From positions 2,102,501-2,166,500 of the forward strand of contig NZ_CP084606.1 of the NCBI RefSeq assembly GCF_022376835.1: a stretch of 64,000 bases of DNA. Direction: 5' to 3'. The position numbers and the translations under genes are program-made. The notes under the pieces are model-generated. The model was not told where the DNA came from. It ran no database searches and saw only the letters and a list, made by a program, of their open reading frames with translations. Numbering within the stretch: the stretch's first letter is position 1; each line of letters begins with the position of its first letter. Of this stretch, positions 1 through 64,000 are shown in pieces. This DNA is from Brucepastera parasyntrophica (GTDB lineage Bacteria > Spirochaetota > Spirochaetia > Treponematales > Treponemataceae).

Positions 1-1
1 C

Positions 2-955
2 GAAACAAATTCCATGATTATGGACGGGACAGACAAGTCGGGCAGCAGATTCAATCCGCTTTTCCCCTATGCCTTAACATGGAAGGGCGCGGCGGAAATG
101 GCGGAACTCCGGGCAGCCAGTCTGGTTTCCGTACCCACCTATGAAGAATTTGTTGAACGCAATAAGGAATCTCCGAGGCTCCAGTCTGTTCTTTTGAATA
201 ACGATATTTTTGCCCTGTACGGAAAACCGGGCGCGCGCACCATGGGGATACTCGGTCAGTATCCAATTGATGAAATAGAAAACATAATGAATGATTTTGT
301 CCGGGTATATGATGTGGCAAATGGCAGAAGAGGAATTATCCCGGCCTTTTATATAATTTTCGGGACCTGCTGGCCGGAAGGTGACATCGGTATTACCCCG
401 GACAGGGTTATTAAACAGTATATTGAATTTGCCCAGGCCCGAGGCTGGTATGTTTTTCTGGACCATCAGATCGGTAAATATACAGTAGAAAGCTCGATGG
501 AAAAAATGCTGCCGTATTTAAAATACTCCAATGTACACCTGGCCCTGGACCCTGAATGGCGGACTACAAAGCCGATGCAGGAAATCGGCTCGGTTTCCGG
601 GGAAGAAATAAATACCGCCCAGAAAATGATGCAGGACTATCTTGTTGAACACGGACTCCCGGGCCGGCGGATGCTTGTGGTCCACCAGTTTAAACCGAAA
701 ATGATTGCCAACAGGCCGGCGATAAAAACGGATTTTGAGCTTGTTCAGCTTATTCACTGCGCGGACGGTATAGGCTCTCCCGCGCTGAAGAAAAATTCAT
801 ACGCGGCAAATGCCTATGCAGAAAACATGCCGCTTAAGTCCTTCAAGCTTTTTCTTGAGCCAAAGGTTGAGGGCGCTATATATGATCAGCCTCTCATGAC
901 TCCGGAAGAAGTCCTCAGTCTTGACCCCCGTCCGTACCTTATTATGTACCAGTAA
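2..955 (+). CDS. Conserved hypothetical protein, 5' partial
   Basis: The frame is open to the window edge, so the gene probably begins upstream; the first ATG inside is at 14. About 313 residues are visible. No transmembrane segment is seen in this part. The sequence alternates predicted strands and helices (for example YIIFGTCWPEG, WYVFLDHQIG, HLALDPEW, MLVVHQFKP), which suggests an alpha/beta or TIM-barrel-like enzyme fold, but I recognise no catalytic signature. The gene could encode the soluble part of a lipoprotein whose signal lies outside the window. The function is unknown. It is followed by about 225 bases without a gene, then the MscS channel. Confidence 0.7.
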   Translation, partial: ETNSMIMDGTDKSGSRFNPLFPYALTWKGAAEMAELRAASLVSVPTYEEFVERNKESPRLQSVLLNNDIFALYGKPGARTMGILGQYPIDEIENIMNDFVRVYDVANGRRGIIPAFYIIFGTCWPEGDIGITPDRVIKQYIEFAQARGWYVFLDHQIGKYTVESSMEKMLPYLKYSNVHLALDPEWRTTKPMQEIGSVSGEEINTAQKMMQDYLVEHGLPGRRMLVVHQFKPKMIANRPAIKTDFELVQLIHCADGIGSPALKKNSYAANAYAENMPLKSFKLFLEPKVEGAIYDQPLMTPEEVLSLDPRPYLIMYQ

Positions 956-1181
956 AACAGCTGTAAAACAGATCGGTCTCTTTTCCGGTTTTTCATACGG
1001 GTATTTTCCGGAAAAAAATTTACATTCTACTATTTATATAAAATCTTTCTCCTTTTGCCCCGAAAAAATTGAGATTTTTTCGGGAATCGGGTATATTGGT
1101 ATAAGCAATCAGAAATTTTAATAATTTGTGTGCAGGCCGGACAAAGGCATATCCCGAAAATAAACCGGAGGTAATTCTGTA

Positions 1182-2486
1182 ATGAATCTCATTCATTTAT
1201 TTGAAAGATGGATGGCTCCCTTGTATACTAATCTTTCAATTACAGAATCGGCGCAGGGAATTATTAATTATATTCTTTCTCTTGTCTGCCTTTCGGCCCT
1301 CGCTTTTATATCAGGGAAGTTTTTCAGATTTATCTCCGGAAAAATTATCGGCAGGACTGTTGAAAAAACCCGCGGCAAGTGGGATGACTATATGCAGCAG
1401 AGCGGTTTTTTTTCCCGGCTTACGCGGCTCATAACTCCTATTATTGTGTATCTGATTATACCGGTTTTTTTGCCGGTGGAAAACATGGTAACCGAATTTA
1501 TAAGACGATGTATTGTCGCGTATATTTTCGGAAATGTAGCTTATACACTCGCGGCCTTTCTTGACGGTATAAACACAATTTATCAGGCTTCGAACGGGGA
1601 AATGGCCAGGCAGAAGCCTATCAAGGGTTATCTGCAAATGATAAAAATTTTCATTTATATCATTGCCATAATCCTGATTATTACCGCTGTTATGGATGTT
1701 TCACCTGTCGGTATTCTCAGCGGACTCGGGGCCATGAGCGCCGTTCTGATGCTGGTCTTTAAGGATTCAATTCTCGGCTTCGTTTCCAGTATGCAGCTTT
1801 CTGCAAATGACATGGTACGGATCGGCGACTGGATAGAGATGCCCAAGTACAATGCGGACGGTTATGTTATTGATATAACGCTCCAGTCCATTAAAGTGCA
1901 GAATTGGGATAAAACCATTACGACTATCCCGATTTATGCCCTGATTTCCGACAGTTTTAAAAACTGGCGCGGCATGAGCGATTCCGGCGGCCGGAGAATA
2001 AAACGTTCAATTTATATTGATATGACTTCCGTCCGGTTTCTGGCGGAGGATGATATTAAAAAACTATCAGACCTGCGGCTGCTGTCTTCATATCTGGCCT
2101 CAAAGATAATGGAAATTGAAGAACATAATAAGAAGCTCGGGGTCCCGGAACATGACTATGTTTCCGGACGGCATTTGACAAATCTCGGGACCTTCCGCGC
2201 CTACATTGAAGCCTATCTGGTTGATAATCCGAATGTGCATCAGGGGATGACGCATATGGTACGTTATCTGGAAACCGGCGCGGAAGGGCTGCCCATGGAA
2301 TTATACCTGTACACTTCGGATACGCGCTGGGTGAAGTATGAAGGGATTCTGGCTGATATTGTGGACCACCTGCTGGCTGTAATGCCTGAATTCGGACTCA
2401 GAGTGTTTCAGAATCCTTCAGGGTGGAATATGGATAATATTTCAAAAGGCATTTCCTGTTTAGATAATAAGCAGAAAGAAGATTGA
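1182..2486 (+). CDS. MscS-family mechanosensitive channel (YbdG-like)
   Basis: 434 residues. A strong ribosome site (ggaggt, about 1168-1173) precedes the ATG. Several hydrophobic segments in residues 20-190 are followed by the MscS pore and beta domain: glycine/alanine-rich helix near SGLGAMSAVLMLVFKD, then DMVRIGDWIEMP and VQNWDKTITTIPIYAL. The length and the insert after the beta domain resemble the longer YbdG/MscM type rather than short MscS. Members open under membrane tension and release solutes on osmotic downshock; osmotic function here is inferred from the family. It is intact and stands alone, with XPB downstream after an 84-base gap. Confidence 0.9.
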   Translation: MNLIHLFERWMAPLYTNLSITESAQGIINYILSLVCLSALAFISGKFFRFISGKIIGRTVEKTRGKWDDYMQQSGFFSRLTRLITPIIVYLIIPVFLPVENMVTEFIRRCIVAYIFGNVAYTLAAFLDGINTIYQASNGEMARQKPIKGYLQMIKIFIYIIAIILIITAVMDVSPVGILSGLGAMSAVLMLVFKDSILGFVSSMQLSANDMVRIGDWIEMPKYNADGYVIDITLQSIKVQNWDKTITTIPIYALISDSFKNWRGMSDSGGRRIKRSIYIDMTSVRFLAEDDIKKLSDLRLLSSYLASKIMEIEEHNKKLGVPEHDYVSGRHLTNLGTFRAYIEAYLVDNPNVHQGMTHMVRYLETGAEGLPMELYLYTSDTRWVKYEGILADIVDHLLAVMPEFGLRVFQNPSGWNMDNISKGISCLDNKQKED

Positions 2487-2570
2487 TTTGGGGGCTTTGT
2501 TTGATTTATGTGTAAAAAAACACGCTGTTATGCCTGTTCTTGTGAAATCGGCTCGGGGCAGTAGTTTGTT

Positions 2571-4297
2571 ATGACGGATACTTTTTTGAATCCGCTGATA
2601 GTTCAGGGAGACAGAACAATCCTCCTCGATGTCCATACGCCCCGTTCCGAAGACGCCCGCGCCGCTCTTATTCCGTTCGCTGAACTTGAAAAATCGCCGG
2701 AGCATTTGCATACATACCGGATAACCCCGCTTTCACTATGGAATGCCGCCAGTGTCGGATTTGGCGCGGAACAAATCATGGCTGTTCTCCGCCGGTTTGT
2801 CCGTTTTCCCGTTCCCGGAGCTGTAGAACAGTGGATTATCGAAACAATAAACCGGTTCGGAAAAATTCGGATGGTCGCTATGGACCGGCGGGAAAATTCT
2901 CCGAATACTGATGCTGCTGATGAATATATCTATCTGGTGACAGACTCAACGAAGATATTCAGGGAGATCGCCTCGTCAAAACAAATGGCAAAATACCTGA
3001 TTCCGGACGCTGAAAAGAAACGGTTTTCGCTCGCGATGCTCAACCGGGGAACGGTAAAACAGGAGCTTCTTCATCTTGGCTGGCCGGTAAAAGATGAAAT
3101 CCCCCTCAGGGCCGGCGAGCCTCTGGTTTTTTCACTCAGGGATATATGCCTGACCGGCAAACCTCTTACCATACGGGATTACCAGAAAGAAGCTGCCCAC
3201 GCTCTTGTCGGCGACAAGGGGCCCGGAACAGGATTCGGTACAATTGTCTTGCCCTGCGGCGCCGGAAAAACGATTGTAGGTATGAATGTTATGTCTCTTT
3301 TACAGACAAACACGCTGATCCTTACAACCAACATAGTAGCGGTCCATCAATGGATTAATGAATTGCTGGACAAAACAGACCTTTCTCCGGACGATATAGG
3401 TGAATATACCGGCGGCGCTAAAAATTTAAAACCGGTAACTATTGTGACCTACCAGATTCTCACCTGGCGGTCTTCAAAAGAGGAAGATTTTCCCCACCTC
3501 AGAATTTTCAGGGACCGGCCCTGGGGATTAATCATTTATGACGAAGTCCATTTGCTTCCTGCTCCTGTTTTTCGTATTACTGCCGAACTCCAGACCGTCC
3601 GCCGGCTCGGGTTAACAGCCACGCTTGTCCGTGAAGACGGGAGGGAAGGGGATGTGTTCAGCCTTGTCGGTCCGAAGCGCTATGATGTTCCATGGAAGGA
3701 CCTCGAAGGTCAGGGATGGATAGCGACTGCGCGCTGTATTGAAATAAGGACCGATATGGACCCGGAACAGGAACTGCAGTATGCGGTTGCGTCCCCACGG
3801 GAAAAATACCGTATTGCAAGCGAAAATGAACGGAAAAAGAATGTGATTAACGCTCTTTTAAAGAAGCACCGCAATGATTCAGTATTAATCATAGGGCAGT
3901 ATATCCGCCAGCTGACTGAAATTGCCGGCGCTTTAAATATACCGATCATTACGGGAAAAACACCGACCGAAGAACGCGAGCGGATTTACGGGTCTTTTCG
4001 TTCAGGTGAATTGAAAACCATTGTTGTATCAAAGGTAGCCAATTTTGCAATTGATTTGCCCGACGCTTCCGTGGCTATCCAAATTTCCGGAACCTTTGGC
4101 AGCCGCCAGGAAGAAGCCCAGCGCCTTGGAAGAATTCTGAGGCCGAAAGAAAAAAACTCGTTTTTTATACCATCATTACTGCCCAGACAGTGGAAGAAGA
4201 TTTTGCCGCGAACAGACAGAAATTTCTTGCTGAACAGGGTTATGAATACGCAATCTTGCGCTGGAATGAAGAAACCGAGGAGGAATATTCCGCGTAG
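2571..4297 (+). CDS. XPB/ERCC3-type DNA repair helicase, one frameshift
   Basis: Superfamily 2 helicase of the bacterial XPB type, about 575 residues once joined. Visible in order: an N-terminal damage-recognition-like domain; Walker A LPCGAGKT; DEVH box IIYDEVHLLP; motif III LGLTATLVRED, which includes the XPB RED motif; and motif VI EAQRLGRILRP. After motif VI the reading frame breaks in an A-run at 4150-4156. Restoring one A gives a normal C-terminus (ITAQTVEEDFAANRQKF...) ending at the TAG at 4295-4297. Without the repair the frame runs to 4385 through unrelated residues. It is the first gene of a pair with the Helicase_C_3 protein at 4416. The start has only a weak ribosome site. Confidence 0.9.
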
Positions 4298-4415
4298 CAG
4301 CTATCACCGTCCGGGGTATTTTAATAAAGAATGCGGCAGCCGGCAGCATTCTTTTTGCAAGTTGTCAGAATCTGTGTATATTTAGAATAAACATGCGCTA
4401 TTTTAAGGAAAAGAA

Positions 4416-6496
4416 ATGAATTCTGAAAATATAAGAAAGTGGCAGGAATCACTTTTACAACTTTCCGATAAGTACTTCTTCGATCTGGTTCGTCTGTATC
4501 TTGGGGCTGTTAAAACTCCGTATAATAAGCAGCGGCTGGTTGAAGAATTGACCGACTTCCTGAGGAAAAAGAAAATACGGTACTGTTTGCTTGTAAGTCT
4601 TGATAACTTTGATTTGCTGATATTATCCGCAATTTCGGAGTTGCCGTATCCGACCCTTGAAAAAATAAGCGCCTTTTTTTCCGGATCATATACCTATTCG
4701 GAAATTCATGAGCGCATATTAAATCTGGAAGAACGCTTGATTATTTTTCGTGAAAATGAGGTATACACCAGGGCCTATGCGCTTAATCCTGTCCTTGCAA
4801 ATGATATACTTCCGCTGCTCGATCCTGAAAATCTCATTCCTCCCGCCGTTATTGATCAGCCCTTTTTATCACAGCTCCTTTTTGATGATCTAACGCTCAC
4901 AGCCCTGCTCAGCCTTTTTCTGCATACTGAAATTGCTGTGACAGGCGACGGGAGTTTACGGAAAAAAAATATAGACCTTATTAAACAGGTGTTTCCGCAA
5001 TTTGCGGAAAATATAGAAAATTTTCTCCTCATAATAAAAGCTTTACAGCAATTAGGCCTTCTGGCGCAGCAGGAAGACCGGCTTGCCGCAAATGTGTCCC
5101 AGTGGAAGGCTTTTGCGTTCCTTTCATTTGAAGAGCGGCTTGCCTATATTGCCGCGGCGGCTGACGGAAATTTTTCCCGTGATATTTTACAGCAGCGGGC
5201 TCAGCAATTCAGGACTTTCCTTGCGGAATGTGTCCCCGGCGCCCGGTATAAAAAAGAAACCATCGACCGCATGATTTTTCTTCTGGCGGAAAAATCCGCC
5301 CTTTCCGGACTTTCCGCGCCGCGCGGAAGGCTTGCCTCCATGCTTCAGGAAAACAGAAAAGCGCCGGTGAATACTTCATCCGAAAGCAGCCGGATGAGCT
5401 ATATTGATATAGCCCTCCTGTTCGGTTATCTTGACGAACGGGACGGACTGATAACCGTAAATACGGCCCTGTTTCAAAGGCCGCCGGACGCGCCGGAAAA
5501 AAATGCCGCGTCAAAACTGGTAGTTTCTCCGGCTTTCACAATAACCCTTATGCCCGGGTTTACGCTTTCTGAAATGATTGACCTCGCCTGCTGCGCCGAG
5601 ATACGCAGTCTTCAGACTGTGGCTCAGTTTGAACTGACAAAAACTTCCTGCATTAACGCCTTTTATCTGGGAGAAAACGCGGAAAAACTGGTCAAGACGC
5701 TGCAGGAAAAAAGCGAACAGCCTCTTCCGGGGAATGTTGTATTTTCAATTCAGGACTGGTACCGGGGATTTTCATCTGCCGCGCTGTTTCAGGGCTTTGT
5801 CCTGAGTATTGATGAATCCCGCAGAACCGTTTTTGAAAACAATCCGTACTTTAACCGTTTTGTGCGCGAAACGCTTGCGCCCGGAGTATATCTTCTGGAA
5901 GCGGAATCCAAGGAAGACCTGAAGGAATTTTTTGATGCCGCCGGATTGAATTTTCTTCAGACAAAAGCTGCCTCTTCCCCCGGGAAGGCAGTCCCCTTCC
6001 TTCGCTCGGAGAGAAAAAAAAGCCGGAACAGAAGGAACCTGCATCCACCGAAAAAAATATGCCGGAAAAAAATACCAGTGAAGAATATATAATTCTTCGC
6101 CGTGAGCTTATTGAATCCCTTGATTCTCTGCAGCTCCCGGCAGATATGCACGAAGCCCTGCTGTCACGAATTAACCGGAGAATAGTCCTTGATTCCGGAC
6201 AGCTCAATCCGGAATCGATCCGGCTCGAAAAAATAGAAGCGAAAGGAATGGATTTCCTCGGCAAGATACGGATTGTGGAATATGCAATTGCTTCCGGTTC
6301 CCTGCTCAGGATAGAGCTGGATAAAAAGAACGGAAACCGTACAATACTTGGGCGGCCCCTTTCTACTGAAAAGCTGCCCGGCGATGTGGGAATAAAAATC
6401 ATTACCGAACCGGATCATCTGATTGAAACGGTTCTCCTCGGGAAAGCCGTATTGGTCCGCCGTATCCAGGGTTCAATATTTTCGGAACTGGCATAG
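4416..6496 (+). CDS. XPB-associated Helicase_C_3 domain protein, one frameshift
   Basis: About 693 residues after joining. Residues 1-120 look like winged-helix repeats. Residues about 365-520 match the Helicase_C_3 (XPB/Ssl2-like conserved C-terminal) pattern: LVVSPAFTITLMPGFTLSEM, then FELTKTS, then PLPGNVVFSIQDWYRGF. Such proteins sit beside XPB in many bacteria, which fits the position here. The frame changes between 5977 and 6021, where there is a C5 run and an A8 run; adding one base joins the first part to a C-terminal segment that begins near EKKKPEQ and ends SIFSELA. That tail resembles a small WYL- or Sm-like fold. It probably works with the XPB helicase in DNA unwinding or repair, by context only. 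Confidence 0.75.
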
Positions 6497-6624
6497 CCCT
6501 CTTATTGATTTTTCCGGGTATCCTGTTTTTTTTATTTGCAGCTTCTTTCAACCTCCTTTATAATAGCCATACGGCCTGTGGCAGCATTTATTATAGTTAT
6601 TTGTTATAGGCATAAGGAGTTTGT

Positions 6625-7419
6625 ATGAGGGTCGTAATAAAAGAAGATTATGCTGTTTGCGCTGAATGGGCGGCAAATCATATTGTTGAGCGGATAAACA
6701 CCTTTTCTCCGACGGCGGCGAAACCGTTTGTACTCGGGTTGCCAACCGGGTCGACTCCGCTTGGTGTATACCGGGAACTAATACGCCTGTATAAGGCCGG
6801 AAAAGTTTCCTTCAAACATGTAGTTACCTTTAACATGGATGAATACCTCGGGCTCGATGCAAAGCATCCCCAGAGTTATCACCGGTTTATGTATGATAAT
6901 TTTTTCAGCCACATTGATATGGATCAGGCAAATATACATATCCTTGACGGCATGACTGCGAATCCTGTTGAAGAATGCAGTAAATATGAAGAAAAAATTG
7001 CTTCATACGGCAAAATCCATCTGTTTATGGGCGGCGTCGGGGCCGATGGGCATATCGCCTTTAATGAACCCGGTTCATCCCTGTCTTCCAGAACCAGAGT
7101 TAAAACCCTGACCCAGGACACTATAATCATGAATTCCCGGTTTTTCGGCGGGGACCCTGATCTGGTCCCGACAAAAGCTTTGACCGTCGGTATCGGTACC
7201 ATAACTGAAGCAGAGGAAGTAATGATTCTTGCGACCGGCTATACGAAGGCCCGGGCGCTTCGCCATGCAATTGAAGAAGGTGTCAATCACATGTGGACAA
7301 TCAGCGTATTGCAAATGCACCCGAACGCCATTATTGTCTGTGATGAAGATGCCGTTGACGAACTGCGGGTAAGCACAGTCCGGTACTTCAAGGATATAGA
7401 AGGGAAGCGGGGCAAGTAG
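6625..7419 (+). CDS. nagB: Glucosamine-6-phosphate deaminase
   Basis: 264 residues, full length for NagB. It converts glucosamine 6-phosphate to fructose 6-phosphate and ammonia. Diagnostic segments are [16 protein letters not shown] (phosphate loop), [10 protein letters not shown] (catalytic Asp), [15 protein letters not shown] (catalytic His and Glu region) and the C-terminal [17 protein letters not shown]. The ribosome site is aaggag at 6614-6619. No nagA or amino-sugar transporter is adjacent, so the gene stands alone. It is intact. Confidence 0.97.
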
Positions 7420-7485
7420 CGCTCCGGCGCAAGTTCCCTTTTCCCGGGGTATGCAAACCGGCGGATTTGTTATTATAGTTTAATT

Positions 7486-8632
7486 ATGCCGCAAAGAAAA
7501 CAAATACAAACCATTTCGCTGATCGGACTGCTGGCCATAATGCTTATTCTCATGGGTATGATTTTTCTGCCTTATGCTGATGTGCTTTTATGGGCCGCCG
7601 TTTGCTATATTCTGATTGACCCCCTCTATTCAAGAATTCTCAAAAAAATGAATCCGAAAAAGCGTTTTTATGAAGCAAAACGGCATTTGCTTGCGGGTAC
7701 TTTTGCCGTCCTTACGGTTTTGCTGCTGATCGGAATCTTTTTTTTCATAGGCTTTAAACTGATCGGGCAGATACGGGTTTTCATTGATCAGGTTAAACAG
7801 TTTATCCTGGAAAATCCCCACTTTTTTCAGGACGAAGACCTTGGCGTAAATATAGCTGAAAAAGCCAGGGAATTGTCCCTTGGCGCGATAGATCTTTCTT
7901 CCTTTGATTTAAAGGCCGAGGCCCTCAGCTTTCTGAATTCCTATGCTGAAAAAATTATGTCAACCGCTGGAAACCTTATAAAAAATATCAGCGGCTTTGT
8001 TGTTTCCCTGGTTTTTGTATGTTTTTCACTGTACTTCTTTTATGTTGACGGCAAGGCCCTCGCGCGGATTTTTATAAACGCTATTCCCATTGATAAGAAT
8101 GACACCCAGCGTCTGCTTTCAAAATTCCGGGACGTTACCAAAAACCTTTTCAGGGGATTTTTTCTCGTCGCGTTTTATCAGGGTGTCGCTGCGCTGATAA
8201 TATATTCCCTTTTCAGGGTCCAGGGGCCCTGCTGTTTTCAGTCCTGACTATGTTCTGTTCGTTTGTTCCCATGTTCGGCTGTGCCCTCATATGGTTTCCT
8301 CTGGGATAGGTCTTATATTTACCAAAGGCGTCGGTTACGGCATTGCTTTTCTGCTTACCAGCGCTCTCTTTATCAGCTTTTTTGATAACTTTTTGCGGCC
8401 TTTTTTCCTGAAGGAACAGATACGTGTTCACCCTCTTTTGATTTTCTTTTCCATCCTGGGAGGAATTAAGGCCTTCGGTTTTAACGGAATCCTGCTCGGA
8501 CCCATAATTATTATACTGTTCTTCACAATTGTTGATATCGCGCTTGAACAGGAACCCAGCAATTATACCGGCGAACCGGAAACTCTTCCGGAAAAAACGG
8601 TCCCGAAGAAAAGTAAATCGCCGGGGACATAA
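7486..8632 (+). CDS. AI-2E family transporter, two frameshifts
   Basis: Permease of the AI-2E/PerM family, about 382 residues after repair, with about eight transmembrane segments and a soluble region at residues 95-170. Frame one runs to FRVQG; adding a G to the run at 8223-8226 continues as ALLFSVLTMFCSFVPMFG; adding a G at 8303-8305 continues as IGLIFTKGVGYGIAFLL through the conserved C-terminal RPFFLKEQIRVHPLLIFFSILGG region. The motif from FVP to the FDN..RP segment is typical for the family. The transported substrate of most family members is not AI-2 and cannot be told here. The 3' end is convergent with the CorC gene, 11 bases away. Confidence 0.88.
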
Positions 8633-8643
8633 CCCGGATACGG

Positions 8644-9906
8644 TCAGCTGTGCAGAAAAATGTCTACCCGCAGGATTTTTCTGTTATGCTGTTCATATAT
8701 CTTGAAATCTGCGTTCAGGTTATGGTAAACCTCTCCCGCCTCGGGAAGTTTTCCTGCAAGTTCCATAACAAAACCTCCGACGGTTTCAAAATATTCGGAA
8801 TCGAAAGAAGTCTTGAGCAGCGCGTTCAGGTCATCCAGCTTCAGGTCGCCGGGAACACGGATATGGCCGGCGGAAAAAACCTGAACCTTTTCGTATGGTT
8901 TAACGGCGCCTCTGTCATACTCATCATTTATCGTTCCGAAAACAGCCGCGATAGCATCATCTATCGTAACAAGCCCTACTGTCGCACCGTGTTCATCCAC
9001 TACAATGGCCATATTTGAACAATGCTGGTCCATTTCATATAATAAATCGTAGGTTGACTGCGTTTCCGGAACAAACAGAACGGGCCGGATGAGTTCCTTT
9101 ACGGCAGGCTTTTTCCCCTTTTCAATACTGAACAGAATATCTTTGTAATGTATCATGCCCAGAACATTATCAATCGTATTTTCATAAGCCGGTATGCGTG
9201 AAAACTGGTGAACCCTGAAAAGTTCATAAATTTCCCTTAGCCCAGTATCAACGGAAACCGCAATGATATTGGTCCGGGGCGTCATGATTTCCTTCAATTT
9301 TAAATCGGTAAAATCAAAGGCGCGGTTTAAAAGATTGTGTTCATCTTCTTCAAGCACGCCTTCATCCTTTCCTACAGTCATTATGGTCCGCAGTTCATCT
9401 TCCGTAAGGCTATGGCCTGAATCAGGCATAATGAATTTAAGGACTTTTATAAAAAGGGTATTGACTGCCGAAAAAACGGCGGAAAGAGGCCTCATAATTA
9501 TCAAAAAAACGGAAACTATCGGCGAAAACCTCCGCGCCGTTCCGAGAGGATTCTGGGCCGCAAGTGTTTTCGGGGTTGATTCGGAGAAAAGTATAATCAC
9601 GGCTGTCATTACAAGCGTAGCAATCCCCACGCCGCTATTCCCGAAAACACTTATTGCGAAGGCCGTCGCTATACTCGACGCCCAGGTATTGACAATATTA
9701 TTACCGATTAAAACGGAATTCAGCATTCTCTCCGGCCTGGCCAGAATCTTCACTATGCGTTTGTCCGAACGGTTTTTGCTTTTTTTCAGTTGCCGCAGCT
9801 GCACTTTTGAGATGGATGAAAAAGCCGTTTCTGAAGCCGAAAAAAATGCGGAGAAGACAAGCAATATCACGAGAGGTAAAATGGTAGTTACGAGTAATGT
9901 ATTCAT
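8644..9906 (-). CDS. CorC/HlyC family protein (CNNM, CBS pair, transporter-associated domain)
   Basis: 420 residues. The N-terminus has the CNNM signature FSAFFSASETAFSSISK with about four membrane helices, then a CBS pair at residues about 205-330 (MTPRTNIIAVSVDTGLREI; AIVVDEHGATVGLVTIDD) and a C-terminal CorC_HlyC domain ending in a beta segment. Family members are inner-membrane proteins tied to Mg/Co efflux; the name hemolysin is historical. Its start overlaps the stop of the paralogue upstream by 4 bases (ATGA), so the two are translationally coupled. Confidence 0.93.
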   Translation of the reverse strand: MNTLLVTTILPLVILLVFSAFFSASETAFSSISKVQLRQLKKSKNRSDKRIVKILARPERMLNSVLIGNNIVNTWASSIATAFAISVFGNSGVGIATLVMTAVIILFSESTPKTLAAQNPLGTARRFSPIVSVFLIIMRPLSAVFSAVNTLFIKVLKFIMPDSGHSLTEDELRTIMTVGKDEGVLEEDEHNLLNRAFDFTDLKLKEIMTPRTNIIAVSVDTGLREIYELFRVHQFSRIPAYENTIDNVLGMIHYKDILFSIEKGKKPAVKELIRPVLFVPETQSTYDLLYEMDQHCSNMAIVVDEHGATVGLVTIDDAIAAVFGTINDEYDRGAVKPYEKVQVFSAGHIRVPGDLKLDDLNALLKTSFDSEYFETVGGFVMELAGKLPEAGEVYHNLNADFKIYEQHNRKILRVDIFLHS

Positions 9907-11254
9907 ATACTGTCCCTCCCGGTCTCATCTTCAGCTGCCAGGCGGACAGTGACGGTATCAATACGGTTTTTTCTCACCTTATCTACCGTAAAAGTGAATC
10001 CCTGTTCGGTCACTGATGTTCCTTCGGAAGGCAGAGCGTCTGTTTTTTCCATAATAAAGCCAGCAATTGTATCATAAAACTCGGAAGCCAGATGTATCCC
10101 CAGATGCTCATTCAGAATATCAAGCCGTTCATTTCCCGGAATAATTTCTTCCGTTTTCAGCGTTTCTCCATTCCCGGTCTCCTGAGGCTGGTCTTCACCG
10201 GCAGCCTTTTCTCCGCTGTCTTTTCCCTTCGGAATACGGGCGGGTGTATCATATTCGTCCCGGATACCCCCGAAAACTTCTTCGATAATATCTTCTGTTG
10301 TTACAATACCGGATGTCCCGCCGTACTCATCAATAATTATCGCGACATTCTGGTTAGCTTCCTGCAATTGCTTCTGGAGGACTGAAATTTTCTGGTTTTC
10401 AAAAATAAAAAGGGCCGGCCGCATGATTTTTTTCAGTGAAAACTGCTCCGGATCCCGAATATCGGTAAACAAAAAATCTTTTACATACAATATGCCAAGA
10501 ATGTCATCCAGGTCTTTGCCGTAAACAGGGAACCTCGAATGGGTCGAAGTATCGGAGAGCTGCAGAATTTCGGAACGTGTTGCCGTAACCGGGATAAATG
10601 AAATATCCGTCCTGGGGGTCATAATATCCCGGGCGTTCAGATCGGTATAATTGAAAATTTTCCGCATCATGGCGCTTTCTTTTGTTTCTATTACACCCTG
10701 TTCGGTGCCTACCTCAATCAGCGTTTTCAGGTCTTCTTCTGTGACTGTTGTTTTGTCCGTATTGGTACGGACCCGGAACAGCTTCATAATAATACGTATA
10801 AAACCGGAAATAACGGAAACAACAGGCGACATCACAAAAACCAGAATCATCAGGGGAAAGGAAAATTTCAGGGCAATCTTTTCGGGAATAAGAAGCGCGA
10901 AGGATTTTGGCAGTATTTCTCCGAAAACAAGAATAACAACGGTCGCTATGGCGGTTGCAATACCTACACCGGCGCTTCCGGTAAGCTGGACGGCTATGGC
11001 AGTCGCAATGGACGAAATGGCGATATTGACAATATTATTGCACACCAGAATCGTATTGATAAAGAAATCCTTTCTCTTCATCAATTTTTCAACCCGCGCG
11101 GCGGCTTTATTCTTTTTTTCCCTGAGATATCTGATATGCAGCTTGCTGGCGGACAAAAAGGCTATTTCCGAAGCGGAACAGAACATTGAACACAGTAATA
11201 ACGCAATAAAGATGATAAAGTAGATAAGGGCAGAGGGGGTTCAGTTGACTCCAT
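9903..11254 (-). CDS. CorC/HlyC family protein, first of a tandem pair, 5' frameshift
   Basis: Same domain order as the following gene: CNNM, CBS pair (MTPRTDISFIPVTATRSEI; AIIIDEYGGTSGIVTTED) and CorC_HlyC, with an acidic insert PKGKDSGEKAAGEDQ before the last domain. The uninterrupted frame starts at 11186 inside the first membrane helix, which would be an abnormal N-terminus. Adding one base to the run at 11235-11239 joins an ATG at 11254 and gives MESTEPPSALIYFIIFIALL, a normal first helix. I therefore place the start at 11254 with moderate confidence. The two paralogues may form a heteromer; that is inference. Confidence 0.85.
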
Positions 11255-11579
11255 ATAAATATATACACATAATAATCAAATTTTTTTGGAAGAGTCAATT
11301 GTTTGCCTGTCCTGCCGGAAAAATGTCCTGTTTTTTGCCTGCGGCGCCTCATAAAACCCCGGAGCGGCAAACCTGATTTCCTATAATAATGCGGTAATGC
11401 ATAAAAGCACCCTTCCTTTTTTTTGTTTAGTTAGTATATTTACTATGAAAAGGCGTTCTTGCAAAACTCAAAGAACGGTAAATGAGGGAGAATATTACCT
11501 AACAATATATTTTTCAATTTACGAAACTATATATTACAATGTATAATTAAATCGTAAAAATGCTGATGAGGAGGACAGA
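11255..11579. other. Intergenic region before the Nif11-like gene
   Basis: No convincing gene is visible. A 33-codon ATG frame exists at 11445-11546 but has no good ribosome site and is AT-rich low-complexity. The stretch falls to low GC toward its right end and carries the likely promoter of the next gene. Confidence 0.6.
11519..11547 (+). promoter_or_regulatory. Putative promoter of the Nif11-like gene
   Basis: A consensus -10 box TATAAT lies at 11542-11547. About 17 bases upstream is TTACGA, a poor -35. Transcription would begin about 25 bases before the ATG. Confidence 0.4.
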
Positions 11580-11729
11580 ATGGGTTTTACTGAATTTAAG
11601 ACTAGAATGAGCACCGATGACGCTTTTGCAGCAAAATTTGATGAAATAGGAACGATAGAAGAATATGTGGCACTCGCAAAAAAAGAAGGATACACTATAA
11701 CTGTAGAAGAAGTCCAGAAAAATACGTAA
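11580..11729 (+). CDS. Nif11-domain small protein (leader-peptide-like)
   Basis: 49 residues with a strong ribosome site (gaggagg at 11567-11573). The chain FTEFKTRMSTDDAFAAKF, then EEYVALAKKEGYTITVEE, matches the Nif11 fold (first helix, x-Asp-x-x-hydrophobic, Lys-x-x-Gly-Tyr/Phe-x-hydrophobic). Nif11 domains are usually leader peptides of ribosomally made, modified peptides, followed by a Gly-Gly site and a core. Here the protein stops right after the domain, with no core and no maturation or export gene nearby. It could be a leader remnant or a stand-alone Nif11 regulator. A strong hairpin follows it. Confidence 0.8.
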   Translation: MGFTEFKTRMSTDDAFAAKFDEIGTIEEYVALAKKEGYTITVEEVQKNT

Positions 11730-11753
11730 TTATAAAGATACCAACGGAACCTG

Positions 11754-11801
11754 ATCCGGAAACTATATACCTGTCTGAGAGGCCGGACATAGTTTTCGGA
11801 T
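11754..11801 (+). repeat. Hairpin after the Nif11-like gene
   Basis: Arms ATCCGGAAACTAT (11754-11766) and ATAGTTTTCGGAT (11789-11801) pair over 13 positions with a single G-T. A smaller TGTC/GACA pair is inside the loop. No T-run follows directly, so this is either a 3' stabilising hairpin or a weak terminator. The remaining bases to 12038 hold no visible gene; TTGACC at 11992 and TAGTAT near 12012 could promote grpE. Confidence 0.6.
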
Positions 11802-12038
11802 ATCTTTCGGCAATAACTGCAATAGTATTATAATGCCCGCCGTATTTTTACCGGCAGACCGTGCATATATAATTTTTTAGTTACCCGGCTAATTATTTTT
11901 AGTATATTATAAAAGGATACACCAAAATTACTCTAATGGTACTTTTGTGTTACTGGAACAACATTTGAAGTGCTTTTTATAGTGAGAAAATATTGACCGC
12001 TTTGCTTTCATATTAGTATCTTTTTTTTGAGGAATAAA

Positions 12039-12647
12039 ATGAAAAAACATGAAGAAAAGGAAGAAATTTCCGGACCCGACTACGAAAAAAAGCTGTCCGA
12101 GCCCGATACTGAAGCAGTTGTCGAGCAGGCCGCAGGCAAGCCGGGGGAAAAAGAAACGGCGGCCGAAGGGACTGATTCTCCGGAAAATCTTGAAAAAAAA
12201 TGCGCGGAATTGCAGGATCTGTATCTCCGGAAAGTCGCTGACTTTGATAATTACCGCAAGCGCATGATCAAGGAAAAGCAGGACGCCATAGATTATGCAA
12301 ACACAAACCTGCTTGTAGACCTGATCCAGGTTCTTGATGATTTTGACAGGGCTATTGAAGCCGGAGCTTCTCCTGATACCGGATCGTTATCCGCCTTTGT
12401 GGATGGAGTTATCATGATCCGCAAGCAGATGGCTTCAATGCTTGAAAATAAATACGGGCTGGTTTATTACCCCACCGTCGGAGAAGTGTTTGACCCGAAT
12501 ATTCAGGAAGCTATAGGTTCGGTTACCGCTCCCGAAGTTAAGGAACCCACTGTCGCCGAGGAATATGTGAAAGGGTATAAGCTGAAGGGAAGGGTTATCC
12601 GGCTCGCCAAAGTTATGGTTGCAATGCCAGAACAGCCGGATAAATAA
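12039..12647 (+). CDS. grpE: Nucleotide exchange factor GrpE
   Basis: About 202 residues. It releases ADP from DnaK. There is an acidic, Lys/Glu-rich N-terminus and a long coiled coil (about residues 60-110: CAELQDLYLRKVADFDNYRK), then the beta domain with the family ending YEEFKLKGRVIRLAKVMV-like segment (here VKGYKLKGRVIRLAKVMVA). I prefer the ATG at 12039, placed after gagga, to a TTG at 12027. It heads the grpE-dnaK-dnaJ cluster. No hrcA gene and no CIRCE element are seen upstream, so heat-shock control must differ from the HrcA type. Confidence 0.95.
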   Translation: MKKHEEKEEISGPDYEKKLSEPDTEAVVEQAAGKPGEKETAAEGTDSPENLEKKCAELQDLYLRKVADFDNYRKRMIKEKQDAIDYANTNLLVDLIQVLDDFDRAIEAGASPDTGSLSAFVDGVIMIRKQMASMLENKYGLVYYPTVGEVFDPNIQEAIGSVTAPEVKEPTVAEEYVKGYKLKGRVIRLAKVMVAMPEQPDK

Positions 12648-12778
12648 GCCTCCGGTATTCCGGACGGACGCATAATTATAGTATGTAAAAGCGGAAAAAA
12701 GCAGTATCTTATATGTAAGGAACAAAAAAGAATTAAATAAGATAATTAACTTTTTGAGCATAAAGGAGAATATATAGT

Positions 12779-14710
12779 ATGGGAAAAATTATTGGAATTG
12801 ACTTGGGAACAACCAACTCTTGTGTCGCTGTTATGGAAGGCGGCGAACCCGTTGTTATTCCGAATTCGGAAGGCGGCCGGACTACCCCCTCAATTGTAGG
12901 TTTTACGGCAAAAGGCGAACGAGTGGTAGGCCAGCCGGCTAAAAACCAGATGATCACCAATCCGGAAAACACAATATATTCCATCAAACGGTTTATTGGA
13001 CACCGGTACAGTGAACTGTCCGGCGAAGCAAAGCTTGTTCCATATAAAGTTGTTGCACAGGGAGATGAGTGCCGCATAGATGTTAACGGAAAACTGTATT
13101 CTCCTCAGGAAATAAGCGCCTTTATCCTTCAGAAGATGAAAAAAACCGCTGAAGATTATCTCGGCGAACCGGTAACGGAAGCTGTTATTACGGTTCCCGC
13201 TTATTTCAATGACGCCCAGCGTCAGGCCACTAAAGACGCCGGTAAAATCGCCGGGCTTGATGTAAAACGCATAATCAATGAACCGACAGCCGCGTCTCTC
13301 GCTTTCGGGTTCAATAAGGATTCGAAAAAAGAGAAAACGATTGCCGTATATGACCTCGGCGGCGGAACTTTTGATATTTCCATTCTTGAACTCGGCGACG
13401 GGGTTTTTGAAGTCAAATCAACCAATGGCGATACCCGTCTTGGAGGTGATGACTTTGACCGCCGCATAATGAACTGGCTGGTTGATGAATTCAAGGCCGA
13501 TACCGGTATCGATTTGTCTCAGGACCGTATGGCCCTGCAGCGTCTCCGGGAAGCGGCTGAAAAGGCAAAAATCGAGCTTTCAAACGTCACCAATACGGAA
13601 ATCAATCTGCCCTTTATTACAGCCGACGCAAACGGCCCGAAGCATTTGCAGAAGAGCCTGTCCCGCGCGAAATTTGAGCAGATGACCGATGATCTTTTTG
13701 AAAGGACAAAGGACCCCTGTAAAAAGGCTATCAAGGATGCCGGCGTTTCTGTAGATAAGATTGACGATGTTCTTCTTGTCGGCGGTTCGACCCGCATGCC
13801 GAAAATCATGCAGATTGTAAAGGAACTTTTCGGCAAGGAAGGCTCAAAAGGCGTCAATCCTGATGAAGCGGTCGCCATCGGCGCGGCCATTCAGGGCGGT
13901 ATTCTCGGCGGAGATGTAAAAGATGTCCTGCTTCTTGATGTTACTCCGCTTTCACTTGGTATTGAAACAATGGGCGGTGTGTTTACCCGTCTGATTAACC
14001 GGAATACAACCATTCCGACCCGCAAGAGCCAGGTTTTTTCAACTGCGGCGGACGGACAGACCGCTGTTTCCGTGCATGTTCTGCAGGGTGAGCGCGAAAT
14101 GGCCAGTCAGAACAGAACCCTTGGGAAATTCGATCTTATCGGTATACCTCCGGCGCCCCGCGGGGTTCCGCAGATCGAGGTAACCTTCGATATCGACGCC
14201 AACGGTATAGTCCATGTTTCCGCAAAAGACCTGGGCACCGGAAAGGAACAGCATATCCGCATTGAAAGCTCAAGCGGATTGAGCGAGAATGAAATTGACC
14301 GGATGGTAAAGGAAGCGGAAGCAAATGCCGCCGCTGATAAAGCTGAAAGGGAAAAGGTCGAAACCCGCAATGAAGCTGATTCCATGGTTTATCAGACCGA
14401 AAAAACTCTCAAGGAAATGGGCGATAAGGTAAATGCCGCCGATAAGCAGGCTATAGAAGAGGCGGTCGCCGCCCTTAAAACCGAAATTGAAGGCGGTGAT
14501 ACCGAAGCCATTAAGACAAAAACCGAGGCCCTCAAACAGGCAACCTACAAGATTGCCGAGGAAATGTACAAGCATACTGAAGGCGCGAATCCTGACATGG
14601 GCGGAGCCGCCCAGCAGGAGCCCGAAGAGGCCGCCCCGGAACCAGGACCCGACAAGGGTTCTGCCGACGATGTGGACTATGAAGTAGTCCGCGACGACGA
14701 TAAGCAGTAA
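12779..14710 (+). CDS. dnaK: Chaperone Hsp70
   Basis: 643 residues, full length. It has an N-terminal ATPase domain ([46 protein letters not shown]), then the substrate-binding domain from about residue 390 ([17 protein letters not shown]) and a helical lid with an acidic tail rich in Glu, Pro and Asp. Ribosome site: aaggag at 12764-12769. It works with GrpE upstream and DnaJ downstream in protein folding. No frameshift is present across its 1.9 kb. Confidence 0.99.
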
Positions 14711-14717
14711 GTAAGGC

Positions 14718-14747
14718 GGGAATCCTTGACAGGGATTCCCGTTTTTT
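14718..14747 (+). terminator. Rho-independent terminator between dnaK and dnaJ
   Basis: Arms GGGAATCC (14718-14725) and GGATTCCC (14733-14740) with a 6-base loop, followed by GTTTTTT. It lies only 27 bases before the dnaJ start, so dnaJ would depend on read-through or a promoter inside this gap. Confidence 0.8.
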
Positions 14748-14773
14748 GCAGTATACTTACAGCGGGGTTTTCT

Positions 14774-15898
14774 GTGGCAAAAAAAGATTATTATGAAGTT
14801 CTTGGCGTACAAAAAAGCGCAACAAAAGATGACTTAAAAAAAGCATACCGTAAACTGGCTGTGCAGTATCATCCGGATAAAAACGCCGGAAATAAAGAAG
14901 CTGAAGAGAAATTCAAGGAAGCTTCCGAAGCGTATGAAGTGCTTTCCGATGACCAGAAGCGGCAGATTTATGACCAGTACGGCCACGCCGGGCTTGAAGG
15001 CATGGGCGGCGGGGGTTCCGGTGGTTTTGATCCGAGCCATTTTCAGGGCTTTGAGGATATTTTCGGAGACTTCGGAGGAATTTTTGAAAACCTGTTCGGC
15101 GGCGGTTCTTCCCGCCGGCGTTCTTCTTCCCGTGGAAGGAGTGCAACTCAGGGAGCAAGCCTCCGGTACGACCTCCAGATATCCTTCCAGGAAGCCGTCT
15201 ATGGGACCAAGGCTGAAATCCAGTATCACCGGAATGAAACCTGTACTACCTGTAAGGGTACCGGCGGAACCGGGAGAAAAACCTGTACCACCTGCCAGGG
15301 GACCGGTCAGGTCCGCCAGAGTTCAGGGTTCTTTTCCATTGCTTCACCCTGTCCTGTCTGTCATGGTGAAGGGTCTATAATAGAAAACCCGTGCAAAGAC
15401 TGCGGCGGCTCCGGCGTACAGACAAAACGCCAGAAAATTATTGTTACAATTCCGCCCGGGGTGGAAGACGGTAAAAAGATCAATATTCCCCGTCAGGGCG
15501 ACGCCGGTCCAAACGGCGGCCCCTACGGCGATCTGTATGTTTTTATCCGCGTAAAACCGCATCCCTACTTCGAGCGTTCGGGACAGGATTTGTATGTCGC
15601 TATCCCCATTTCAATAACGCAGGCTGCTCTCGGCGCAGAGATAGTGATTTCATCCCTTGATAAAAAACAGCTTCGCCTGAAAGTCCCGTCCGGGACACAG
15701 AACGGCAAGCTTCTGCGGATCAGGGACGAAGGAGTGCCGGCGCCTTCCGGCAAAAAAGGTGATTTGTATATTAAAATCATTGTGCAGGTTCCGGCAAAGC
15801 TGTCTCCGAAGGCAAAAACCCTGCTTGAGGAAGTTTCCAAAATTCAGGGTGAAAATACCGAACCGACACCTGTTCCCTTTGCTGATAAGCAGCACTGA
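14774..15898 (+). CDS. dnaJ: Chaperone DnaJ
   Basis: About 374 residues, starting at a GTG (14774) that gives the usual [11 protein letters not shown]. The J domain carries HPDKN. A Gly/Phe-rich linker follows ([16 protein letters not shown]), then four zinc motifs [24 protein letters not shown] and CKDCGGSG, and the two beta C-terminal domains. It stimulates DnaK ATPase and delivers substrates. Translation from an earlier in-frame ATG at 14726 would add residues encoded by the terminator and is not likely. Confidence 0.97.
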
Positions 15899-15914
15899 GC
15901 TGAAAAATATCAAT

Positions 15915-15950
15915 AAAACAGGAATTGCCCGGCAATTCCTGTTTTTTTTT
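15915..15950 (+). terminator. Terminator after dnaJ
   Basis: Perfect arms ACAGGAATTGCC (15918-15929) and GGCAATTCCTGT (15931-15942) followed by a run of T. This is the strongest terminator in the window. Confidence 0.93.
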
Positions 15951-16038
15951 GTTCTCAAATAATTGAAGCTGTGTTACAATAACTATATTGGTTTTAAAAT
16001 TGACCATATAATCTCTTCACACTAAGAGGTATTTCAAG

Positions 16039-17421
16039 ATGATTCGGACCCGGAAACGGCTCGCTAAACTTGTTATTGATATATTTGTCGGATTAATTTT
16101 TACCTTTTTCATGTTTATTATTATTCCGGATTTCCCTTTCAGCGGACACTTTATTGCGGCAGCCATTGTTTTCTTTGTTGCGACGGCGGGCGCCTCTCTG
16201 CTCGTAAGCGCTGTCTGGTCGCGCATGGAGTATAAATGTTTCCATATTGACGCCAACAGACTGTTTGTCCGGTTTATTGACCGGCTCAGGTTTTCCTTTA
16301 CCCTGGAAGATTTAATAGATTCGATACAGGGCGTACTGGAATATGAGGCCGACTGTTCGGTATTATATGTTAACTCGGAAAATTCCTACGTAATTTATAA
16401 CAGTCCCGGCAGGGTAGTTACCGATCCCAAAACCCTGGAAACACTCAACCTCAATTTTAATCACCGCTGGCCGGAGGGTTTTTATCTTATAGATGAAAAT
16501 ATGGGCCTCGTTTCCGAATTTAAAAACGCCCGCGGTTTTTTTCTTGTATATGAAAAACAGCATTTTTTCGTAATGTGCCGTTATATGGAAGTTTTTGAAG
16601 AAAGTCTTTTTACCAATATGGTATATGAATTCGGCAATTTCCTGAAACGTTCCCGGACAATCGCCGAACTGACGGCCATTTCCGAGCTTTCAAAAGAATG
16701 GAATATGATCGCGCAGACCCAGCTTTCCTTCCTTCCAAAGGATACGTCAGGAATAGCGGGTATAGATATATCCGCATATTTCCGTCCCCTTGTTAATGTT
16801 TCCGGGGACTTCTATGATGTTATTCCGCTCGATGAAAACAGAACCTTTTTCCTGCTTGGAGACGTTTCCGGCAAGGGTCTCGCTTCTGCCCTTGTTATGG
16901 GTGTTATCATGAATACCGTTAAGGTTATTGAAAACAAGGAAGACCTTCCCGGCGTTGTCAGGGCGGTTGATACCGCGATCAAGTCCATGCATTTGCAGGA
17001 TAAATACGCGGTTCTTTTTATCGGTATTGTCGATACCAAGAAGATGACCATCAGATATGTTAATGCTTCAATGGCTGATCCCCTGATTCTGAGCAAGTCT
17101 CCGCAGGGATATAAAATCAAGTCACTGCCTTCAACCTGCAGTCTGGTTGGTATTCTTGAACTTGGGGATATAGATGAAGAAGAAGCAAACCTGTACCGGG
17201 GCGATGTTATTTTAATGGCTTCGGACGGTATTTCGGAAGTTATGGATGAATCCGGCGTAGAGCTGGGTGATACGGAATTGTATTTGAATACGCTGCGGAA
17301 CAGCGCACCGAAAAAGGCCCAGCCCTTTTTGGATGATTTGATTGATCTGGTATTTTCATACAACGGTGATAAAAAACTGCGCGACGATATTACTGTGCTC
17401 GTTGCAAAAATTGAGGAGTAA
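16039..17421 (+). CDS. Membrane-bound SpoIIE/PP2C-type serine phosphatase
   Basis: 460 residues. There are two membrane helices at residues about 12-60, a middle GAF-like sensor region, and a C-terminal SpoIIE phosphatase domain from about residue 240: VSGDFYDVIPLDEN, LLGDVSGKGLASALVMG, ILMASDGISEVMDE and the final RDDITVLVAKI. The metal-binding Asp residues are present. Such proteins dephosphorylate STAS anti-anti-sigma proteins in partner-switching pathways. It is three bases from the next phosphatase gene, and a STAS gene lies downstream, so these genes form one signalling operon. Confidence 0.92.
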   Translation: MIRTRKRLAKLVIDIFVGLIFTFFMFIIIPDFPFSGHFIAAAIVFFVATAGASLLVSAVWSRMEYKCFHIDANRLFVRFIDRLRFSFTLEDLIDSIQGVLEYEADCSVLYVNSENSYVIYNSPGRVVTDPKTLETLNLNFNHRWPEGFYLIDENMGLVSEFKNARGFFLVYEKQHFFVMCRYMEVFEESLFTNMVYEFGNFLKRSRTIAELTAISELSKEWNMIAQTQLSFLPKDTSGIAGIDISAYFRPLVNVSGDFYDVIPLDENRTFFLLGDVSGKGLASALVMGVIMNTVKVIENKEDLPGVVRAVDTAIKSMHLQDKYAVLFIGIVDTKKMTIRYVNASMADPLILSKSPQGYKIKSLPSTCSLVGILELGDIDEEEANLYRGDVILMASDGISEVMDESGVELGDTELYLNTLRNSAPKKAQPFLDDLIDLVFSYNGDKKLRDDITVLVAKIEE

Positions 17422-17423
17422 CT

Positions 17424-19556
17424 ATGAGTCTGCTCTTTTTTAATTATATTTTCGCTATTGCGCTCTTCTTCTTTTCCTATTATCTGGATTCTGTTTCAGA
17501 ACGAAATAATGGAATGTTTACCCTGATAACAATGCTCTCCGCATTTGTTTCCCTGTTTGCCGGGCTTTCGGTGCATTTGCTGTATCTGGGAAATACAACC
17601 ATCAGTCCGCTTCTTTTCCGTCTCGCGCTGATTTGTCTGGCCGGCGTTTTTGTAACGCTTTTCAGTTTTACCGTTTCAGTCCCATATAATACGCGCCCTA
17701 CCGTTCTGACCATTTTGAACTGGATTCTGATTCTTTTCTGTGTATATCTTGTTTTTGTTTCCGTCAGGGGCCTTGAACTTTCACCGGAAGGCAGCATAAT
17801 CATTCATTCAAGGGATTTCTTCGGCCTTATGGACGGATTCCTCCTGTATGCATTGATATATCTTGTAGGCTATCCCGCGCTGACCCTTGTTACCCTGATT
17901 ATCCGCGCGATAGCAATCAGAAGCCGGATCTACAGGCAGCGGCTTATTTTTCTGGCAGTTTCAGTTATTGCCGGGGTCGCCTCTTCCTATGTTCTGTACT
18001 GGCTTTCCACTCAGTTTACCTGGGCTTTCCCCCTTATTCCCTTCGGACTGGCCGTATTGCTGATTGCCGTATACCGGTCTGTTTCAATAACAACCCTGAT
18101 AGACCGGTCGCAGTTCGCGACATCCCTGGTCAATTTTATTGTTCTGGGCGTTATGTCCAGCCTCCTTGCCGCCATTCTTGTCAGTCTGGCAATCAATTAT
18201 ATTCCGAACGCTGTTGTCGTTTTCTTCCTGCTGGTATTCATAGTGGTTATGATACTGTTGCTGCGGGACCAGGTCGGCAAGGTCCTCAGCAGGTTTGTCC
18301 GCGCGGGGAGCGAATACGAGCGGGAACTTGAAGAAGCTCTGGAAAAACTCGATTTTACCCTGAGCCGCGAAAAAATAATTGACTCGGTTGTTTCAACCAT
18401 AAAGCATTATGTTGACAGTTCAAGCGTTGAAATTTTTGTTTCGGATGACAGCAATAATCTCGTAAGCGCGTATACCGAGTCGGGAGAAAAAAAATCATTC
18501 CCTTCCGCCGGAAACAAGGCCCTGAATTTCCTGCTCAGTAAAAATGAATCCATTGTGCTTAAGACGCAGGCCATTACAAGTCATGTGTATGCGGAAGTAA
18601 AACCCGATTTGCTGCAGCTTTTTGATATGAGCAACGCCGACGCGTTTATGATGCTCCGTGAAGGACACCATGTTGTCGGAATGATTATGTTCGGTCCGAA
18701 AAAACGGGGGTCGGATTATACCGATTATGACTATACTATTCTTTCAAAACTGTATTCGAACTTCTTCCTTGTTATGTACTATCTGAAGAATATCGCGAAA
18801 GAATCCATTGTTCTCACGATTGACCGCGAAATAGAGTATTCCGCGCAGGTTATTACCGGTATTCAGGACAATATTGACCGGATCCAGCACCCGAAGGTTG
18901 ACGCCGATTTTATTACCAGGGCCGCCCGTCAGATCGGGGGGGATTTTATCGACTTTATCAAGCTGACCGATGAAAAATACCTGTATGTAATGGGCGACGT
19001 TTCCGGAAAGGGTTTGAACGCTTCAATGTCAATGGTTATCCTCAAAGCCCTGCTCCGGACCATGCTCGCGGAAACAACCGATTTCAAGCAGCTTGTTATC
19101 AAGGTTAACGCGTTTGTCCGCAACAACCTGCCCAAGGGAACTTATTTTGCCGGAGTTTTCGGACTCATGGATTTCAGTGAAAATACCATGTATTATATTA
19201 ACTGCGGCGTTCCGGTCATGTTCCTGTATACCGCCTCCTATAATAACGCGATAGAAATTCAGGGCGACGGAAAAATTCTGGGATTTGTTAAGGATATAGG
19301 AAAGTATCTGAAGGTAAAGAAAATTGCCCTGAATCCCGAAGATATCATCCTGATGACTACGGATGGACTGATAGAAGCAACCAACCTCCGGGGCGAGCCG
19401 TATGGAAAAGACAGGATCCAGAGGCTGCTTCTCGATAACAGGGGTTATCCGGCAAGCCGTATCGCCAAATTCCAGTGTGACGCCCTGGTCGAATTCGTAT
19501 CCAGGGAACTTGAAGATGATATTACCGTTCTGGTAATAAAATATTTGAGTAAATAA
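17424..19556 (+). CDS. Polytopic membrane SpoIIE phosphatase with GAF-like domain
   Basis: 710 residues. The first 290 residues hold about eight to nine membrane helices (7TM-like sensor). A short coiled linker follows (ERELEEALEKLDF), then a GAF-like domain (about 310-450) and a SpoIIE phosphatase domain: IGGDFIDFIKLTDEKY, MGDVSGKGLNASMSMV, MTTDGLIEATN and DDITVLVIKYL. The ligand sensed is unknown. Having two phosphatases of different topology before one STAS gene suggests two input signals converging on the same switch. Confidence 0.9.
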   Translation: MSLLFFNYIFAIALFFFSYYLDSVSERNNGMFTLITMLSAFVSLFAGLSVHLLYLGNTTISPLLFRLALICLAGVFVTLFSFTVSVPYNTRPTVLTILNWILILFCVYLVFVSVRGLELSPEGSIIIHSRDFFGLMDGFLLYALIYLVGYPALTLVTLIIRAIAIRSRIYRQRLIFLAVSVIAGVASSYVLYWLSTQFTWAFPLIPFGLAVLLIAVYRSVSITTLIDRSQFATSLVNFIVLGVMSSLLAAILVSLAINYIPNAVVVFFLLVFIVVMILLLRDQVGKVLSRFVRAGSEYERELEEALEKLDFTLSREKIIDSVVSTIKHYVDSSSVEIFVSDDSNNLVSAYTESGEKKSFPSAGNKALNFLLSKNESIVLKTQAITSHVYAEVKPDLLQLFDMSNADAFMMLREGHHVVGMIMFGPKKRGSDYTDYDYTILSKLYSNFFLVMYYLKNIAKESIVLTIDREIEYSAQVITGIQDNIDRIQHPKVDADFITRAARQIGGDFIDFIKLTDEKYLYVMGDVSGKGLNASMSMVILKALLRTMLAETTDFKQLVIKVNAFVRNNLPKGTYFAGVFGLMDFSENTMYYINCGVPVMFLYTASYNNAIEIQGDGKILGFVKDIGKYLKVKKIALNPEDIILMTTDGLIEATNLRGEPYGKDRIQRLLLDNRGYPASRIAKFQCDALVEFVSRELEDDITVLVIKYLSK

Positions 19557-19568
19557 GGGAGCCTTTGT

Positions 19569-19895
19569 ATGGAGAATCTGACAATAATTGAGAAAAGCGG
19601 CCCTAATTATATATTGCTTGAAGTTCACGGAAGAATAAATTCCTATACCTCGGCAGATCTTGAAAAAAGAATGTATGAGGCGATCAAGGAAACAAATCTG
19701 GTTCTTGATCTGTCCCAGGTTACGAATATTTCCTCCTCCGGCATCGGAATTATTATCGCGGCATATAATGACAGCGAGGATTTCAAGCATAAACTGTTTA
19801 TCATGAAGCCTTCGGAAGCTGTGCGCCTTGCCCTTGAATCGACCGGCTTCAGTGAGCTGTTTACCGTAATTTATTCACTTACGGAAGTTATTTAG
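19569..19895 (+). CDS. STAS-domain anti-anti-sigma factor
   Basis: 108 residues, a single STAS domain. The phosphorylatable serine loop is LSQVTNISSSGIGIIIAA. When dephosphorylated by a SpoIIE phosphatase it should bind the switch kinase encoded next door. Ribosome site: ggga then GTATGG. It is twelve bases after the upstream phosphatase gene. Confidence 0.93.
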   Translation: MENLTIIEKSGPNYILLEVHGRINSYTSADLEKRMYEAIKETNLVLDLSQVTNISSSGIGIIIAAYNDSEDFKHKLFIMKPSEAVRLALESTGFSELFTVIYSLTEVI

Positions 19896-19899
19896 TTTT

Positions 19900-20313
19900 T
19901 TGCGCGTTCAGAGTAACACCTGTTCGTTTTTCCTGAATAAGGACGCTTCCTCTCTGATTCTGCTGGAGCGGAAAATACTGTCCTGTGAGTTTCTGACTTC
20001 TGATGAAAGGACACGGTGCCTGCTAATAGCAAGCGAGTATGTTGATAATATCATATCATACAGTAAACGGAAGTTATTTTTATCAGAGAAAATAAGGGTT
20101 TCCCTGAAGAAAATCCCGCCGGTAAAGATTACTATCGCATATGCGACATCAAATTTTGATGAACTGGTGCGTGCTGACAAAAGAACGGGAATGTATTATG
20201 ATATGGTTTCAGGACATTACCGGGGCATGGGACTGCAAATGTGCAATAATCTTTCGTCACGGATCCTGTATAAGAGCGGCATTATCAAAAGCCGTATAGC
20301 AGTTTTTCTTTAA
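19900..20313 (+). CDS. RsbW-like switch kinase (HATPase)
   Basis: 137 residues, probably from a TTG at 19900, four bases after the STAS stop. The GHKL-type ATPase fold is suggested by IASEYVDNIISYSKRK (N box with Glu and Asp-Asn), NFDELVRADKRTG, and GHYRGMGLQMCNNLS (Gly-rich lid and G2 box). It would phosphorylate the STAS protein and hold an output partner, which in other bacteria is a sigma factor. No sigma factor gene is in the window, so the target is elsewhere. Confidence 0.75.
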   Translation: MRVQSNTCSFFLNKDASSLILLERKILSCEFLTSDERTRCLLIASEYVDNIISYSKRKLFLSEKIRVSLKKIPPVKITIAYATSNFDELVRADKRTGMYYDMVSGHYRGMGLQMCNNLSSRILYKSGIIKSRIAVFL

Positions 20314-20318
20314 TAATT

Positions 20319-20987
20319 ATGCAGTGTGATTCTATTGCTTTTTTTGATGTTGATCATACCATAAGCAGGAGGGCGACCGCCCTTGCTTTTGCGCTTATTT
20401 GTATGAAACGTCATTATATTAAATGGTGGTATTTTCTCCTTGTGCCGTTTCTGTATATTTTTTACCGGCTTTTCAGTTTCAAGATTGAAAATCTGTATAG
20501 TTTTGCCCTTCCCTTTTTACGCGGTAAAACAAGGGACGAGATAGAAGATATAGGAAAAGAGGCCTTTGAGTTAAAACTCAAAAACGATTTGTATCCCGGA
20601 GCTTCCCGCGAAATAGAAAAACTCCGGAGCGAGGGGAAGAGGATCGTTCTTGCAACCTCCACGCCTTTTGAAGCCGTATATCCGCTTGCGCAGTATTACG
20701 GAATATCTTCCGAGGATATTATAGCAACGCAGTTTTCATATGTAAACGATGTTTTTACCGGACGTCTTGCCGGAGCGCCGGTATTTTCCCGGATAAAAAG
20801 GGATATTATCAATACGTTTGCCCAGCGCGGAAAAATAGATTTGCAGTTTTGCTCTTTTTATACTGACAGTATTCATGATCTTCCGCTGCTGGAAATTGTC
20901 GGCGATCCGGTTGCAGCTAACCCGGATTGGCGGCTGCGCAGAATAGCCCGCAGGCGGGGCTGGTCAATAAAGGACTTTTCAAAATGA
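20319..20987 (+). CDS. HAD-superfamily hydrolase, subfamily IB
   Basis: 222 residues. Motif I is AFFDVDHTISRRATA, motif II is VLATSTPFEAVYPLA, and the C-terminal Asp pair is in FYTDSIHDLPLLEIVGDPVAANPD. Between motifs I and II there is a hydrophobic stretch (KWWYFLLVPFLYIFYRLF) that may sit at the membrane. This is the phosphoserine-phosphatase-like IB group, whose members act on phosphoserine, glycerol phosphates or lysophospholipids; the substrate cannot be told. It is five bases after the RsbW-like gene and overlaps the next start by ATGA. Confidence 0.85.
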   Translation: MQCDSIAFFDVDHTISRRATALAFALICMKRHYIKWWYFLLVPFLYIFYRLFSFKIENLYSFALPFLRGKTRDEIEDIGKEAFELKLKNDLYPGASREIEKLRSEGKRIVLATSTPFEAVYPLAQYYGISSEDIIATQFSYVNDVFTGRLAGAPVFSRIKRDIINTFAQRGKIDLQFCSFYTDSIHDLPLLEIVGDPVAANPDWRLRRIARRRGWSIKDFSK

Positions 20988-21838
20988 AAAAAACTGGTAT
21001 TATGCTTTGCTGTTTTCTGCTGCTTGTTTCTTCCTGCTTTTCAGAAAAAAAGGACGAGGGCGGCTCTTCCGGAAAGGAGGCGGCTGTGGAAGTTTTTTTT
21101 GAGGCTCCGGCGTCCATTCCCTCCGGACTAATTGCGTATATAAACGCTAATCAGGCTGAATTCATTTCCGAACTGGAACGGCTCATTGCAAACGATACGG
21201 ATAATCTGCTCATTCTGGTTGATAAAAAAAACCTGTTGCCGGCTGATTTTGTTCCGCCTGCTCTGGTTCCGCTGAGCGGAAAAGGAACGTCATATACAAT
21301 AAGCAGGAACGACCTCTCTCTGCGGGCCAATGTTGAAGCCGCGCTGGAGGAAATGGCCGCTGCCGCGCGGAAAGAAGGGATAACACTCCTCGCCAGCTCG
21401 ACATACCGGTCCTACCAGTATCAGGTCCAGTTATATAACAGATATGTAAGGGAGATGGGGCAGGAAGCCGCGGACCGCGAATCCGCCCGTCCCGGAGCGA
21501 GTCAGCACCAGCTTGGAACTGTTGTGGATTTTGGTTCAATCACGCCGGAATTTATCCGGACCCGCGCGGGGCGGTGGCTTGACGCAAATGCCGCCCGCTT
21601 TGGCTGGTCCCTGTCTTTTCCCGACGGATATGAAGATGTAACCGGCTATTTATGGGAATGCTGGCATTACCGGTATATAGGTCCGGAGGCCACAGCTTTT
21701 CAGCAGAAATGGTTTAACAATATACAGCAATATATGCTCGAATTTATTGATGCATGGAAATCTTTTAAAAAAATTATTCCTGAGACTCTGATTCCGATTT
21801 ATACTCCTATAAGTTTAGAATCGGAAATGGTCAAATAA
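20984..21838 (+). CDS. VanY-type D-alanyl-D-alanine carboxypeptidase lipoprotein
   Basis: About 284 residues from the ATG at 20984, which overlaps the HAD stop. The signal peptide ends in a lipobox-like LLLVSSCF. The M15B peptidase region shows STYRSYQYQVQLYNRY, SARPGASQHQLGTVVDFG (zinc His and Asp) and WECWHYRYIG (final His). It trims the terminal D-Ala of peptidoglycan stem peptides in the periplasm. Its last codons (Met-Val-Lys-stop) lie inside a palindrome shared with the end of the convergent gene. Confidence 0.93.
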   Translation: MKKTGIMLCCFLLLVSSCFSEKKDEGGSSGKEAAVEVFFEAPASIPSGLIAYINANQAEFISELERLIANDTDNLLILVDKKNLLPADFVPPALVPLSGKGTSYTISRNDLSLRANVEAALEEMAAAARKEGITLLASSTYRSYQYQVQLYNRYVREMGQEAADRESARPGASQHQLGTVVDFGSITPEFIRTRAGRWLDANAARFGWSLSFPDGYEDVTGYLWECWHYRYIGPEATAFQQKWFNNIQQYMLEFIDAWKSFKKIIPETLIPIYTPISLESEMVK

Positions 21839-21856
21839 TTTAGATTATTTGACCAT
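21827..21856. terminator. Palindrome spanning the 3' ends of two convergent genes
   Basis: Perfect arms ATGGTCAAATAAT (21827-21839) and ATTATTTGACCAT (21844-21856) with the 4-base loop TTAG. Both convergent genes end with the same Met-Val-Lys-stop encoded by the arms. The AT-rich base would act as a terminator in either direction; that role is inferred. Confidence 0.65.
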
Positions 21857-22786
21857 AAAATTCCGGGACGCTATGCCAAACTGTTCCCCGTGTTCGCCTT
21901 TTCCCGCGGGTTCTACGTGAACCATAATATCATAAACCTCAGGAATCCGTTCCCGGATGGCCGCTTCCACTGCCTGCGCAATTTCGTGGGCCTTGTAAAC
22001 GGTCAGGTTCCCGTCTACTTCGATATCAAGATCAATGTCCCAGGCGTTTGCCATTTTCCGGATGCGGGCCCTGTGCGGATTTTTTGCTCCGGGGACTGAT
22101 TTTACCGCGTCAAAAAGTATCTGGTATTGGTGGTCGTCAGCATTTCCGTCCATGAGTTCAAGGTTCTGTTCCATAAAAATGCCGAGAGCGTTTTTCATTA
22201 CCCATAATCCCACAAGAAGGGCAATAATGGGATCCAGTATCGGAAGTTTGAAAAGCATTGAGGCCCCGAGACCGACAAAAACAGACGCGGATATAATAAT
22301 GTCACTGACCATATTTTTCGCGTTGGCTCTCAGAATGGCGCTGTTTGCCTTCTTCCCGTAATGGGACTGGCTTAAGGCGAGCAGAAATTTTCCCGCAATG
22401 GAAATTGCCGTAATTATCAGGGCAATGGGTTCCGGCTGGTTCTGGAAATCCCGGTTCCAGAGCTGGGTAACAGAGGTTTTGACGAGCTGAAAACCGGCAA
22501 TCATGATAATAAATGCCACTATGACGGTCGCAATAGTTTCCGCCCGCTGGTGCCCCCAGGGATGCTTCCGGTCCGAGGGCTGATTCATGATAGCTCCGGC
22601 TACCAGAGTAATCAGAGCGATGGCAACATCTGTTGATGAGTCAATTCCGTCTCCCAGAACCGCGAGGCTGTTTGCGAAAATTCCGGTTGCTATCTTCATT
22701 GCGGCAAGAACAAGATTGCCGAATAACGCAATGAATGCGGCCCTCCGGACAAGAGTTATTCTGTCCGGAGCTGTATCTTTTTGCAT
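21845..22786 (-). CDS. Cation diffusion facilitator (CDF) metal exporter
   Basis: About 313 residues. Six membrane helices; metal-site motif VLGDGIDSSTDVA in helix II and a second Asp pair in MVSDIIISASVF in helix V. The soluble tail carries HRARIRKMANAWDIDLDIEVDG and MVHVEPAG, the ferredoxin-like dimer domain. It exports divalent cations such as Zn or Mn by proton exchange. I chose the ATG at 22786, three bases after the aldolase stop, rather than an upstream start inside that gene. Confidence 0.93.
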   Translation of the reverse strand: MQKDTAPDRITLVRRAAFIALFGNLVLAAMKIATGIFANSLAVLGDGIDSSTDVAIALITLVAGAIMNQPSDRKHPWGHQRAETIATVIVAFIIMIAGFQLVKTSVTQLWNRDFQNQPEPIALIITAISIAGKFLLALSQSHYGKKANSAILRANAKNMVSDIIISASVFVGLGASMLFKLPILDPIIALLVGLWVMKNALGIFMEQNLELMDGNADDHQYQILFDAVKSVPGAKNPHRARIRKMANAWDIDLDIEVDGNLTVYKAHEIAQAVEAAIRERIPEVYDIMVHVEPAGKGEHGEQFGIASRNFMVK

Positions 22787-22788
22787 GT

Positions 22789-23828
22789 TTATTCCTGTGC
22801 GTAAAATTCTTTTATAGCCTTTACCGCTGTCAGAATGTGTTCCCGGTCTACCCAATAATGGGTTACCAGCCGGAAGTTGTTGTCCGCGTCACTGTTATTT
22901 ACAAGGACATTGCGGTCTTTCATAAATTCGACAAAGGCTTCACTGTTTATAGTTTCATTCTGCTCATGATTAAAGAAAACCATATTTATCTGCACATCTT
23001 CCGGGTTTATGATTATTCCCGGAATTTCAGCAAGTTTTTCAGCCATAAACTGCGCGTTTTCGTGGTCGGTTTCAAGATAGCGGCGCATATCCTTTAACGC
23101 CACGAGTCCCGCCGCCGCAAGAACTCCGGACTGTCTGAGGGCGCCGCCCATTATTTTGCGTTTTCTCCGGGCTTCGTCAATGAATTTATGGGTTCCCGCG
23201 AGGATTGAACCGACTGGAGAACATAAGCCTTTGGAAAGGCAGAACATAACCGAATCAACATACTGCGTTATGTCTTTTGCCTGCACATGCAGCGCGGTCG
23301 CCGCATTAAAAAGGCGGGCGCCGTCGAGATGTATGGGAACATGATAGCGGTCCGCTCCCCGGCGGATATTTTCCATAACAGAAAGAGGAATTACCTTTCC
23401 GTTTGAATGGGCGTTTTCAAGACAGATCAGGCTGGTTTTCGGCTGGTGCATATCATCTTCGGTCCGTATATATTTTTTAATGCGGTCAAAGGATATCATT
23501 TCATTTCCGAAGTCAATCGTTCTTGTCTGTACCCCGGCAATAACGCCGGCCGCCCCCGCTTCATGCTGTATTATATGGCAGCTGTCATCGAGTATTATTT
23601 CGGACCCTCGGGGCAATGGGTGAAAAGGGCAAGCTGATTCCCGAATGTTCCGGAGGGAACAAACAGGGCGGCTTCCTTTGCGGTCAGGCTGGCGGCATAT
23701 GCCTCCAGTTCAATTACGGTAGGATCGTCACCGTAAACATCATCGCCCACAACAGCATTTGCCATTGCGTCGCGCATTTCCTTTGTGGGCCAGGTTACCG
23801 TATCGCTTCTTAAATCTATGTATTTCAT
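22789..23828 (-). CDS. Low-specificity L-threonine aldolase, one frameshift
   Basis: About 346 residues after joining. It is a PLP enzyme that splits L-threonine or L-allo-threonine into glycine and acetaldehyde. N-terminus: [19 protein letters not shown] and [13 protein letters not shown]. The PLP lysine is in [15 protein letters not shown]. The frame breaks at the run on 23610-23613; adding one C to the coding strand joins THCP to [13 protein letters not shown]. The start codon is the ATG at 23828. The CDF gene follows three bases after the stop, suggesting an operon. Confidence 0.92.
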
Positions 23829-23905
23829 ATGTTTACTAATGTAATACAAACTGAAATCGAGTACAAGAACTTTTTCCCTGAAAAGTATTATTCCGGGGCA
23901 AGTCT

Positions 23906-26481
23906 TTACACAACAATGTTAACCAGCTTTCCCGGAACGACAATTATCTTTTTCGGTGTTTTTCCGTCAATAAATTTGATTGCGCCGGGCATGGTCAGGG
24001 CCTTTTTTTCAAGTTCGTCCCTGCCGGTGTCGACCGGAGCTTCAAATTTATCTCTTATTTTTCCGTTTACCTGGACAACTACGGTATAGATGTTATCTTC
24101 ACACAGGTCTTCATTGTAAACCGGCCAGGGGACATAGGTTATTGTTTCCGTGCTGCCGAGTTTTTCCCAGAGTTCTTCCCCCAGATGGGGCGCATAGGGG
24201 GATAAAAGCTTGATAAATTCCGCCCAGACAGCCTTCGGGAAAGAGTCATATTTGGAAAGTTCATTCGTAAAAATCATCATCTGGCTGATTGCGGTGTTGA
24301 AATTCAGGGAAGCGGTATCTTCCGTGACTTTTTTTATTGTCTTGTGCAGGAGTCTGGAAATTTCTTCGGCCTGTGGGGTCGATACGTCTTCTGTTGAACT
24401 GTCCGTCATCTGTTTTTCGGCAAGGACCCATACCCGTTCAAGAAAACGGCTGATCCCCACCAGACCATGGGTATTCCAGGGTTTGGAAACTTCAAGCGGA
24501 CCCATAAACATTTCATATAACCGCGCGGCATCCGCGCCGTATTCACTGATAATATCGTCGGGGTTTATGACATTTTTCAGGCTCTTGGACATTTTGGCGA
24601 TAACCCGTTCCAGTTTTTCGCCCGTGGCTGTTTCTTCATATTCATCGGTTTTCCCCGGAATCTCACGGACCTCGTCCATCGGCACAAGGGTTTTATTTTT
24701 CCGCTGAAAGGCAAATGACGTTATCAGTCCCTGGTTAATGAGCCGTGTAAAGGGTTCGTTGGTATTGACCAGGCCGAGATCAAATAAAACCTTATGCCAG
24801 AAGCGGGAATACAGGAGGTGGAGAACCGCGTGCTCCGCGCCTCCTACATAGAGATCAACAGGCATCCAGTAATTTATTTTGTCCGGCGCGGCAAATTCCT
24901 TCGGGTTTTTGGGATCAAGATACCGCAGATAATACCAGCATGAGCCTGCCCACTGGGGCATTGTATTAGTTTCCCGCTTGGCCGGTCCTCCGCATTTCGG
25001 GCAGGTAGTATTTACCCAGTCGTCAATTCCTGCAAGAGGGCTCTCTCCCGTTCCTGTCGGCTGGTAACGCTCAACTTCGGGCAGGCGGAGCGGCAGGTCT
25101 TTTTCGTCCATCGGGACAACACCGCAGTTTTCGCAGTGAATGAGAGGGATAGGTTCCCCCAGTAACGCTGCCGGCTGAAAATCCAGTCCCTCAGTTTGTA
25201 ATTTACCGCCCGTTTTCCGATGCCTTTTGCTTCGAGCCAGCCGGTAATTCTTTTTTTGAATTCAGCGGTTTCGAGGCCGGTAAATTCTCCTGAATTAACT
25301 GCATACCCGTCCGCCGCCGTACATTCTTCCGTAACCGCGGAATAATCCCCGTTTTTCCCTTTCTTTTCCCATTCTTCCTTTGAAGCCACTACCTGGATGA
25401 CCGGCAGGCCGAATTTCTGCGCAAAGGCCCAGTCCCGGTCATCATGGGCGGGAACCGCCATAATAGCGCCGGTCCCATAGGAAATCAGAATATAGTCGGA
25501 CACCCAAACAGGGATTTTTACGCCGTTTACCGGGTTGATTGCATACGCTCCGGTAAAAACGCCTGTTTTATCCTTTGCCAGATCAGTCCGTTCCAGATCG
25601 CTTTTTTTTGCAGCTTCATTAATATAGGTTTCAACCGCGTTTTTCCGGTCCGGGGTTGTTATTTTCGTTACAAGCGGATGTTCCGGGGCCAGAACCATAT
25701 AGGTTGCCCCGAAAAGGGTATCCGGACGTGTGGTATAAATAAGCAGATCTTCATTTTCAGTGCCGGCTATTTTAAATGTTACATCAGCCCCCTCACTTTT
25801 GCCTATCCAGTTCCGCTGCATTGACTTGACCGATTCCGGCCAGTCGAGGTCTTCGAGGTCATTGAGAAGCCGTTCCGCATATTTCGTAATTTTCAGAATC
25901 CATTGCCGGATGTTTTTCCGCTCCACCTGGGTCCCGCACCGGTCGCATTTGCCTTCTTTTACTTCCTCATTGGCGAGGCCGGTTTTGCAGCTCGGACACC
26001 AGTTAATAGGTGTTTCAGCCTCATAGGCGAGGCCCTGCTTGAACAGCTGCAGGAAAATCCACTGGGTCCAGTGATAGTAATTCTCGTCACAGGTTGAAAT
26101 TTCCCTGTCCCAGTCATAGGAAAAGCCGAAAGCTTTTATCTGTTCCCGGAATTTGTCTATATTTTTCTGGGTAGTTATACGGGGATGCGTCCCTGTCTTT
26201 ATTGCGTAATTTTCCGCCGGAAGGCCGAATGAATCAAAGCCCATCGGATGAAGAACCGCATAGCCGTTCATCCTGAGATAACGGGAAAAGATATCGGTTG
26301 CCGTGTATCCTTCCGGGTGTCCGACGTGGAGTCCTGCTGCCGAGGGATAGGGGAACATATCGAGAACATATTGCCGTTTTTCCTTCGGAATTGAAGGATC
26401 TTCAATTGTCTTGAATGTTTTATTGTCATCCCAGAATTTCTGCCACTTTGGTTCGATTGTCTCAAAGGGATATTTAGCCAT
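23906..26481 (-). CDS. leuS: Leucyl-tRNA synthetase, one frameshift
   Basis: About 858 residues after repair, normal for bacterial LeuRS. HIGH motif [12 protein letters not shown]; zinc-like CPSCKTG; editing domain around residues 220-420 with [15 protein letters not shown] and [17 protein letters not shown] loop [10 protein letters not shown]. The frame breaks after FSRQRYWG in the run at 25156-25160. Adding one G to the coding strand gives [16 protein letters not shown], the expected continuation. Ribosome site: aaaggagcgg. As an essential single-copy gene, its break is a strong sign that the sequence, not the gene, is faulty. Confidence 0.97.
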
Positions 26482-26856
26482 TGTTCCGCTCCTTTGCCGC
26501 CGGACTTTTTTTCACATTCGGAGTATTATGTATACTCAGGATATATGTTACAGAAACAGCATATCTCCGTCTGTTTCAGGCGGGATATGCCGATGATTTC
26601 ATTCTATAAAAATAATTGTTCTTATACAAGAATGGGAATTTTCCTGTTTATCCGGAATGGTCAGGAATTGTTATGGTCTATTCAGGGTCCGGGGCAATAT
26701 TTTCTCCCCGAAGACCTTCAAATAGTGTATAATAAAATACCACGCTGCTTTGCAGCGGGGTATAAACCTCCGCCACGAATAAAATTCTGCGGAATTTTTC
26801 GGAAGACGGCAGGAAAAAAAAACCGTATATTTACAAACAGGGACGGAAGATACACA
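26482..26856. other. Intergenic region upstream of the first porin-like gene
   Basis: No gene is visible. The region holds one palindromic repeat (26737-26763) and the divergent promoters for leuS and the porin-like gene, which I cannot place exactly. Confidence 0.55.
26737..26785. repeat. REP-like palindromic element, copy 1
   Basis: Arms ATACCACGCTGC (26737-26748) and GCAGCGGGGTAT (26752-26763) with one mismatch and a TTT loop, followed by an AAACC...CGCCACGAATAAA tail. The palindrome and tail resemble the copies at 43056-43177, so this is a dispersed family rather than a single terminator. Confidence 0.6.
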
Positions 26857-27482
26857 ATGAAAAAAATTACTATAGCGATACTGCTTCTCCTTATAACAAT
26901 ACAGGCTTCATTTGCCATTGAACTGCGGGCTGGCCTCGGAGGCAGTTTTTCAATGGAAATGACAAAGATCAGGACGGAAATTCCTTCCCTTGCCGATACT
27001 ATCGAATATTCCGCGGTTTCTTTCGGGTTTCACGGTTTTTTGATGCGCAGTATGCGGAACTGACTGTCAATTTTCTTTTTTACCGTTCCGGTGATTTCTG
27101 GTATGACAAGGCCACAGGAATGAATTTCGGGCTGTATGGAAAATATCCGTTCAATCTTGGCGCAGTGACAATTTTTCCGCTTTTTGGCGCTGAAGTCCAG
27201 TGGTATATATCAAGCGATACGGATTGGCGTACGGCAAGCTGGCTTCCCGGTTATTCCTACAAGGACTCTGATTTAAGCGCCCTGTGGGTCAAGTTCGGCG
27301 TGGGCTCTGATTTTTCCGTATCCGGAAAAGTATTCCTGCGCGTAAGCCTTCTGTACGGATTCCGGCTCTATAACAGCCTGGAAGAAGACCTTGCCAATTA
27401 TGCCGATAAAAACGATTATTCCGAGAGTATTTTTTCTTCGGGCCCTGATCTGAAATTCGCTGTCGGATTCCGGTTTCTGTAA
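26857..27482 (+). CDS. Small outer-membrane-like protein, paralogue 1, one frameshift
   Basis: About 208 residues after joining. Signal peptide MKKITIAILLLLITIQASFA, then alternating beta strands, ending in FAVGFRFL with a terminal aromatic-rich strand typical of outer-membrane barrels. The break is in the T-run at 27036-27041; one extra T gives GFFDAQYAELTVNFLF. It shares the plan of the next two genes (GLGG near the start, LYGKYPF.LG.., ALWVKFG, then a C-terminal YRFL-type end). The function is not known; a small barrel of about eight strands is my inference. Confidence 0.75.
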
Positions 27483-27557
27483 AAAATATACCGGCAGGAA
27501 ATATATGTATCCATTGGTTTGAAAAAGATAAAAATCCCGAAAAAAGAACGATTTTCT

Positions 27558-27586
27558 TTGTTTTTCTGTGTATTATGCGCTACAAT
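27558..27586 (+). promoter_or_regulatory. Promoter of porin-like paralogue 2
   Basis: TTGTTT (27558-27563), 17 bases, TACAAT (27581-27586). The same boxes, spacing and preceding GCGC occur before paralogue 3, so the promoter was duplicated with the gene. Confidence 0.65.
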
Positions 27587-27648
27587 AAGACAGAACACCG
27601 TTTACATTCTTGAACGGAGTTTTTGTTTTCTGCTTTCTTAAGCAAAAA

Positions 27649-27688
27649 ACATCACACCTGTAAAAAAGTGATTTTATGATAAATCACT
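27649..27688 (+). promoter_or_regulatory. 5' leader with alternative hairpins, copy 1
   Basis: Within the 120-base leader, AGTGATT (27667-27673) can pair with AATCACT (27682-27688) or with an upstream ATCAC near 27650. A GCTT/AAGC stem precedes them. The same order is kept before the next paralogue. It ends about 20 bases before the ribosome site ggaggt. Confidence 0.5.
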
Positions 27689-27713
27689 AAACAAAAGGTT
27701 TTTGGAGGTCACA

Positions 27714-28310
27714 ATGAAAAAAATTATTGCAGTGTTGGCTTGCGCGGTTCTGATGATTTCCGGGACGTTCGCAATCGGTTTGAGCGCCGGGTTGGGCGGC
27801 CAGTTTGATTTTGGGTTTGTTTCTACCGAGACAGAACTTTTGGGCGCAACATCGAAGGACAGTGATTCCAGCAGTATTCTGGGTTTCTATGGTTTCATCG
27901 ATGCTACCTATGTGGAAGTAGATATCGGTATGCTCTTTGACAAGGATGATGACCTTGACTCATCCCTGACAATATTGAATCTTGCCCTGTATGGAAAATA
28001 TCCTTTCAAGTTAGGCATGATTTCCCTGTATCCTATGCTTGGTATCGACTATCAGATATGTGTAGCTATGGACCCCGAGCCAATAGGAGTGGATAAGGCT
28101 GATTTAAATAACCTGTGGTTTAAACTTGGCGGCGGTCTTGATATCAATTTCGGCCGGCTGTTCGTACGGGGTAATGCGTTATTTGGCATAAAACTGCATA
28201 ATAAGTTTGAAAAAGACCTGATAGATTTAATGGATACATCAGTTTCCTCTCTCAGTATCTTTACAACCGGACTGGATTTAAGGCTCGCAATCGGCTACAG
28301 GTTCCTGTAA
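27714..28310 (+). CDS. Small outer-membrane-like protein, paralogue 2
   Basis: 198 residues from the ATG at 27714, with ribosome site ggaggt at 27703-27708. Signal peptide MKKIIAVLACAVLMISGTFA, nearly the same as in paralogue 3. Mature protein begins IGLSAGLGGQFDF and contains NLALYGKYPFKLGMISLYP, DYQICVAMDPEP and a C-terminal LDLRLAIGYRFL strand. It is probably a small beta-barrel or surface protein. Downstream is a good terminator, so it is a single-gene unit. Confidence 0.85.
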   Translation: MKKIIAVLACAVLMISGTFAIGLSAGLGGQFDFGFVSTETELLGATSKDSDSSSILGFYGFIDATYVEVDIGMLFDKDDDLDSSLTILNLALYGKYPFKLGMISLYPMLGIDYQICVAMDPEPIGVDKADLNNLWFKLGGGLDINFGRLFVRGNALFGIKLHNKFEKDLIDLMDTSVSSLSIFTTGLDLRLAIGYRFL

Positions 28311-28329
28311 GAGTACTTATTAAGCAATA

Positions 28330-28369
28330 AAAAACGCCGTACTGTTTGTCTTTACGGCGTTTTTATTTT
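28330..28369 (+). terminator. Terminator after porin-like paralogue 2
   Basis: Arms AAAAACGCCGTA (28330-28341) and TACGGCGTTTTT (28353-28364), perfect pairing, ending in T-rich sequence. Confidence 0.88.
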
Positions 28370-28383
28370 AAAATCATGACAAA
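28361..28383 (-). repeat. Remnant of the EamA gene 3' end
   Basis: These 23 bases are identical to 29196-29218, which encode the last residues (VMILK-stop) of the EamA gene that follows paralogue 3. The rest of that gene is absent here. This fits a tandem duplication whose junction kept only the tail of the neighbour. Confidence 0.55.
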
Positions 28384-28410
28384 GCCCTTCTGTAAATTTA
28401 ATTTATTAGT

Positions 28411-28439
28411 TTGTTTTTTTGTATATAGTGCGCTACAAT
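28411..28439 (+). promoter_or_regulatory. Promoter of porin-like paralogue 3
   Basis: TTGTTT (28411-28416), 17 bases, TACAAT (28434-28439), matching the promoter of paralogue 2. Confidence 0.65.
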
Positions 28440-28498
28440 ACTAGTGGAGATTCTGTTTCCCGGTGAATATTTTTTTCTTTCCGCTTTATAAGGCAAAA

Positions 28499-28538
28499 AT
28501 ATCACGCGCATAATAAAGTGATTTTATGATAAATCACT
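28499..28538 (+). promoter_or_regulatory. 5' leader with alternative hairpins, copy 2
   Basis: AGTGATT (28517-28523) pairs with AATCACT (28532-28538) or the upstream ATCAC near 28501. The core is identical to copy 1 while flanks differ, which suggests the element itself is kept. Confidence 0.5.
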
Positions 28539-28559
28539 AAAAAAGTTTTGGGGGTTGTA

Positions 28560-29144
28560 ATGAAAAAGCTTGCTGCAGTATTGATGTGCGCGGTTCTGAT
28601 GGTTTCAGGGACTTTCGCAATTGGTTTGAGCGCCGGATTGGGAGGTCAGTTTGATCTCACATTCTTATCGGAAGAACTTGGCAGTGACAAGGAAACATAT
28701 GCCGGAAGTTATTTTGGCGCATACGGGTTTGTTGATTTAACCTATCTGGAATTTGATATCGGTGTTCTTTTCGGCAGTACCGATTTCTATACTCTTGATT
28801 TTACTTTTATGAATCTTGGACTGTATGCCAAATATCCGTTTAAACTGGGATTTATCACGCTGGCTCCGATGATTGGTATTGATTACCAGATAACCCTTGC
28901 TCTCGATCCCGAGCCATACGGATACAGTAAAGCTGATTTCAATACATTATGGGTTAAACTTGGCGCGCAGCTGGATATTAATCTGGGTCGGTTATTTATA
29001 CGGGGCACCGCTCTGTTCGGCATAGAGACAAAAAATGTGATCGAAAGTGATCTTCTGGATTATGCTTCCCTTTTGGGAGTGGACTACGGCATATTCAAAT
29101 CCGGACTGGATTTCAAGGCGGCGATCGGCTACAGGTTCCTGTAA
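28560..29144 (+). CDS. Small outer-membrane-like protein, paralogue 3
   Basis: 194 residues from the ATG at 28560 after a gggggt ribosome site. Signal peptide MKKLAAVLMCAVLMVSGTFA, mature start IGLSAGLGGQFDL. It shares NLGLYAKYPFKLGFITLAP, DYQITLALDPEPYGYSKADF and the end LDFKAAIGYRFL with paralogue 2; the loop after GLGGQFD and the region near the end are the most different parts. A weak hairpin with TTTT lies just after the stop (about 29167-29199). Surface exposure of the variable loops is inference. Confidence 0.85.
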   Translation: MKKLAAVLMCAVLMVSGTFAIGLSAGLGGQFDLTFLSEELGSDKETYAGSYFGAYGFVDLTYLEFDIGVLFGSTDFYTLDFTFMNLGLYAKYPFKLGFITLAPMIGIDYQITLALDPEPYGYSKADFNTLWVKLGAQLDINLGRLFIRGTALFGIETKNVIESDLLDYASLLGVDYGIFKSGLDFKAAIGYRFL

Positions 29145-29197
29145 GATTCTGTTATAAACGCCATGAAGAACTGTTCGGGCTTTTCCGGGCGGTTCTT

Positions 29198-29614
29198 TTA
29201 TTTTAAAATCATGACAAAAGTTCCCGCCGTAATAAGAATGCAGCCTATAACCGTTTTCAGGGTAATGGCTTCATGCAGAAAAATAAAAGCCAGCACAATA
29301 GTAATCACAATGCTGAATTTATCGATAGGCACCACTTTTGAAACGTCGCCGATCTGGATTGCCCGGTAATAGCAGAGCCAGGAAAGGCCTGTGGCAATGC
29401 CTGACAGTACCAGAAAAAGCAGACTCCTCCCCGATATATTCCTGATTTCAGTCTGGACGCCTGAAATGAATACAATTCCCCAGGCCATAACCAGCACAAC
29501 GACTGTTCTGATTGCGGTAGCCAGGTTTGAATTTATATCGCCGATACCTACTTTGGCAAGAATTGACGTAAGCGCTGCGAACACGGCTGAAAGAACTGCA
29601 TATACTGCCCACAT
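29198..29614 (-). CDS. EamA-domain transporter, single-domain
   Basis: 138 residues from the ATG at 29614. One EamA (DMT-type) domain with about five membrane helices: WAVYAVLSAVFAALTSILAK, then LVMAWGIVFISG, SGIATGLSWLCYYRAIQIG and ITAGTFVMILK. Such half-size proteins work as dimers and move small metabolites; the substrate is unknown. It is convergent with paralogue 3. Confidence 0.88.
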   Translation of the reverse strand: MWAVYAVLSAVFAALTSILAKVGIGDINSNLATAIRTVVVLVMAWGIVFISGVQTEIRNISGRSLLFLVLSGIATGLSWLCYYRAIQIGDVSKVVPIDKFSIVITIVLAFIFLHEAITLKTVIGCILITAGTFVMILK

Positions 29615-29887
29615 ATAAGTCTCCGGGATTAATGATAGCCGGAATACACTCCCTGTTCTGGAAATATTCCGGGTGTTAAAAAACATCTTTATACTATTTA
29701 TCGTTTATATTTTCCGCTTTCTTTAATGGGAAGGACTCCCCGGGAAATAACACGTTTTGTTGAATATAACACAAAGATTAAGTTGAGTTTAACCGGAGTT
29801 TATGGTATACCGGTCATAGTGCCGCCTGTTATTTTGTACATGAAAACGCGCCTGGCTGTTTATTCTGCCTTCCCGTATGGGTGAATA

Positions 29888-32431
29888 ATGAATATGAAAA
29901 ATAAGGTAATCCGGATAGTTTTTTTTCTCCTGTCGTTCACGCTTTTCGGGCGGGAAGTGAAAATTTCCGTTGCAGACAAAGATCTGGATTTGCCCCTTGA
30001 AGGCGCAGTGATTCATTCCTGGGATGGAGAAATATATTTTTGTGATGATTTTGGTGAAGCGGTCATTACCGTCCCCGATGGCCGGCAGGTCACGCTGCAG
30101 GTGACCTATCCCGGTTATGAAACAGGAAGGTTCGCCGTTCCTCTTGCCGGGGAAGAATTTACCATACGTTTAAGTCTTGGCGGAATTATGGAAGGGAAAG
30201 AGCTTGTCATCGAAGCGCAAAAGCCCGGAGAAAGTGAAACGAGGCCCGGACGCAGTGTGGCGATTTCCGGAGAAACGCTGGAAAGAACCGCCAAAATAGG
30301 TTTTATCGAAGATGTAATGACATCGATAAAACTGCTCCCCGGAGTTGGCTATACCAGTATGTTTAACGCCATGCCTTCAATCAGGGGCGGCGATCCCGGC
30401 GACCTTATGGCGGTGTATGACGGTTTTTATATTGAAAATCCCTATTATTGGGGAGGGAGCCTTTCCATCTTCGATCCGAACATGATTTCAAGCGCCCAGC
30501 TCTCTCATGGTATTTTTTCCGTCCGTTACGGGCACAGCATTTCAGGCATACTTGAAGTTACTTCCAAGAAGGCCAACACCGAAATGACTGAACTGGAACT
30601 TGGTATTTCGACAAGCGCGGTAAACCTGAACGCGTCCATTCCGGTGAATAAAAAAGGCGGTTTTATGGTCATGGGCAGGGTGACCTTCTGGGACCCCTTT
30701 GTCTGGGCAGTACAGGGACTTGCAGATGTTACCGGCAATGAAACCCTTGCCCTTGTAAAAGCTGTTACCACGGCGCCGTACATCAGAAGCGCCGCGGTGA
30801 ATTTCAATTATCAATTTACCCCCGATCTTGAACTCAGAATTAACAGTTTTATCGGCACCGACGGCGTAGGCGCAGATTATGCCAACGAAAATGATAATTC
30901 CGAAGTTCAGAGCAAACTGCACATGCTTTTTGACTGGGACAATTTGCAGACCTTTTTAAATGCCGGCCTTACATACACGCCCCGGCCGGATATGGTTCTG
31001 CGGGCAACCGCCGGCGCCGGTTACAGCCGTTCTCTGCTTGACGGTCTTTTTGATTACGATTATGTCAGGATTTATAATCCTGACGGAACATTAAAGTACG
31101 AAATCCCCGGCGATTATCTTGATATGGACCTTAATCTGGTTGACCATGTTGTTAATGTGCAGGGACGCGTTGATTTTGACTGGGACCTGGGCAGGGGATT
31201 TCTTCTTGCCGCGGGCATACAGGAATTATACCGCAGCCAGTCAGCGGAACAGGACGGACTCTTTTTTATTGAGCGGCGAATTACCGGCGGTACCGGAATT
31301 CCCGGGGTTGACTACATGCAGTATCCCCTGCAGATGGAGATTACCGCGGGCAATAGCATGCTCACTTCCTCGGCCTATGGCCTTGTCGAATACACAAGTC
31401 CGGCCCGGCGTTTTGGCGCCGAGCTTGGTCTGCGCCTGGACCATCTGTACTTTGCGGGAGACGGCTTTGATATTCAGACTAAGCCGGTACTGAATCCCAG
31501 GCTGAACCTTGATTTTAATGTTTTCAAGAATAAGGGCATAATTCAGTCCCTGGACATTACCGCCGGGTCCGGACTTTTTTCATCGGTGAATGACGCAGTT
31601 TCCTCAATTGAAATTAACAGCGGGGTGGATGATTTTACGCTTACACCCAACCGTTCGTGGACAAGCATCATCGGAGCAAAGATTGATTTCGCGGGCGGCT
31701 GGAGTTTTAATATTGAGGGCTATTATAAATATGTTTTTGACCGGGCATATCAGTATACATATACAACCGACACCGTTAATTCAGAGCTGGTGTACCGTTT
31801 TGACGGTGACGGCATTGTATGGGGATTTGACGCGATGCTCCAGAAATTCGACAGCCGATATTTTGACGGCTGGGTTTCCTATACCTTTACCTGGGCGAAG
31901 TACCATGAAAGTGAACGGCCCGGCGGGACGCTTTCATCTTCCGGCACAACACAGCTTGTTGATTCCGGCTGGTATTATCCGAGCTTTCACCGTTTTCACA
32001 ATATCAATCTGGTGCTGAATATCAAACCGCTGCGTAATTTCAATATCTATACACGCCTCGGTTTGGCTTCAGGACGGCCTTTAAACAAAACGGGGGAAAT
32101 TTATTCCTATCAGGTTCAGCTGGTCGATAAAGACGGAAATCCGGGGACGGTTATTACCAAATACCGCCGCGATTCATCATACGACGACAATAACCGTACC
32201 ACCTGGTCAATCCCGCTCGATGTCAAACTATCCTGGTATCTGTTTAATCCGAAGAACAAGGTACAGACTGAAATCTATCTTGCCGCGGAAAATCTGCTTT
32301 CGCTGGTGTATCGCCCCCAGGGGAACACCACGTTCAATCAGTATACCGGTACCGAAGATACGGGCAGCCAGAGCGCGAGTTATGAATTGCCGATCCCGAT
32401 GATATCTTTCGGATTCAAATGGAGTTATTGA
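29888..32431 (+). CDS. TonB-dependent outer-membrane receptor
   Basis: 847 residues. Signal peptide, then a carboxypeptidase-regulatory-like beta domain (about residues 20-100), a linker with a possible TonB box (GKELVIEAQ), the plug domain (FIEDVMTSIKLLPGVGYTSM; PSIRGGDPGDLMAVYDGFY; HGIFSVRYGHSISGILEV) and a long barrel ending in FGFKWSY. It takes up a bulky ligand across the outer membrane using energy from TonB-ExbBD. The ligand is unknown. The complete energising complex is encoded directly downstream, so this receptor has a dedicated system. Confidence 0.92.
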   Translation: MNMKNKVIRIVFFLLSFTLFGREVKISVADKDLDLPLEGAVIHSWDGEIYFCDDFGEAVITVPDGRQVTLQVTYPGYETGRFAVPLAGEEFTIRLSLGGIMEGKELVIEAQKPGESETRPGRSVAISGETLERTAKIGFIEDVMTSIKLLPGVGYTSMFNAMPSIRGGDPGDLMAVYDGFYIENPYYWGGSLSIFDPNMISSAQLSHGIFSVRYGHSISGILEVTSKKANTEMTELELGISTSAVNLNASIPVNKKGGFMVMGRVTFWDPFVWAVQGLADVTGNETLALVKAVTTAPYIRSAAVNFNYQFTPDLELRINSFIGTDGVGADYANENDNSEVQSKLHMLFDWDNLQTFLNAGLTYTPRPDMVLRATAGAGYSRSLLDGLFDYDYVRIYNPDGTLKYEIPGDYLDMDLNLVDHVVNVQGRVDFDWDLGRGFLLAAGIQELYRSQSAEQDGLFFIERRITGGTGIPGVDYMQYPLQMEITAGNSMLTSSAYGLVEYTSPARRFGAELGLRLDHLYFAGDGFDIQTKPVLNPRLNLDFNVFKNKGIIQSLDITAGSGLFSSVNDAVSSIEINSGVDDFTLTPNRSWTSIIGAKIDFAGGWSFNIEGYYKYVFDRAYQYTYTTDTVNSELVYRFDGDGIVWGFDAMLQKFDSRYFDGWVSYTFTWAKYHESERPGGTLSSSGTTQLVDSGWYYPSFHRFHNINLVLNIKPLRNFNIYTRLGLASGRPLNKTGEIYSYQVQLVDKDGNPGTVITKYRRDSSYDDNNRTTWSIPLDVKLSWYLFNPKNKVQTEIYLAAENLLSLVYRPQGNTTFNQYTGTEDTGSQSASYELPIPMISFGFKWSY

Positions 32432-32436
32432 GTAAA

Positions 32437-33318
32437 ATGAAACAGAAGTATATGCGATGGAAACAGTTTCCGTTTTTTGTTTTGCTTATAAGCGGTGTTT
32501 TTATATCAGCCGGATGCTCGACCCTTGTCGAGAAGTCGGGTGAGGTTCTGGACGGATCGGCTTTTGACGAGAAAACGACGGCCATCTACCGTTCCGGAGA
32601 GAAAGGTTCCCGGTCCGACATGCGGATTATACGGGAGAAGGAGACGGACAGGGAATTGCTTGTCATGACATCGGAGGCCTTTCCCGGTCTTGAATTGTAC
32701 AGCACTGTTCCCGTTCCGGGATATTCGCTAGACGCCGCTGAAATTGAGTTCATCAGGGCGCGGATACTTTCCTCCCATGTGTATGGGTGGAATGAATTTT
32801 CGCTGGACCTTTTCGGGACAGCCCACTGTATCCTCAGGGGATATTACGCTTCGCTGGAAATAGACGCGCCTCCGGAACGCATACAGGTCAGCGAAGGCAT
32901 GATCAGATTGAAAAGCCGCCGCTTAACCGGCGGCGAGGCCCTTACTTCACTGAGGAACCGCAGGGAACGTATCCTTGCCCTTGCGGAATGGATGGAAGAC
33001 AGCGAATGGGGAGGCAGTACTTTTTCTTCGCAAAAAGAGTTTGAGAATTACTGGAAGCCTATCCTGTTTCCTGAACTGGTAAAGAAAAAAGAACGGCCTC
33101 AGGTATACAGTACAGAAAATGCGCAATGGATACGGACGGACAGTATCAGATGGAATAAAACATACACGGAATTCCTTTTTCCCGAAGAGTTGTGGGAACT
33201 GCGTAATTCAGGAGCCTTGCTCAGGGATTGGGAAGAAGCGGTAACATGGATATTTTATGAATGTCATTGGGATTCAATAATTGCGTCCCTTAATGGCATC
33301 AGATTAACATTGAGGTAG
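32437..33318 (+). CDS. Lipoprotein of the TonB operon
   Basis: About 293 residues. Signal peptide with lipobox-like VFISAGCSTL. The rest is mixed alpha/beta, charged, with many Arg and Glu (EKETDRELLVMTSEAF; LTSLRNRRERILALAEWMED). I do not recognise the family. It lies between the receptor and exbB with 5-7 base gaps, so it is co-transcribed and may assist the receptor, for example as a surface or periplasmic ligand-binding protein. The ATG at 32437 follows ggag at the receptor's 3' end; starts a few codons away are possible. Confidence 0.75.
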   Translation: MKQKYMRWKQFPFFVLLISGVFISAGCSTLVEKSGEVLDGSAFDEKTTAIYRSGEKGSRSDMRIIREKETDRELLVMTSEAFPGLELYSTVPVPGYSLDAAEIEFIRARILSSHVYGWNEFSLDLFGTAHCILRGYYASLEIDAPPERIQVSEGMIRLKSRRLTGGEALTSLRNRRERILALAEWMEDSEWGGSTFSSQKEFENYWKPILFPELVKKKERPQVYSTENAQWIRTDSIRWNKTYTEFLFPEELWELRNSGALLRDWEEAVTWIFYECHWDSIIASLNGIRLTLR

Positions 33319-33325
33319 TTTAGTT

Positions 33326-34036
33326 ATGGAAGGAACATCATCATTCGCGCTTTTGGAACTCTTTCAGCTGGGCGGCATCTTCATGTGGCCTCTTCTGGCC
33401 TTTTCGGTCGCCACTGTGGCAATTGCCCTGGAACGGATAATCTATCTGGGAAGACACAATCTCAGGATTGATGATCTGAAGCTGGAAACCGAAAAATACA
33501 TACGGTCAGGCAGATTCGCAGAGGCTGGGGAATTTCTTGAAAAACAGACTGACAAACGGATGGGCGCGAGGGTCCTTTTCGCGCTTGTTTCCAATGCGGA
33601 TCTTCCCGAATACGAGCTGGCCGAAAAAGCCGCCGAGGCCGAGGCCGGGGAATGTATCGCTTCTCTGGAAAATGGTTTTAATTATCTTACTGCCCTTGGT
33701 TCACTGTCTCCTCTTACAGGTTTTCTCGGAACCGTCTCGGGGATGATAGGAGCCTTCCGTTCCATTGCCGAGGCCGAGGATGTAAGCGCTCAGATCGTTG
33801 CAAACGGTATTTATGAAGCCCTTATTACCACCGTTTTCGGCCTCTGCATTGCTATTGTTGCCATGATAGCCCATTCTCTTTTTTCCGGCGCAGTGGACAA
33901 GTTCGCCGGAAATATTGAAAAGGCCTGTTCCGATCTTATTATTGATATCGCTAAATTCCGTCACTACGGCAAAACAGAAGAATCTCCGGCGCCGCAGAGT
34001 GAACCGGTTCCGGTAGATGAGCAAAATGAAAATTAA
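33326..34036 (+). CDS. exbB: MotA/TolQ/ExbB proton channel protein
   Basis: 236 residues. Three membrane helices: one near the N-terminus (FMWPLLAFSVATVAIALE) and a pair at residues about 115-190 (LGSLSPLTGFLGTVSGMIGAF; ANGIYEALITTVFGLCIAIV). These match the ExbB channel core. It conducts protons with ExbD to energise TonB. It overlaps the start of the first exbD by 20 bases. Confidence 0.93.
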   Translation: MEGTSSFALLELFQLGGIFMWPLLAFSVATVAIALERIIYLGRHNLRIDDLKLETEKYIRSGRFAEAGEFLEKQTDKRMGARVLFALVSNADLPEYELAEKAAEAEAGECIASLENGFNYLTALGSLSPLTGFLGTVSGMIGAFRSIAEAEDVSAQIVANGIYEALITTVFGLCIAIVAMIAHSLFSGAVDKFAGNIEKACSDLIIDIAKFRHYGKTEESPAPQSEPVPVDEQNEN

Positions 34037-34427
34037 ACGGCGTAAAAGATTAAGTTTCAGTGAGACCAGCGCCTCCAGTGATGTAGCGTTTCTGCTTATC
34101 ATTTATTTTCTGGTTATTGCAGGCTTTAATGTCAATTTCGGTTTTCTCTTAACGCTCCCGGCAAAGGATTCCACCAGGATGATTCTGAAAGACGATCTTA
34201 TGCGCTTTGACATGGATGAGTCGGGTTTTATCTCATATGAAGGCGGCCTGCTGAGCCTCGGTGATGCGGAAACAATAATCCGTTCCGCGGTGAACCGGCA
34301 TCCTAATCTGGCAGTTGTCCTGTCCATTGATTCGGAAGCCCCGTGGCAGGAGGTGGTTTCCTTTGTGGAACTGGCGCAAAAACTGGAGGTTGATTCATTT
34401 TCCTTTAATATGAAGGGCAGTATATGA
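34017..34427 (+). CDS. ExbD/TolR protein, first copy
   Basis: 136 residues with one N-terminal membrane helix carrying the conserved Asp (SSDVAFLLIIYFLVIAGF) and a periplasmic domain. The helix begins after a Lys/Arg-rich cytoplasmic start. It forms the stator-like proton path with ExbB. It ends with an ATGA overlap into the second exbD. Confidence 0.9.
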   Translation: MSKMKIKRRKRLSFSETSASSDVAFLLIIYFLVIAGFNVNFGFLLTLPAKDSTRMILKDDLMRFDMDESGFISYEGGLLSLGDAETIIRSAVNRHPNLAVVLSIDSEAPWQEVVSFVELAQKLEVDSFSFNMKGSI

Positions 34428-34816
34428 AAATAAAGAAACGAAGATCGGATTTTCTTATTCCGACAAACTCGATGTCCGATGTAGCATTTCTGCTTCTTAT
34501 TTTTATCATGCTGGTTTCGCTGATCAATTACAGAAGAGAAGTAAAGATTGAATATCCTGAAGCGGAACTGGCAAAGAAAACAAGCGCCGAGAAAAACCTT
34601 GAAATCTGGATAGACCGTGGAGGCAATCTTTACCTGAACGGAATTGCAAGCAATCTGGATGCCATTGAGGCCGGGATAATAACCGCGTACCAGGAAGCGC
34701 CGGATACCCGGGTTCATGTTATCGCTGACCGGGGAACACCCTTCCGGAATGTAAACAAGGTGCTTGATATTCTGCAGATTCTTCAGTACCGGGTCGTAAG
34801 TTTTGTTGTTAAATAA
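34424..34816 (+). CDS. ExbD/TolR protein, second copy
   Basis: 130 residues. Membrane helix SDVAFLLLIFIMLVSLI with the conserved Asp; periplasmic domain with IDRGGNLYLNGI and VHVIADRGTPFRNVNKVL, the usual ExbD pattern. Two unequal ExbD proteins suggest a mixed ExbD pair in the complex, as in some Bacteroidetes and Leptospira systems. Confidence 0.93.
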   Translation: MKIKKRRSDFLIPTNSMSDVAFLLLIFIMLVSLINYRREVKIEYPEAELAKKTSAEKNLEIWIDRGGNLYLNGIASNLDAIEAGIITAYQEAPDTRVHVIADRGTPFRNVNKVLDILQILQYRVVSFVVK

Positions 34817-34851
34817 GGCCGGCTTCAGGGTAAAAAAAGAGAGTATGTCAT

Positions 34852-35469
34852 ATGATTGAAAAAGAAAAAAATAATATTACCAGGCTTGTCTCTTTTATCA
34901 TAGTTGCGGCGCTGCATTTGATAGTCATTTTTTCCCTTGTTTTTACCATTAATCAGGAACCCGCCCGGGAAACGGAAATAGCCGGTGTAATGAAAATGGT
35001 CGATATCCGCGAAGCCCCGCCTCCGCCGCCCCTCCGGGAAACGCCGCCTCCGGAAACCCTTTCCAATACCGTTGAAGCGGTGGCTTCAACTATGATCGCC
35101 ACTGAAGAACCGCCTCCGGAAACAGTTACATCATCCGTCCCTCATGTCCTTCACGAGGTTGTTGATTTCCTTCCAATGAGCAAAATATCGGTGCTTCCGG
35201 TTTTCCCTGAGGATGAAATAAGGAGGGCCACTGTATATCCGCCCATTGCCCTCCGTTCCGGTATAGAAGGAACAGTATATCTTGAGCTTTTTGTTGACCG
35301 TGACGGCAATATCCGCGATATCAAAATACTCAAGGAAACCCCTGAAAACCGGGGTTTCGGCGAGGCCGCGGTAAACGCTTTCAGGGGAGTGAAGGGGAAG
35401 CCCGCGGAATCAAACGGCCAGCCCGTGGCCGTCCGCTACCGCTATCCTGTCAGATTCAAGATCAGCTGA
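34852..35469 (+). CDS. tonB: TonB energy-transducing protein
   Basis: 205 residues. N-terminal membrane anchor (LVSFIIVAALHLIVIFSLVF), proline-rich spacer (EAPPPPPLRETPPPETL) and the C-terminal TonB domain (VYPPIALRSGIEGTVYLELF, DRDGNIRDIKIL, VRYRYPVRFKI). It links the ExbB-ExbD motor to the receptor encoded upstream. It is the last gene of the operon; a hairpin follows. Confidence 0.93.
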   Translation: MIEKEKNNITRLVSFIIVAALHLIVIFSLVFTINQEPARETEIAGVMKMVDIREAPPPPPLRETPPPETLSNTVEAVASTMIATEEPPPETVTSSVPHVLHEVVDFLPMSKISVLPVFPEDEIRRATVYPPIALRSGIEGTVYLELFVDRDGNIRDIKILKETPENRGFGEAAVNAFRGVKGKPAESNGQPVAVRYRYPVRFKIS

Positions 35470-35472
35470 AAG

Positions 35473-35503
35473 GAGAGTTTTGCTTGTTCTTCAGCAAACT
35501 CTC
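35473..35503. terminator. Hairpin between tonB and the convergent gene
   Basis: Arms GAGAGTTT (35473-35480) and AAACTCTC (35496-35503), extended by GCT/AGC with one bulge. There is no T-run, so termination is uncertain. Confidence 0.45.
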
Positions 35504-35522
35504 AATCGTACTATAAACCTGC

Positions 35523-36038
35523 TTATTCTTTTTCCGGTTCCATAACATGGCAAATAACAGCATTAGAATCTAAACTTACTGGTATTTTATTTAACAACTC
35601 CGACCCATTTAATTTATACAGATCAATCTGTCCTTCTTTTTTGGAACCAAATAAAAACATTGTCTCTACCCAAATTTTATTGCCATCTATCCGGTGAATG
35701 ACTATATCATAATCCGTACCCTCACGGTCAAAGAAAACAGTTATCCGGATGATATTCCCGGTTTGTTCTATTTTACGGATTTCAAACCGTCCCATCCCTC
35801 CAATTTCAACATAAGGTATGGGAGCAATTAAATCAAATATAACAGAACTATTATTTCCTACTTGGGCTTTTCCCCAAGAGAATTCTCGTTCAATGGTCTT
35901 AACTTCTGGATAAATATCCCATACTCCAATTAGAAAAGAATAGTCAGATGTTATTTCTTTAACTTCTTTCTTTCCGGAAGCGCTGATGCCGTTTACCGCA
36001 AAAATTAACATGCAGCAAAGTATACATAGCTTTTTCAT
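35523..36038 (-). CDS. Small Sec-exported protein, second partner of the M23 effector
   Basis: About 171 residues from the ATG at 36038. Signal peptide MKKLCILCCMLIFAVNGISA followed by SGKKE. The mature part is a single compact beta-rich domain (FLIGVWDIYPEV; IPYVEIGGMGRFEI; DYDIVIHRIDGNKIWVETM), lipocalin-like in strand pattern. No family is recognised. It follows the other small exported gene by 17 bases and the effector beyond that. A periplasmic immunity protein or an effector-handling factor is possible from position only. Confidence 0.75.
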   Translation of the reverse strand: MKKLCILCCMLIFAVNGISASGKKEVKEITSDYSFLIGVWDIYPEVKTIEREFSWGKAQVGNNSSVIFDLIAPIPYVEIGGMGRFEIRKIEQTGNIIRITVFFDREGTDYDIVIHRIDGNKIWVETMFLFGSKKEGQIDLYKLNGSELLNKIPVSLDSNAVICHVMEPEKE

Positions 36039-36055
36039 GGCGGCACCCCCTTGTT

Positions 36056-36664
36056 TTATACTCCGGAATCTGCAAAAAGACCGATCTGGAAACATTTCTT
36101 TGAATCATAATCACAATAAAAATGTATGGCAAATGTGTACTCATTTTTGAATGGTTCGCTGCCGATCAGTTTCTCGTTCTGAGTTGCATAGGCCACATGA
36201 AATACATCCCCTTCCGCTCTTTTTCGCACCGACGTCATATATGTCATTCTTCCGTAACAGGCTAAAATATCCTCAACGGTACATTCTCCCGGAGATAACT
36301 TATCCAGGGAAACATAATAGGCAGATCTGGTAAGCGTGATGTCAAATATTTGAGGGAACCCTTTTCGATATGAAAAAGTAATACCGCTGTTATAGCTTAT
36401 TTTTACAGGGTTATATTTATCCTTGTTTTCGGGAAAGGTGTTATAATATTCTATTGTATCAGGTTCCCCCAACTGTGCGACAACCTCATCCGCTGTCATC
36501 CACAGGCGGAACTCATGCCCTTCGCCGTCATAAACAGTTAGCTGGTCAATAAATGGAAATCGCATGCTGCTTCCAGACCGCCGCTGAACAGGTTCGATTG
36601 CGGCGATTCTGCCGAGACATACCGCAAGAAGTACAAGAAAAACAATCTTTTTTTTGATATTCAA
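36056..36664 (-). CDS. Small Sec-exported protein, first partner of the M23 effector
   Basis: About 202 residues from a TTG at 36664, just after the effector stop (36666-36668). The ribosome site ggagg lies in the last codons of the effector and is spaced correctly for this TTG; a longer frame inside the effector has no such site. Signal peptide: IKKKIVFLVLLAVCLGRIAA. The mature protein has LTVYDGEGHEFRLWMTADEV and AIHFYCDYDSKKCFQIGLFA. No known family is recognised. Tight coupling to the effector suggests a direct functional link such as immunity. Confidence 0.75.
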   Translation of the reverse strand: MNIKKKIVFLVLLAVCLGRIAAIEPVQRRSGSSMRFPFIDQLTVYDGEGHEFRLWMTADEVVAQLGEPDTIEYYNTFPENKDKYNPVKISYNSGITFSYRKGFPQIFDITLTRSAYYVSLDKLSPGECTVEDILACYGRMTYMTSVRKRAEGDVFHVAYATQNEKLIGSEPFKNEYTFAIHFYCDYDSKKCFQIGLFADSGV

Positions 36665-36665
36665 A

Positions 36666-37598
36666 TTATAGTCCTCCGAATAATAATGAGGTCGGATCAT
36701 CAATTCCCTGATCATTAAAGCTCCCGTTACCATTCGCGTCATATGAAAAATGCAGATGCGGTCCTGTGCTATAGCCTGTACTGCCAACGGTAGCTATCTG
36801 TTGTCCGGCAAGAACGGCGGAGCCTGCCTCCGCTGATACGGTATCACAATGAGCATAGCGGGTGCTTGTTCCGTTTGCGTGCTGGACCACAACGTAATTT
36901 CCGAGGGCTTCACTATATCCAACATCCGTAACCACTCCATCGCCTACAGTATTAATACGGGTCCCCTGATCTGCGGCCAAATCCATACCATTGTGGTAGT
37001 TGCTATAATTGATACCTGCGTCTGGAATTGCGTCACGGTTGCCATAATCACTGCTCATGATATGGCTGTCGTCATATCCCAACCCAAGGGGCCAGGCAAT
37101 ACCATTTATGACTACCGCATATTCAGTGACTACCGGGGTATTGTCCGCTTCTCCGGCCGCATCGCCACCCTGTACAGTTCCGTCGCCGGTGCCCCCCTGC
37201 GTCAGTCCATCAGATGTCTCACCGTTTCCTCCCTGGTCTATCCAACCGGTCTGTGGATCATAGCCCGCAGGCACACCATAGCCGCTCTGGTTCCCGGCAG
37301 CTCCCGGATATACGTAGTCCTCAAGCCCGCCCGTCAGCGGGCAATACCCTGCAGGCGCGGAACTTGCGGTCGTCACCACCGGAGTGCTGCTTTTTGATCC
37401 TCCTCCGCTTGAGCCGCTGTACCCGCTTGATGATACAGTCACTGTTCCTCCGCCGATATTCGAGCTTGACGAATATTTTCCTCCGCCGGAACTCGATGAA
37501 TATCCGCCATTTACCGCAAGCAGATCTTCCAGCTCAAGTTCTCCGTAGTGTTCGATAAACGATTCCATTTCCACAATTTTTTTAAGCAGCATTTTCAT
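36666..37598 (-). CDS. GG-leader effector with C-terminal M23 (LytM-type) peptidase
   Basis: 310 residues. Residues 1-32 form a double-glycine leader (ELEDLLAVNGG) like those of bacteriocins exported by peptidase-containing ABC transporters; there is no Sec signal. Next is a Ser/Gly-rich region (about 33-75), a shared block YCPLTGGLEDYVYPGA, a flexible Gly-rich linker to about 155, and an M23 metallopeptidase domain to the end with zinc ligands in NYHNGMDLA and TGPHLHFSY plus RYAHCDT. M23 enzymes cut peptidoglycan cross-bridges. The first 125 residues and the whole upstream region are shared with the gene at 45799. No exporter gene is in the window. Confidence 0.9.
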   Translation of the reverse strand: MKMLLKKIVEMESFIEHYGELELEDLLAVNGGYSSSSGGGKYSSSSNIGGGTVTVSSSGYSGSSGGGSKSSTPVVTTASSAPAGYCPLTGGLEDYVYPGAAGNQSGYGVPAGYDPQTGWIDQGGNGETSDGLTQGGTGDGTVQGGDAAGEADNTPVVTEYAVVINGIAWPLGLGYDDSHIMSSDYGNRDAIPDAGINYSNYHNGMDLAADQGTRINTVGDGVVTDVGYSEALGNYVVVQHANGTSTRYAHCDTVSAEAGSAVLAGQQIATVGSTGYSTGPHLHFSYDANGNGSFNDQGIDDPTSLLFGGL

Positions 37599-37708
37599 TA
37601 TTGGTCTTCCTTTTTTGGGTTATCCATACCCCCGAAACATACCTTCACCCTGAAGGCTTTTTCATCATGCATACCTGTTTGTGATACCAGTATATCAATG
37701 CGATACAT
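37598..37708 (-). CDS. Possible upstream ORF overlapping the effector start
   Basis: A 36-codon frame begins MYRIDILVSQTGMHDEKAF and ends in TAA that overlaps the effector ATG (TAATG), a layout that allows translational coupling. It has no strong ribosome site. The frame is also present in the other copy, but there the A-run is one base shorter and the frame runs past the effector start. It may be a real small protein or simply a structured leader. Confidence 0.3.
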   Translation of the reverse strand: MYRIDILVSQTGMHDEKAFRVKVCFGGMDNPKKEDQ

Positions 37709-37823
37709 TACGGATGATGTTCAGTGGAGTATGAACGTATAGAACACGGCCTGCGCGATGGCTGCCAGCGTGCCTTTTGATGTAAAACATATATATTTTA
37801 TTCAGCATTTTTATACTGGAGAA

Positions 37824-37853
37824 AGTATAAAAACTATCCTCAAAACCTGTCAA
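37824..37853 (-). promoter_or_regulatory. Promoter of the M23 effector
   Basis: On the minus strand TTGACA (37853-37848), 18 bases, TATACT (37829-37824). Identical boxes and spacing occur at the other effector. Confidence 0.8.
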
Positions 37854-38138
37854 GTGCGTTCATATAATCTTGAGGTATTTTTTTATCCGGCAAATTACGG
37901 TCAGGATATATACTGTCATGCGTAAAAAAATAAAACATCATGATTATTGAAATGAATATCGGAACGTTCCGCTCACCTGCATCGTCTTTTTTACCAGTAA
38001 CGAAAATACCCATAAAGCGGGTAAAAAAGTAGCAAAAATGTCACGCACCTGATACAGCTCAATTTTGTTTCTGATTAAAGATAATAACTAGTGTAGGGTT
38101 TTCTGTAACATGTATGGTTTATATCATCAGGAAGGGCG
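37854..38138. other. Intergenic region between effector promoter and tRNA-Leu
   Basis: AT-rich, with no gene, repeat or clear regulatory site visible to me. Confidence 0.6.
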
Positions 38139-38174
38139 AAAAAAAATAAGTCCCTGCAATGCAGGGACTTATTT
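38139..38174 (-). terminator. Terminator of tRNA-Leu
   Basis: Arms 38144-38157 and 38161-38174 pair perfectly over 14 bases with a 3-base loop, and on the minus strand end in a T-run. Confidence 0.9.
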
Positions 38175-38178
38175 GCAA

Positions 38179-38262
38179 TCCCCGGAAGAAGACTTGAACT
38201 TCCATGCCCTTGCGAGCACTAGTACCTGAAACTAGCGTGTCTACCAATTCCACCATCCGGGG
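38179..38262 (-). tRNA. tRNA-Leu (anticodon CAG)
   Basis: 84 bases without encoded CCA. The acceptor arms CCCCGGA and TCCGGGG pair; the D loop has AATTGGTAGACAC; the anticodon stem CTAGT/ACTAG holds loop TTCAGGT, so the anticodon is CAG; there is a class II variable arm (TGCTCGCAAGGGCA) and a T arm with GTTCAAGTC. It decodes CUG leucine codons. It has its own promoter and terminator. Confidence 0.95.
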
Positions 38263-38272
38263 GATAGAGGAA

Positions 38273-38302
38273 AGTGTACCTGAAACCGCTTGTACGTGTC
38301 AA
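38273..38302 (-). promoter_or_regulatory. Promoter of tRNA-Leu
   Basis: Minus strand TTGACA (38302-38297), 18 bases, TACACT (38278-38273), placing the start a few bases before the tRNA 5' end. Confidence 0.75.
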
Positions 38303-38380
38303 GAATATTTTATATTTCCGCCTTTGCAGGGATAAAAAAGCCTGCCGTTTCCAAAAAGGACGGATTTTTACTGCCGCGGA

Positions 38381-38602
38381 TCAGTTAGTGGGTTCGCTGA
38401 GCGATTCCGTTACGGGAAGACTTCCTGACTGGACCGATTCGGGAACAAGGGATGCCCGGTGTGCAAGCGCAATGGTAACAGCTGAAATAAAAGCAATAAA
38501 AATTACCAGAATAATAATAAATACAATTTTTTTTGCCGGTGAGGAAGACTTTTTCTTTCGCTTTGACGTTAATTCTATTTCGGTTGGCTGAGGATCTTTC
38601 AT
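38381..38602 (-). CDS. Small membrane protein
   Basis: About 73 residues from the ATG at 38602. A basic stretch (TSKRKKKSSSPAKK) precedes one membrane helix (IVFIIILVIFIAFISAVTIA). Start is 4 bases after the deoD stop with a ggggaa ribosome site, so it is likely co-transcribed with deoD. The function is unknown. Confidence 0.65.
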   Translation of the reverse strand: MKDPQPTEIELTSKRKKKSSSPAKKIVFIIILVIFIAFISAVTIALAHRASLVPESVQSGSLPVTESLSEPTN

Positions 38603-38606
38603 ACTT

Positions 38607-39311
38607 TTATTCCCCGGAAAGCGCATCAAGGGCGATTTCCATCATTTTATTAAAGGTTTTCTGCCTTTCTTCGGCAGTTGTGGCCGTCCCTTTGGCAATA
38701 TGGTCGGAAACGGTAAGGATTGCGAGCGCTTCGCGATTATAAAACGCGGCCAGTGTATACAGCTCTGCGGCTTCCATTTCAATGCCGAGAATGCCATACT
38801 GCGCCCAAAGCTTCCACGCTTCCTTATCATCGTAAAACATGTCCGAAGAAGCTACAGAGCCCACGAGCGGCGTTATTCCGGCAGTAGCGGCAGTTTCCCA
38901 GGCTTTTTTGAGAAGATTAAAGCTGGCCGTGGGCGCGAAATTCCTTCCTCCAAACCGGTAGCCATTAAGAGACGAGTCGGTACAGGCGCTCATCGCTATG
39001 ACGATATCGCGGAGATTTGCAGACGGCTGTATCCCTCCGCAGGTTCCCACTCTGATTGCCCTTTTGACGCCGTAAAAGCGGAAAAGTTCATTGGCATAAA
39101 TTGAAATAGATGGCTGGCCCATGCCGGTACCCTGCACGGAAATTCTTTTGCCCTTATATGTTCCGGTAAAACCGTACATTCCGCGGACTTCATTGTAACA
39201 GACAGGATTTTCCAGATATGTTTCAGCAATAAATTTTGCTCTCAGGGGGTCGCCGGGAAGCAGAATGTCTTCCGCAATTTCCCCGGGTTTTGCCCCTATA
39301 TGTGTACTCAT
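38607..39311 (-). CDS. deoD: Purine nucleoside phosphorylase, DeoD type
   Basis: 234 residues, full length. It cleaves purine nucleosides with phosphate to base and ribose 1-phosphate. Signature segments: [45 protein letters not shown], and the [11 protein letters not shown] nucleoside site; the catalytic Asp is in TVSDHI. Used for purine salvage, which treponemes rely on. It is intact and has a ggagcgc ribosome site. Confidence 0.97.
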
Positions 39312-39491
39312 AAGCGCTCCTTTTTTTACTGGGTCCGGGAAATATTCCTGTTCCGGTTCAGGCTTCCCTCTGCTTTTTTATAAAATAATATAAAATTTCA
39401 TTAATAAAAACCGAAATAGTTCTTTTGTTTAAAAAAAATCCGGGTTATAGGAATTGCAAGTTTATATAAACTAAGGATATATTGTATTATA

Positions 39492-41684
39492 ATGAATGAA
39501 ATATCAATACTGCCCGCCGACAAATTCGGGTATGATTTTGTATCCGCCGAATTTCTTGTACCCGGAGAAGATGAAAATTATTTCCGGAATATACAGAACA
39601 CATCTGAAACAGTATGGCGGCAATTGCGCCCTGACGAAGTGGAAAAGCTGGAAAAAAACAGGAATATCTGTCCGAATTGGGAAGATGTTCTTGTGGAAGA
39701 TCCCTTTAATCCGGATCTTGTAAAAGACAATTTTTTTGCCGGTCTCGTGCGGATTGGCGCAAACAGGGAGAGCTATCTCCAATACCATGACTTTGTGTCT
39801 CCTATCGGTATTACGCACAGCAGAATTATCTCCTCTGATATAGGAAGAGACTGTGCGATACATAACTGCGCAACAATTTCCCATTATATTATTGAAGACA
39901 GGGTGATTTTATTCTGTATTGATGAAATTACCACTACCAATCACGCGAAATTCGGCGAAGGAATTATAAAGGACGGCGAAAAAGAGGATGTCCGTATCTG
40001 GATTGACCCGATAAACGAAGCCGGAGGCCGGTCAATTCTTCCTTTCACGGAAATGATCTGTGCCGACGCCTATTTATGGGCTATATACCGTGATGACGCC
40101 GGATTAATGGAGCGGTTTAAGGAAATAACACAGGCCCAGTCTGATTCCCGCCGGGGATATTATGGTGTTATTGGACGCGAATCAATAATAAAAAGCTGCC
40201 AGATTATCAAAGATGTTCTGATAGGCCCCTGTGCATATATAAAGGGCGCGAACAAACTTAAAAATCTGACAATCAAATCCAGCAGGGATGAACCGACCCA
40301 GATCGGGGAGGGAGTTGAACTGGTTAACGGTATTATTGGGTTTGGCTGTCATGTTTTTTATGGCGTGAAAGCGGTCCGTTTTGTTCTGGGAAATAACTCA
40401 AACCTGAAATACGGCGCCCGGCTGATCCATTCCATTCTGGGAGATAATTCCACTATTTCCTGCTGCGAAGTCCTGAATAATCTTGTATTTCCTGGACATG
40501 AACAGCACCATAATAATTCCTTTCTTATCGCAACGCTTGTCATGGGCCAGTCGAATATGGCCGCCGGTTCAACGGTGGGTTCGAATCATAACAGCAGGGG
40601 AAACGACGGTGAAATAATAGCCGGCCGGGGTTTCTGGCCCGGCCTTTCCAGTACCCTGAAACATAATTGCCGTTTTGCCAGTTATACACTGCTCACCAAG
40701 GGCAGTTACCCTGCTGAAATGGATATTCCGTTTCCTTTCTGCATGGTACTGGAAAACAGAAAGGATGACAGGCTTGAAATTATGCCGGCTTATTACTGGA
40801 TGTACAATATGTACGCGCTTGAGCGCAACAGCTGGAAATACCAGAACAGGGACAAACGGAAGCATATTGCCCAGCATATTGAAAATAACCATCTTGCGCC
40901 GGATACAGCCGGTGAAATATGTCACGCCTTAAAGCTTTTGGAACTCTGGACAGGCAAAGCCTGGTATGCCGCGGAAGGGCTGGACGCCTCCCTGATAGAA
41001 GACAGCAGCCTTGAGGAAAAGGGCAGGGCCATTCTGTCCAGCATGCCGGAACTGGCTGATGCGCTCTTTATTGGCGGTGAAAAAATAGAACGGACAACCA
41101 GGCCTGTCCGCATATTAAAAGCGGCCCGGGCCTGGCGGGCGTACCGGCAAATGCTCTTATACTATGGAGTAAAATCAATTGCCGAATATCTTTCCAAATT
41201 CGGAATACACTATGAATACTTTGCCGCGCAGGTCCCGGCAAATATAAACATGAAGTGGGTTAATCTGGGCGGACAGCTGGTTCCGGAAGAAAAGGTTGAC
41301 GCCCTCCGCGCAGGAATACGTTCAGGGCTTTTTTCTTCGTGGGAAGAAATTCACCGGCAGTATGAAGACTGGTGGGCAGCCTATCCCCGTGACCGGTCCG
41401 AAAATGCCTATGCCGCACTGCGTCACCTGACCGGACAGCAGAATATCACGCCGGAAAAATGGAATGAATTACTCGATGAATCTCTCGGAATCCGGGAATA
41501 TATTGAAGAACAGGTATATCTGACGAAGAAAAAAGATTATGCTAATCATTTCAGGGAAATAACCTACAGAAATACCGAAGAACGGGACGCCGTACTGGGA
41601 AGAGTGGAAGACAATCCTTTTATTAAAACGGCAAAAGAAGAAAGCGTTTTGTTCCGCGGGATGGTTGCTAAGGTCCGCGCCTGA
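39492..41684 (+). CDS. DUF4954 family protein with left-handed beta-helix
   Basis: 730 residues. The middle part (about 100-360) carries hexapeptide-like repeats (IISSDIGRDCAIHNCATIS; IKSCQIIKDVLIGPCAYI; VELVNGIIGFGCHVFYGVK; SNLKYGARLIHSILGDNSTI), as in sugar-phosphate nucleotidyl- or acyl-transferases. The N-terminus (ADKFGYDFVSAEFLVPGED) and the C-terminal helical half (WMYNMYALERNSWKYQNRDK) match the family known from spirochetes and Bacteroidetes. The biochemical role is not established. It stands alone with a promoter region of about 180 bases upstream. Confidence 0.85.
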   Translation: MNEISILPADKFGYDFVSAEFLVPGEDENYFRNIQNTSETVWRQLRPDEVEKLEKNRNICPNWEDVLVEDPFNPDLVKDNFFAGLVRIGANRESYLQYHDFVSPIGITHSRIISSDIGRDCAIHNCATISHYIIEDRVILFCIDEITTTNHAKFGEGIIKDGEKEDVRIWIDPINEAGGRSILPFTEMICADAYLWAIYRDDAGLMERFKEITQAQSDSRRGYYGVIGRESIIKSCQIIKDVLIGPCAYIKGANKLKNLTIKSSRDEPTQIGEGVELVNGIIGFGCHVFYGVKAVRFVLGNNSNLKYGARLIHSILGDNSTISCCEVLNNLVFPGHEQHHNNSFLIATLVMGQSNMAAGSTVGSNHNSRGNDGEIIAGRGFWPGLSSTLKHNCRFASYTLLTKGSYPAEMDIPFPFCMVLENRKDDRLEIMPAYYWMYNMYALERNSWKYQNRDKRKHIAQHIENNHLAPDTAGEICHALKLLELWTGKAWYAAEGLDASLIEDSSLEEKGRAILSSMPELADALFIGGEKIERTTRPVRILKAARAWRAYRQMLLYYGVKSIAEYLSKFGIHYEYFAAQVPANINMKWVNLGGQLVPEEKVDALRAGIRSGLFSSWEEIHRQYEDWWAAYPRDRSENAYAALRHLTGQQNITPEKWNELLDESLGIREYIEEQVYLTKKKDYANHFREITYRNTEERDAVLGRVEDNPFIKTAKEESVLFRGMVAKVRA

Positions 41685-41693
41685 TTTCCTTTT

Positions 41694-42820
41694 TTAATTT
41701 CCGGCGTCTGTATATATCCTTGGTACCCGGGCGGAAATTCCGCAGGTAATTTCATAGGGTATTGTTTCCAGCATTTCGGCCAGGGTGGCTGCTGTATTGT
41801 CTTCGGGTCCGGGGCCGAAAATGGTCGCGCGGTCCCACAAGACGGCTTCCGGTTCCGGGCCTATATCTATCATACATTGGTCCATGCAGATTCTTCCGGC
41901 AATGGGGTAGCGTTTATCCTTTATCCGGACGGACAGGCCGGGAGACAGCCGGCGCGTGAGACCGTCAGCATACCCTACGGGAAGGGTTGCGATAAAGGTT
42001 TCTTTTTCAGCCGTCCAGGTCCTGCCGTATGAAATCGGCGTATGTGCCGGGACCTGTTTTATCGCGACAATTTGGGTTTCCAGCTCCATAACAGGTTTAA
42101 GCTGTATGAGTCCTTCCGTTTCCGGCGAGGGCGGATACCCGTATACCATTATGCCTGGTCTTACCATGTCGAAATGGGCTTCCGGATACCGCAGAATTCC
42201 TCCTGAAGCAGCCACATGCAATATTCCGGGATCAATACCGGCTTTTTTTATGGCATTGACGGAATCGTTGAATAAATCTATCTGATATTTTGAGAATTCC
42301 GCGTCATTGTCTCCGCAGGAATCCGAAACTGATAAATGGGAAGCGACCCCTCCCAGAATAAGGTTCTTTTTCCCGGCTATCAGCTCCGCAAGCTGAAGCG
42401 CTGCATCCGGCCGGCATCCGATCCGGCCCATTCCCGTATCAATTTTTATATGGACGGAAACCGTCTTATTCATGGCCGCTGCCGCCGTATTTATTGCTTC
42501 AACCAATCCGGCGTCGGCGACAAGGGGTGTCAGGCCGTATTCCGCAAGCAGGGGAATTTCTTCCGGTATCGGGAGACTGAAGGAAAGTATCCGGGCGTCT
42601 ATCCCTGCTTCCCTCAATTCAATGCCTTCCTGAACAGAGGCAACGCCAAAAAAGATACTCCTTCCCGGAGGGATTCCTGCGCTATTCTGACTGCGCCGTG
42701 TCCATAGGCGTTTGCTTTAACAGGAATGCACAATTCCGTTTCCGGAGACACTTTTTTTCGGATTTCATTAATATTATAACGGAGATTTTCAAGATGAATC
42801 AGGGTCCGTGTTGCACGCAT
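41694..42820 (-). CDS. alr: Alanine racemase, one frameshift
   Basis: About 375 residues after joining. It makes D-alanine for peptidoglycan. The PLP lysine is in CIPVKANAYGHGAV; other signatures are VHIKIDTGMGRIGCRP, MVRPGIMVYGYPPSP, SYGRTW (catalytic Tyr region) and GRICMDQCMIDIG. The break is in the run at 42648-42653; one more T on the coding strand turns REGVSFLALP into REGVSFFGVASVQEGIE and joins the two frames. It converges with the DUF4954 gene, 9 bases apart. Confidence 0.95.
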
Positions 42821-42987
42821 ATCCGTTATTGTACCTATTTAAAAACCGGTGTGCAAGCCGTCCGTCCGGAGTGTTTTTTCCGTATACCGTGTGTCCGTAA
42901 ATTTTACATTTTATCGGGTTACTTTATTTGCTGAAAAGCTGTTTTTATGTTATCATAAGCTGAAGTATTTATTCGGAGAAAGAAGTT

Positions 42988-44295
42988 ATGTATCGTGTTT
43001 TATGTTTTTCCTGTATGTGTCTGTGCTTTGTGTCCTGTACATCTCTTTCCGGAATAAAATACCTCGCCGCAGAGCCGCGAGGTATTTTTCTCTCCCGAGG
43101 AATTGGTCTCGGGTTTAATACCATGGAACCTATAAAAACCGCTGCGGAGCAGCGAGGTATTAAACCCTCGCCTCGAATAAACAACAGGCAGAATCCTTTC
43201 CTTTATGGCGCCGGCTCGGCTGAGGACTCGGCTTTCCGGAACGATATATATCTGGCCCAGCGGAAAAATTCACAGGATACGGCTCCCGCTGAAACCCGGC
43301 AGATAAAAAAAATTCCCGCCGGCTATGAGCAGTATGCCGTTCTGCTGAATGACAGCCTCGCTCTTTTTGATTATGAGGGCGCCTTTTCCGCATATAACGA
43401 GATTTTTTCACTTCTGCAGAATGACGCGTCATTCCGGAAGGAAATTGATGAAAACAGAAACAAAATAATCAGGTCCCTTGATCTTCTGAGCATTGAAGCG
43501 GTTTCGTCTCCCGATGAAACCATCGCGGGCAGGGCCTTTAAAAAAGACTTTTCGGTAAAAATATCCGCTGAAAATGACGGAACAGTCCTGCCTGTTGCCG
43601 GACTATTGTGTGCTGTCTCCTGTCCGGCAAATCCCGAACCTTCCGGGGCGGCAGCGAAGCAGCTCAAAACGGACGGGAGCGGCGTCGTTTCCTTTTCCGC
43701 TCCGGTCCCCGCCTTTTCAGGAAAGAATAATCTGGTAATTTTCCCGGCCTTTGAAACCAGCGACCCTGTTCTGTCTGATTATATAAATAAAAAAATAGAA
43801 TCAGGAACACTTTCCGCCATATTTCCGCATATTGTGGCTACAAACAAAAAAAGTATATCAACTTCCATTTCCATTCTTGATTATGACAGAAACGGGAAAC
43901 CCGTTTTAAACAGCAATGTTTCATCAACAGCCCTTTTAATGCCTCTGGTGCAGAAAGGGTTCTCCAGAATAGGCATGGCGGATTTTCCGGGTCAGCTTGC
44001 CTCCGGGGATGAAGACGCGCTGATACGAGCGGCCGCGGCCCAATTCGGAACCGGCGTTCAGAGGTTAATTTACGGCACCGTGAAACTTACCGATATTTCG
44101 CAGGCCGAGGATACTTCCTGGAACTGTACCGCTGTCGCCAATATTTCCGTGTGGGATTTTACTTCCGCGGTGAAAACCTTTGAAACCGTAATAGACTATA
44201 CAGCTACGGCGAAAACCGCGAACGCAGCCATTGACCTCGCGCGGAAAAAAATCAGCGGGGAAATGCTCCCTGAAGAACTCCTGTATAATCTGTAA
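42988..44295 (+). CDS. Lipoprotein with palindromic repeats inside its N-terminal coding region
   Basis: 435 residues. Signal peptide with lipobox-like CLCFVSC at residues 11-17. Codons about 24-62 are made of palindromic repeat DNA (YLAAEPRGIFLSRGIGLGF; TAAEQRGIKPSPRI), in frame. After it comes a helical segment (EQYAVLLNDSLALFDYEGAF, TPR-like) and a beta-rich domain with ANISVWDFTSAVKTFETVID near the end, resembling LPP20/LptE-type or penicillin-binding-activator folds. The function is not known. The reading frame is intact in spite of the insert, so the element seems to be tolerated as a linker. Confidence 0.8.
   Translation: MYRVLCFSCMCLCFVSCTSLSGIKYLAAEPRGIFLSRGIGLGFNTMEPIKTAAEQRGIKPSPRINNRQNPFLYGAGSAEDSAFRNDIYLAQRKNSQDTAPAETRQIKKIPAGYEQYAVLLNDSLALFDYEGAFSAYNEIFSLLQNDASFRKEIDENRNKIIRSLDLLSIEAVSSPDETIAGRAFKKDFSVKISAENDGTVLPVAGLLCAVSCPANPEPSGAAAKQLKTDGSGVVSFSAPVPAFSGKNNLVIFPAFETSDPVLSDYINKKIESGTLSAIFPHIVATNKKSISTSISILDYDRNGKPVLNSNVSSTALLMPLVQKGFSRIGMADFPGQLASGDEDALIRAAAAQFGTGVQRLIYGTVKLTDISQAEDTSWNCTAVANISVWDFTSAVKTFETVIDYTATAKTANAAIDLARKKISGEMLPEELLYNL
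43056..43177. repeat. REP-like palindromic elements, copies 2 and 3, inside a gene
   Basis: First unit: arms AAAATACCTCGC (43056-43067) and GCGAGGTATTTT (43077-43088). Next CCCGAG/CTCGGG (43094-43099, 43108-43113). Then a nested unit with TTTAATACC (43114-43122) and GGTATTAAA (43156-43164) enclosing CGCTGC/GCAGCG. The tail CGCCTCGAATAAAC matches the tail of the copy at 26737. It resembles Rickettsia palindromic elements in lying within coding sequence. Confidence 0.7.
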
Positions 44296-44342
44296 AACAC
44301 CCCGCGGCGGTCCGGGTTCTGCTCAGGACCGTTCATTCATAT

Positions 44343-45338
44343 CTATTCCGTTGTATAGAATTCTTTTGACTGCTCAAACAGCCAGGTCCTTGCGGAGCTG
44401 AGTTTATAAGCGCAGTCAAAAGAATACATGTGTTCAACGAAGAAGTCAGGCTTCCCCGGATTAAAGGTTGCAGGTACAACGGTTCCCTTATTGAAACGGA
44501 CAAAATTGATGCTGTGGCCTTTATGGATTAAGTCCAGCACATATTTTTCCTGTTCGGCGTCCGGGAGGCGGGCGGAAAATTTTGCTTCCCCGATTACCGC
44601 CCCCGATTTTTCCAGAATGCTCCGCAGTGAACCCATGCCCACAGAGGCTTTGGGGTCGGCTTCAGATATGATGTAGAAAAATTTCATGTTTGCGAGCGGA
44701 GCCAGCACGGAAGCATCCCACTGGCCGGCTACATACATGGACGCGGCAAATAAATCGGGATGGTTCGCGTTTATATAGAAGGCCATCATGCAGCCCATGG
44801 ACTGCCCGGTAATATACAGCCTGGTTTCGTCAATGCTGTACTGGCCCGTAACATAGTCCAGCATCCGTAACGTCATGTCCAGTTCCCCGGATACCTGCCA
44901 GTCATCGTTTGTGACAGGGTCGGGACCGGCATACGCGGGAGCGAGAACAAAGGACGGGTTTTCCGACTGGCTTTCATCAGTTGCCCAAATGATAGCGCCA
45001 TAGCCCTGCATCAGGGGCGCTTCCACACCTTTTCCGACGCAGCTTGCGTCATGCAGGAAAAGAACCAGCGGATAGTTCAGGTTTTCATCATAGTCTTCCG
45101 GTATGAAAAGATTGTACGCCAGTGTTCTTCCTGTTACCGTATCATGAAACTCGAACGCCTTGAATTTCGGGGCTATCTGCGCGCGAAGTTCCAGCAGTCC
45201 GGTGTCAAAGCTTTTATCGGCTCCTCCGTACGATGTATCCCAGGAGTCCGTTTGCTGTGTGGTTTTTGACGTTGCACAGCCGGTATTCAGCGCAATTACC
45301 GCAAGAATTGCCGAACCAAAAAGAAGAGCCCTTTTCAT
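44343..45338 (-). CDS. Lipoprotein esterase/PHB-depolymerase-like alpha/beta hydrolase
   Basis: About 331 residues from the ATG at 45338. Lipobox-like LNTGCATS. The alpha/beta hydrolase core has the oxyanion strand YPLVLFLHDASCVGKG, the nucleophile elbow YITGQSMGCMMAF (Gly-Gln-Ser-Met-Gly), the acid loop ISEADPKASVGMG and a late His in HKGHSINFV. Related secreted hydrolases are esterases, feruloyl esterases or depolymerases acting on plant polymers, which would suit a lignocellulose gut. The exact substrate is not known. It is convergent with the upstream lipoprotein gene. Confidence 0.87.
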   Translation of the reverse strand: MKRALLFGSAILAVIALNTGCATSKTTQQTDSWDTSYGGADKSFDTGLLELRAQIAPKFKAFEFHDTVTGRTLAYNLFIPEDYDENLNYPLVLFLHDASCVGKGVEAPLMQGYGAIIWATDESQSENPSFVLAPAYAGPDPVTNDDWQVSGELDMTLRMLDYVTGQYSIDETRLYITGQSMGCMMAFYINANHPDLFAASMYVAGQWDASVLAPLANMKFFYIISEADPKASVGMGSLRSILEKSGAVIGEAKFSARLPDAEQEKYVLDLIHKGHSINFVRFNKGTVVPATFNPGKPDFFVEHMYSFDCAYKLSSARTWLFEQSKEFYTTE

Positions 45339-45544
45339 GGTATTCTCCCGCAAAAAAGTTTTCCCGCCAGGGCAGGATACTTTAAATATACGAAAAAACC
45401 CGCGTAAACCATAATACCGGTGTTTATCGGGTTAGGCCCTGTTCATTGTGAATTCGAGTGTTAAAGATATGTGCCAAGCCTGCTTCGCTATATATCTTTC
45501 AAGCAGAATATTCTTTAAAAAGCCTTAAAATGCATCTATTTGCC

Positions 45545-45574
45545 TTGACAGATTTTGAGGATAGTTTTTATACT
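45545..45574 (+). promoter_or_regulatory. Promoter of the second GG-leader effector
   Basis: TTGACA (45545-45550), 18 bases, TATACT (45569-45574), the same as at the M23 effector. Transcription would give a leader of about 218 bases. The stretch from 45339 to 45544 holds no gene that I can support. Confidence 0.8.
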
Positions 45575-45995
45575 TTCTCCAGTATAAAAATGCTGAATAA
45601 AATATATATGTTTTACATCAAAAGGCACGCTGGCAGCCATCGCGCAGGCCGTGTTCTATACGTTCATACTCCACTGAACATCATCCGTAATGTATCGCAT
45701 TGATATACTGGTATCACAAACAGGTATGCATGATGAAAAAGCCTTCAGGGTGAAGGTATGTTTCGGGGGTATGGATAACCCAAAAAGGAAGACTAATAAT
45801 GAAAATGCTGCTTAAAAAAATTGTGGAAATGGACTCATTTATTGAACACTACGGAGAACTTGAGCTGGAAGATCTGCTTGCGGTAAACGGCGGATACTCA
45901 TCGAGTTCCGGCGGAGGAAAGTATTCGTCAAGCTCGAATATCGGTGGAGGCTCAGTGACTGTATCATCGGCAAACTACGGCGGTTCAAGCGGCGG
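45545..45995 (+). repeat. Inverted repeat, right copy (promoter, leader and effector N-terminus)
   Basis: Matches 37405-37853 in reverse orientation. Differences are few: an A5 in place of A6 in the leader, silent changes in the leader-peptide codons, then growing divergence after about codon 60. A 41-codon frame (45690-45815) corresponds to the upstream ORF of the left copy but overlaps the effector start here because of the shorter A-run, which may itself be a sequencing deletion. Confidence 0.9.
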
Positions 45996-46719
45996 AGGTT
46001 CAACGACCAGCGGCACGACCGGAACGGTCACCACGAGTGAGGCATCCCCATCATATTGCGCGCTGACGAGCGGACTTGAAGACTATGTATATCCGGGAGC
46101 TTCGTCGTCAACATATGGGGCCGGGTCAGGGTATGACGCGGCGACAGGAGGACTGGAACAGGATGAAAGTGGGGGTTCTTCGGATAGTTTTGCTTCGGGC
46201 GGTAATACAACTCTAAGTGGAGAAACTGTCACAGAACAAGGTGATGCACAAACAGGAAATGAAAGTACCCAGTATTTTAATCAACATGATTTTTCTACAG
46301 AATATGGTGAAAATTTTGGAAATGAAGCTTGTGCTGCTACCTCCATATTAAATGAAATCTCAGAACGATATACAGCGGAAACCGGGAATGTAATGACAAC
46401 GGAACAAGCAGAGTCAGCTATGGCTGCTGCCGTCGGTGCGGGATATATCGATTCAACTGATGCGTTTGTAAACAGTTGGGGAGATGCAGCTAATAGCATG
46501 TGGGAATCAACTGGACTCACGGGTTCTTTTACTGTTAATGAAACAGGATCAGCTGATCATGTCATTTATGCTGAAGGTACCAGCAATTTTCCTACACATT
46601 TTACCAATTCTGCAGCGGATGGTACCTATTATGATCCATGGAATGGGGAAATTGGTATAGTTGGGGATACTTCATTACAACAGGATAGACCATACAGAGG
46701 TTTTGATTTTATCCCGTAA
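45799..46719 (+). CDS. GG-leader effector with putative C39-like cysteine peptidase domain
   Basis: 306 residues. The leader (ELEDLLAVNGG, cleavage after residue 32), the Ser/Gly-rich stretch and the block YCALTSGLEDYVYPGA match the M23 effector. After a Gly/Ser linker the C-terminal part from about residue 160 is unrelated to M23: GNEACAATSILNEISERY gives a likely nucleophile Cys, FPTHFTNSA a His, and TYYDPWNGEIG an acidic residue, in the order found in C39-like papain-fold enzymes. The target could be peptidoglycan peptides or proteins. This assignment is from pattern only. Codon use becomes AT-richer after about 46200, suggesting a different origin for the C-terminal domain. Confidence 0.8.
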   Translation: MKMLLKKIVEMDSFIEHYGELELEDLLAVNGGYSSSSGGGKYSSSSNIGGGSVTVSSANYGGSSGGGSTTSGTTGTVTTSEASPSYCALTSGLEDYVYPGASSSTYGAGSGYDAATGGLEQDESGGSSDSFASGGNTTLSGETVTEQGDAQTGNESTQYFNQHDFSTEYGENFGNEACAATSILNEISERYTAETGNVMTTEQAESAMAAAVGAGYIDSTDAFVNSWGDAANSMWESTGLTGSFTVNETGSADHVIYAEGTSNFPTHFTNSAADGTYYDPWNGEIGIVGDTSLQQDRPYRGFDFIP

Positions 46720-46828
46720 TCAGGTGACAATATGGGTAATTTCTTTAATAGTAATATCAGAAAAAGTAAAACCAAAAAAGTTTTAAGTTTTTGATACCAG
46801 TAATATAATTATAAAAAGGAGAAGATTA

Positions 46829-47566
46829 ATGTGTCGGATACAAAGAAAACAAATTATTCTGTCTTTAATTATTTTCATAATATCTATACAGATATGTTTT
46901 CCACAGAATTCATTTTTAAGCTATGAAGATGATGGATTGGTATTTCAATATCCTTCTGAACTTTTAGACTATAGTCAATTTCCTTTATTTCGTTCTTATG
47001 CAGATGAGTTAAACTATAGAAAAGGTAAAATCGTTTATAATGTAACAAAAATGGATATCGGAATGTTTCAGAAACAGAAAGAGTCTTTGTTATCAAAAGA
47101 TATATTGAAAATAATTCAATCGAATAACAAAGTAACAGAAACAGATATATATGACTTATTTCAGAAAGGCGCAACATTTGTGTTGACAAAATACTTTTCA
47201 ATGGCAGGACAAGTTAAGGAATCGTATGGATATGTTTATGATGGGGCAAAGCAGATACGCGGCGAAAGTTTCTTTAGCGCATCTTCTGAAGAATTATTGG
47301 CAAATGGGACTTATCAATATACAATCAATCTTTTATATAACGAGACGGTCTATAGCATAACGCTCAATCTCGTTAATACTGAAAAATTTAACCGCTTCCC
47401 TGACATTTTTGAACAGCGAAAGAATAAAAAATGGTATTGGAAGAGTCGGGAGTCACCTGCTCAATTTTATGAATTGCTGAGAATGCATGATAAGACATTG
47501 CCAAAACAGGTACTTGCATTGGAGCATGCATTTGAAATGATACTGTCAACTATAGAATTTAAATGA
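46829..47566 (+). CDS. Small Sec-exported protein, first partner of the cysteine-peptidase effector
   Basis: 245 residues. Signal peptide (QIILSLIIFIISIQICFP). The mature protein is beta-rich and aromatic (SYEDDGLVFQYPSELLDYSQ; MAGQVKESYGYVYDGAKQ; NETVYSITLNLVNTEKF), PsbP/Mog1-like in strand order. Very AT-rich compared with the neighbours. It follows the effector by 109 bases, with a ribosome site aaaggaga. A periplasmic immunity or chaperone role is possible by position; no family is recognised. Confidence 0.75.
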   Translation: MCRIQRKQIILSLIIFIISIQICFPQNSFLSYEDDGLVFQYPSELLDYSQFPLFRSYADELNYRKGKIVYNVTKMDIGMFQKQKESLLSKDILKIIQSNNKVTETDIYDLFQKGATFVLTKYFSMAGQVKESYGYVYDGAKQIRGESFFSASSEELLANGTYQYTINLLYNETVYSITLNLVNTEKFNRFPDIFEQRKNKKWYWKSRESPAQFYELLRMHDKTLPKQVLALEHAFEMILSTIEFK

Positions 47567-47651
47567 GAAACGAGAAAATTTATCATTGTCATATTATCAG
47601 TTTCAGATATTAAGGCGTTGTTCTTTCAAGTTGATAAAAGGACGTCAGCCT

Positions 47652-48221
47652 ATGAAACAAAAAACAATTCTGACAAAACTCTTGTTCATCTGTATCCTGT
47701 GTGGACTTTCTGCGGAAAGTAATAGGTTTAAGTTACTGACCACGGAGGAAGCACAGAATCTGGTAAGAGATCAGTCTGCCGCGCGCAGCGAACTGGAATA
47801 TCTGCGAAGCGAAACAGACACCGAAAAATCAGAGGTATCTGAAACTCTGTTTGTCCTTCTGCCTGATGAAATGGTTGCTGATATTGTGGGTTATGAAAAA
47901 AATAAATTCAGTATCCGTATGCCTCGAGGCATCCCTGTATATCCATTGTGGGATGGATATACAGTCAGTTTACGTTATAGTATTTCTGATGGAAATTTTA
48001 TAACTATACAAAGTAGAGATATTATTATCGATTATACAAATCTTACACATATACTAATCGCGCGATCAAGACAAGACGAAATCAAATCAAGTGAACTGAT
48101 AGCATATTCAGGAATGACTGGGCCAATACTTGAGCCCCAGCTCGGCATCAGGATAGAGGCGGCTGAGGACAGTGACAGGGATTACGCTATCTATCTTATA
48201 ACCAGCAAATCGCTGAAATAG
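47652..48221 (+). CDS. Small Sec-exported protein, second partner of the cysteine-peptidase effector
   Basis: About 189 residues from the ATG at 47652 after aaaagga. Signal peptide MKQKTILTKLLFICILCGLS. A short helical charged stretch (TEEAQNLVRDQSAARSELEY) precedes a beta-rich domain (MVADIVGYEKNKFSIRMPRG; LWDGYTVSLRYSISDGNFI). No family is recognised. Together with the preceding gene it mirrors the two small exported genes next to the M23 effector, though the sequences are not obviously alike. Confidence 0.72.
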   Translation: MKQKTILTKLLFICILCGLSAESNRFKLLTTEEAQNLVRDQSAARSELEYLRSETDTEKSEVSETLFVLLPDEMVADIVGYEKNKFSIRMPRGIPVYPLWDGYTVSLRYSISDGNFITIQSRDIIIDYTNLTHILIARSRQDEIKSSELIAYSGMTGPILEPQLGIRIEAAEDSDRDYAIYLITSKSLK

Positions 48222-48625
48222 GGCAGGACCTGTATAATTATTTATTTCAAACCCATAATTTTAAGATTTATATAATAAACCTTCCAAATGTTTATGATTC
48301 TCTGGCGATTTCTAAATTATTACACCCGTTGGTATAACTGTAAAAAAACAGGTATTGTCCGTCTTTTAAAATCAGGCGGCAGGGATTCTGTATGATGCTT
48401 AACATATAAAAAATCATACACCCCCCCGTCTTATCTGCGGAATTATATGGCCGCATACTTATTATAACACTTATTATAAGTGTTATAATAAGTATGGAGA
48501 TACAGCCGGACTCTGAGGCGTTTGAAAACGGGGGAACGCGCCGCAAAGCCTGGCCGCTTCAAAATGTTTACATGGAATAATATAATAGTATATACTTTCA
48601 TTATATTTATCAGTTGGAGCATTGA
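48222..48625. other. Intergenic region with a long palindrome before the symporter
   Basis: No gene is supported; an 84-codon minus-strand frame here is low-complexity and has no ribosome site. The region holds a C-run at about 48421-48427 and a 43-base palindrome. Confidence 0.6.
48454..48496. repeat. Perfect 43-base palindrome
   Basis: Arms 48454-48474 and 48476-48496 are exact inverted copies of 21 bases around a single T. Each arm also contains ACTTATTATAA-type subrepeats. It could be a cruciform, a bidirectional terminator or a double operator. Confidence 0.85.
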
Positions 48626-50094
48626 ATGTACAGTCTTGTCCTGCTTCTTTTATTTTTAGCCGTAATGGTTGCCGTCGGTGTCTGGGGAATGCGGAAAACC
48701 ACCACCGTTAATGATTTCTTTCTGGGCGGAAGGACGCTCGGACCCTGGCTGTCCGCCTTTGCCTACGGCACCACATATTTTTCCGCGGTCATATTCATCG
48801 GCTTTGCGGGCAAACAGGGCTGGGAATTCGGCCTGAACTCTATATGGATTGGCGTTGCGAACGCAATACTCGGGCCATGCTTGCCTGGATTGTTCTTGGA
48901 AAGCGTACCCGGCGCATGACCCAGAATCTTGATGTTATGACCATGCCGGAATTCCTGGAAGCCCGCTATGGTTCCGACCATCTCAAAATGATTTCGGCCG
49001 TCATGATTTTTGTTTTTCTTCTGCCGTATTCGGCTTCGGTTTTCAAGGGGTTGGGACACCTTTTCGAATCGACTTTCAAGGTTTCCTATGATTTCGCCCT
49101 TATCGTTCTGGTAGGAATAACAGGCCTGTACCTGATTCTGGGCGGTTATTTTGCGGTGACGCTTACCGATTTTATCCAGGGCATTATCATGCTTGCCGGC
49201 GCGACCGCAATGGTGATTGTGCTTGTGTATAAGGCGGGCGGTCCTGCCGAGGCCGTGACAAATGTTGCGAAAAACTACGCCGAGCATGTTCCTCCGGAGA
49301 CGAGACCTTCCCTGCTTACTATAGGGTCGCTGGTTTTTATGACCAGTTTCGGTACCTGGGGGCTTCCCCAGATGGTGCAGAAATTTTACGCGATCAAGGA
49401 CGAAAAAGTTATCGGAAAGGCTACTGTGATTACGACCATTTTTTCACTGATTATCGGAGTCGCCGCTTATTCCGCAGGCTCGCTCAGCCATGTTTTCTTC
49501 GACCTTGAGTCCGTTCCCAGGCTCGACTCCGGCGGTATCAATTTCGATTTGATTATGCCCACTCTCCTCGCGAATTATCTGCCGGAATTTCTCCTGGCTG
49601 TAATAATGCTTCTTGTCCTTTCCGCTTCAATGTCTTCGCTCGCTTCCATGATCCTGGTTTCGTCTTCGGCGATAACCATTGATCTGTATAAGGGATATCT
49701 GAATCCTGATGTGTCCGAGAAAACTTCGCTTATACTTATCAGGGTGCTGAGCGGTGTTTTTATTATCTGTTCATACGCGATTTCAAAGATGCAGGTCGGC
49801 TTTATCGTTACCCTTATGTCTCTTTCCTGGGGAGTTCTTTCGGGCGGGTTTATGGCCCCCTATATCCTCGGGATTTTCTGGAAACGGGTAACAAAGGCCG
49901 GGGCCTATGCCGGACTTTTTACCGGTGCGGGTCTTGCCATTCTGCTTTTCTTTGTACTTGGCCCCGAGAATTCTCCGCTTGCGTCCAGTATTGCCATGAT
50001 CGCGCCCTTTATTGTTGTGCCTCTGGTAAGTCTGGTAACGCCGAAGATGGACGGAGCGATTATTGAAACTGCTTTCAGAAAACCGCAGCCCTGA
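48626..50094 (+). CDS. Sodium:solute symporter (SSS family), one frameshift
   Basis: About 490 residues after joining, with about 13 membrane helices. N-terminus: TVNDFFLGGRTLGPWLSAFAYGTTYFSA; after the break: MTMPEFLEARYGSD; later GIYQMVQKFYA-like WGLPQMVQKFYAIKDEK, and SLASMILVSSSAITIDLYKG. The break is in the G-run at 48872-48874; one more G joins WIGVANAILG to AMLAWIVLGKRTRR. Proline/pantothenate-type members are the closest in pattern; the substrate is not certain. It precedes the oxoacid oxidoreductase genes, so uptake of an amino acid or organic acid for fermentation is plausible. Confidence 0.92.
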
Positions 50095-50138
50095 CGCTGT
50101 CGTGATATTATATATGATGCTTTTTTGAGGTTAAAAAT

Positions 50139-51809
50139 ATGAAAGAAATGGTTTTGCTGGGCGATGAAGCCCTTGCGCTCGGCGCGCTTCACGCGGGAGT
50201 TTCCGGCTGTTTTGGCTATCCCGGAACACCTTCCACGGAGATTCTGGAGTATCTTATTGAAAATTATGAAAAAAACGGCGGACCCCTTGCACAGTGGTGC
50301 GTAAACGAAAAGACAGCGTATGAGACGGCCCTCGGATTTTCCTTTTCCGGAAAACGTACGATTGTGACAATGAAACATGTCGGCCTCAATGTTGCGGCCG
50401 ATCCTTTTATGAATTCTTCTCTCTGCGGAATCAAGGGCGGACTGATCTGTGTTGTTGCCGATGATCCTTCCATGCATTCCAGTCAGGGGGAGCAGGACAC
50501 CCGGTTTTACGCCGACTTTGCCATGGTGCCCCTTTTTGAACCTGTCAACCAGCAGGAAGCGTATGAAATGGTTGGCGAAGCTTTTGAAATTTCAGAAAAA
50601 TTCAATGTGCCTGTCATTATGCGTATGGTCACCCGGCTCGCGCATTCCCGGGCGGTTGTCCATGCCTCCGATACGGCCCGGCCGGAAAATCCGCTCGAAA
50701 AAGGGAAGCCCGAAGACTGGATGCTCCTCCCCGCGCTTGCCCGGAAAAACTACAATAAAATGCTCGACAAGCAGCCTGCCCTCGGTTCCTGGGCAGACGG
50801 GTACGGCAGAAATATTCTGAACATTAATTCCGGGCGGAAAGACCTCGCTATTATAACGAGCGGTCTGGGGCTTAATTATTTTCAGGAAAACCTGGCTGAT
50901 TACAAGGCCCTGTGCGGCGACGCCGGACTTCCGTCCACCCTGCATATTTCAACCCTGCCGGTCCCTGCAGGTCTTGTACTGAAGCTGTCCGAGGCGGCCG
51001 AGACCATCATGGTAATTGAAGAGGGTATGCCCTTTATAGAAAAACAGCTGCGCGGTATTATTCCCGGCAAAAATAAAATTACCGGAAAATATACCGGACT
51101 CCTCCCCCGCGCCGGCGAGCTGAACCCGGATATTGTCCGCAAGGCTCTTGGTCTCGCTCCAAAGGCATCCGTGCAGGATTCCATGGACCAGTCCGGACTT
51201 CCGGGCCGGCCGCCCCAGTTGTGCAAGGGCTGTCCGCATACGGATTCCTATACAGCCTTGAACCAGACTGTCGCGATTCTGAATGAAAAAGAAGGAAAGG
51301 TTTCAACGGTTGTCGCCGCGGATATAGGCTGTTATGCGCTTGGAGCCTCGGCCCCGCTCAAGGCAATTGAGACAATTGTATGTATGGGGGCTTCTATCGG
51401 TATGGCAAGAGGCGCTTCGGATGCGGGGTATAAATATACCTTCGGCGTTATCGGCGATTCCACATTCCTTCATTCGGGCCTGACCGGAATTGTTGACGCA
51501 GTTGCTTCCAATACTCCGATGACCGTTATCATTCTTGACAATTCTATTGTCGCCATGACCGGCTGCCAGCCTACAATGCTGCCGTCAAGCCAGTTTGAAA
51601 AAATAGTCGCCGGCCTTGGTGTTGATCCGGCCCATATACGGACCCTTTCCGCGAGTCCCGCAAAACTTGAAGAAAATACAAAAGCGCTTGTTGAAGAGGC
51701 CGAGTACAGGGGCCTTTCAGTTATAATTATGGTCCGTGAATGCCTCGAGGCTTTCCGTCTCCGGAGAAAAAAGGAAGCCCTGGAAAAGGGCCCGGCGGAA
51801 AATAGCTGA
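50139..51809 (+). CDS. iorA: Indolepyruvate ferredoxin oxidoreductase, alpha subunit
   Basis: 556 residues. It oxidatively decarboxylates aryl pyruvates to aryl-acetyl-CoA with ferredoxin. N-terminal pyrimidine domain (LLGDEALALGALHAGVSGCF; GYPGTPSTEILEYL), then the TPP-binding domain with PPQLCKGCPHTDSYTALN, ADIGCYALGASAPL and IGDSTFLHSGLTGI. It ends at RECLEAFRLRRKKEALEKG, without the C-terminal two-[4Fe-4S] ferredoxin domain present in most IorA proteins. No such domain is encoded in other frames just downstream. It is separated from iorB by pepF. Confidence 0.93.
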   Translation: MKEMVLLGDEALALGALHAGVSGCFGYPGTPSTEILEYLIENYEKNGGPLAQWCVNEKTAYETALGFSFSGKRTIVTMKHVGLNVAADPFMNSSLCGIKGGLICVVADDPSMHSSQGEQDTRFYADFAMVPLFEPVNQQEAYEMVGEAFEISEKFNVPVIMRMVTRLAHSRAVVHASDTARPENPLEKGKPEDWMLLPALARKNYNKMLDKQPALGSWADGYGRNILNINSGRKDLAIITSGLGLNYFQENLADYKALCGDAGLPSTLHISTLPVPAGLVLKLSEAAETIMVIEEGMPFIEKQLRGIIPGKNKITGKYTGLLPRAGELNPDIVRKALGLAPKASVQDSMDQSGLPGRPPQLCKGCPHTDSYTALNQTVAILNEKEGKVSTVVAADIGCYALGASAPLKAIETIVCMGASIGMARGASDAGYKYTFGVIGDSTFLHSGLTGIVDAVASNTPMTVIILDNSIVAMTGCQPTMLPSSQFEKIVAGLGVDPAHIRTLSASPAKLEENTKALVEEAEYRGLSVIIMVRECLEAFRLRRKKEALEKGPAENS

Positions 51810-51875
51810 AGAATATGATCCCCGGCAGGGACGCCGGCAAAACATACCCGCAGAATAAACGAGGAGGGACATGAT

Positions 51876-53740
51876 ATGAATCAGACTGATAACGCACAGC
51901 AATCGCGGAACGGCGTGGCGCCGCGCTGGCAGCTGGATTCGGTTTTTCCCGGCTTTAATTCGGCGGAATATGATGAGGCAAAAAAAACAGTAACAGGCTT
52001 TCTGGCGGAAATGGAAAAGCGCCTTGAACATTTTGCGCAGTCTGCCGGAGAAAAACCGGACGATGAAAAAGCCGGCTGGTTTTTTGATTTTCTCAGCCTG
52101 AATGATGAGTATCTGCTTTTGCAGGAAACCCTGGCCTCATACTGTTATGCCCGGTATTCAACAAATACCGAAGACAAACAGGCCCTGAATGAGCTGAATG
52201 CGGTGGAACAGATTACACAGCCTTATGCGCGTATTTTTGTGAATTTTGCCGACACAATTGCAGCCCATGAAAATTTTCTCCGGGACAAAACGCAGACTGA
52301 TTTCAGGTTTCATGATTACACATATTATATTGACCATCTTCTTTTCTGGCAGAAAAAACAGATGTCTCCGGCTGAAGAAGACCTTGCCGCCGATCTCGCG
52401 CGTTCGGGAGGCGATGCCTGGAACAGACTGCATTCCCAGCTTACTTCTACGGCGGACTGTCTATGGGTCCGGAAAACCGGAGAGCGCAAAACGCTGACCG
52501 AACTCAGGTCTCTTGCCTATCACCCCAGCCGTTCCGTGAGGAAAAAGCTTTTCTTAAAGAACAGGAAGTATGCCGGTCAATTGCATTGCCAGTCGCGGCG
52601 GCGCTGAACGGCGTGAAGGGGACCGGGATAACACTGAACAGCCGCCGCCACTGGGAGAAAAAATCAGACGCGGGCTGCCCTTCTCTTGATAAGGCGGTGA
52701 AACAGGGCGAGCTGTCCCCGAAAACACTGGAAGCCCTTATTGCTGCGATGGAAGAATCTCTTCCGCGCTGGCGGCAATATCTCAGGGCAAAAGCCTCGCT
52801 GCTGAAAATCGACGCCTGTGCCTTTTATGATCTTTTCGCTCCGGTGGGTGGCCAGGGCCCGGTCTATGACTGGAAAAAGGCCAGGGCAACGCTTTTGGAA
52901 GATTTTTTTTCTTTTTCCCCCCGTATGGGTACTTTTGTTAACCGGGCCTTCGCGTCATCATGGATAGATGCCGAGCCGCGAAGGGGAAAAGTCGGCGGGG
53001 CTTATATGACCGGAATGCCCGCAAAAAAGGAGCCAAGGATACTGTGCAATTTTGATAATACCTTTAACAGTGTTATGACTCTTGCGCACGAACTCGGCCA
53101 TGCCTTTCATTTTGATGTAATGAAAAATCTCCCTGGCAGCCAGCAGGGTGTTCCCATGACACTGGCTGAAACAGCTTCAACCTTTTCGGAAACGATTATA
53201 TTTAACGCCGAGCTGAAAAAAAACACGAGAAAAAGTTTCCGGCTCGGTTTACTTGAAAAACATTTACAGGACGGCTGCCAGATTATAGTTGATATACTTT
53301 CAAGGTTTTATTTTGAAAAGGAGGTCTTTGCCCTGCGTGAAAAAGGCGAACTTCCCGCGGATGAATTCTGCCGCATTATGGCTGACGCCCAGAAAAAAAC
53401 CTATGGCGACGGTCTCGATCCTGAAAACCTGCACCCGTATATGTGGCTGGTCAAGAGTCATTATTATTCCAGCGGCCTTGCGTTTTATAATTTTCCTTAT
53501 GCATTTGGACAGCTCCTCGGAATGGCCCTGTATTCGAGATATCTTTCCGAAGGGAGCGGCTTTGCGGAAACCTATGAAAGTATTCTGCTTGCCACCGGAA
53601 GTATGGATGCCGTAGCCCTTACAGCATCCGCAGGATTTAACATTGAAGATATATCATTCTGGAGATCGGGGCTTGAAATTTTCTATAATGAAATTGATGA
53701 TTTTTGCGCACTGGCGGAAACGCATGCTGCGGCAGGATAA
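51876..53740 (+). CDS. pepF: Oligoendopeptidase F (M3B), one frameshift
   Basis: About 621 residues after joining. Cytoplasmic zinc peptidase that degrades small peptides. The metal site is LAHELGHAFHFDV, followed by the downstream Glu in MTLAETASTFSETIIF; the C-terminal YYSSGLAFYNFPYAFGQL segment is typical. The break is in the A-run at 52542-52546; one more A gives RSVRKKAFLKEQEV and joins the frames. Ribosome site: gaggagg. It lies between iorA and iorB, so it could feed amino acids to that pathway. A 16-base palindrome (53769-53784) follows it. Confidence 0.93.
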
Positions 53741-53857
53741 AATAATATGGAAGGGCTCCGGTCTTTCCGTTTCCGGAAACGGAACATAAATATAAGTATT
53801 GCGGAAAGGCCTGCGGCTATTCCGCTGCCGATGAAAGAAAAGAAACAGGAGTAAGTT

Positions 53858-54424
53858 ATGACATTTGATATTATCCTTGCCGGTGTTGGAGGCCAGGGAG
53901 TCCTTTCGATTGCTTCAATTATTGCGCGGGCCGCTATGATAGACGGCTATGAAGTAAGGCAGTCGGAAGTACATGGCATGAGCCAGCGCGGCGGCGGCGT
54001 CCAGGCGCATATGCGCATATCCGACCGGAAAATACATTCCGATCTGATACCTTCAGGCGGAGCCGACATGGTTCTTGCTATGGAGCCGCTTGAAAGCCTC
54101 CGCTATCTGTCATATTTAAAGCCGGAAGGAATTCTTATAACCGCCGCCGAACCTTTTGTTAATATTTCAAACTATCCTGAAATTGAAACTGTATATGCCG
54201 GGATCCGTAAACTGCCGCGGCACCGTATTGTCCATGCCGAAGAACTGGCAAAGGAAGCCGGAAACGCCAAGTCCGTTAATGTAGTATTAATCGGTTCCGC
54301 TATTGCTTCTCTTCCTCTGACCGATAAGGCGGTGGCGCAAAGTGTCCATGATACTTTCGCAAAGAAAGATCCAAGACTTATTGAAATAAATATGAAAGCC
54401 CTTGAACTCGGTGAAAAGGCCTGA
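53858..54424 (+). CDS. iorB: Indolepyruvate oxidoreductase, beta subunit
   Basis: 188 residues, the gamma-type domain of 2-oxoacid:ferredoxin oxidoreductases. Signatures: ILAGVGGQGVLSIASIIARA, RQSEVHGMSQRGGGVQAHM and PSGGADMVLAMEPLESLRYL. It pairs with IorA. It starts after aggag at 53847-53851 and is followed nine bases later by the CoA ligase gene. Confidence 0.95.
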   Translation: MTFDIILAGVGGQGVLSIASIIARAAMIDGYEVRQSEVHGMSQRGGGVQAHMRISDRKIHSDLIPSGGADMVLAMEPLESLRYLSYLKPEGILITAAEPFVNISNYPEIETVYAGIRKLPRHRIVHAEELAKEAGNAKSVNVVLIGSAIASLPLTDKAVAQSVHDTFAKKDPRLIEINMKALELGEKA

Positions 54425-54433
54425 ACGGAGAAG

Positions 54434-55757
54434 ATGATGTCGGAACAGCAAACAATTCCCTTTTGGGATAAACAGATAGAAACCGCCTCCCGTGAAGAAA
54501 TCGGGAAAATACAGCTCGAGGGTTTACGGCGGCAGATTGAACAGGGCATGAAAACGGAATTTTACCGGCCCCGTCTTGTAGAAGCGGGAATTACTTCCCC
54601 GGAGGATATCCAGTCGCTCAGCGATATACGTAAACTTCCGTTTACAACAAAAAATGATCTGCGTGAAGCCTATCCGTACGGACTCCTGGCCGTTCCGCAG
54701 GACGATGTGGTAAGGCTTCATGCTTCGAGCGGAACTACCGGTACGCCGACCGTTATTTTTCTTACCCAAAAAGATATTGATACTGCCAGCGATACTATGG
54801 CGCGGGCGCTCGCTTCCGTGGGCGGTTCAAAAAAAGATGTTATACAGAATATGATGTCGTACGGCCTGTTTACCGGCGGTATGTGTTTCCATTACGGCGC
54901 TGAACGCCTGGGCGCGATGGTTATTCCTACAGGGCGGGAAATACCCTGAGGCAGCTTAAATTCATGAAAGATTTCGGAACAACCATGATCCACGCCACGC
55001 CGAGTTATCTTCTCCATCTTCACGCGGCCATAGAAGGTGAAGGATATGACCGTTCGGAATTTAAACTGCGCAAGGCAATAACAGGCGCGGAACCCCACTC
55101 GGAAGAACTCCGCAGAAAAATACAGAATAAATTAGGCATTCATATATACAACTGTTATGGCATGAGCGAACTCAATGGCCCCGGAGTCGCCTTCGAATGT
55201 ATTTTCCAGACTGGAATGCATATCTGGGAAGACCGCTATATTGCGGAAATCCTCAATCCCGAAACTTTTGAGCCGGTGGGGAAGGTGAAACCGGGGAACT
55301 GGTTGTCACTATTTTATGCCGGGACGCGATGCCCCTTATCCGTTACCGCACGCGTGACCTGACCAGTTTTGTTCCCGGAATTTGCGAATGCGGCAGAACC
55401 CACCGCCGTCTTGCCCGCTTTACGGGACGTACGGATGATATGCTTATAATTAACGGGGCAAATGTTTTCCCCAGCCAGATTGAGGAAGTGCTTTTGCGGA
55501 CAAAGGGAGTAGGCGCCAATTATTTTATAATCGTTACAAAAGAAGGCGTGCTCGACCGTCTTACCGTGCAGGTTGAAATCACTCCCGAAATGTTTGCCGA
55601 TGACTCCAGGGTGATCAATGCGCTCCGGCGCCGGCTCGAGAATGAAATAGCCGCGCTTATTACCATTAATCCGGTCGTTGAAATCAAACAGCCCGGTTCC
55701 CTGCCTGTTTCCGAAGGCAAGGCAAAACGGGTTGAGGACAGACGGCCGCAGGAATAG
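54434..55757 (+). CDS. paaK: Phenylacetate-CoA ligase, two frameshifts
   Basis: About 441 residues after repair. Adenylate-forming enzyme; ATP loop LHASSGTTGTPTVIFLT; YNCYGMSELNGPGVAFEC; RTDDMLIINGANVFPSQIEE near the C-terminus. Break one is in the G-run at 54932-54934 (PTG then AGNTLRQLKFMKDFG); break two is in the run at 55278-55281 (EPVGEGETGELVVTI then RDAMPLIRYRTRD). Next to iorAB it could work in reverse, making ATP from aryl-acetyl-CoA, or activate aryl acids for the reductive direction; the direction cannot be told. Confidence 0.92.
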
Positions 55758-55822
55758 ATCCCGGACCAGGCCCTTTCATTGGCCGGTCCCGGTAATATGG
55801 TTATAGTTTGGAGACAAGGCTT

Positions 55823-56611
55823 ATGGATTACGACGGATACATTCCAGACCGCTTTATGTTATACATTTTTGACCTCGACGGGACCCTGCTTGATTCTCTT
55901 GCTGATCTGACTCTCTCGGTGAACATCCTTCTGAGACGCTGTGAACTTCCTCCTGTCGGAAGCGAAACCGTCCGGCGCTGTGTCGGGACCGGCGCACGCA
56001 ATCTTCTGTTCAGGGCTTTTATTTTTTCCGCGAAACAGGCGGTCGCTGAAATGAGCAGTGATGATTTATACCGACTGGACAACTGCCTTTCCGAAATTAT
56101 CTGGAGCGATGTGCTTGATGATCCTGATCCCCTGACTGCGAATGAACGGGCCGACCGTTATCCTCTTTTTGATACGCTCATCACCCAGATGCTTCCCGGA
56201 TATCAGACAATATATTTACAACACTGTACGGACAATACTTCATTTTATCCCGGAATACGCAGCTGGCTGGATACACTTCTTACCCGGGGGAAAACCCTTG
56301 CAGTACTTTCGAATAAACCGGATGCAGCGGCGAAAAAAATAATCAGCGCGCTGAAAGCGGACGGCCTGTTCTCCGTAATAATGGGGCCAGACCGGATACA
56401 GACCCTGAAACCGGACCCTGCAGGAATTTTTTCGATAATGACTGAAACGGAAATACCCGCGGACAAAACCCTAATGATAGGCGATTCTGCCATTGATATT
56501 GCCACCGGCAAAAACGCCGGCGTGGCTGCCTGCGGCATAACCGGAGGCCTCGGATCGGAAGCTGAATTGACAGGGGTGAATCCCGATATAGTGATCAGAC
56601 GCCGGGAATAA
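55823..56611 (+). CDS. HAD-family phosphatase, phosphoglycolate-phosphatase-like
   Basis: 262 residues from the ATG at 55823. Motif I YIFDLDGTLLDSLADL; motif II AVLSNKPD; Lys of motif III in QTLKPDPAGIFSI; motif IV MIGDSAIDIATGKNAG. The cap domain is of the alpha-helical C1 type with a longer insert (about residues 85-135) than in E. coli Gph. It releases phosphate from a small sugar phosphate such as phosphoglycolate; the substrate is not certain. Confidence 0.9.
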   Translation: MDYDGYIPDRFMLYIFDLDGTLLDSLADLTLSVNILLRRCELPPVGSETVRRCVGTGARNLLFRAFIFSAKQAVAEMSSDDLYRLDNCLSEIIWSDVLDDPDPLTANERADRYPLFDTLITQMLPGYQTIYLQHCTDNTSFYPGIRSWLDTLLTRGKTLAVLSNKPDAAAKKIISALKADGLFSVIMGPDRIQTLKPDPAGIFSIMTETEIPADKTLMIGDSAIDIATGKNAGVAACGITGGLGSEAELTGVNPDIVIRRRE

Positions 56612-56615
56612 TGAC

Positions 56616-57536
56616 ATGCAGATACACCGTCTTTTTCAGATAGTATATATTCTTCTTGGGCAGGAGCAGACCACGGCGGCGGAACTTGCGGAGAAGCTTG
56701 AAGTATCCGTCAGGACTATTTACCGGGATATAGAAATACTTTCCGGGGCCGGCATCCCGCTATACGGACTTCAGGGAAAGGGCGGAGGCATCAGACTCAT
56801 GGATACCTTTACTCTTGACCGATCTTTTTTTTCGGAAAGCGAGCAGAATGAAATCCTCTATGCGCTCCGGAGTCTTCAGGCAACAGGGGCCGCCGACGAG
56901 TCGTCCGTTATTGAAAAAATAGGAGGCCTGTTCAGAAAAACGGGGACAAACTGGATCGAAATAGATTTTTCTCCCTGGTCCACGGGTTTCGGTACGCATG
57001 AAATTTTCACACTTCTCAAAAACGCCATTTTCGGGCAGAAGGAAATAACCTTCACCTATTATAATACATCAGGAGAAAAAACCGGACGCACTGCAATACC
57101 TGTCAAACTGTTTTTTAAAAGCAGGAGCTGGTATGTGTATGCTTTTTGTACCACCAGGCAGGATTGGCGGTTTTTCAAAATAAGCAGGATGAAAGATATT
57201 TCAGTTCTGCCGGAAAAGCCCGCAGGCCGGGTACCTTCCGTTCCGCGGTTTGAAAATGAAGAAAAAATCCCGTATACAGAAGTCCGTCTCGAACTGCTTT
57301 TTAAAGCGGAATGCGCTTTCAGGGTATATGATGAATTCGATCCTCTTTCCGTCACCCAGCTTGCGGACGGCAGTCTGCGGGTTTCCGTTGCTTTTCCCGA
57401 TGACTCCTGGGTGTGCAGCTATCTTCTTTCTTACGGAGACTCGGTAACGGTTCTTTCTCCCGAGCATATCGCCGCCCGGCTTCTGGAACAGGCGGAAAAA
57501 GTTTCGGAAAAATACAAAAATATTTCTGAAACCTGA
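56616..57536 (+). CDS. YafY-type transcriptional regulator (HTH_11 plus WYL)
   Basis: 306 residues. N-terminal winged helix-turn-helix (LAEKLEVSVRTIYRDIEILSG), then a WYL domain (about 140-300) with KEITFTYYNTSGEKTGRTAI, FKSRSWYVYAFCTTRQDWRF and a WCX-like C-terminus. WYL domains sense small molecules or nucleic-acid ligands. Five bases after the HAD gene, and followed by three genes for GyrI-like ligand-binding proteins, which it probably controls. Confidence 0.92.
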   Translation: MQIHRLFQIVYILLGQEQTTAAELAEKLEVSVRTIYRDIEILSGAGIPLYGLQGKGGGIRLMDTFTLDRSFFSESEQNEILYALRSLQATGAADESSVIEKIGGLFRKTGTNWIEIDFSPWSTGFGTHEIFTLLKNAIFGQKEITFTYYNTSGEKTGRTAIPVKLFFKSRSWYVYAFCTTRQDWRFFKISRMKDISVLPEKPAGRVPSVPRFENEEKIPYTEVRLELLFKAECAFRVYDEFDPLSVTQLADGSLRVSVAFPDDSWVCSYLLSYGDSVTVLSPEHIAARLLEQAEKVSEKYKNISET

Positions 57537-57596
57537 CAGACTTGTGTCAGGTTTTTCCTGTTATAGTGGAACCAGAAACTATCCCAGGAGGAATAT

Positions 57597-58055
57597 ATGG
57601 AATATGAAAAGGTTCGACTGTCCGCAAAAAAAGTGGCAGGCGTGTTAATCCGCACCAATAATCACGACGCAGGAATGGGTGAAAAAATAGGCGGGGCGTG
57701 GAAGCAGTTTTACGCCAGCCTGTATCCCTTGCTGCCGGCGGTCCCGGATGCAAAGGCGATCGGCTTGTATACAAACTACGCGGGAGACGCGGACAGTGAT
57801 TATGACATGCTGGCCTGCTGCGAGGTCCGGTCTGACGCCTCTCTGCCTGTGGGCTCCGCTTCCGCGGAAATTCCTGCCGGAATCTATGCCCGCTTTATTG
57901 TGAGAGGCGATGTACAGAAAGATGTCGCGGCTTTCTGGAAACGCCTCTGGAAGATGGATCTAAACCGGGCATATACCGCAGATTTTGAGGAATACCAGAA
58001 TAACGGTGATATGACTAACTGTGAGATCCACATATATATTGCGCTGAAGGAATAA
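57597..58055 (+). CDS. GyrI-like effector-binding protein, first copy
   Basis: 152 residues, a single AraC-effector-binding/GyrI-like domain without a DNA-binding part: VRLSAKKVAGVLIRTNNHDA; MLACCEVRSDASLPVG; IPAGIYARFIVRGDVQKDVA; ENCEIHIYIALKE-like ending (MTNCEIHIYIALKE). These domains bind planar hydrophobic compounds or hydrolyse cyclopropanoid ones. Ribosome site: aggagga. It is 60 bases after the WYL regulator. Confidence 0.88.
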   Translation: MEYEKVRLSAKKVAGVLIRTNNHDAGMGEKIGGAWKQFYASLYPLLPAVPDAKAIGLYTNYAGDADSDYDMLACCEVRSDASLPVGSASAEIPAGIYARFIVRGDVQKDVAAFWKRLWKMDLNRAYTADFEEYQNNGDMTNCEIHIYIALKE

Positions 58056-58159
58056 CTGGGCGGGAACATATTCCGGTCATACAGCAGCTATTGAACAGAC
58101 CGGTCTGTGTTTACACACGCAAAATGCAAGACAGACAGCAGCGACGCGGGAGGTATGGG

Positions 58160-58842
58160 ATGCAGGAAACGGGAAAGAAAAAAGATTACAGAAAGGAATA
58201 CAGGGATTTATATACACCGAAAAAGGAACCTTCGCTCATTGAAGTACCCGCAATCAATTTCGTCATGGTGAGCGGAAAGGGCGACCCCAATGAAACCGGC
58301 GGCGAATACCAGCAAACGATGGGAATTCACTATGGCCTGTATTTTACCATAAAGATGAGCAGAAAAAACGGGACCCAGCTTCCCGGATATTTTGATTATG
58401 CAATGCCTCCCTTGAAGGATTGTGGTGGCTCGAGCGCGATGGCAGGGATATCCAGTATGATTTTACGGGAAACAAGCGTGAATTCCGCTGGATATCAATG
58501 GTCCGTCAGCCGGAATTCGTCACCCCGGAAATATTTTCCTGGGCCTGTGATATTCTGAAAAAGAAACGGCCCGAGCTTGATTTTTCAAAGGCCCGTTTTG
58601 AAACATACACGGAAGGACTTTGTGTTCAGATTATGCACCAGGGTCCCTATGATGACGAACCGGCTTCCATGAAAAAGATGGAAGAATTTGTTGCCGCGAA
58701 CAATCTCGAAATTGCCATAGGAAAAAAGTCGCCGGAAGGTCTTGTTCTGCGGCACCATGAAATTTATCTTAACGACCCGAGAAAAACTGCGGCAAAGAAT
58801 TTGAAAACAGTGCTGCGGCATCCGGTAAGGAAGCTTCAGTAA
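58160..58842 (+). CDS. GyrI-like small-molecule-binding protein, second copy, one frameshift
   Basis: About 228 residues after repair. Start ATG at 58160 after gggagg. Typical segments: LYTPKKEPSLIEVPAINFVM, then VSGKGDPN; LCVQIMHQGPYDDEPASM; LRHHEIYLNDPRKTAAKNLK. These match the longer GyrI-like family found beside YafY regulators. The break is at about 58414; one more base gives MPPLEGLWWLERDGRDIQYDF. Possibly a drug-binding or detoxifying protein. Confidence 0.87.
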
Positions 58843-58976
58843 AACTGTCATATTGCGGCCCGGAAAAATTAGCGGTCTGATGTGAACCGGATTTACCGGC
58901 CGCTGGATTGCGTAGTTTTTCCGGGCGTGCATACATAATACTGTTTTTGACAGAATATCTGCAAAGGAAGAACCCA

Positions 58977-59519
58977 GTGAAAATTGCTATTAAAATCGTA
59001 GCGGCCATCCTGATAATTGCTGCCGTATTCTATGGATATTTCGGCGGATTTGCAAAAATAACTATCCGGACTCTAAACCAGGGCGGTGAAATTCTGGTGT
59101 ATGAAAATGTAACAGGTCCATACAGTCAGTCCGCAAAAGTTTCCGACAGAATATACTACGACCTGCTGGATAATGACGGAATAGAAACAACAAAGGGATT
59201 CGGAATCTATTATGACAATCCGAAAAATACTGCGCAGGATAAGCTGCGTTCCGAAGTCGGGTGTATAATAGAAAATGCGGATAATACTGTCACTGAAAAA
59301 CTCAGGGAAAAATATCAGGTAAAACAGTTACCCGTTGAAAACTGCGCGGTGGCAGAATTTCCTCTCCGGGGATCATTTTCCATAATGATGGGAATTATGA
59401 GAGTCTATCCCGCAATTGAAAAATACATGCGGGAACATAAATATAATGACGGACCTGTAATGGAAATATATGATGTTCCTGAAAAAAAAATAATATACAG
59501 GAAAATTATAACGCAGTAA
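58977..59519 (+). CDS. Membrane-anchored GyrI-like protein, third copy
   Basis: About 180 residues from a GTG at 58977 (ribosome site aaggaag). N-terminal membrane anchor (IAIKIVAAILIIAAVFYGYF), then a GyrI-like domain exposed outside the inner membrane (GGEILVYENVTGPYSQSAKV; ENCAVAEFPLRGSFSIMMGI; MEIYDVPEKKIIYRKII). The anchor separates it from the soluble copies upstream. Confidence 0.83.
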   Translation: MKIAIKIVAAILIIAAVFYGYFGGFAKITIRTLNQGGEILVYENVTGPYSQSAKVSDRIYYDLLDNDGIETTKGFGIYYDNPKNTAQDKLRSEVGCIIENADNTVTEKLREKYQVKQLPVENCAVAEFPLRGSFSIMMGIMRVYPAIEKYMREHKYNDGPVMEIYDVPEKKIIYRKIITQ

Positions 59520-59595
59520 AATGATCATGACGGAAAATCCGGATAACTGTGTATAAATGAATAGCGGAAGCCAGATACAGGGCCCGCAGGCTCTG

Positions 59596-59780
59596 GTGGT
59601 TAAAAGAATAGAATATTCCTGTTATTATTGGTATTCTCCCTGATTTCATGCAGCAAAAAAACAGTAAAACTTGCTAAAGCTGATATACATGGAATAGTCT
59701 GGTATTATTACTTATTGAATTTTACAGCCGGAGGCGGGCCCTGTTATTACGGGTGGCTGCCGGAAGGATACCTGGAATAA
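59596..59780 (+). pseudogene. Small lipoprotein ORF, probably frameshifted
   Basis: From 59618 the frame reads FLLLLVFSLISCSKKTVKLA and ends at TAA 59778-59780, a clear lipoprotein signal with lipobox LISC and about 45 mature residues. It has no start in its own frame; adding one T at 59616-59617 connects it to a GTG at 59596 (VVKRIEYF). The product would be about 61 residues, which is short, so it may be a remnant. The rest of 59520-59884 holds nothing else I can support. Confidence 0.45.
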
Positions 59781-59884
59781 ACAGGAAACGCGGCTGAGGT
59801 CTGTTATATCCGGGACGTTTTGCATCAGCTTACTGTGTAATTATTTTTACTGCATATTTCCGGATATAGTAAAAAGAGGCGTTT

Positions 59885-60676
59885 ATGAAACTGGAAAATA
59901 TAGATAACGGCAATGAATTTAATTGGGGTAAAACCTCATCGGATTATTCAAAATTCAGGGATATATATCCTGATTCGATGTACCGAAAATTATTTAGCCG
60001 CGGGATCGGACTGAAGGGGCAAAAAATTCTTGATATGGGTACAGGAACAGGTGTGTTCCCAAGGGCAATGTATAAATACGGAGCAGAATTTACCGGAATA
60101 GATATTTCAGAAGAGCAAATTGAATGTGCAAAAAAATTACGTGAAGCCCAGAATATGGATATAGTATTTAAAGCCTGTTCCGCTGAATCAACAGGATTAA
60201 ACTCAAATGAATATGACATAATAACTTCGGTTCAAAGCTTTATATATTTTGATAAAGAAAAAATTACGCCTGAAATAAAACGGCTTTTAAAAAAAGACGG
60301 TAAAGTAGTAATAATATGGATGGCCTGGCTTCCTGATGAATGCAAAATAGCCGAAGAAACTGAAAGGCTTGTTTTAAAATACAATCCCGAATGGACCGGT
60401 TCCGGTTACAAGCGTTCACACAATAATTTTCTGAACTTTTTGCCTGAAATATTGGAAACAGAAGAAATAATAAATTATACCGAGGCCCTTGAATTTAATT
60501 ATGAATTATGGACCGGAAGAATAAGGGCCTGCCGCGGGGTTTCCGCTTCATTGCCGGAACCTGTTGTAAATGATTTTAATAGGGACCATATGAAAATGGT
60601 AAAGGAAATAACAGATGAACCATTCAGAATAATGCATGAAATAAATATCGGTATATATAAAATGAAAAGATATTAA
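59885..60676 (+). CDS. Class I SAM-dependent methyltransferase
   Basis: 263 residues. Motif I ILDMGTGTGVFPRAMY, motif II FTGIDISEEQIECAKKL, then YDIITSVQSFIYFDKEKI and KVVIIWMAWLP. This is the Methyltransf_11/25 type; the acceptor is unknown. It is AT-richer than its neighbours (Lys/Asn/Ile rich), which may mean a foreign origin. It has its own terminator downstream. Confidence 0.9.
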   Translation: MKLENIDNGNEFNWGKTSSDYSKFRDIYPDSMYRKLFSRGIGLKGQKILDMGTGTGVFPRAMYKYGAEFTGIDISEEQIECAKKLREAQNMDIVFKACSAESTGLNSNEYDIITSVQSFIYFDKEKITPEIKRLLKKDGKVVIIWMAWLPDECKIAEETERLVLKYNPEWTGSGYKRSHNNFLNFLPEILETEEIINYTEALEFNYELWTGRIRACRGVSASLPEPVVNDFNRDHMKMVKEITDEPFRIMHEINIGIYKMKRY

Positions 60677-60837
60677 AAATATGAAAAGACTCCCATTAAG
60701 ATATATAACAGATTGTAAAAAGAAATAATGCCGGACCGCTTCCTGATTATTGTAACCGCATAAAATATGGCGGAACAAAACCGCACAAAGGACATTAGCC
60801 GGACTGAGCTTTTAGCTACCTGACGCTGAACAGACGA

Positions 60838-60875
60838 CGGGGCATTTCACCTGATGCCCCGCCCGGTTTTATTTT
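60838..60875 (+). terminator. Terminator after the methyltransferase gene
   Basis: Arms CGGGGCAT (60838-60845) and ATGCCCCG (60854-60861) followed by a T-rich stretch. Confidence 0.75.
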
Positions 60876-60910
60876 AACCTGGATACATTATCCGGGCAGT
60901 GTGGCTATTA

Positions 60911-61759
60911 TTAATTGCTCACTTTGACATCATACAATAAAAAGCTGCTGTCTGCAGTACTGTAAAATGTGGAAAGTATGAACGTGTCGCTTCCTATAGT
61001 ATATTGCATAAGATAGAATTCCAGACCGCCGTCATCCGGTTCCTGTGTGAATGTCTCTCCTGTAGCGCTTTCAAGTTCCGCTTTGAAGTCTGCATAAACT
61101 GTCCCGGTCATCCCGGTAAGGGAGATGAGCTGGATTGCGCTGCTTGTGGCAACGGAAGCTTCAACTGTTGTTCCGTCCGGCTGGTCTATTCCTGTAAAGC
61201 CGAAATTGGCAAGCAGGCCTTCAGGAAGCCAGGCTGTTCCGGCATATCCATCCAACACCGAAAAATCCATTCTGTTTTCGGGCACGCTGGTTTTATCAAT
61301 TGTATAAGCCTGATTGGCGCGGCTTATAAAGATAGTGTAGTACTTGCCGCTGTTTTGATATATTGAAGTATACATGTCTGAGCTTGCGCCCGCCTTATTG
61401 AAATAACTTCCTGCCTGTGAGAATACAAGGGGGAGGGCGGAAAATTCTGTTTCCAGGTTAGAACGGTATGTATCAAATTCCGTCCCGGTAATCCCATTCA
61501 TGCTTACCGTAATACCGTCAAGGTCAAAACGGTTAACATTCCAGCCACCCCTGAACGTTCCGCTGGCCGAAGCCGGTTCCTGTATACCGCTGAGTCCGTA
61601 TGCAGCCCAAACCCCATCCTGGGGCCAGCTTTTCCAATCCGGGGTATCCGCCGGAGGAACATTATCATTTGACTGTTTACAGCCTGCCGCCGCAACCAGA
61701 ATGAAGACGGCGAAAATAAAAACTATACTGTGTTTTCCGTATCGGAGTGCTTTTGACAT
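60911..61759 (-). CDS. Lipoprotein with two internal repeats
   Basis: About 282 residues from the ATG at 61759, which fits the ribosome site aaggagg better than the ATG six bases upstream. Lipobox-like LVAAAGCKQ. The mature protein is two copies of one domain: residues about 45-165 (WPQDGVWAAYGLSGIQEP ... MNGITGTEFDTYRSNLE) and 165-280 (WLPEGLLANFGFTGIDQP ... LTGMTGTVYADFKAELE). No family is recognised; the domain looks alpha/beta. It is divergent from the BOF gene. Confidence 0.82.
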   Translation of the reverse strand: MSKALRYGKHSIVFIFAVFILVAAAGCKQSNDNVPPADTPDWKSWPQDGVWAAYGLSGIQEPASASGTFRGGWNVNRFDLDGITVSMNGITGTEFDTYRSNLETEFSALPLVFSQAGSYFNKAGASSDMYTSIYQNSGKYYTIFISRANQAYTIDKTSVPENRMDFSVLDGYAGTAWLPEGLLANFGFTGIDQPDGTTVEASVATSSAIQLISLTGMTGTVYADFKAELESATGETFTQEPDDGGLEFYLMQYTIGSDTFILSTFYSTADSSFLLYDVKVSN

Positions 61760-61974
61760 AAGCATTCCCTCCTTTTAATAATTATATTTATAATATATTG
61801 AAAACAAGCCTGTTCCGGCAAATTCCCGAACCCGTTCGGGGACGGGTTTAAATACGTTTTTTCCGAGAATTATTTGAGGAAACAAGCCTTGCTTCCCCGC
61901 CGCAAAGACAGTATCTTTAATACAGGGTCCGCGGATTTCCGGACCGGAATTTCTTTTACAGGAGGAAAAATCCA

Positions 61975-62337
61975 ATGAAAAAAATCAGAAGTTCTCTTTT
62001 AGTTTTAATGATGGGAGTCCTTTTTTCTTTGCCGCTTTTCACGCAGACTGCCGCAGGCGGCGGTTACACCGGCCCCACTATTACGGTAAGCACTGTCGCT
62101 GAAGCAAAGAAAATGCGGGATGACACAAATGTCTCTCTCGAAGGAAAAATAACGAGGCACCTTGGCGGTGATAAATACCTGTTTACAGACAGCACGGGAA
62201 CTGTCAGGATAGAGATCGATGAGGACAAATGGGGCGGACTGAATGTCGGCGCTGAAGATGTTGTGATTATCTATGGTGAAGTCGACAAAAAAGTCGGAAA
62301 GGTAGAAATCGACGTTGACAGAATTGTAAAAAAATAA
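61975..62337 (+). CDS. Periplasmic BOF (YgiW/YdeI-like) OB-fold protein
   Basis: 120 residues with ribosome site aggagg. Signal peptide ending near LPLFTQTAAG. The OB-fold domain follows the family pattern: TITVSTVAEAKKMRDDTNVS, LEGKITRHLGGDKYLFTD, GTVRIEIDEDKWGG, and EVDKKVGKVEIDVDRI. Family members are tied to stress tolerance and bind small cationic ligands or are of unknown ligand. It is intact. Confidence 0.93.
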   Translation: MKKIRSSLLVLMMGVLFSLPLFTQTAAGGGYTGPTITVSTVAEAKKMRDDTNVSLEGKITRHLGGDKYLFTDSTGTVRIEIDEDKWGGLNVGAEDVVIIYGEVDKKVGKVEIDVDRIVKK

Positions 62338-62345
62338 GACAGGTT

Positions 62346-62376
62346 TTCCGGAAAGAAAATTTCTTCCGGTGTTATT
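62346..62376 (+). terminator. Hairpin/terminator after the BOF gene
   Basis: CCGGAA and TTCCGG arms with an inner GAAA/TTTC pair, followed by GTTATTTT. A second GC-rich hairpin (CCCCGCCG/CGGCGGGG, about 62381-62406) separates it from the convergent M48 gene. Confidence 0.6.
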
Positions 62377-62436
62377 TTACCCCGCCGGCCAAACGAGCGG
62401 CGGGGCTGCCCTTTCCCGCAGAACATATTATTTCGT

Positions 62437-63848
62437 TTAATGCAGTGAATAATATATGAAATTATCATATATTACATTGACTCCTCCATGGGCATTTGTC
62501 AAACATATGGAAGTGGCCCCGGTGTTTGAAACCTGGAATCTGAAGTATTCAATGCCGTCAATGTTAATCTGGTATATCTGGTCTACACGGACGATATTCA
62601 GCCGCCAGGAATGGAGAGTGGGGAATTCTTTTTCATATTTTATTGTCCAGCTGTCATTTATCATTTCGGCTATAAATACTTTTTCCCGTGTAAATAATAT
62701 GGTAAAGGGAATACTGCTGCCATTTTCATTGAGATTGAATTGAACCTCTATAATATTGGATTCATTTATTCCGCTGTAGGGAATAATATCAATAAAAATT
62801 GAAGACCTTGGCCCTATGTAATAAGGCGCAGGAAAAAAGTAAACGCCATTTACCGCTTCTGCCGAGCTCAGATAATATTGGCCATTTAAATATCCATTCG
62901 GAAATTCATTAATCGTTGCTGAGGCCCAGCCGGAAGAAGGATTGTCAAAACTGTCATAGAATTCAAGTAGATTACGGTATGAGGTCCGTGTCCTGTAGTA
63001 CGTACTATGGATATTGCTTGTAAGAAAGGCATTTGCCCGTTCCGCTGAACTCGGATGTTTTTGCAGAAAAGCCAGAGTACCGCTTCCTTGCAGGGCCGCA
63101 ATTCTGGTCCAGAAGTTATACCCGACAATAGTGTTGTAACCCACGCTGGCCGCGTATATCGCGCCGGCCCTGTCGGCTTCCCTTTCATCATCGCGGCTGA
63201 ATTTCAGGAGCGCCATTCCTCCGCCGAGACCGAACAGTTTGTTAAACGCCTGCGCTTCTGCATTGCTGGTGTACCCGATATGCTTATTCAGCTGATCAAC
63301 AATGGTTTGTGAGGCCAGCGCTTGCTTCGCCTGTTCAAGGGCATGCTGCAGTGTGATATGGGCTATTTCATGTCCGATTGCCAGGGCAAGTTCATCATCA
63401 TTCCGGCAGAAATCAATAAATCCCTTATTAACAATGACGGCGCCGTTCGGCAGTGCAAATGCGTTTATATCGTCTGTGTTATCCAGGTATATCTGCCAGT
63501 TCATCCCTGATTTGGGGATATGCGGAGAGGACAAAAGCTGCTGGAATATAATAGATATTAATGCGTAATCCTTATTATTGGGGTTTTGTATATAAGCGCC
63601 GTTTTGGATATGGGCATTGGCCGCCGCCTGCAGATTATTTGACAGATTATTGTAATCTGAAGCATATTTTGTTGCGTCCTTCAGTAACCCAAGGACCTGC
63701 TGTGTCTCGGCCTTATTGCTGCTGTTTTCTATTATCAGCGGCGCTAATATGTCGAGGGCCGTGTTAACAAAGTCTCCCAGGTTTTGGGAAAATGCGGAAA
63801 ATGACTGGACTATAATCAAAAAAACAAGGAAACATTTTTTCCGGTCAT
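62437..63848 (-). CDS. M48 metalloprotease with C-terminal beta domain, 5' frameshift
   Basis: About 470 residues. The uninterrupted frame starts at 63819, inside the signal peptide; adding one A on the coding strand at 63835-63840 joins the ATG at 63848 and gives MTGKKCFLVFLIIVQSFSAF, a proper signal. The peptidase has HEIAHITLQHA (zinc HExxH) and the third ligand in DDEREADRAGA. From about residue 295 a beta-rich LamG/glucanase-like domain (FYDSFDNPSSGWA ... FYIYYSLH-type end) is added, which is not in standard M48 proteins. A periplasmic quality-control or surface role is inferred. Confidence 0.88.
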
Positions 63849-64000
63849 ATCGGCCCCCATCTTTTCAAATTGCATATCATAGTATAGTATGAGTATGCCC
63901 TTCTGTCAGCTTTTTTAACATACTAATACCTTTTTTCCGGCTTTAGCCATGACTTGTATGGGCATCAGTTTTTTATAAATGTTACCGGACCGGGTCTGAG
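63849..64000. other. Right edge, no gene seen
   Basis: AT-rich upstream region of the M48 gene. I see no gene start on the plus strand before the window ends. Confidence 0.5.

Follow-up and report, generated by a model that had tools for sequence, protein, structure and literature searches.

Two tandem genes for small surface proteins in Brucepastera parasyntrophica carry an identical palindrome shortly before their ribosome binding sites, and the question is what has kept it there. A sequence-only reading of the locus had described duplicated porin-like genes whose shared leader folds in two exclusive ways, and had proposed a translational switch or a binding site for a protein or an RNA. 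We examined the genes, their leaders and the predicted folds in the window (the whole stretch of DNA analysed, 64 kb), and searched for the palindrome in the whole genome and in other genomes.

The duplicated genes and their leaders

The gene cluster contains three related genes, a terminator and the trace of a duplication.

26858 to 27482, plus strand: paralogue 1, frame-broken and split between two frames; leader without the palindrome
27714 to 28310, plus strand: paralogue 2, TDE1717-family outer membrane beta-barrel protein, 198 aa (NF049866, 165.5 bits, cut-off 135)
28330 to 28369, plus strand: terminator of paralogue 2, AAAAACGCCGT...ACGGCGTTTTT and a T tract, found by eye
28361 to 28383, no strand assigned: 23 nt that repeat exactly the 3' end of the EamA-like gene farther downstream (29196-29218), a remnant of the tandem duplication
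28560 to 29144, plus strand: paralogue 3, TDE1717-family outer membrane beta-barrel protein, 194 aa (NF049866, 152.2 bits, cut-off 135)

Paralogues 2 and 3 match the NCBIfam model NF049866 (TDE1717 family) over their full length, both above the curated cut-off. The structure model of paralogue 3 (pLDDT 91.8) has an N-terminal helix at residues 2-18 (signal) and eight long strands in 194 residues; the protein is thus predicted with high confidence to be an 8-stranded barrel with a signal helix. A structure search returned PDB fold matches that include NspA, Ail, OmpW, OmpX and OmpA, with modest TM-scores. The label porin-like therefore gives way to that of a small TDE1717-family barrel, predicted to be 8-stranded; a classic trimeric porin (16-18 strands, about 300 or more residues) is ruled out by the length and strand number of paralogue 3. 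Relatives of the TDE1717 family occur in 78 of the 395 genomes of the class, and a peptide-pattern search of genome contigs found no related proteins. Three papers mention TDE1717, all of them just as a hypothetical protein or as a neighbour of other genes, and we found no study of its leader. The cluster adjoins an outer-membrane receptor-like gene and apparent ExbB/ExbD/TonB-type genes (29888-34816).

That the genes are duplicated is borne out: paralogues 2 and 3 are diverged copies, with 60% identity in protein and 64% in coding sequence, and 28 of their 48 fourfold-degenerate sites (58%) are identical. Judged by these identities, they are old tandem duplicates, not recent copies. The end of the duplication unit is marked by the EamA-like copy between them, which agrees at 23 of 23 positions with the 3' end of that minus-strand gene. 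The terminator of paralogue 2 is not listed by the terminator scan, in which loops were limited to 8 nt. Upstream of the cluster, leuS (23906-26481, minus strand) is spread over two overlapping ORFs in different frames, with a break near 25012-25111, so that an essential gene is apparently frame-broken. Given 88% completeness for a genome of 3.24 Mb in one contig, the breaks in leuS and in paralogue 1 suggest assembly indel errors rather than true pseudogenes.

Between promoter and start codon, outside the shared block, the two leaders are laid out as follows.

27558 to 27586, plus strand: promoter of paralogue 2, TTGTTT, 17-nt spacer, TACAAT, read directly; predicted transcription start near 27593
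27624 to 27651, plus strand: U-run/A-run stem of leader 2 (GUUUUcUGCUU..AAGCAaAAAAC), which includes the GCTT/AAGC stem described earlier
27651 to 27655, plus strand: ATCAC of leader 2, the proposed alternative partner of the hairpin 5' arm, weak at -2.2 kcal/mol
27704 to 27709, plus strand: Shine-Dalgarno sequence GGAGGT of paralogue 2, read directly
28411 to 28439, plus strand: promoter of paralogue 3, TTGTTT, 17-nt spacer, TACAAT, read directly; predicted transcription start near 28442-28446
28463 to 28505, plus strand: U-run/A-run stem of leader 3 (GUGAaUAUUUUU..AAAAAUAUCAC), in which ATCAC is consumed
28501 to 28505, plus strand: ATCAC of leader 3
28550 to 28555, plus strand: Shine-Dalgarno sequence GGGGGT of paralogue 3, read directly

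The promoter boxes said to be common to both genes are indeed present at both; the two promoter regions agree at 28 of 36 aligned positions, and each predicts a 5' untranslated leader of about 120 nt. The GCTT/AAGC stem, also described as shared, exists in paralogue 2 only, since in paralogue 3 it reads GCTT/AGGC (one G.U pair) and is absent from the predicted fold. Both leaders have the longer U/A stem, in which one pair has been kept by a two-sided change, G-C to A-U. At the 5' end of leader 2 (27598-27617) the scan found a 7-bp hairpin and, after it, a U-rich run, a terminator-like arrangement that has no counterpart in leader 3. Folded as a whole, leader 2 is unusual (z -4.7) and leader 3 is not (z -0.45).

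The shared 27-nt block

The palindrome lies in a longer block that is identical in the two leaders.

27665 to 27691, plus strand: identical 27-nt block, copy 1, with the 8-bp hairpin AGTGATTT-TATGAT-AAATCACT at 27667-27688 (-7.0 kcal/mol)
28515 to 28541, plus strand: identical 27-nt block, copy 2, with the 8-bp hairpin at 28517-28538

The palindrome, AGTGATTTTATGATAAATCACT, gives a perfect 8-bp hairpin with the loop UAUGAU at both places. The AGTGATT...AATCACT element of the sequence-only reading is thus identical in both leaders as claimed, with a stem of 8 bp and a 6-nt loop in place of the 7 bp given. It ends 15 nt before the Shine-Dalgarno sequence in paralogue 2 and 11 nt before it in paralogue 3 (25 and 21 nt before the ATG). 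Because it sits about 70 nt downstream of the predicted transcription start and before the Shine-Dalgarno sequence, the hairpin should lie inside the transcript. It is dominant in the predicted ensemble of leader 2 (probability 0.93-1.0) and the majority form in that of leader 3 (0.63-0.68), and taken alone it scores z = -5.5 and -4.8, respectively. Covariation is uninformative on the pairing because there are only two sequences and their arms are invariant.

The identity of the block is abrupt. The 12-nt flanks agree at 7/12 and 6/12 positions, the flanking leader is about 50% identical overall, and an identical run of at least 27 within 121 nt has a probability of P ~1e-5 at the fourfold-site rate, or 0.014 at a generous 76% identity. 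Since the duplicates are old and the flanks have diverged, the block has changed less than expected under drift. The earlier statement that the core was kept while the flanks differ therefore stands, and it fits a selected cis-element; an exact hairpin shared by such sequences suggests that something still uses it.

We considered that the block might instead be a neutral leftover or the product of micro gene conversion, short tracts having been homogenised or kept by chance around a functionless hairpin. The 23-nt EamA-like copy at the 3' junction of paralogue 2 speaks for this, as it is 100% identical despite the diverged coding sequence and under no evident constraint; local identity in the cluster may therefore partly reflect recent recombination. 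Hairpins of this size are moreover not rare as such (58 of 8 bp in the 64-kb window vs 8.7 in shuffles; hairpins of at least 8 bp precede about 7% of ordinary genes in this genome, n=60), and nothing similar was found in the other genomes searched. However, the 27-nt tract is shorter than usual conversion tracts and is bordered on both sides by about 50-60% identity, and the silent-site probability given above also weighs against chance. We regard a leftover as unlikely and nonetheless as a real rival.

Within the genome, the palindrome is confined to the two leaders. At up to 3 mismatches it has 2 matches in the window vs 0.00 expected, and no further copy in the 3.24-Mb genome. A genome-wide covariance model of the leader recovered only the same two loci (E 2.7e-17 and 7.1e-16; next match E 4.3), so that both copies precede the same gene family. 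When the palindrome pattern was widened and 2 mismatches were allowed, the genome had 115 sites vs 29 for the reversed control, which we read as an effect of codon and stop-codon composition, the control containing TAA/TAG. In 26000-30000 no Rfam family reached its gathering score, and the only match there, away from the block, was at chance level (18.9 vs 49.5 bits).

These features bear as well on a DNA-level explanation, in which a dimeric regulator would bind the palindrome as duplex DNA and form a roadblock early in the transcription of both genes, with ATCAC as a third half-site. The two-fold symmetry is perfect, the loop and flanks are as conserved as the arms, and the ATCAC half-site recurs upstream in both copies. 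Yet operators do not usually lie where this site does, about +75 to +96 relative to the predicted start; no third copy turned up in the genome with up to 3 mismatches allowed, and no regulator gene was seen among the neighbouring ORFs listed. An operator is a real rival too and, like the leftover, unlikely.

Another account of the identity is that the block encodes a leader peptide. An upstream mini-ORF, ATG ATA AAT CAC TAA (M-I-N-H-stop), runs from the hairpin loop to just past the hairpin and is identical in both leaders. The tail of 16S rRNA contains AUCAC, with which the GTGAT three bases before this ATG can pair. Against this, the frame has four codons only and no conventional Shine-Dalgarno sequence, and AT-rich sequence has many short frames from ATG to stop; we find a leader peptide hardly credible.

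Predicted folds and access to the ribosome site

The sequence-only reading held that the upstream ATCAC can also pair with the 5' arm of the hairpin. In a two-state switch of this kind, ATCAC and the 3' arm would compete for the 5' arm and so open or close the ribosome site. The 5-nt match exists: in both leaders ATCAC is complementary to the GTGAT of AGTGATT. The helix is weak, however (-2.2 and -3.0 kcal/mol in leaders 2 and 3 vs -7.0 for the hairpin, thus 4-5 kcal/mol weaker), its predicted pairing probability is 0.000 in both leaders, and an ensemble constrained to form it is about 8-9 kcal/mol less favourable. In leader 3, AUCAC is predicted to pair elsewhere, with the upstream GUGA in the long U/A stem. 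Furthermore, a 5-nt arm match within the 17 nt just upstream arises in 5-7% of shuffles. The picture of two exclusive folds is thus not upheld by the calculations.

Access to the Shine-Dalgarno sequence does not behave as a switch would require. It is predicted to be strongly sequestered in paralogue 2 but to an intermediate degree in paralogue 3, so the two copies do not have this in common; in paralogue 2 its unpaired probability is 0.21 with the hairpin and 0.22 without it. Forcing the alternative helix lowers predicted access in leader 3 (from 0.48 to 0.23), which speaks for a switch, but leaves that in leader 2 unchanged (0.21 vs 0.23). A state that forms a terminator is not indicated either, as the sense strand has no T tract after the hairpin. 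Thus, given the weak alternative helix and the unresponsive Shine-Dalgarno access, a two-state translational switch is not supported by the fold calculations, which leave room for transient folding during transcription; we consider it very improbable, and the idea of competing hairpins is best dropped.

On the minus strand, TTTTTT comes after the hairpin in leader 2 and TTTATTAT in leader 3, and such T-rich tails in both leaders raised the idea of a weak terminator for antisense transcripts. The 8-bp stem is AT-rich, though, the terminator scan does not list it, and the tail of leader 3 is interrupted, all of which makes this reading far-fetched.

Distribution, candidate function and known systems

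If the hairpin were a family trait, it should recur in front of related genes. The sequence-only reading had proposed a search for the leader pattern before similar genes, and no counterpart was found ahead of about 30 homologous genes; the leaders of homologues in other genera lack the block. It had also named absence from other paralogues as evidence against itself, and the palindrome is in fact missing before paralogue 1 and before two more members of the family in the genome. A search of 394 genomes of the order that allowed up to 3 mismatches yielded 11 matches outside this genome; those inspected are located within other genes or ahead of unrelated ones, and none of them precedes a TDE1717-family gene. 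The arms and flanks with a free loop gave 6 matches in 84,980 species, none before a related gene, the exact palindrome was absent from viral contigs, and the leader covariance model returned nothing credible over the homologous loci. As far as the searched collections go, in which this genome alone represents its genus, the leader hairpin is private to this lineage and not a family trait.

Several homologues in other genera have their own, different hairpins before the Shine-Dalgarno sequence. A family-wide preference for such hairpins was considered and dropped, being not significant (at least 7 bp in 8/32 homologous leaders vs 17/119 ordinary genes, P 0.12). In such leaders from two related genomes (loci L032, genome G055, and L089, G048), a hairpin stands directly before the Shine-Dalgarno sequence, with identical arms TTCCGTA/TACGGAA and loops of different length, and both also have an upstream TGAGAATTTTCTCA palindrome; together these form a candidate separate leader element. 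Phase-variable promoters with a G tract in the spacer have been reported for other Treponema outer-membrane genes (TP0126). A TDE1717-family gene of another genus (L084, G028:C1) has eight Gs in its promoter spacer, TTGACT TTTTTTAGGGGGGGGA TATAAT, about 108 nt before the start, which by analogy is the layout of a phase-variable promoter. Another family member (L021, G009:C11) has a nine-G tract about 176 nt before its start. No tract of at least 8 G or C was found in 80 kb of other sequence of these two genomes.

For the two leaders studied here, we tentatively favour an RNA-level cis-element that tunes mRNA stability or ribosome loading, beside which the operator and the leftover are the real rivals. 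This preference is based on the position inside the predicted transcript, the dominant hairpin and the fact that stem, loop and flanking As are identical in the two copies. Against it weigh the unremarkable whole-leader fold of leader 3, the frequency of such hairpins before ordinary genes, the lack of a significant excess among homologues and the share that recombination may have in the identity. The element would reside in the roughly 120-nt 5' leaders of two tandem TDE1717-family barrel genes. After duplication these kept the promoter, the U/A stem and, most strictly, the 27-nt hairpin block, and the remaining leader diverged. The hairpin, predicted to fold as a stable stem-loop just upstream of an A-rich spacer and the Shine-Dalgarno sequence, could adjust mRNA half-life or ribosome loading, as other structured outer-membrane-protein leaders do. 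Because the loop and flanking As are identical as well, a sequence-specific partner probably reads it; an RNA-binding protein or an antisense or small RNA could fill this role, in line with the binding site that the sequence-only reading gave as its alternative. In a bolder version, a dedicated RNA-binding regulator or small RNA would recognise the hairpin and co-regulate, through one retained control switch, two surface-barrel genes whose proteins have diverged, all this in a spirochaete in which Hfq was not detected; it seems to us improbable.

Two general regulators were considered as partners. Hfq (PF17209) was not detected in the genome, with control genomes positive, and at 88% completeness a divergent Hfq could be missed. 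A csrA gene is present; a CsrA-controlled leader was rejected, as GGA occurs at the Shine-Dalgarno sequence of leader 2 only (GGGGG in leader 3) and is absent from the conserved loop UAUGAU. Post-transcriptional control of surface proteins is little known in spirochaetes where Hfq is not found, and diverged duplicates that keep one exact leader hairpin offer a compact natural test of it. With two copies in one genome, and known from sequence alone, the element is of value chiefly as a candidate and for the correction of the competing-hairpins reading.

Among known systems, the family to which the genes belong offers no precedent: both paralogues exceed the NF049866 cut-off, but the leader hairpin is absent before the other members examined. 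Palindromic operators of dimeric regulators share with this element a perfect inverted repeat next to a gene start; unlike them, the repeat here lies within the predicted transcript and has no other genome copy. The E. coli ompA leader is closer, being a long structured leader with stem-loops before the Shine-Dalgarno sequence of a gene for an 8-stranded outer-membrane barrel. A 1992 paper is, by its title, reportedly on a 5'-terminal stem-loop in that leader. If transcription begins at the predicted start, the 5'-terminal hairpin would be strong in leader 2, at -9.0 kcal/mol (z ~-3.5), and weak in leader 3, at about -4 kcal/mol (z ~0). In rapidly growing E. coli the ompA mRNA is highly stable, and its start site is blocked by MicA (review, PMC7509114). 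The ompA leader is a MicA/Hfq target, whereas Hfq was not detected here, and the likeness to a stabilising leader is one of layout. In Yersinia, ompA has an RNA thermometer whose structure opens around the Shine-Dalgarno region (PMC8245352); it too is a structured leader, one that controls translation of a small outer-membrane barrel, but the hairpin here ends 11-15 nt upstream of the Shine-Dalgarno sequence, whose pairing is not common to the copies. Membership in the ompA types is not established by these comparisons, and by analogy the element most likely works as the structured leaders of small outer-membrane barrels do.
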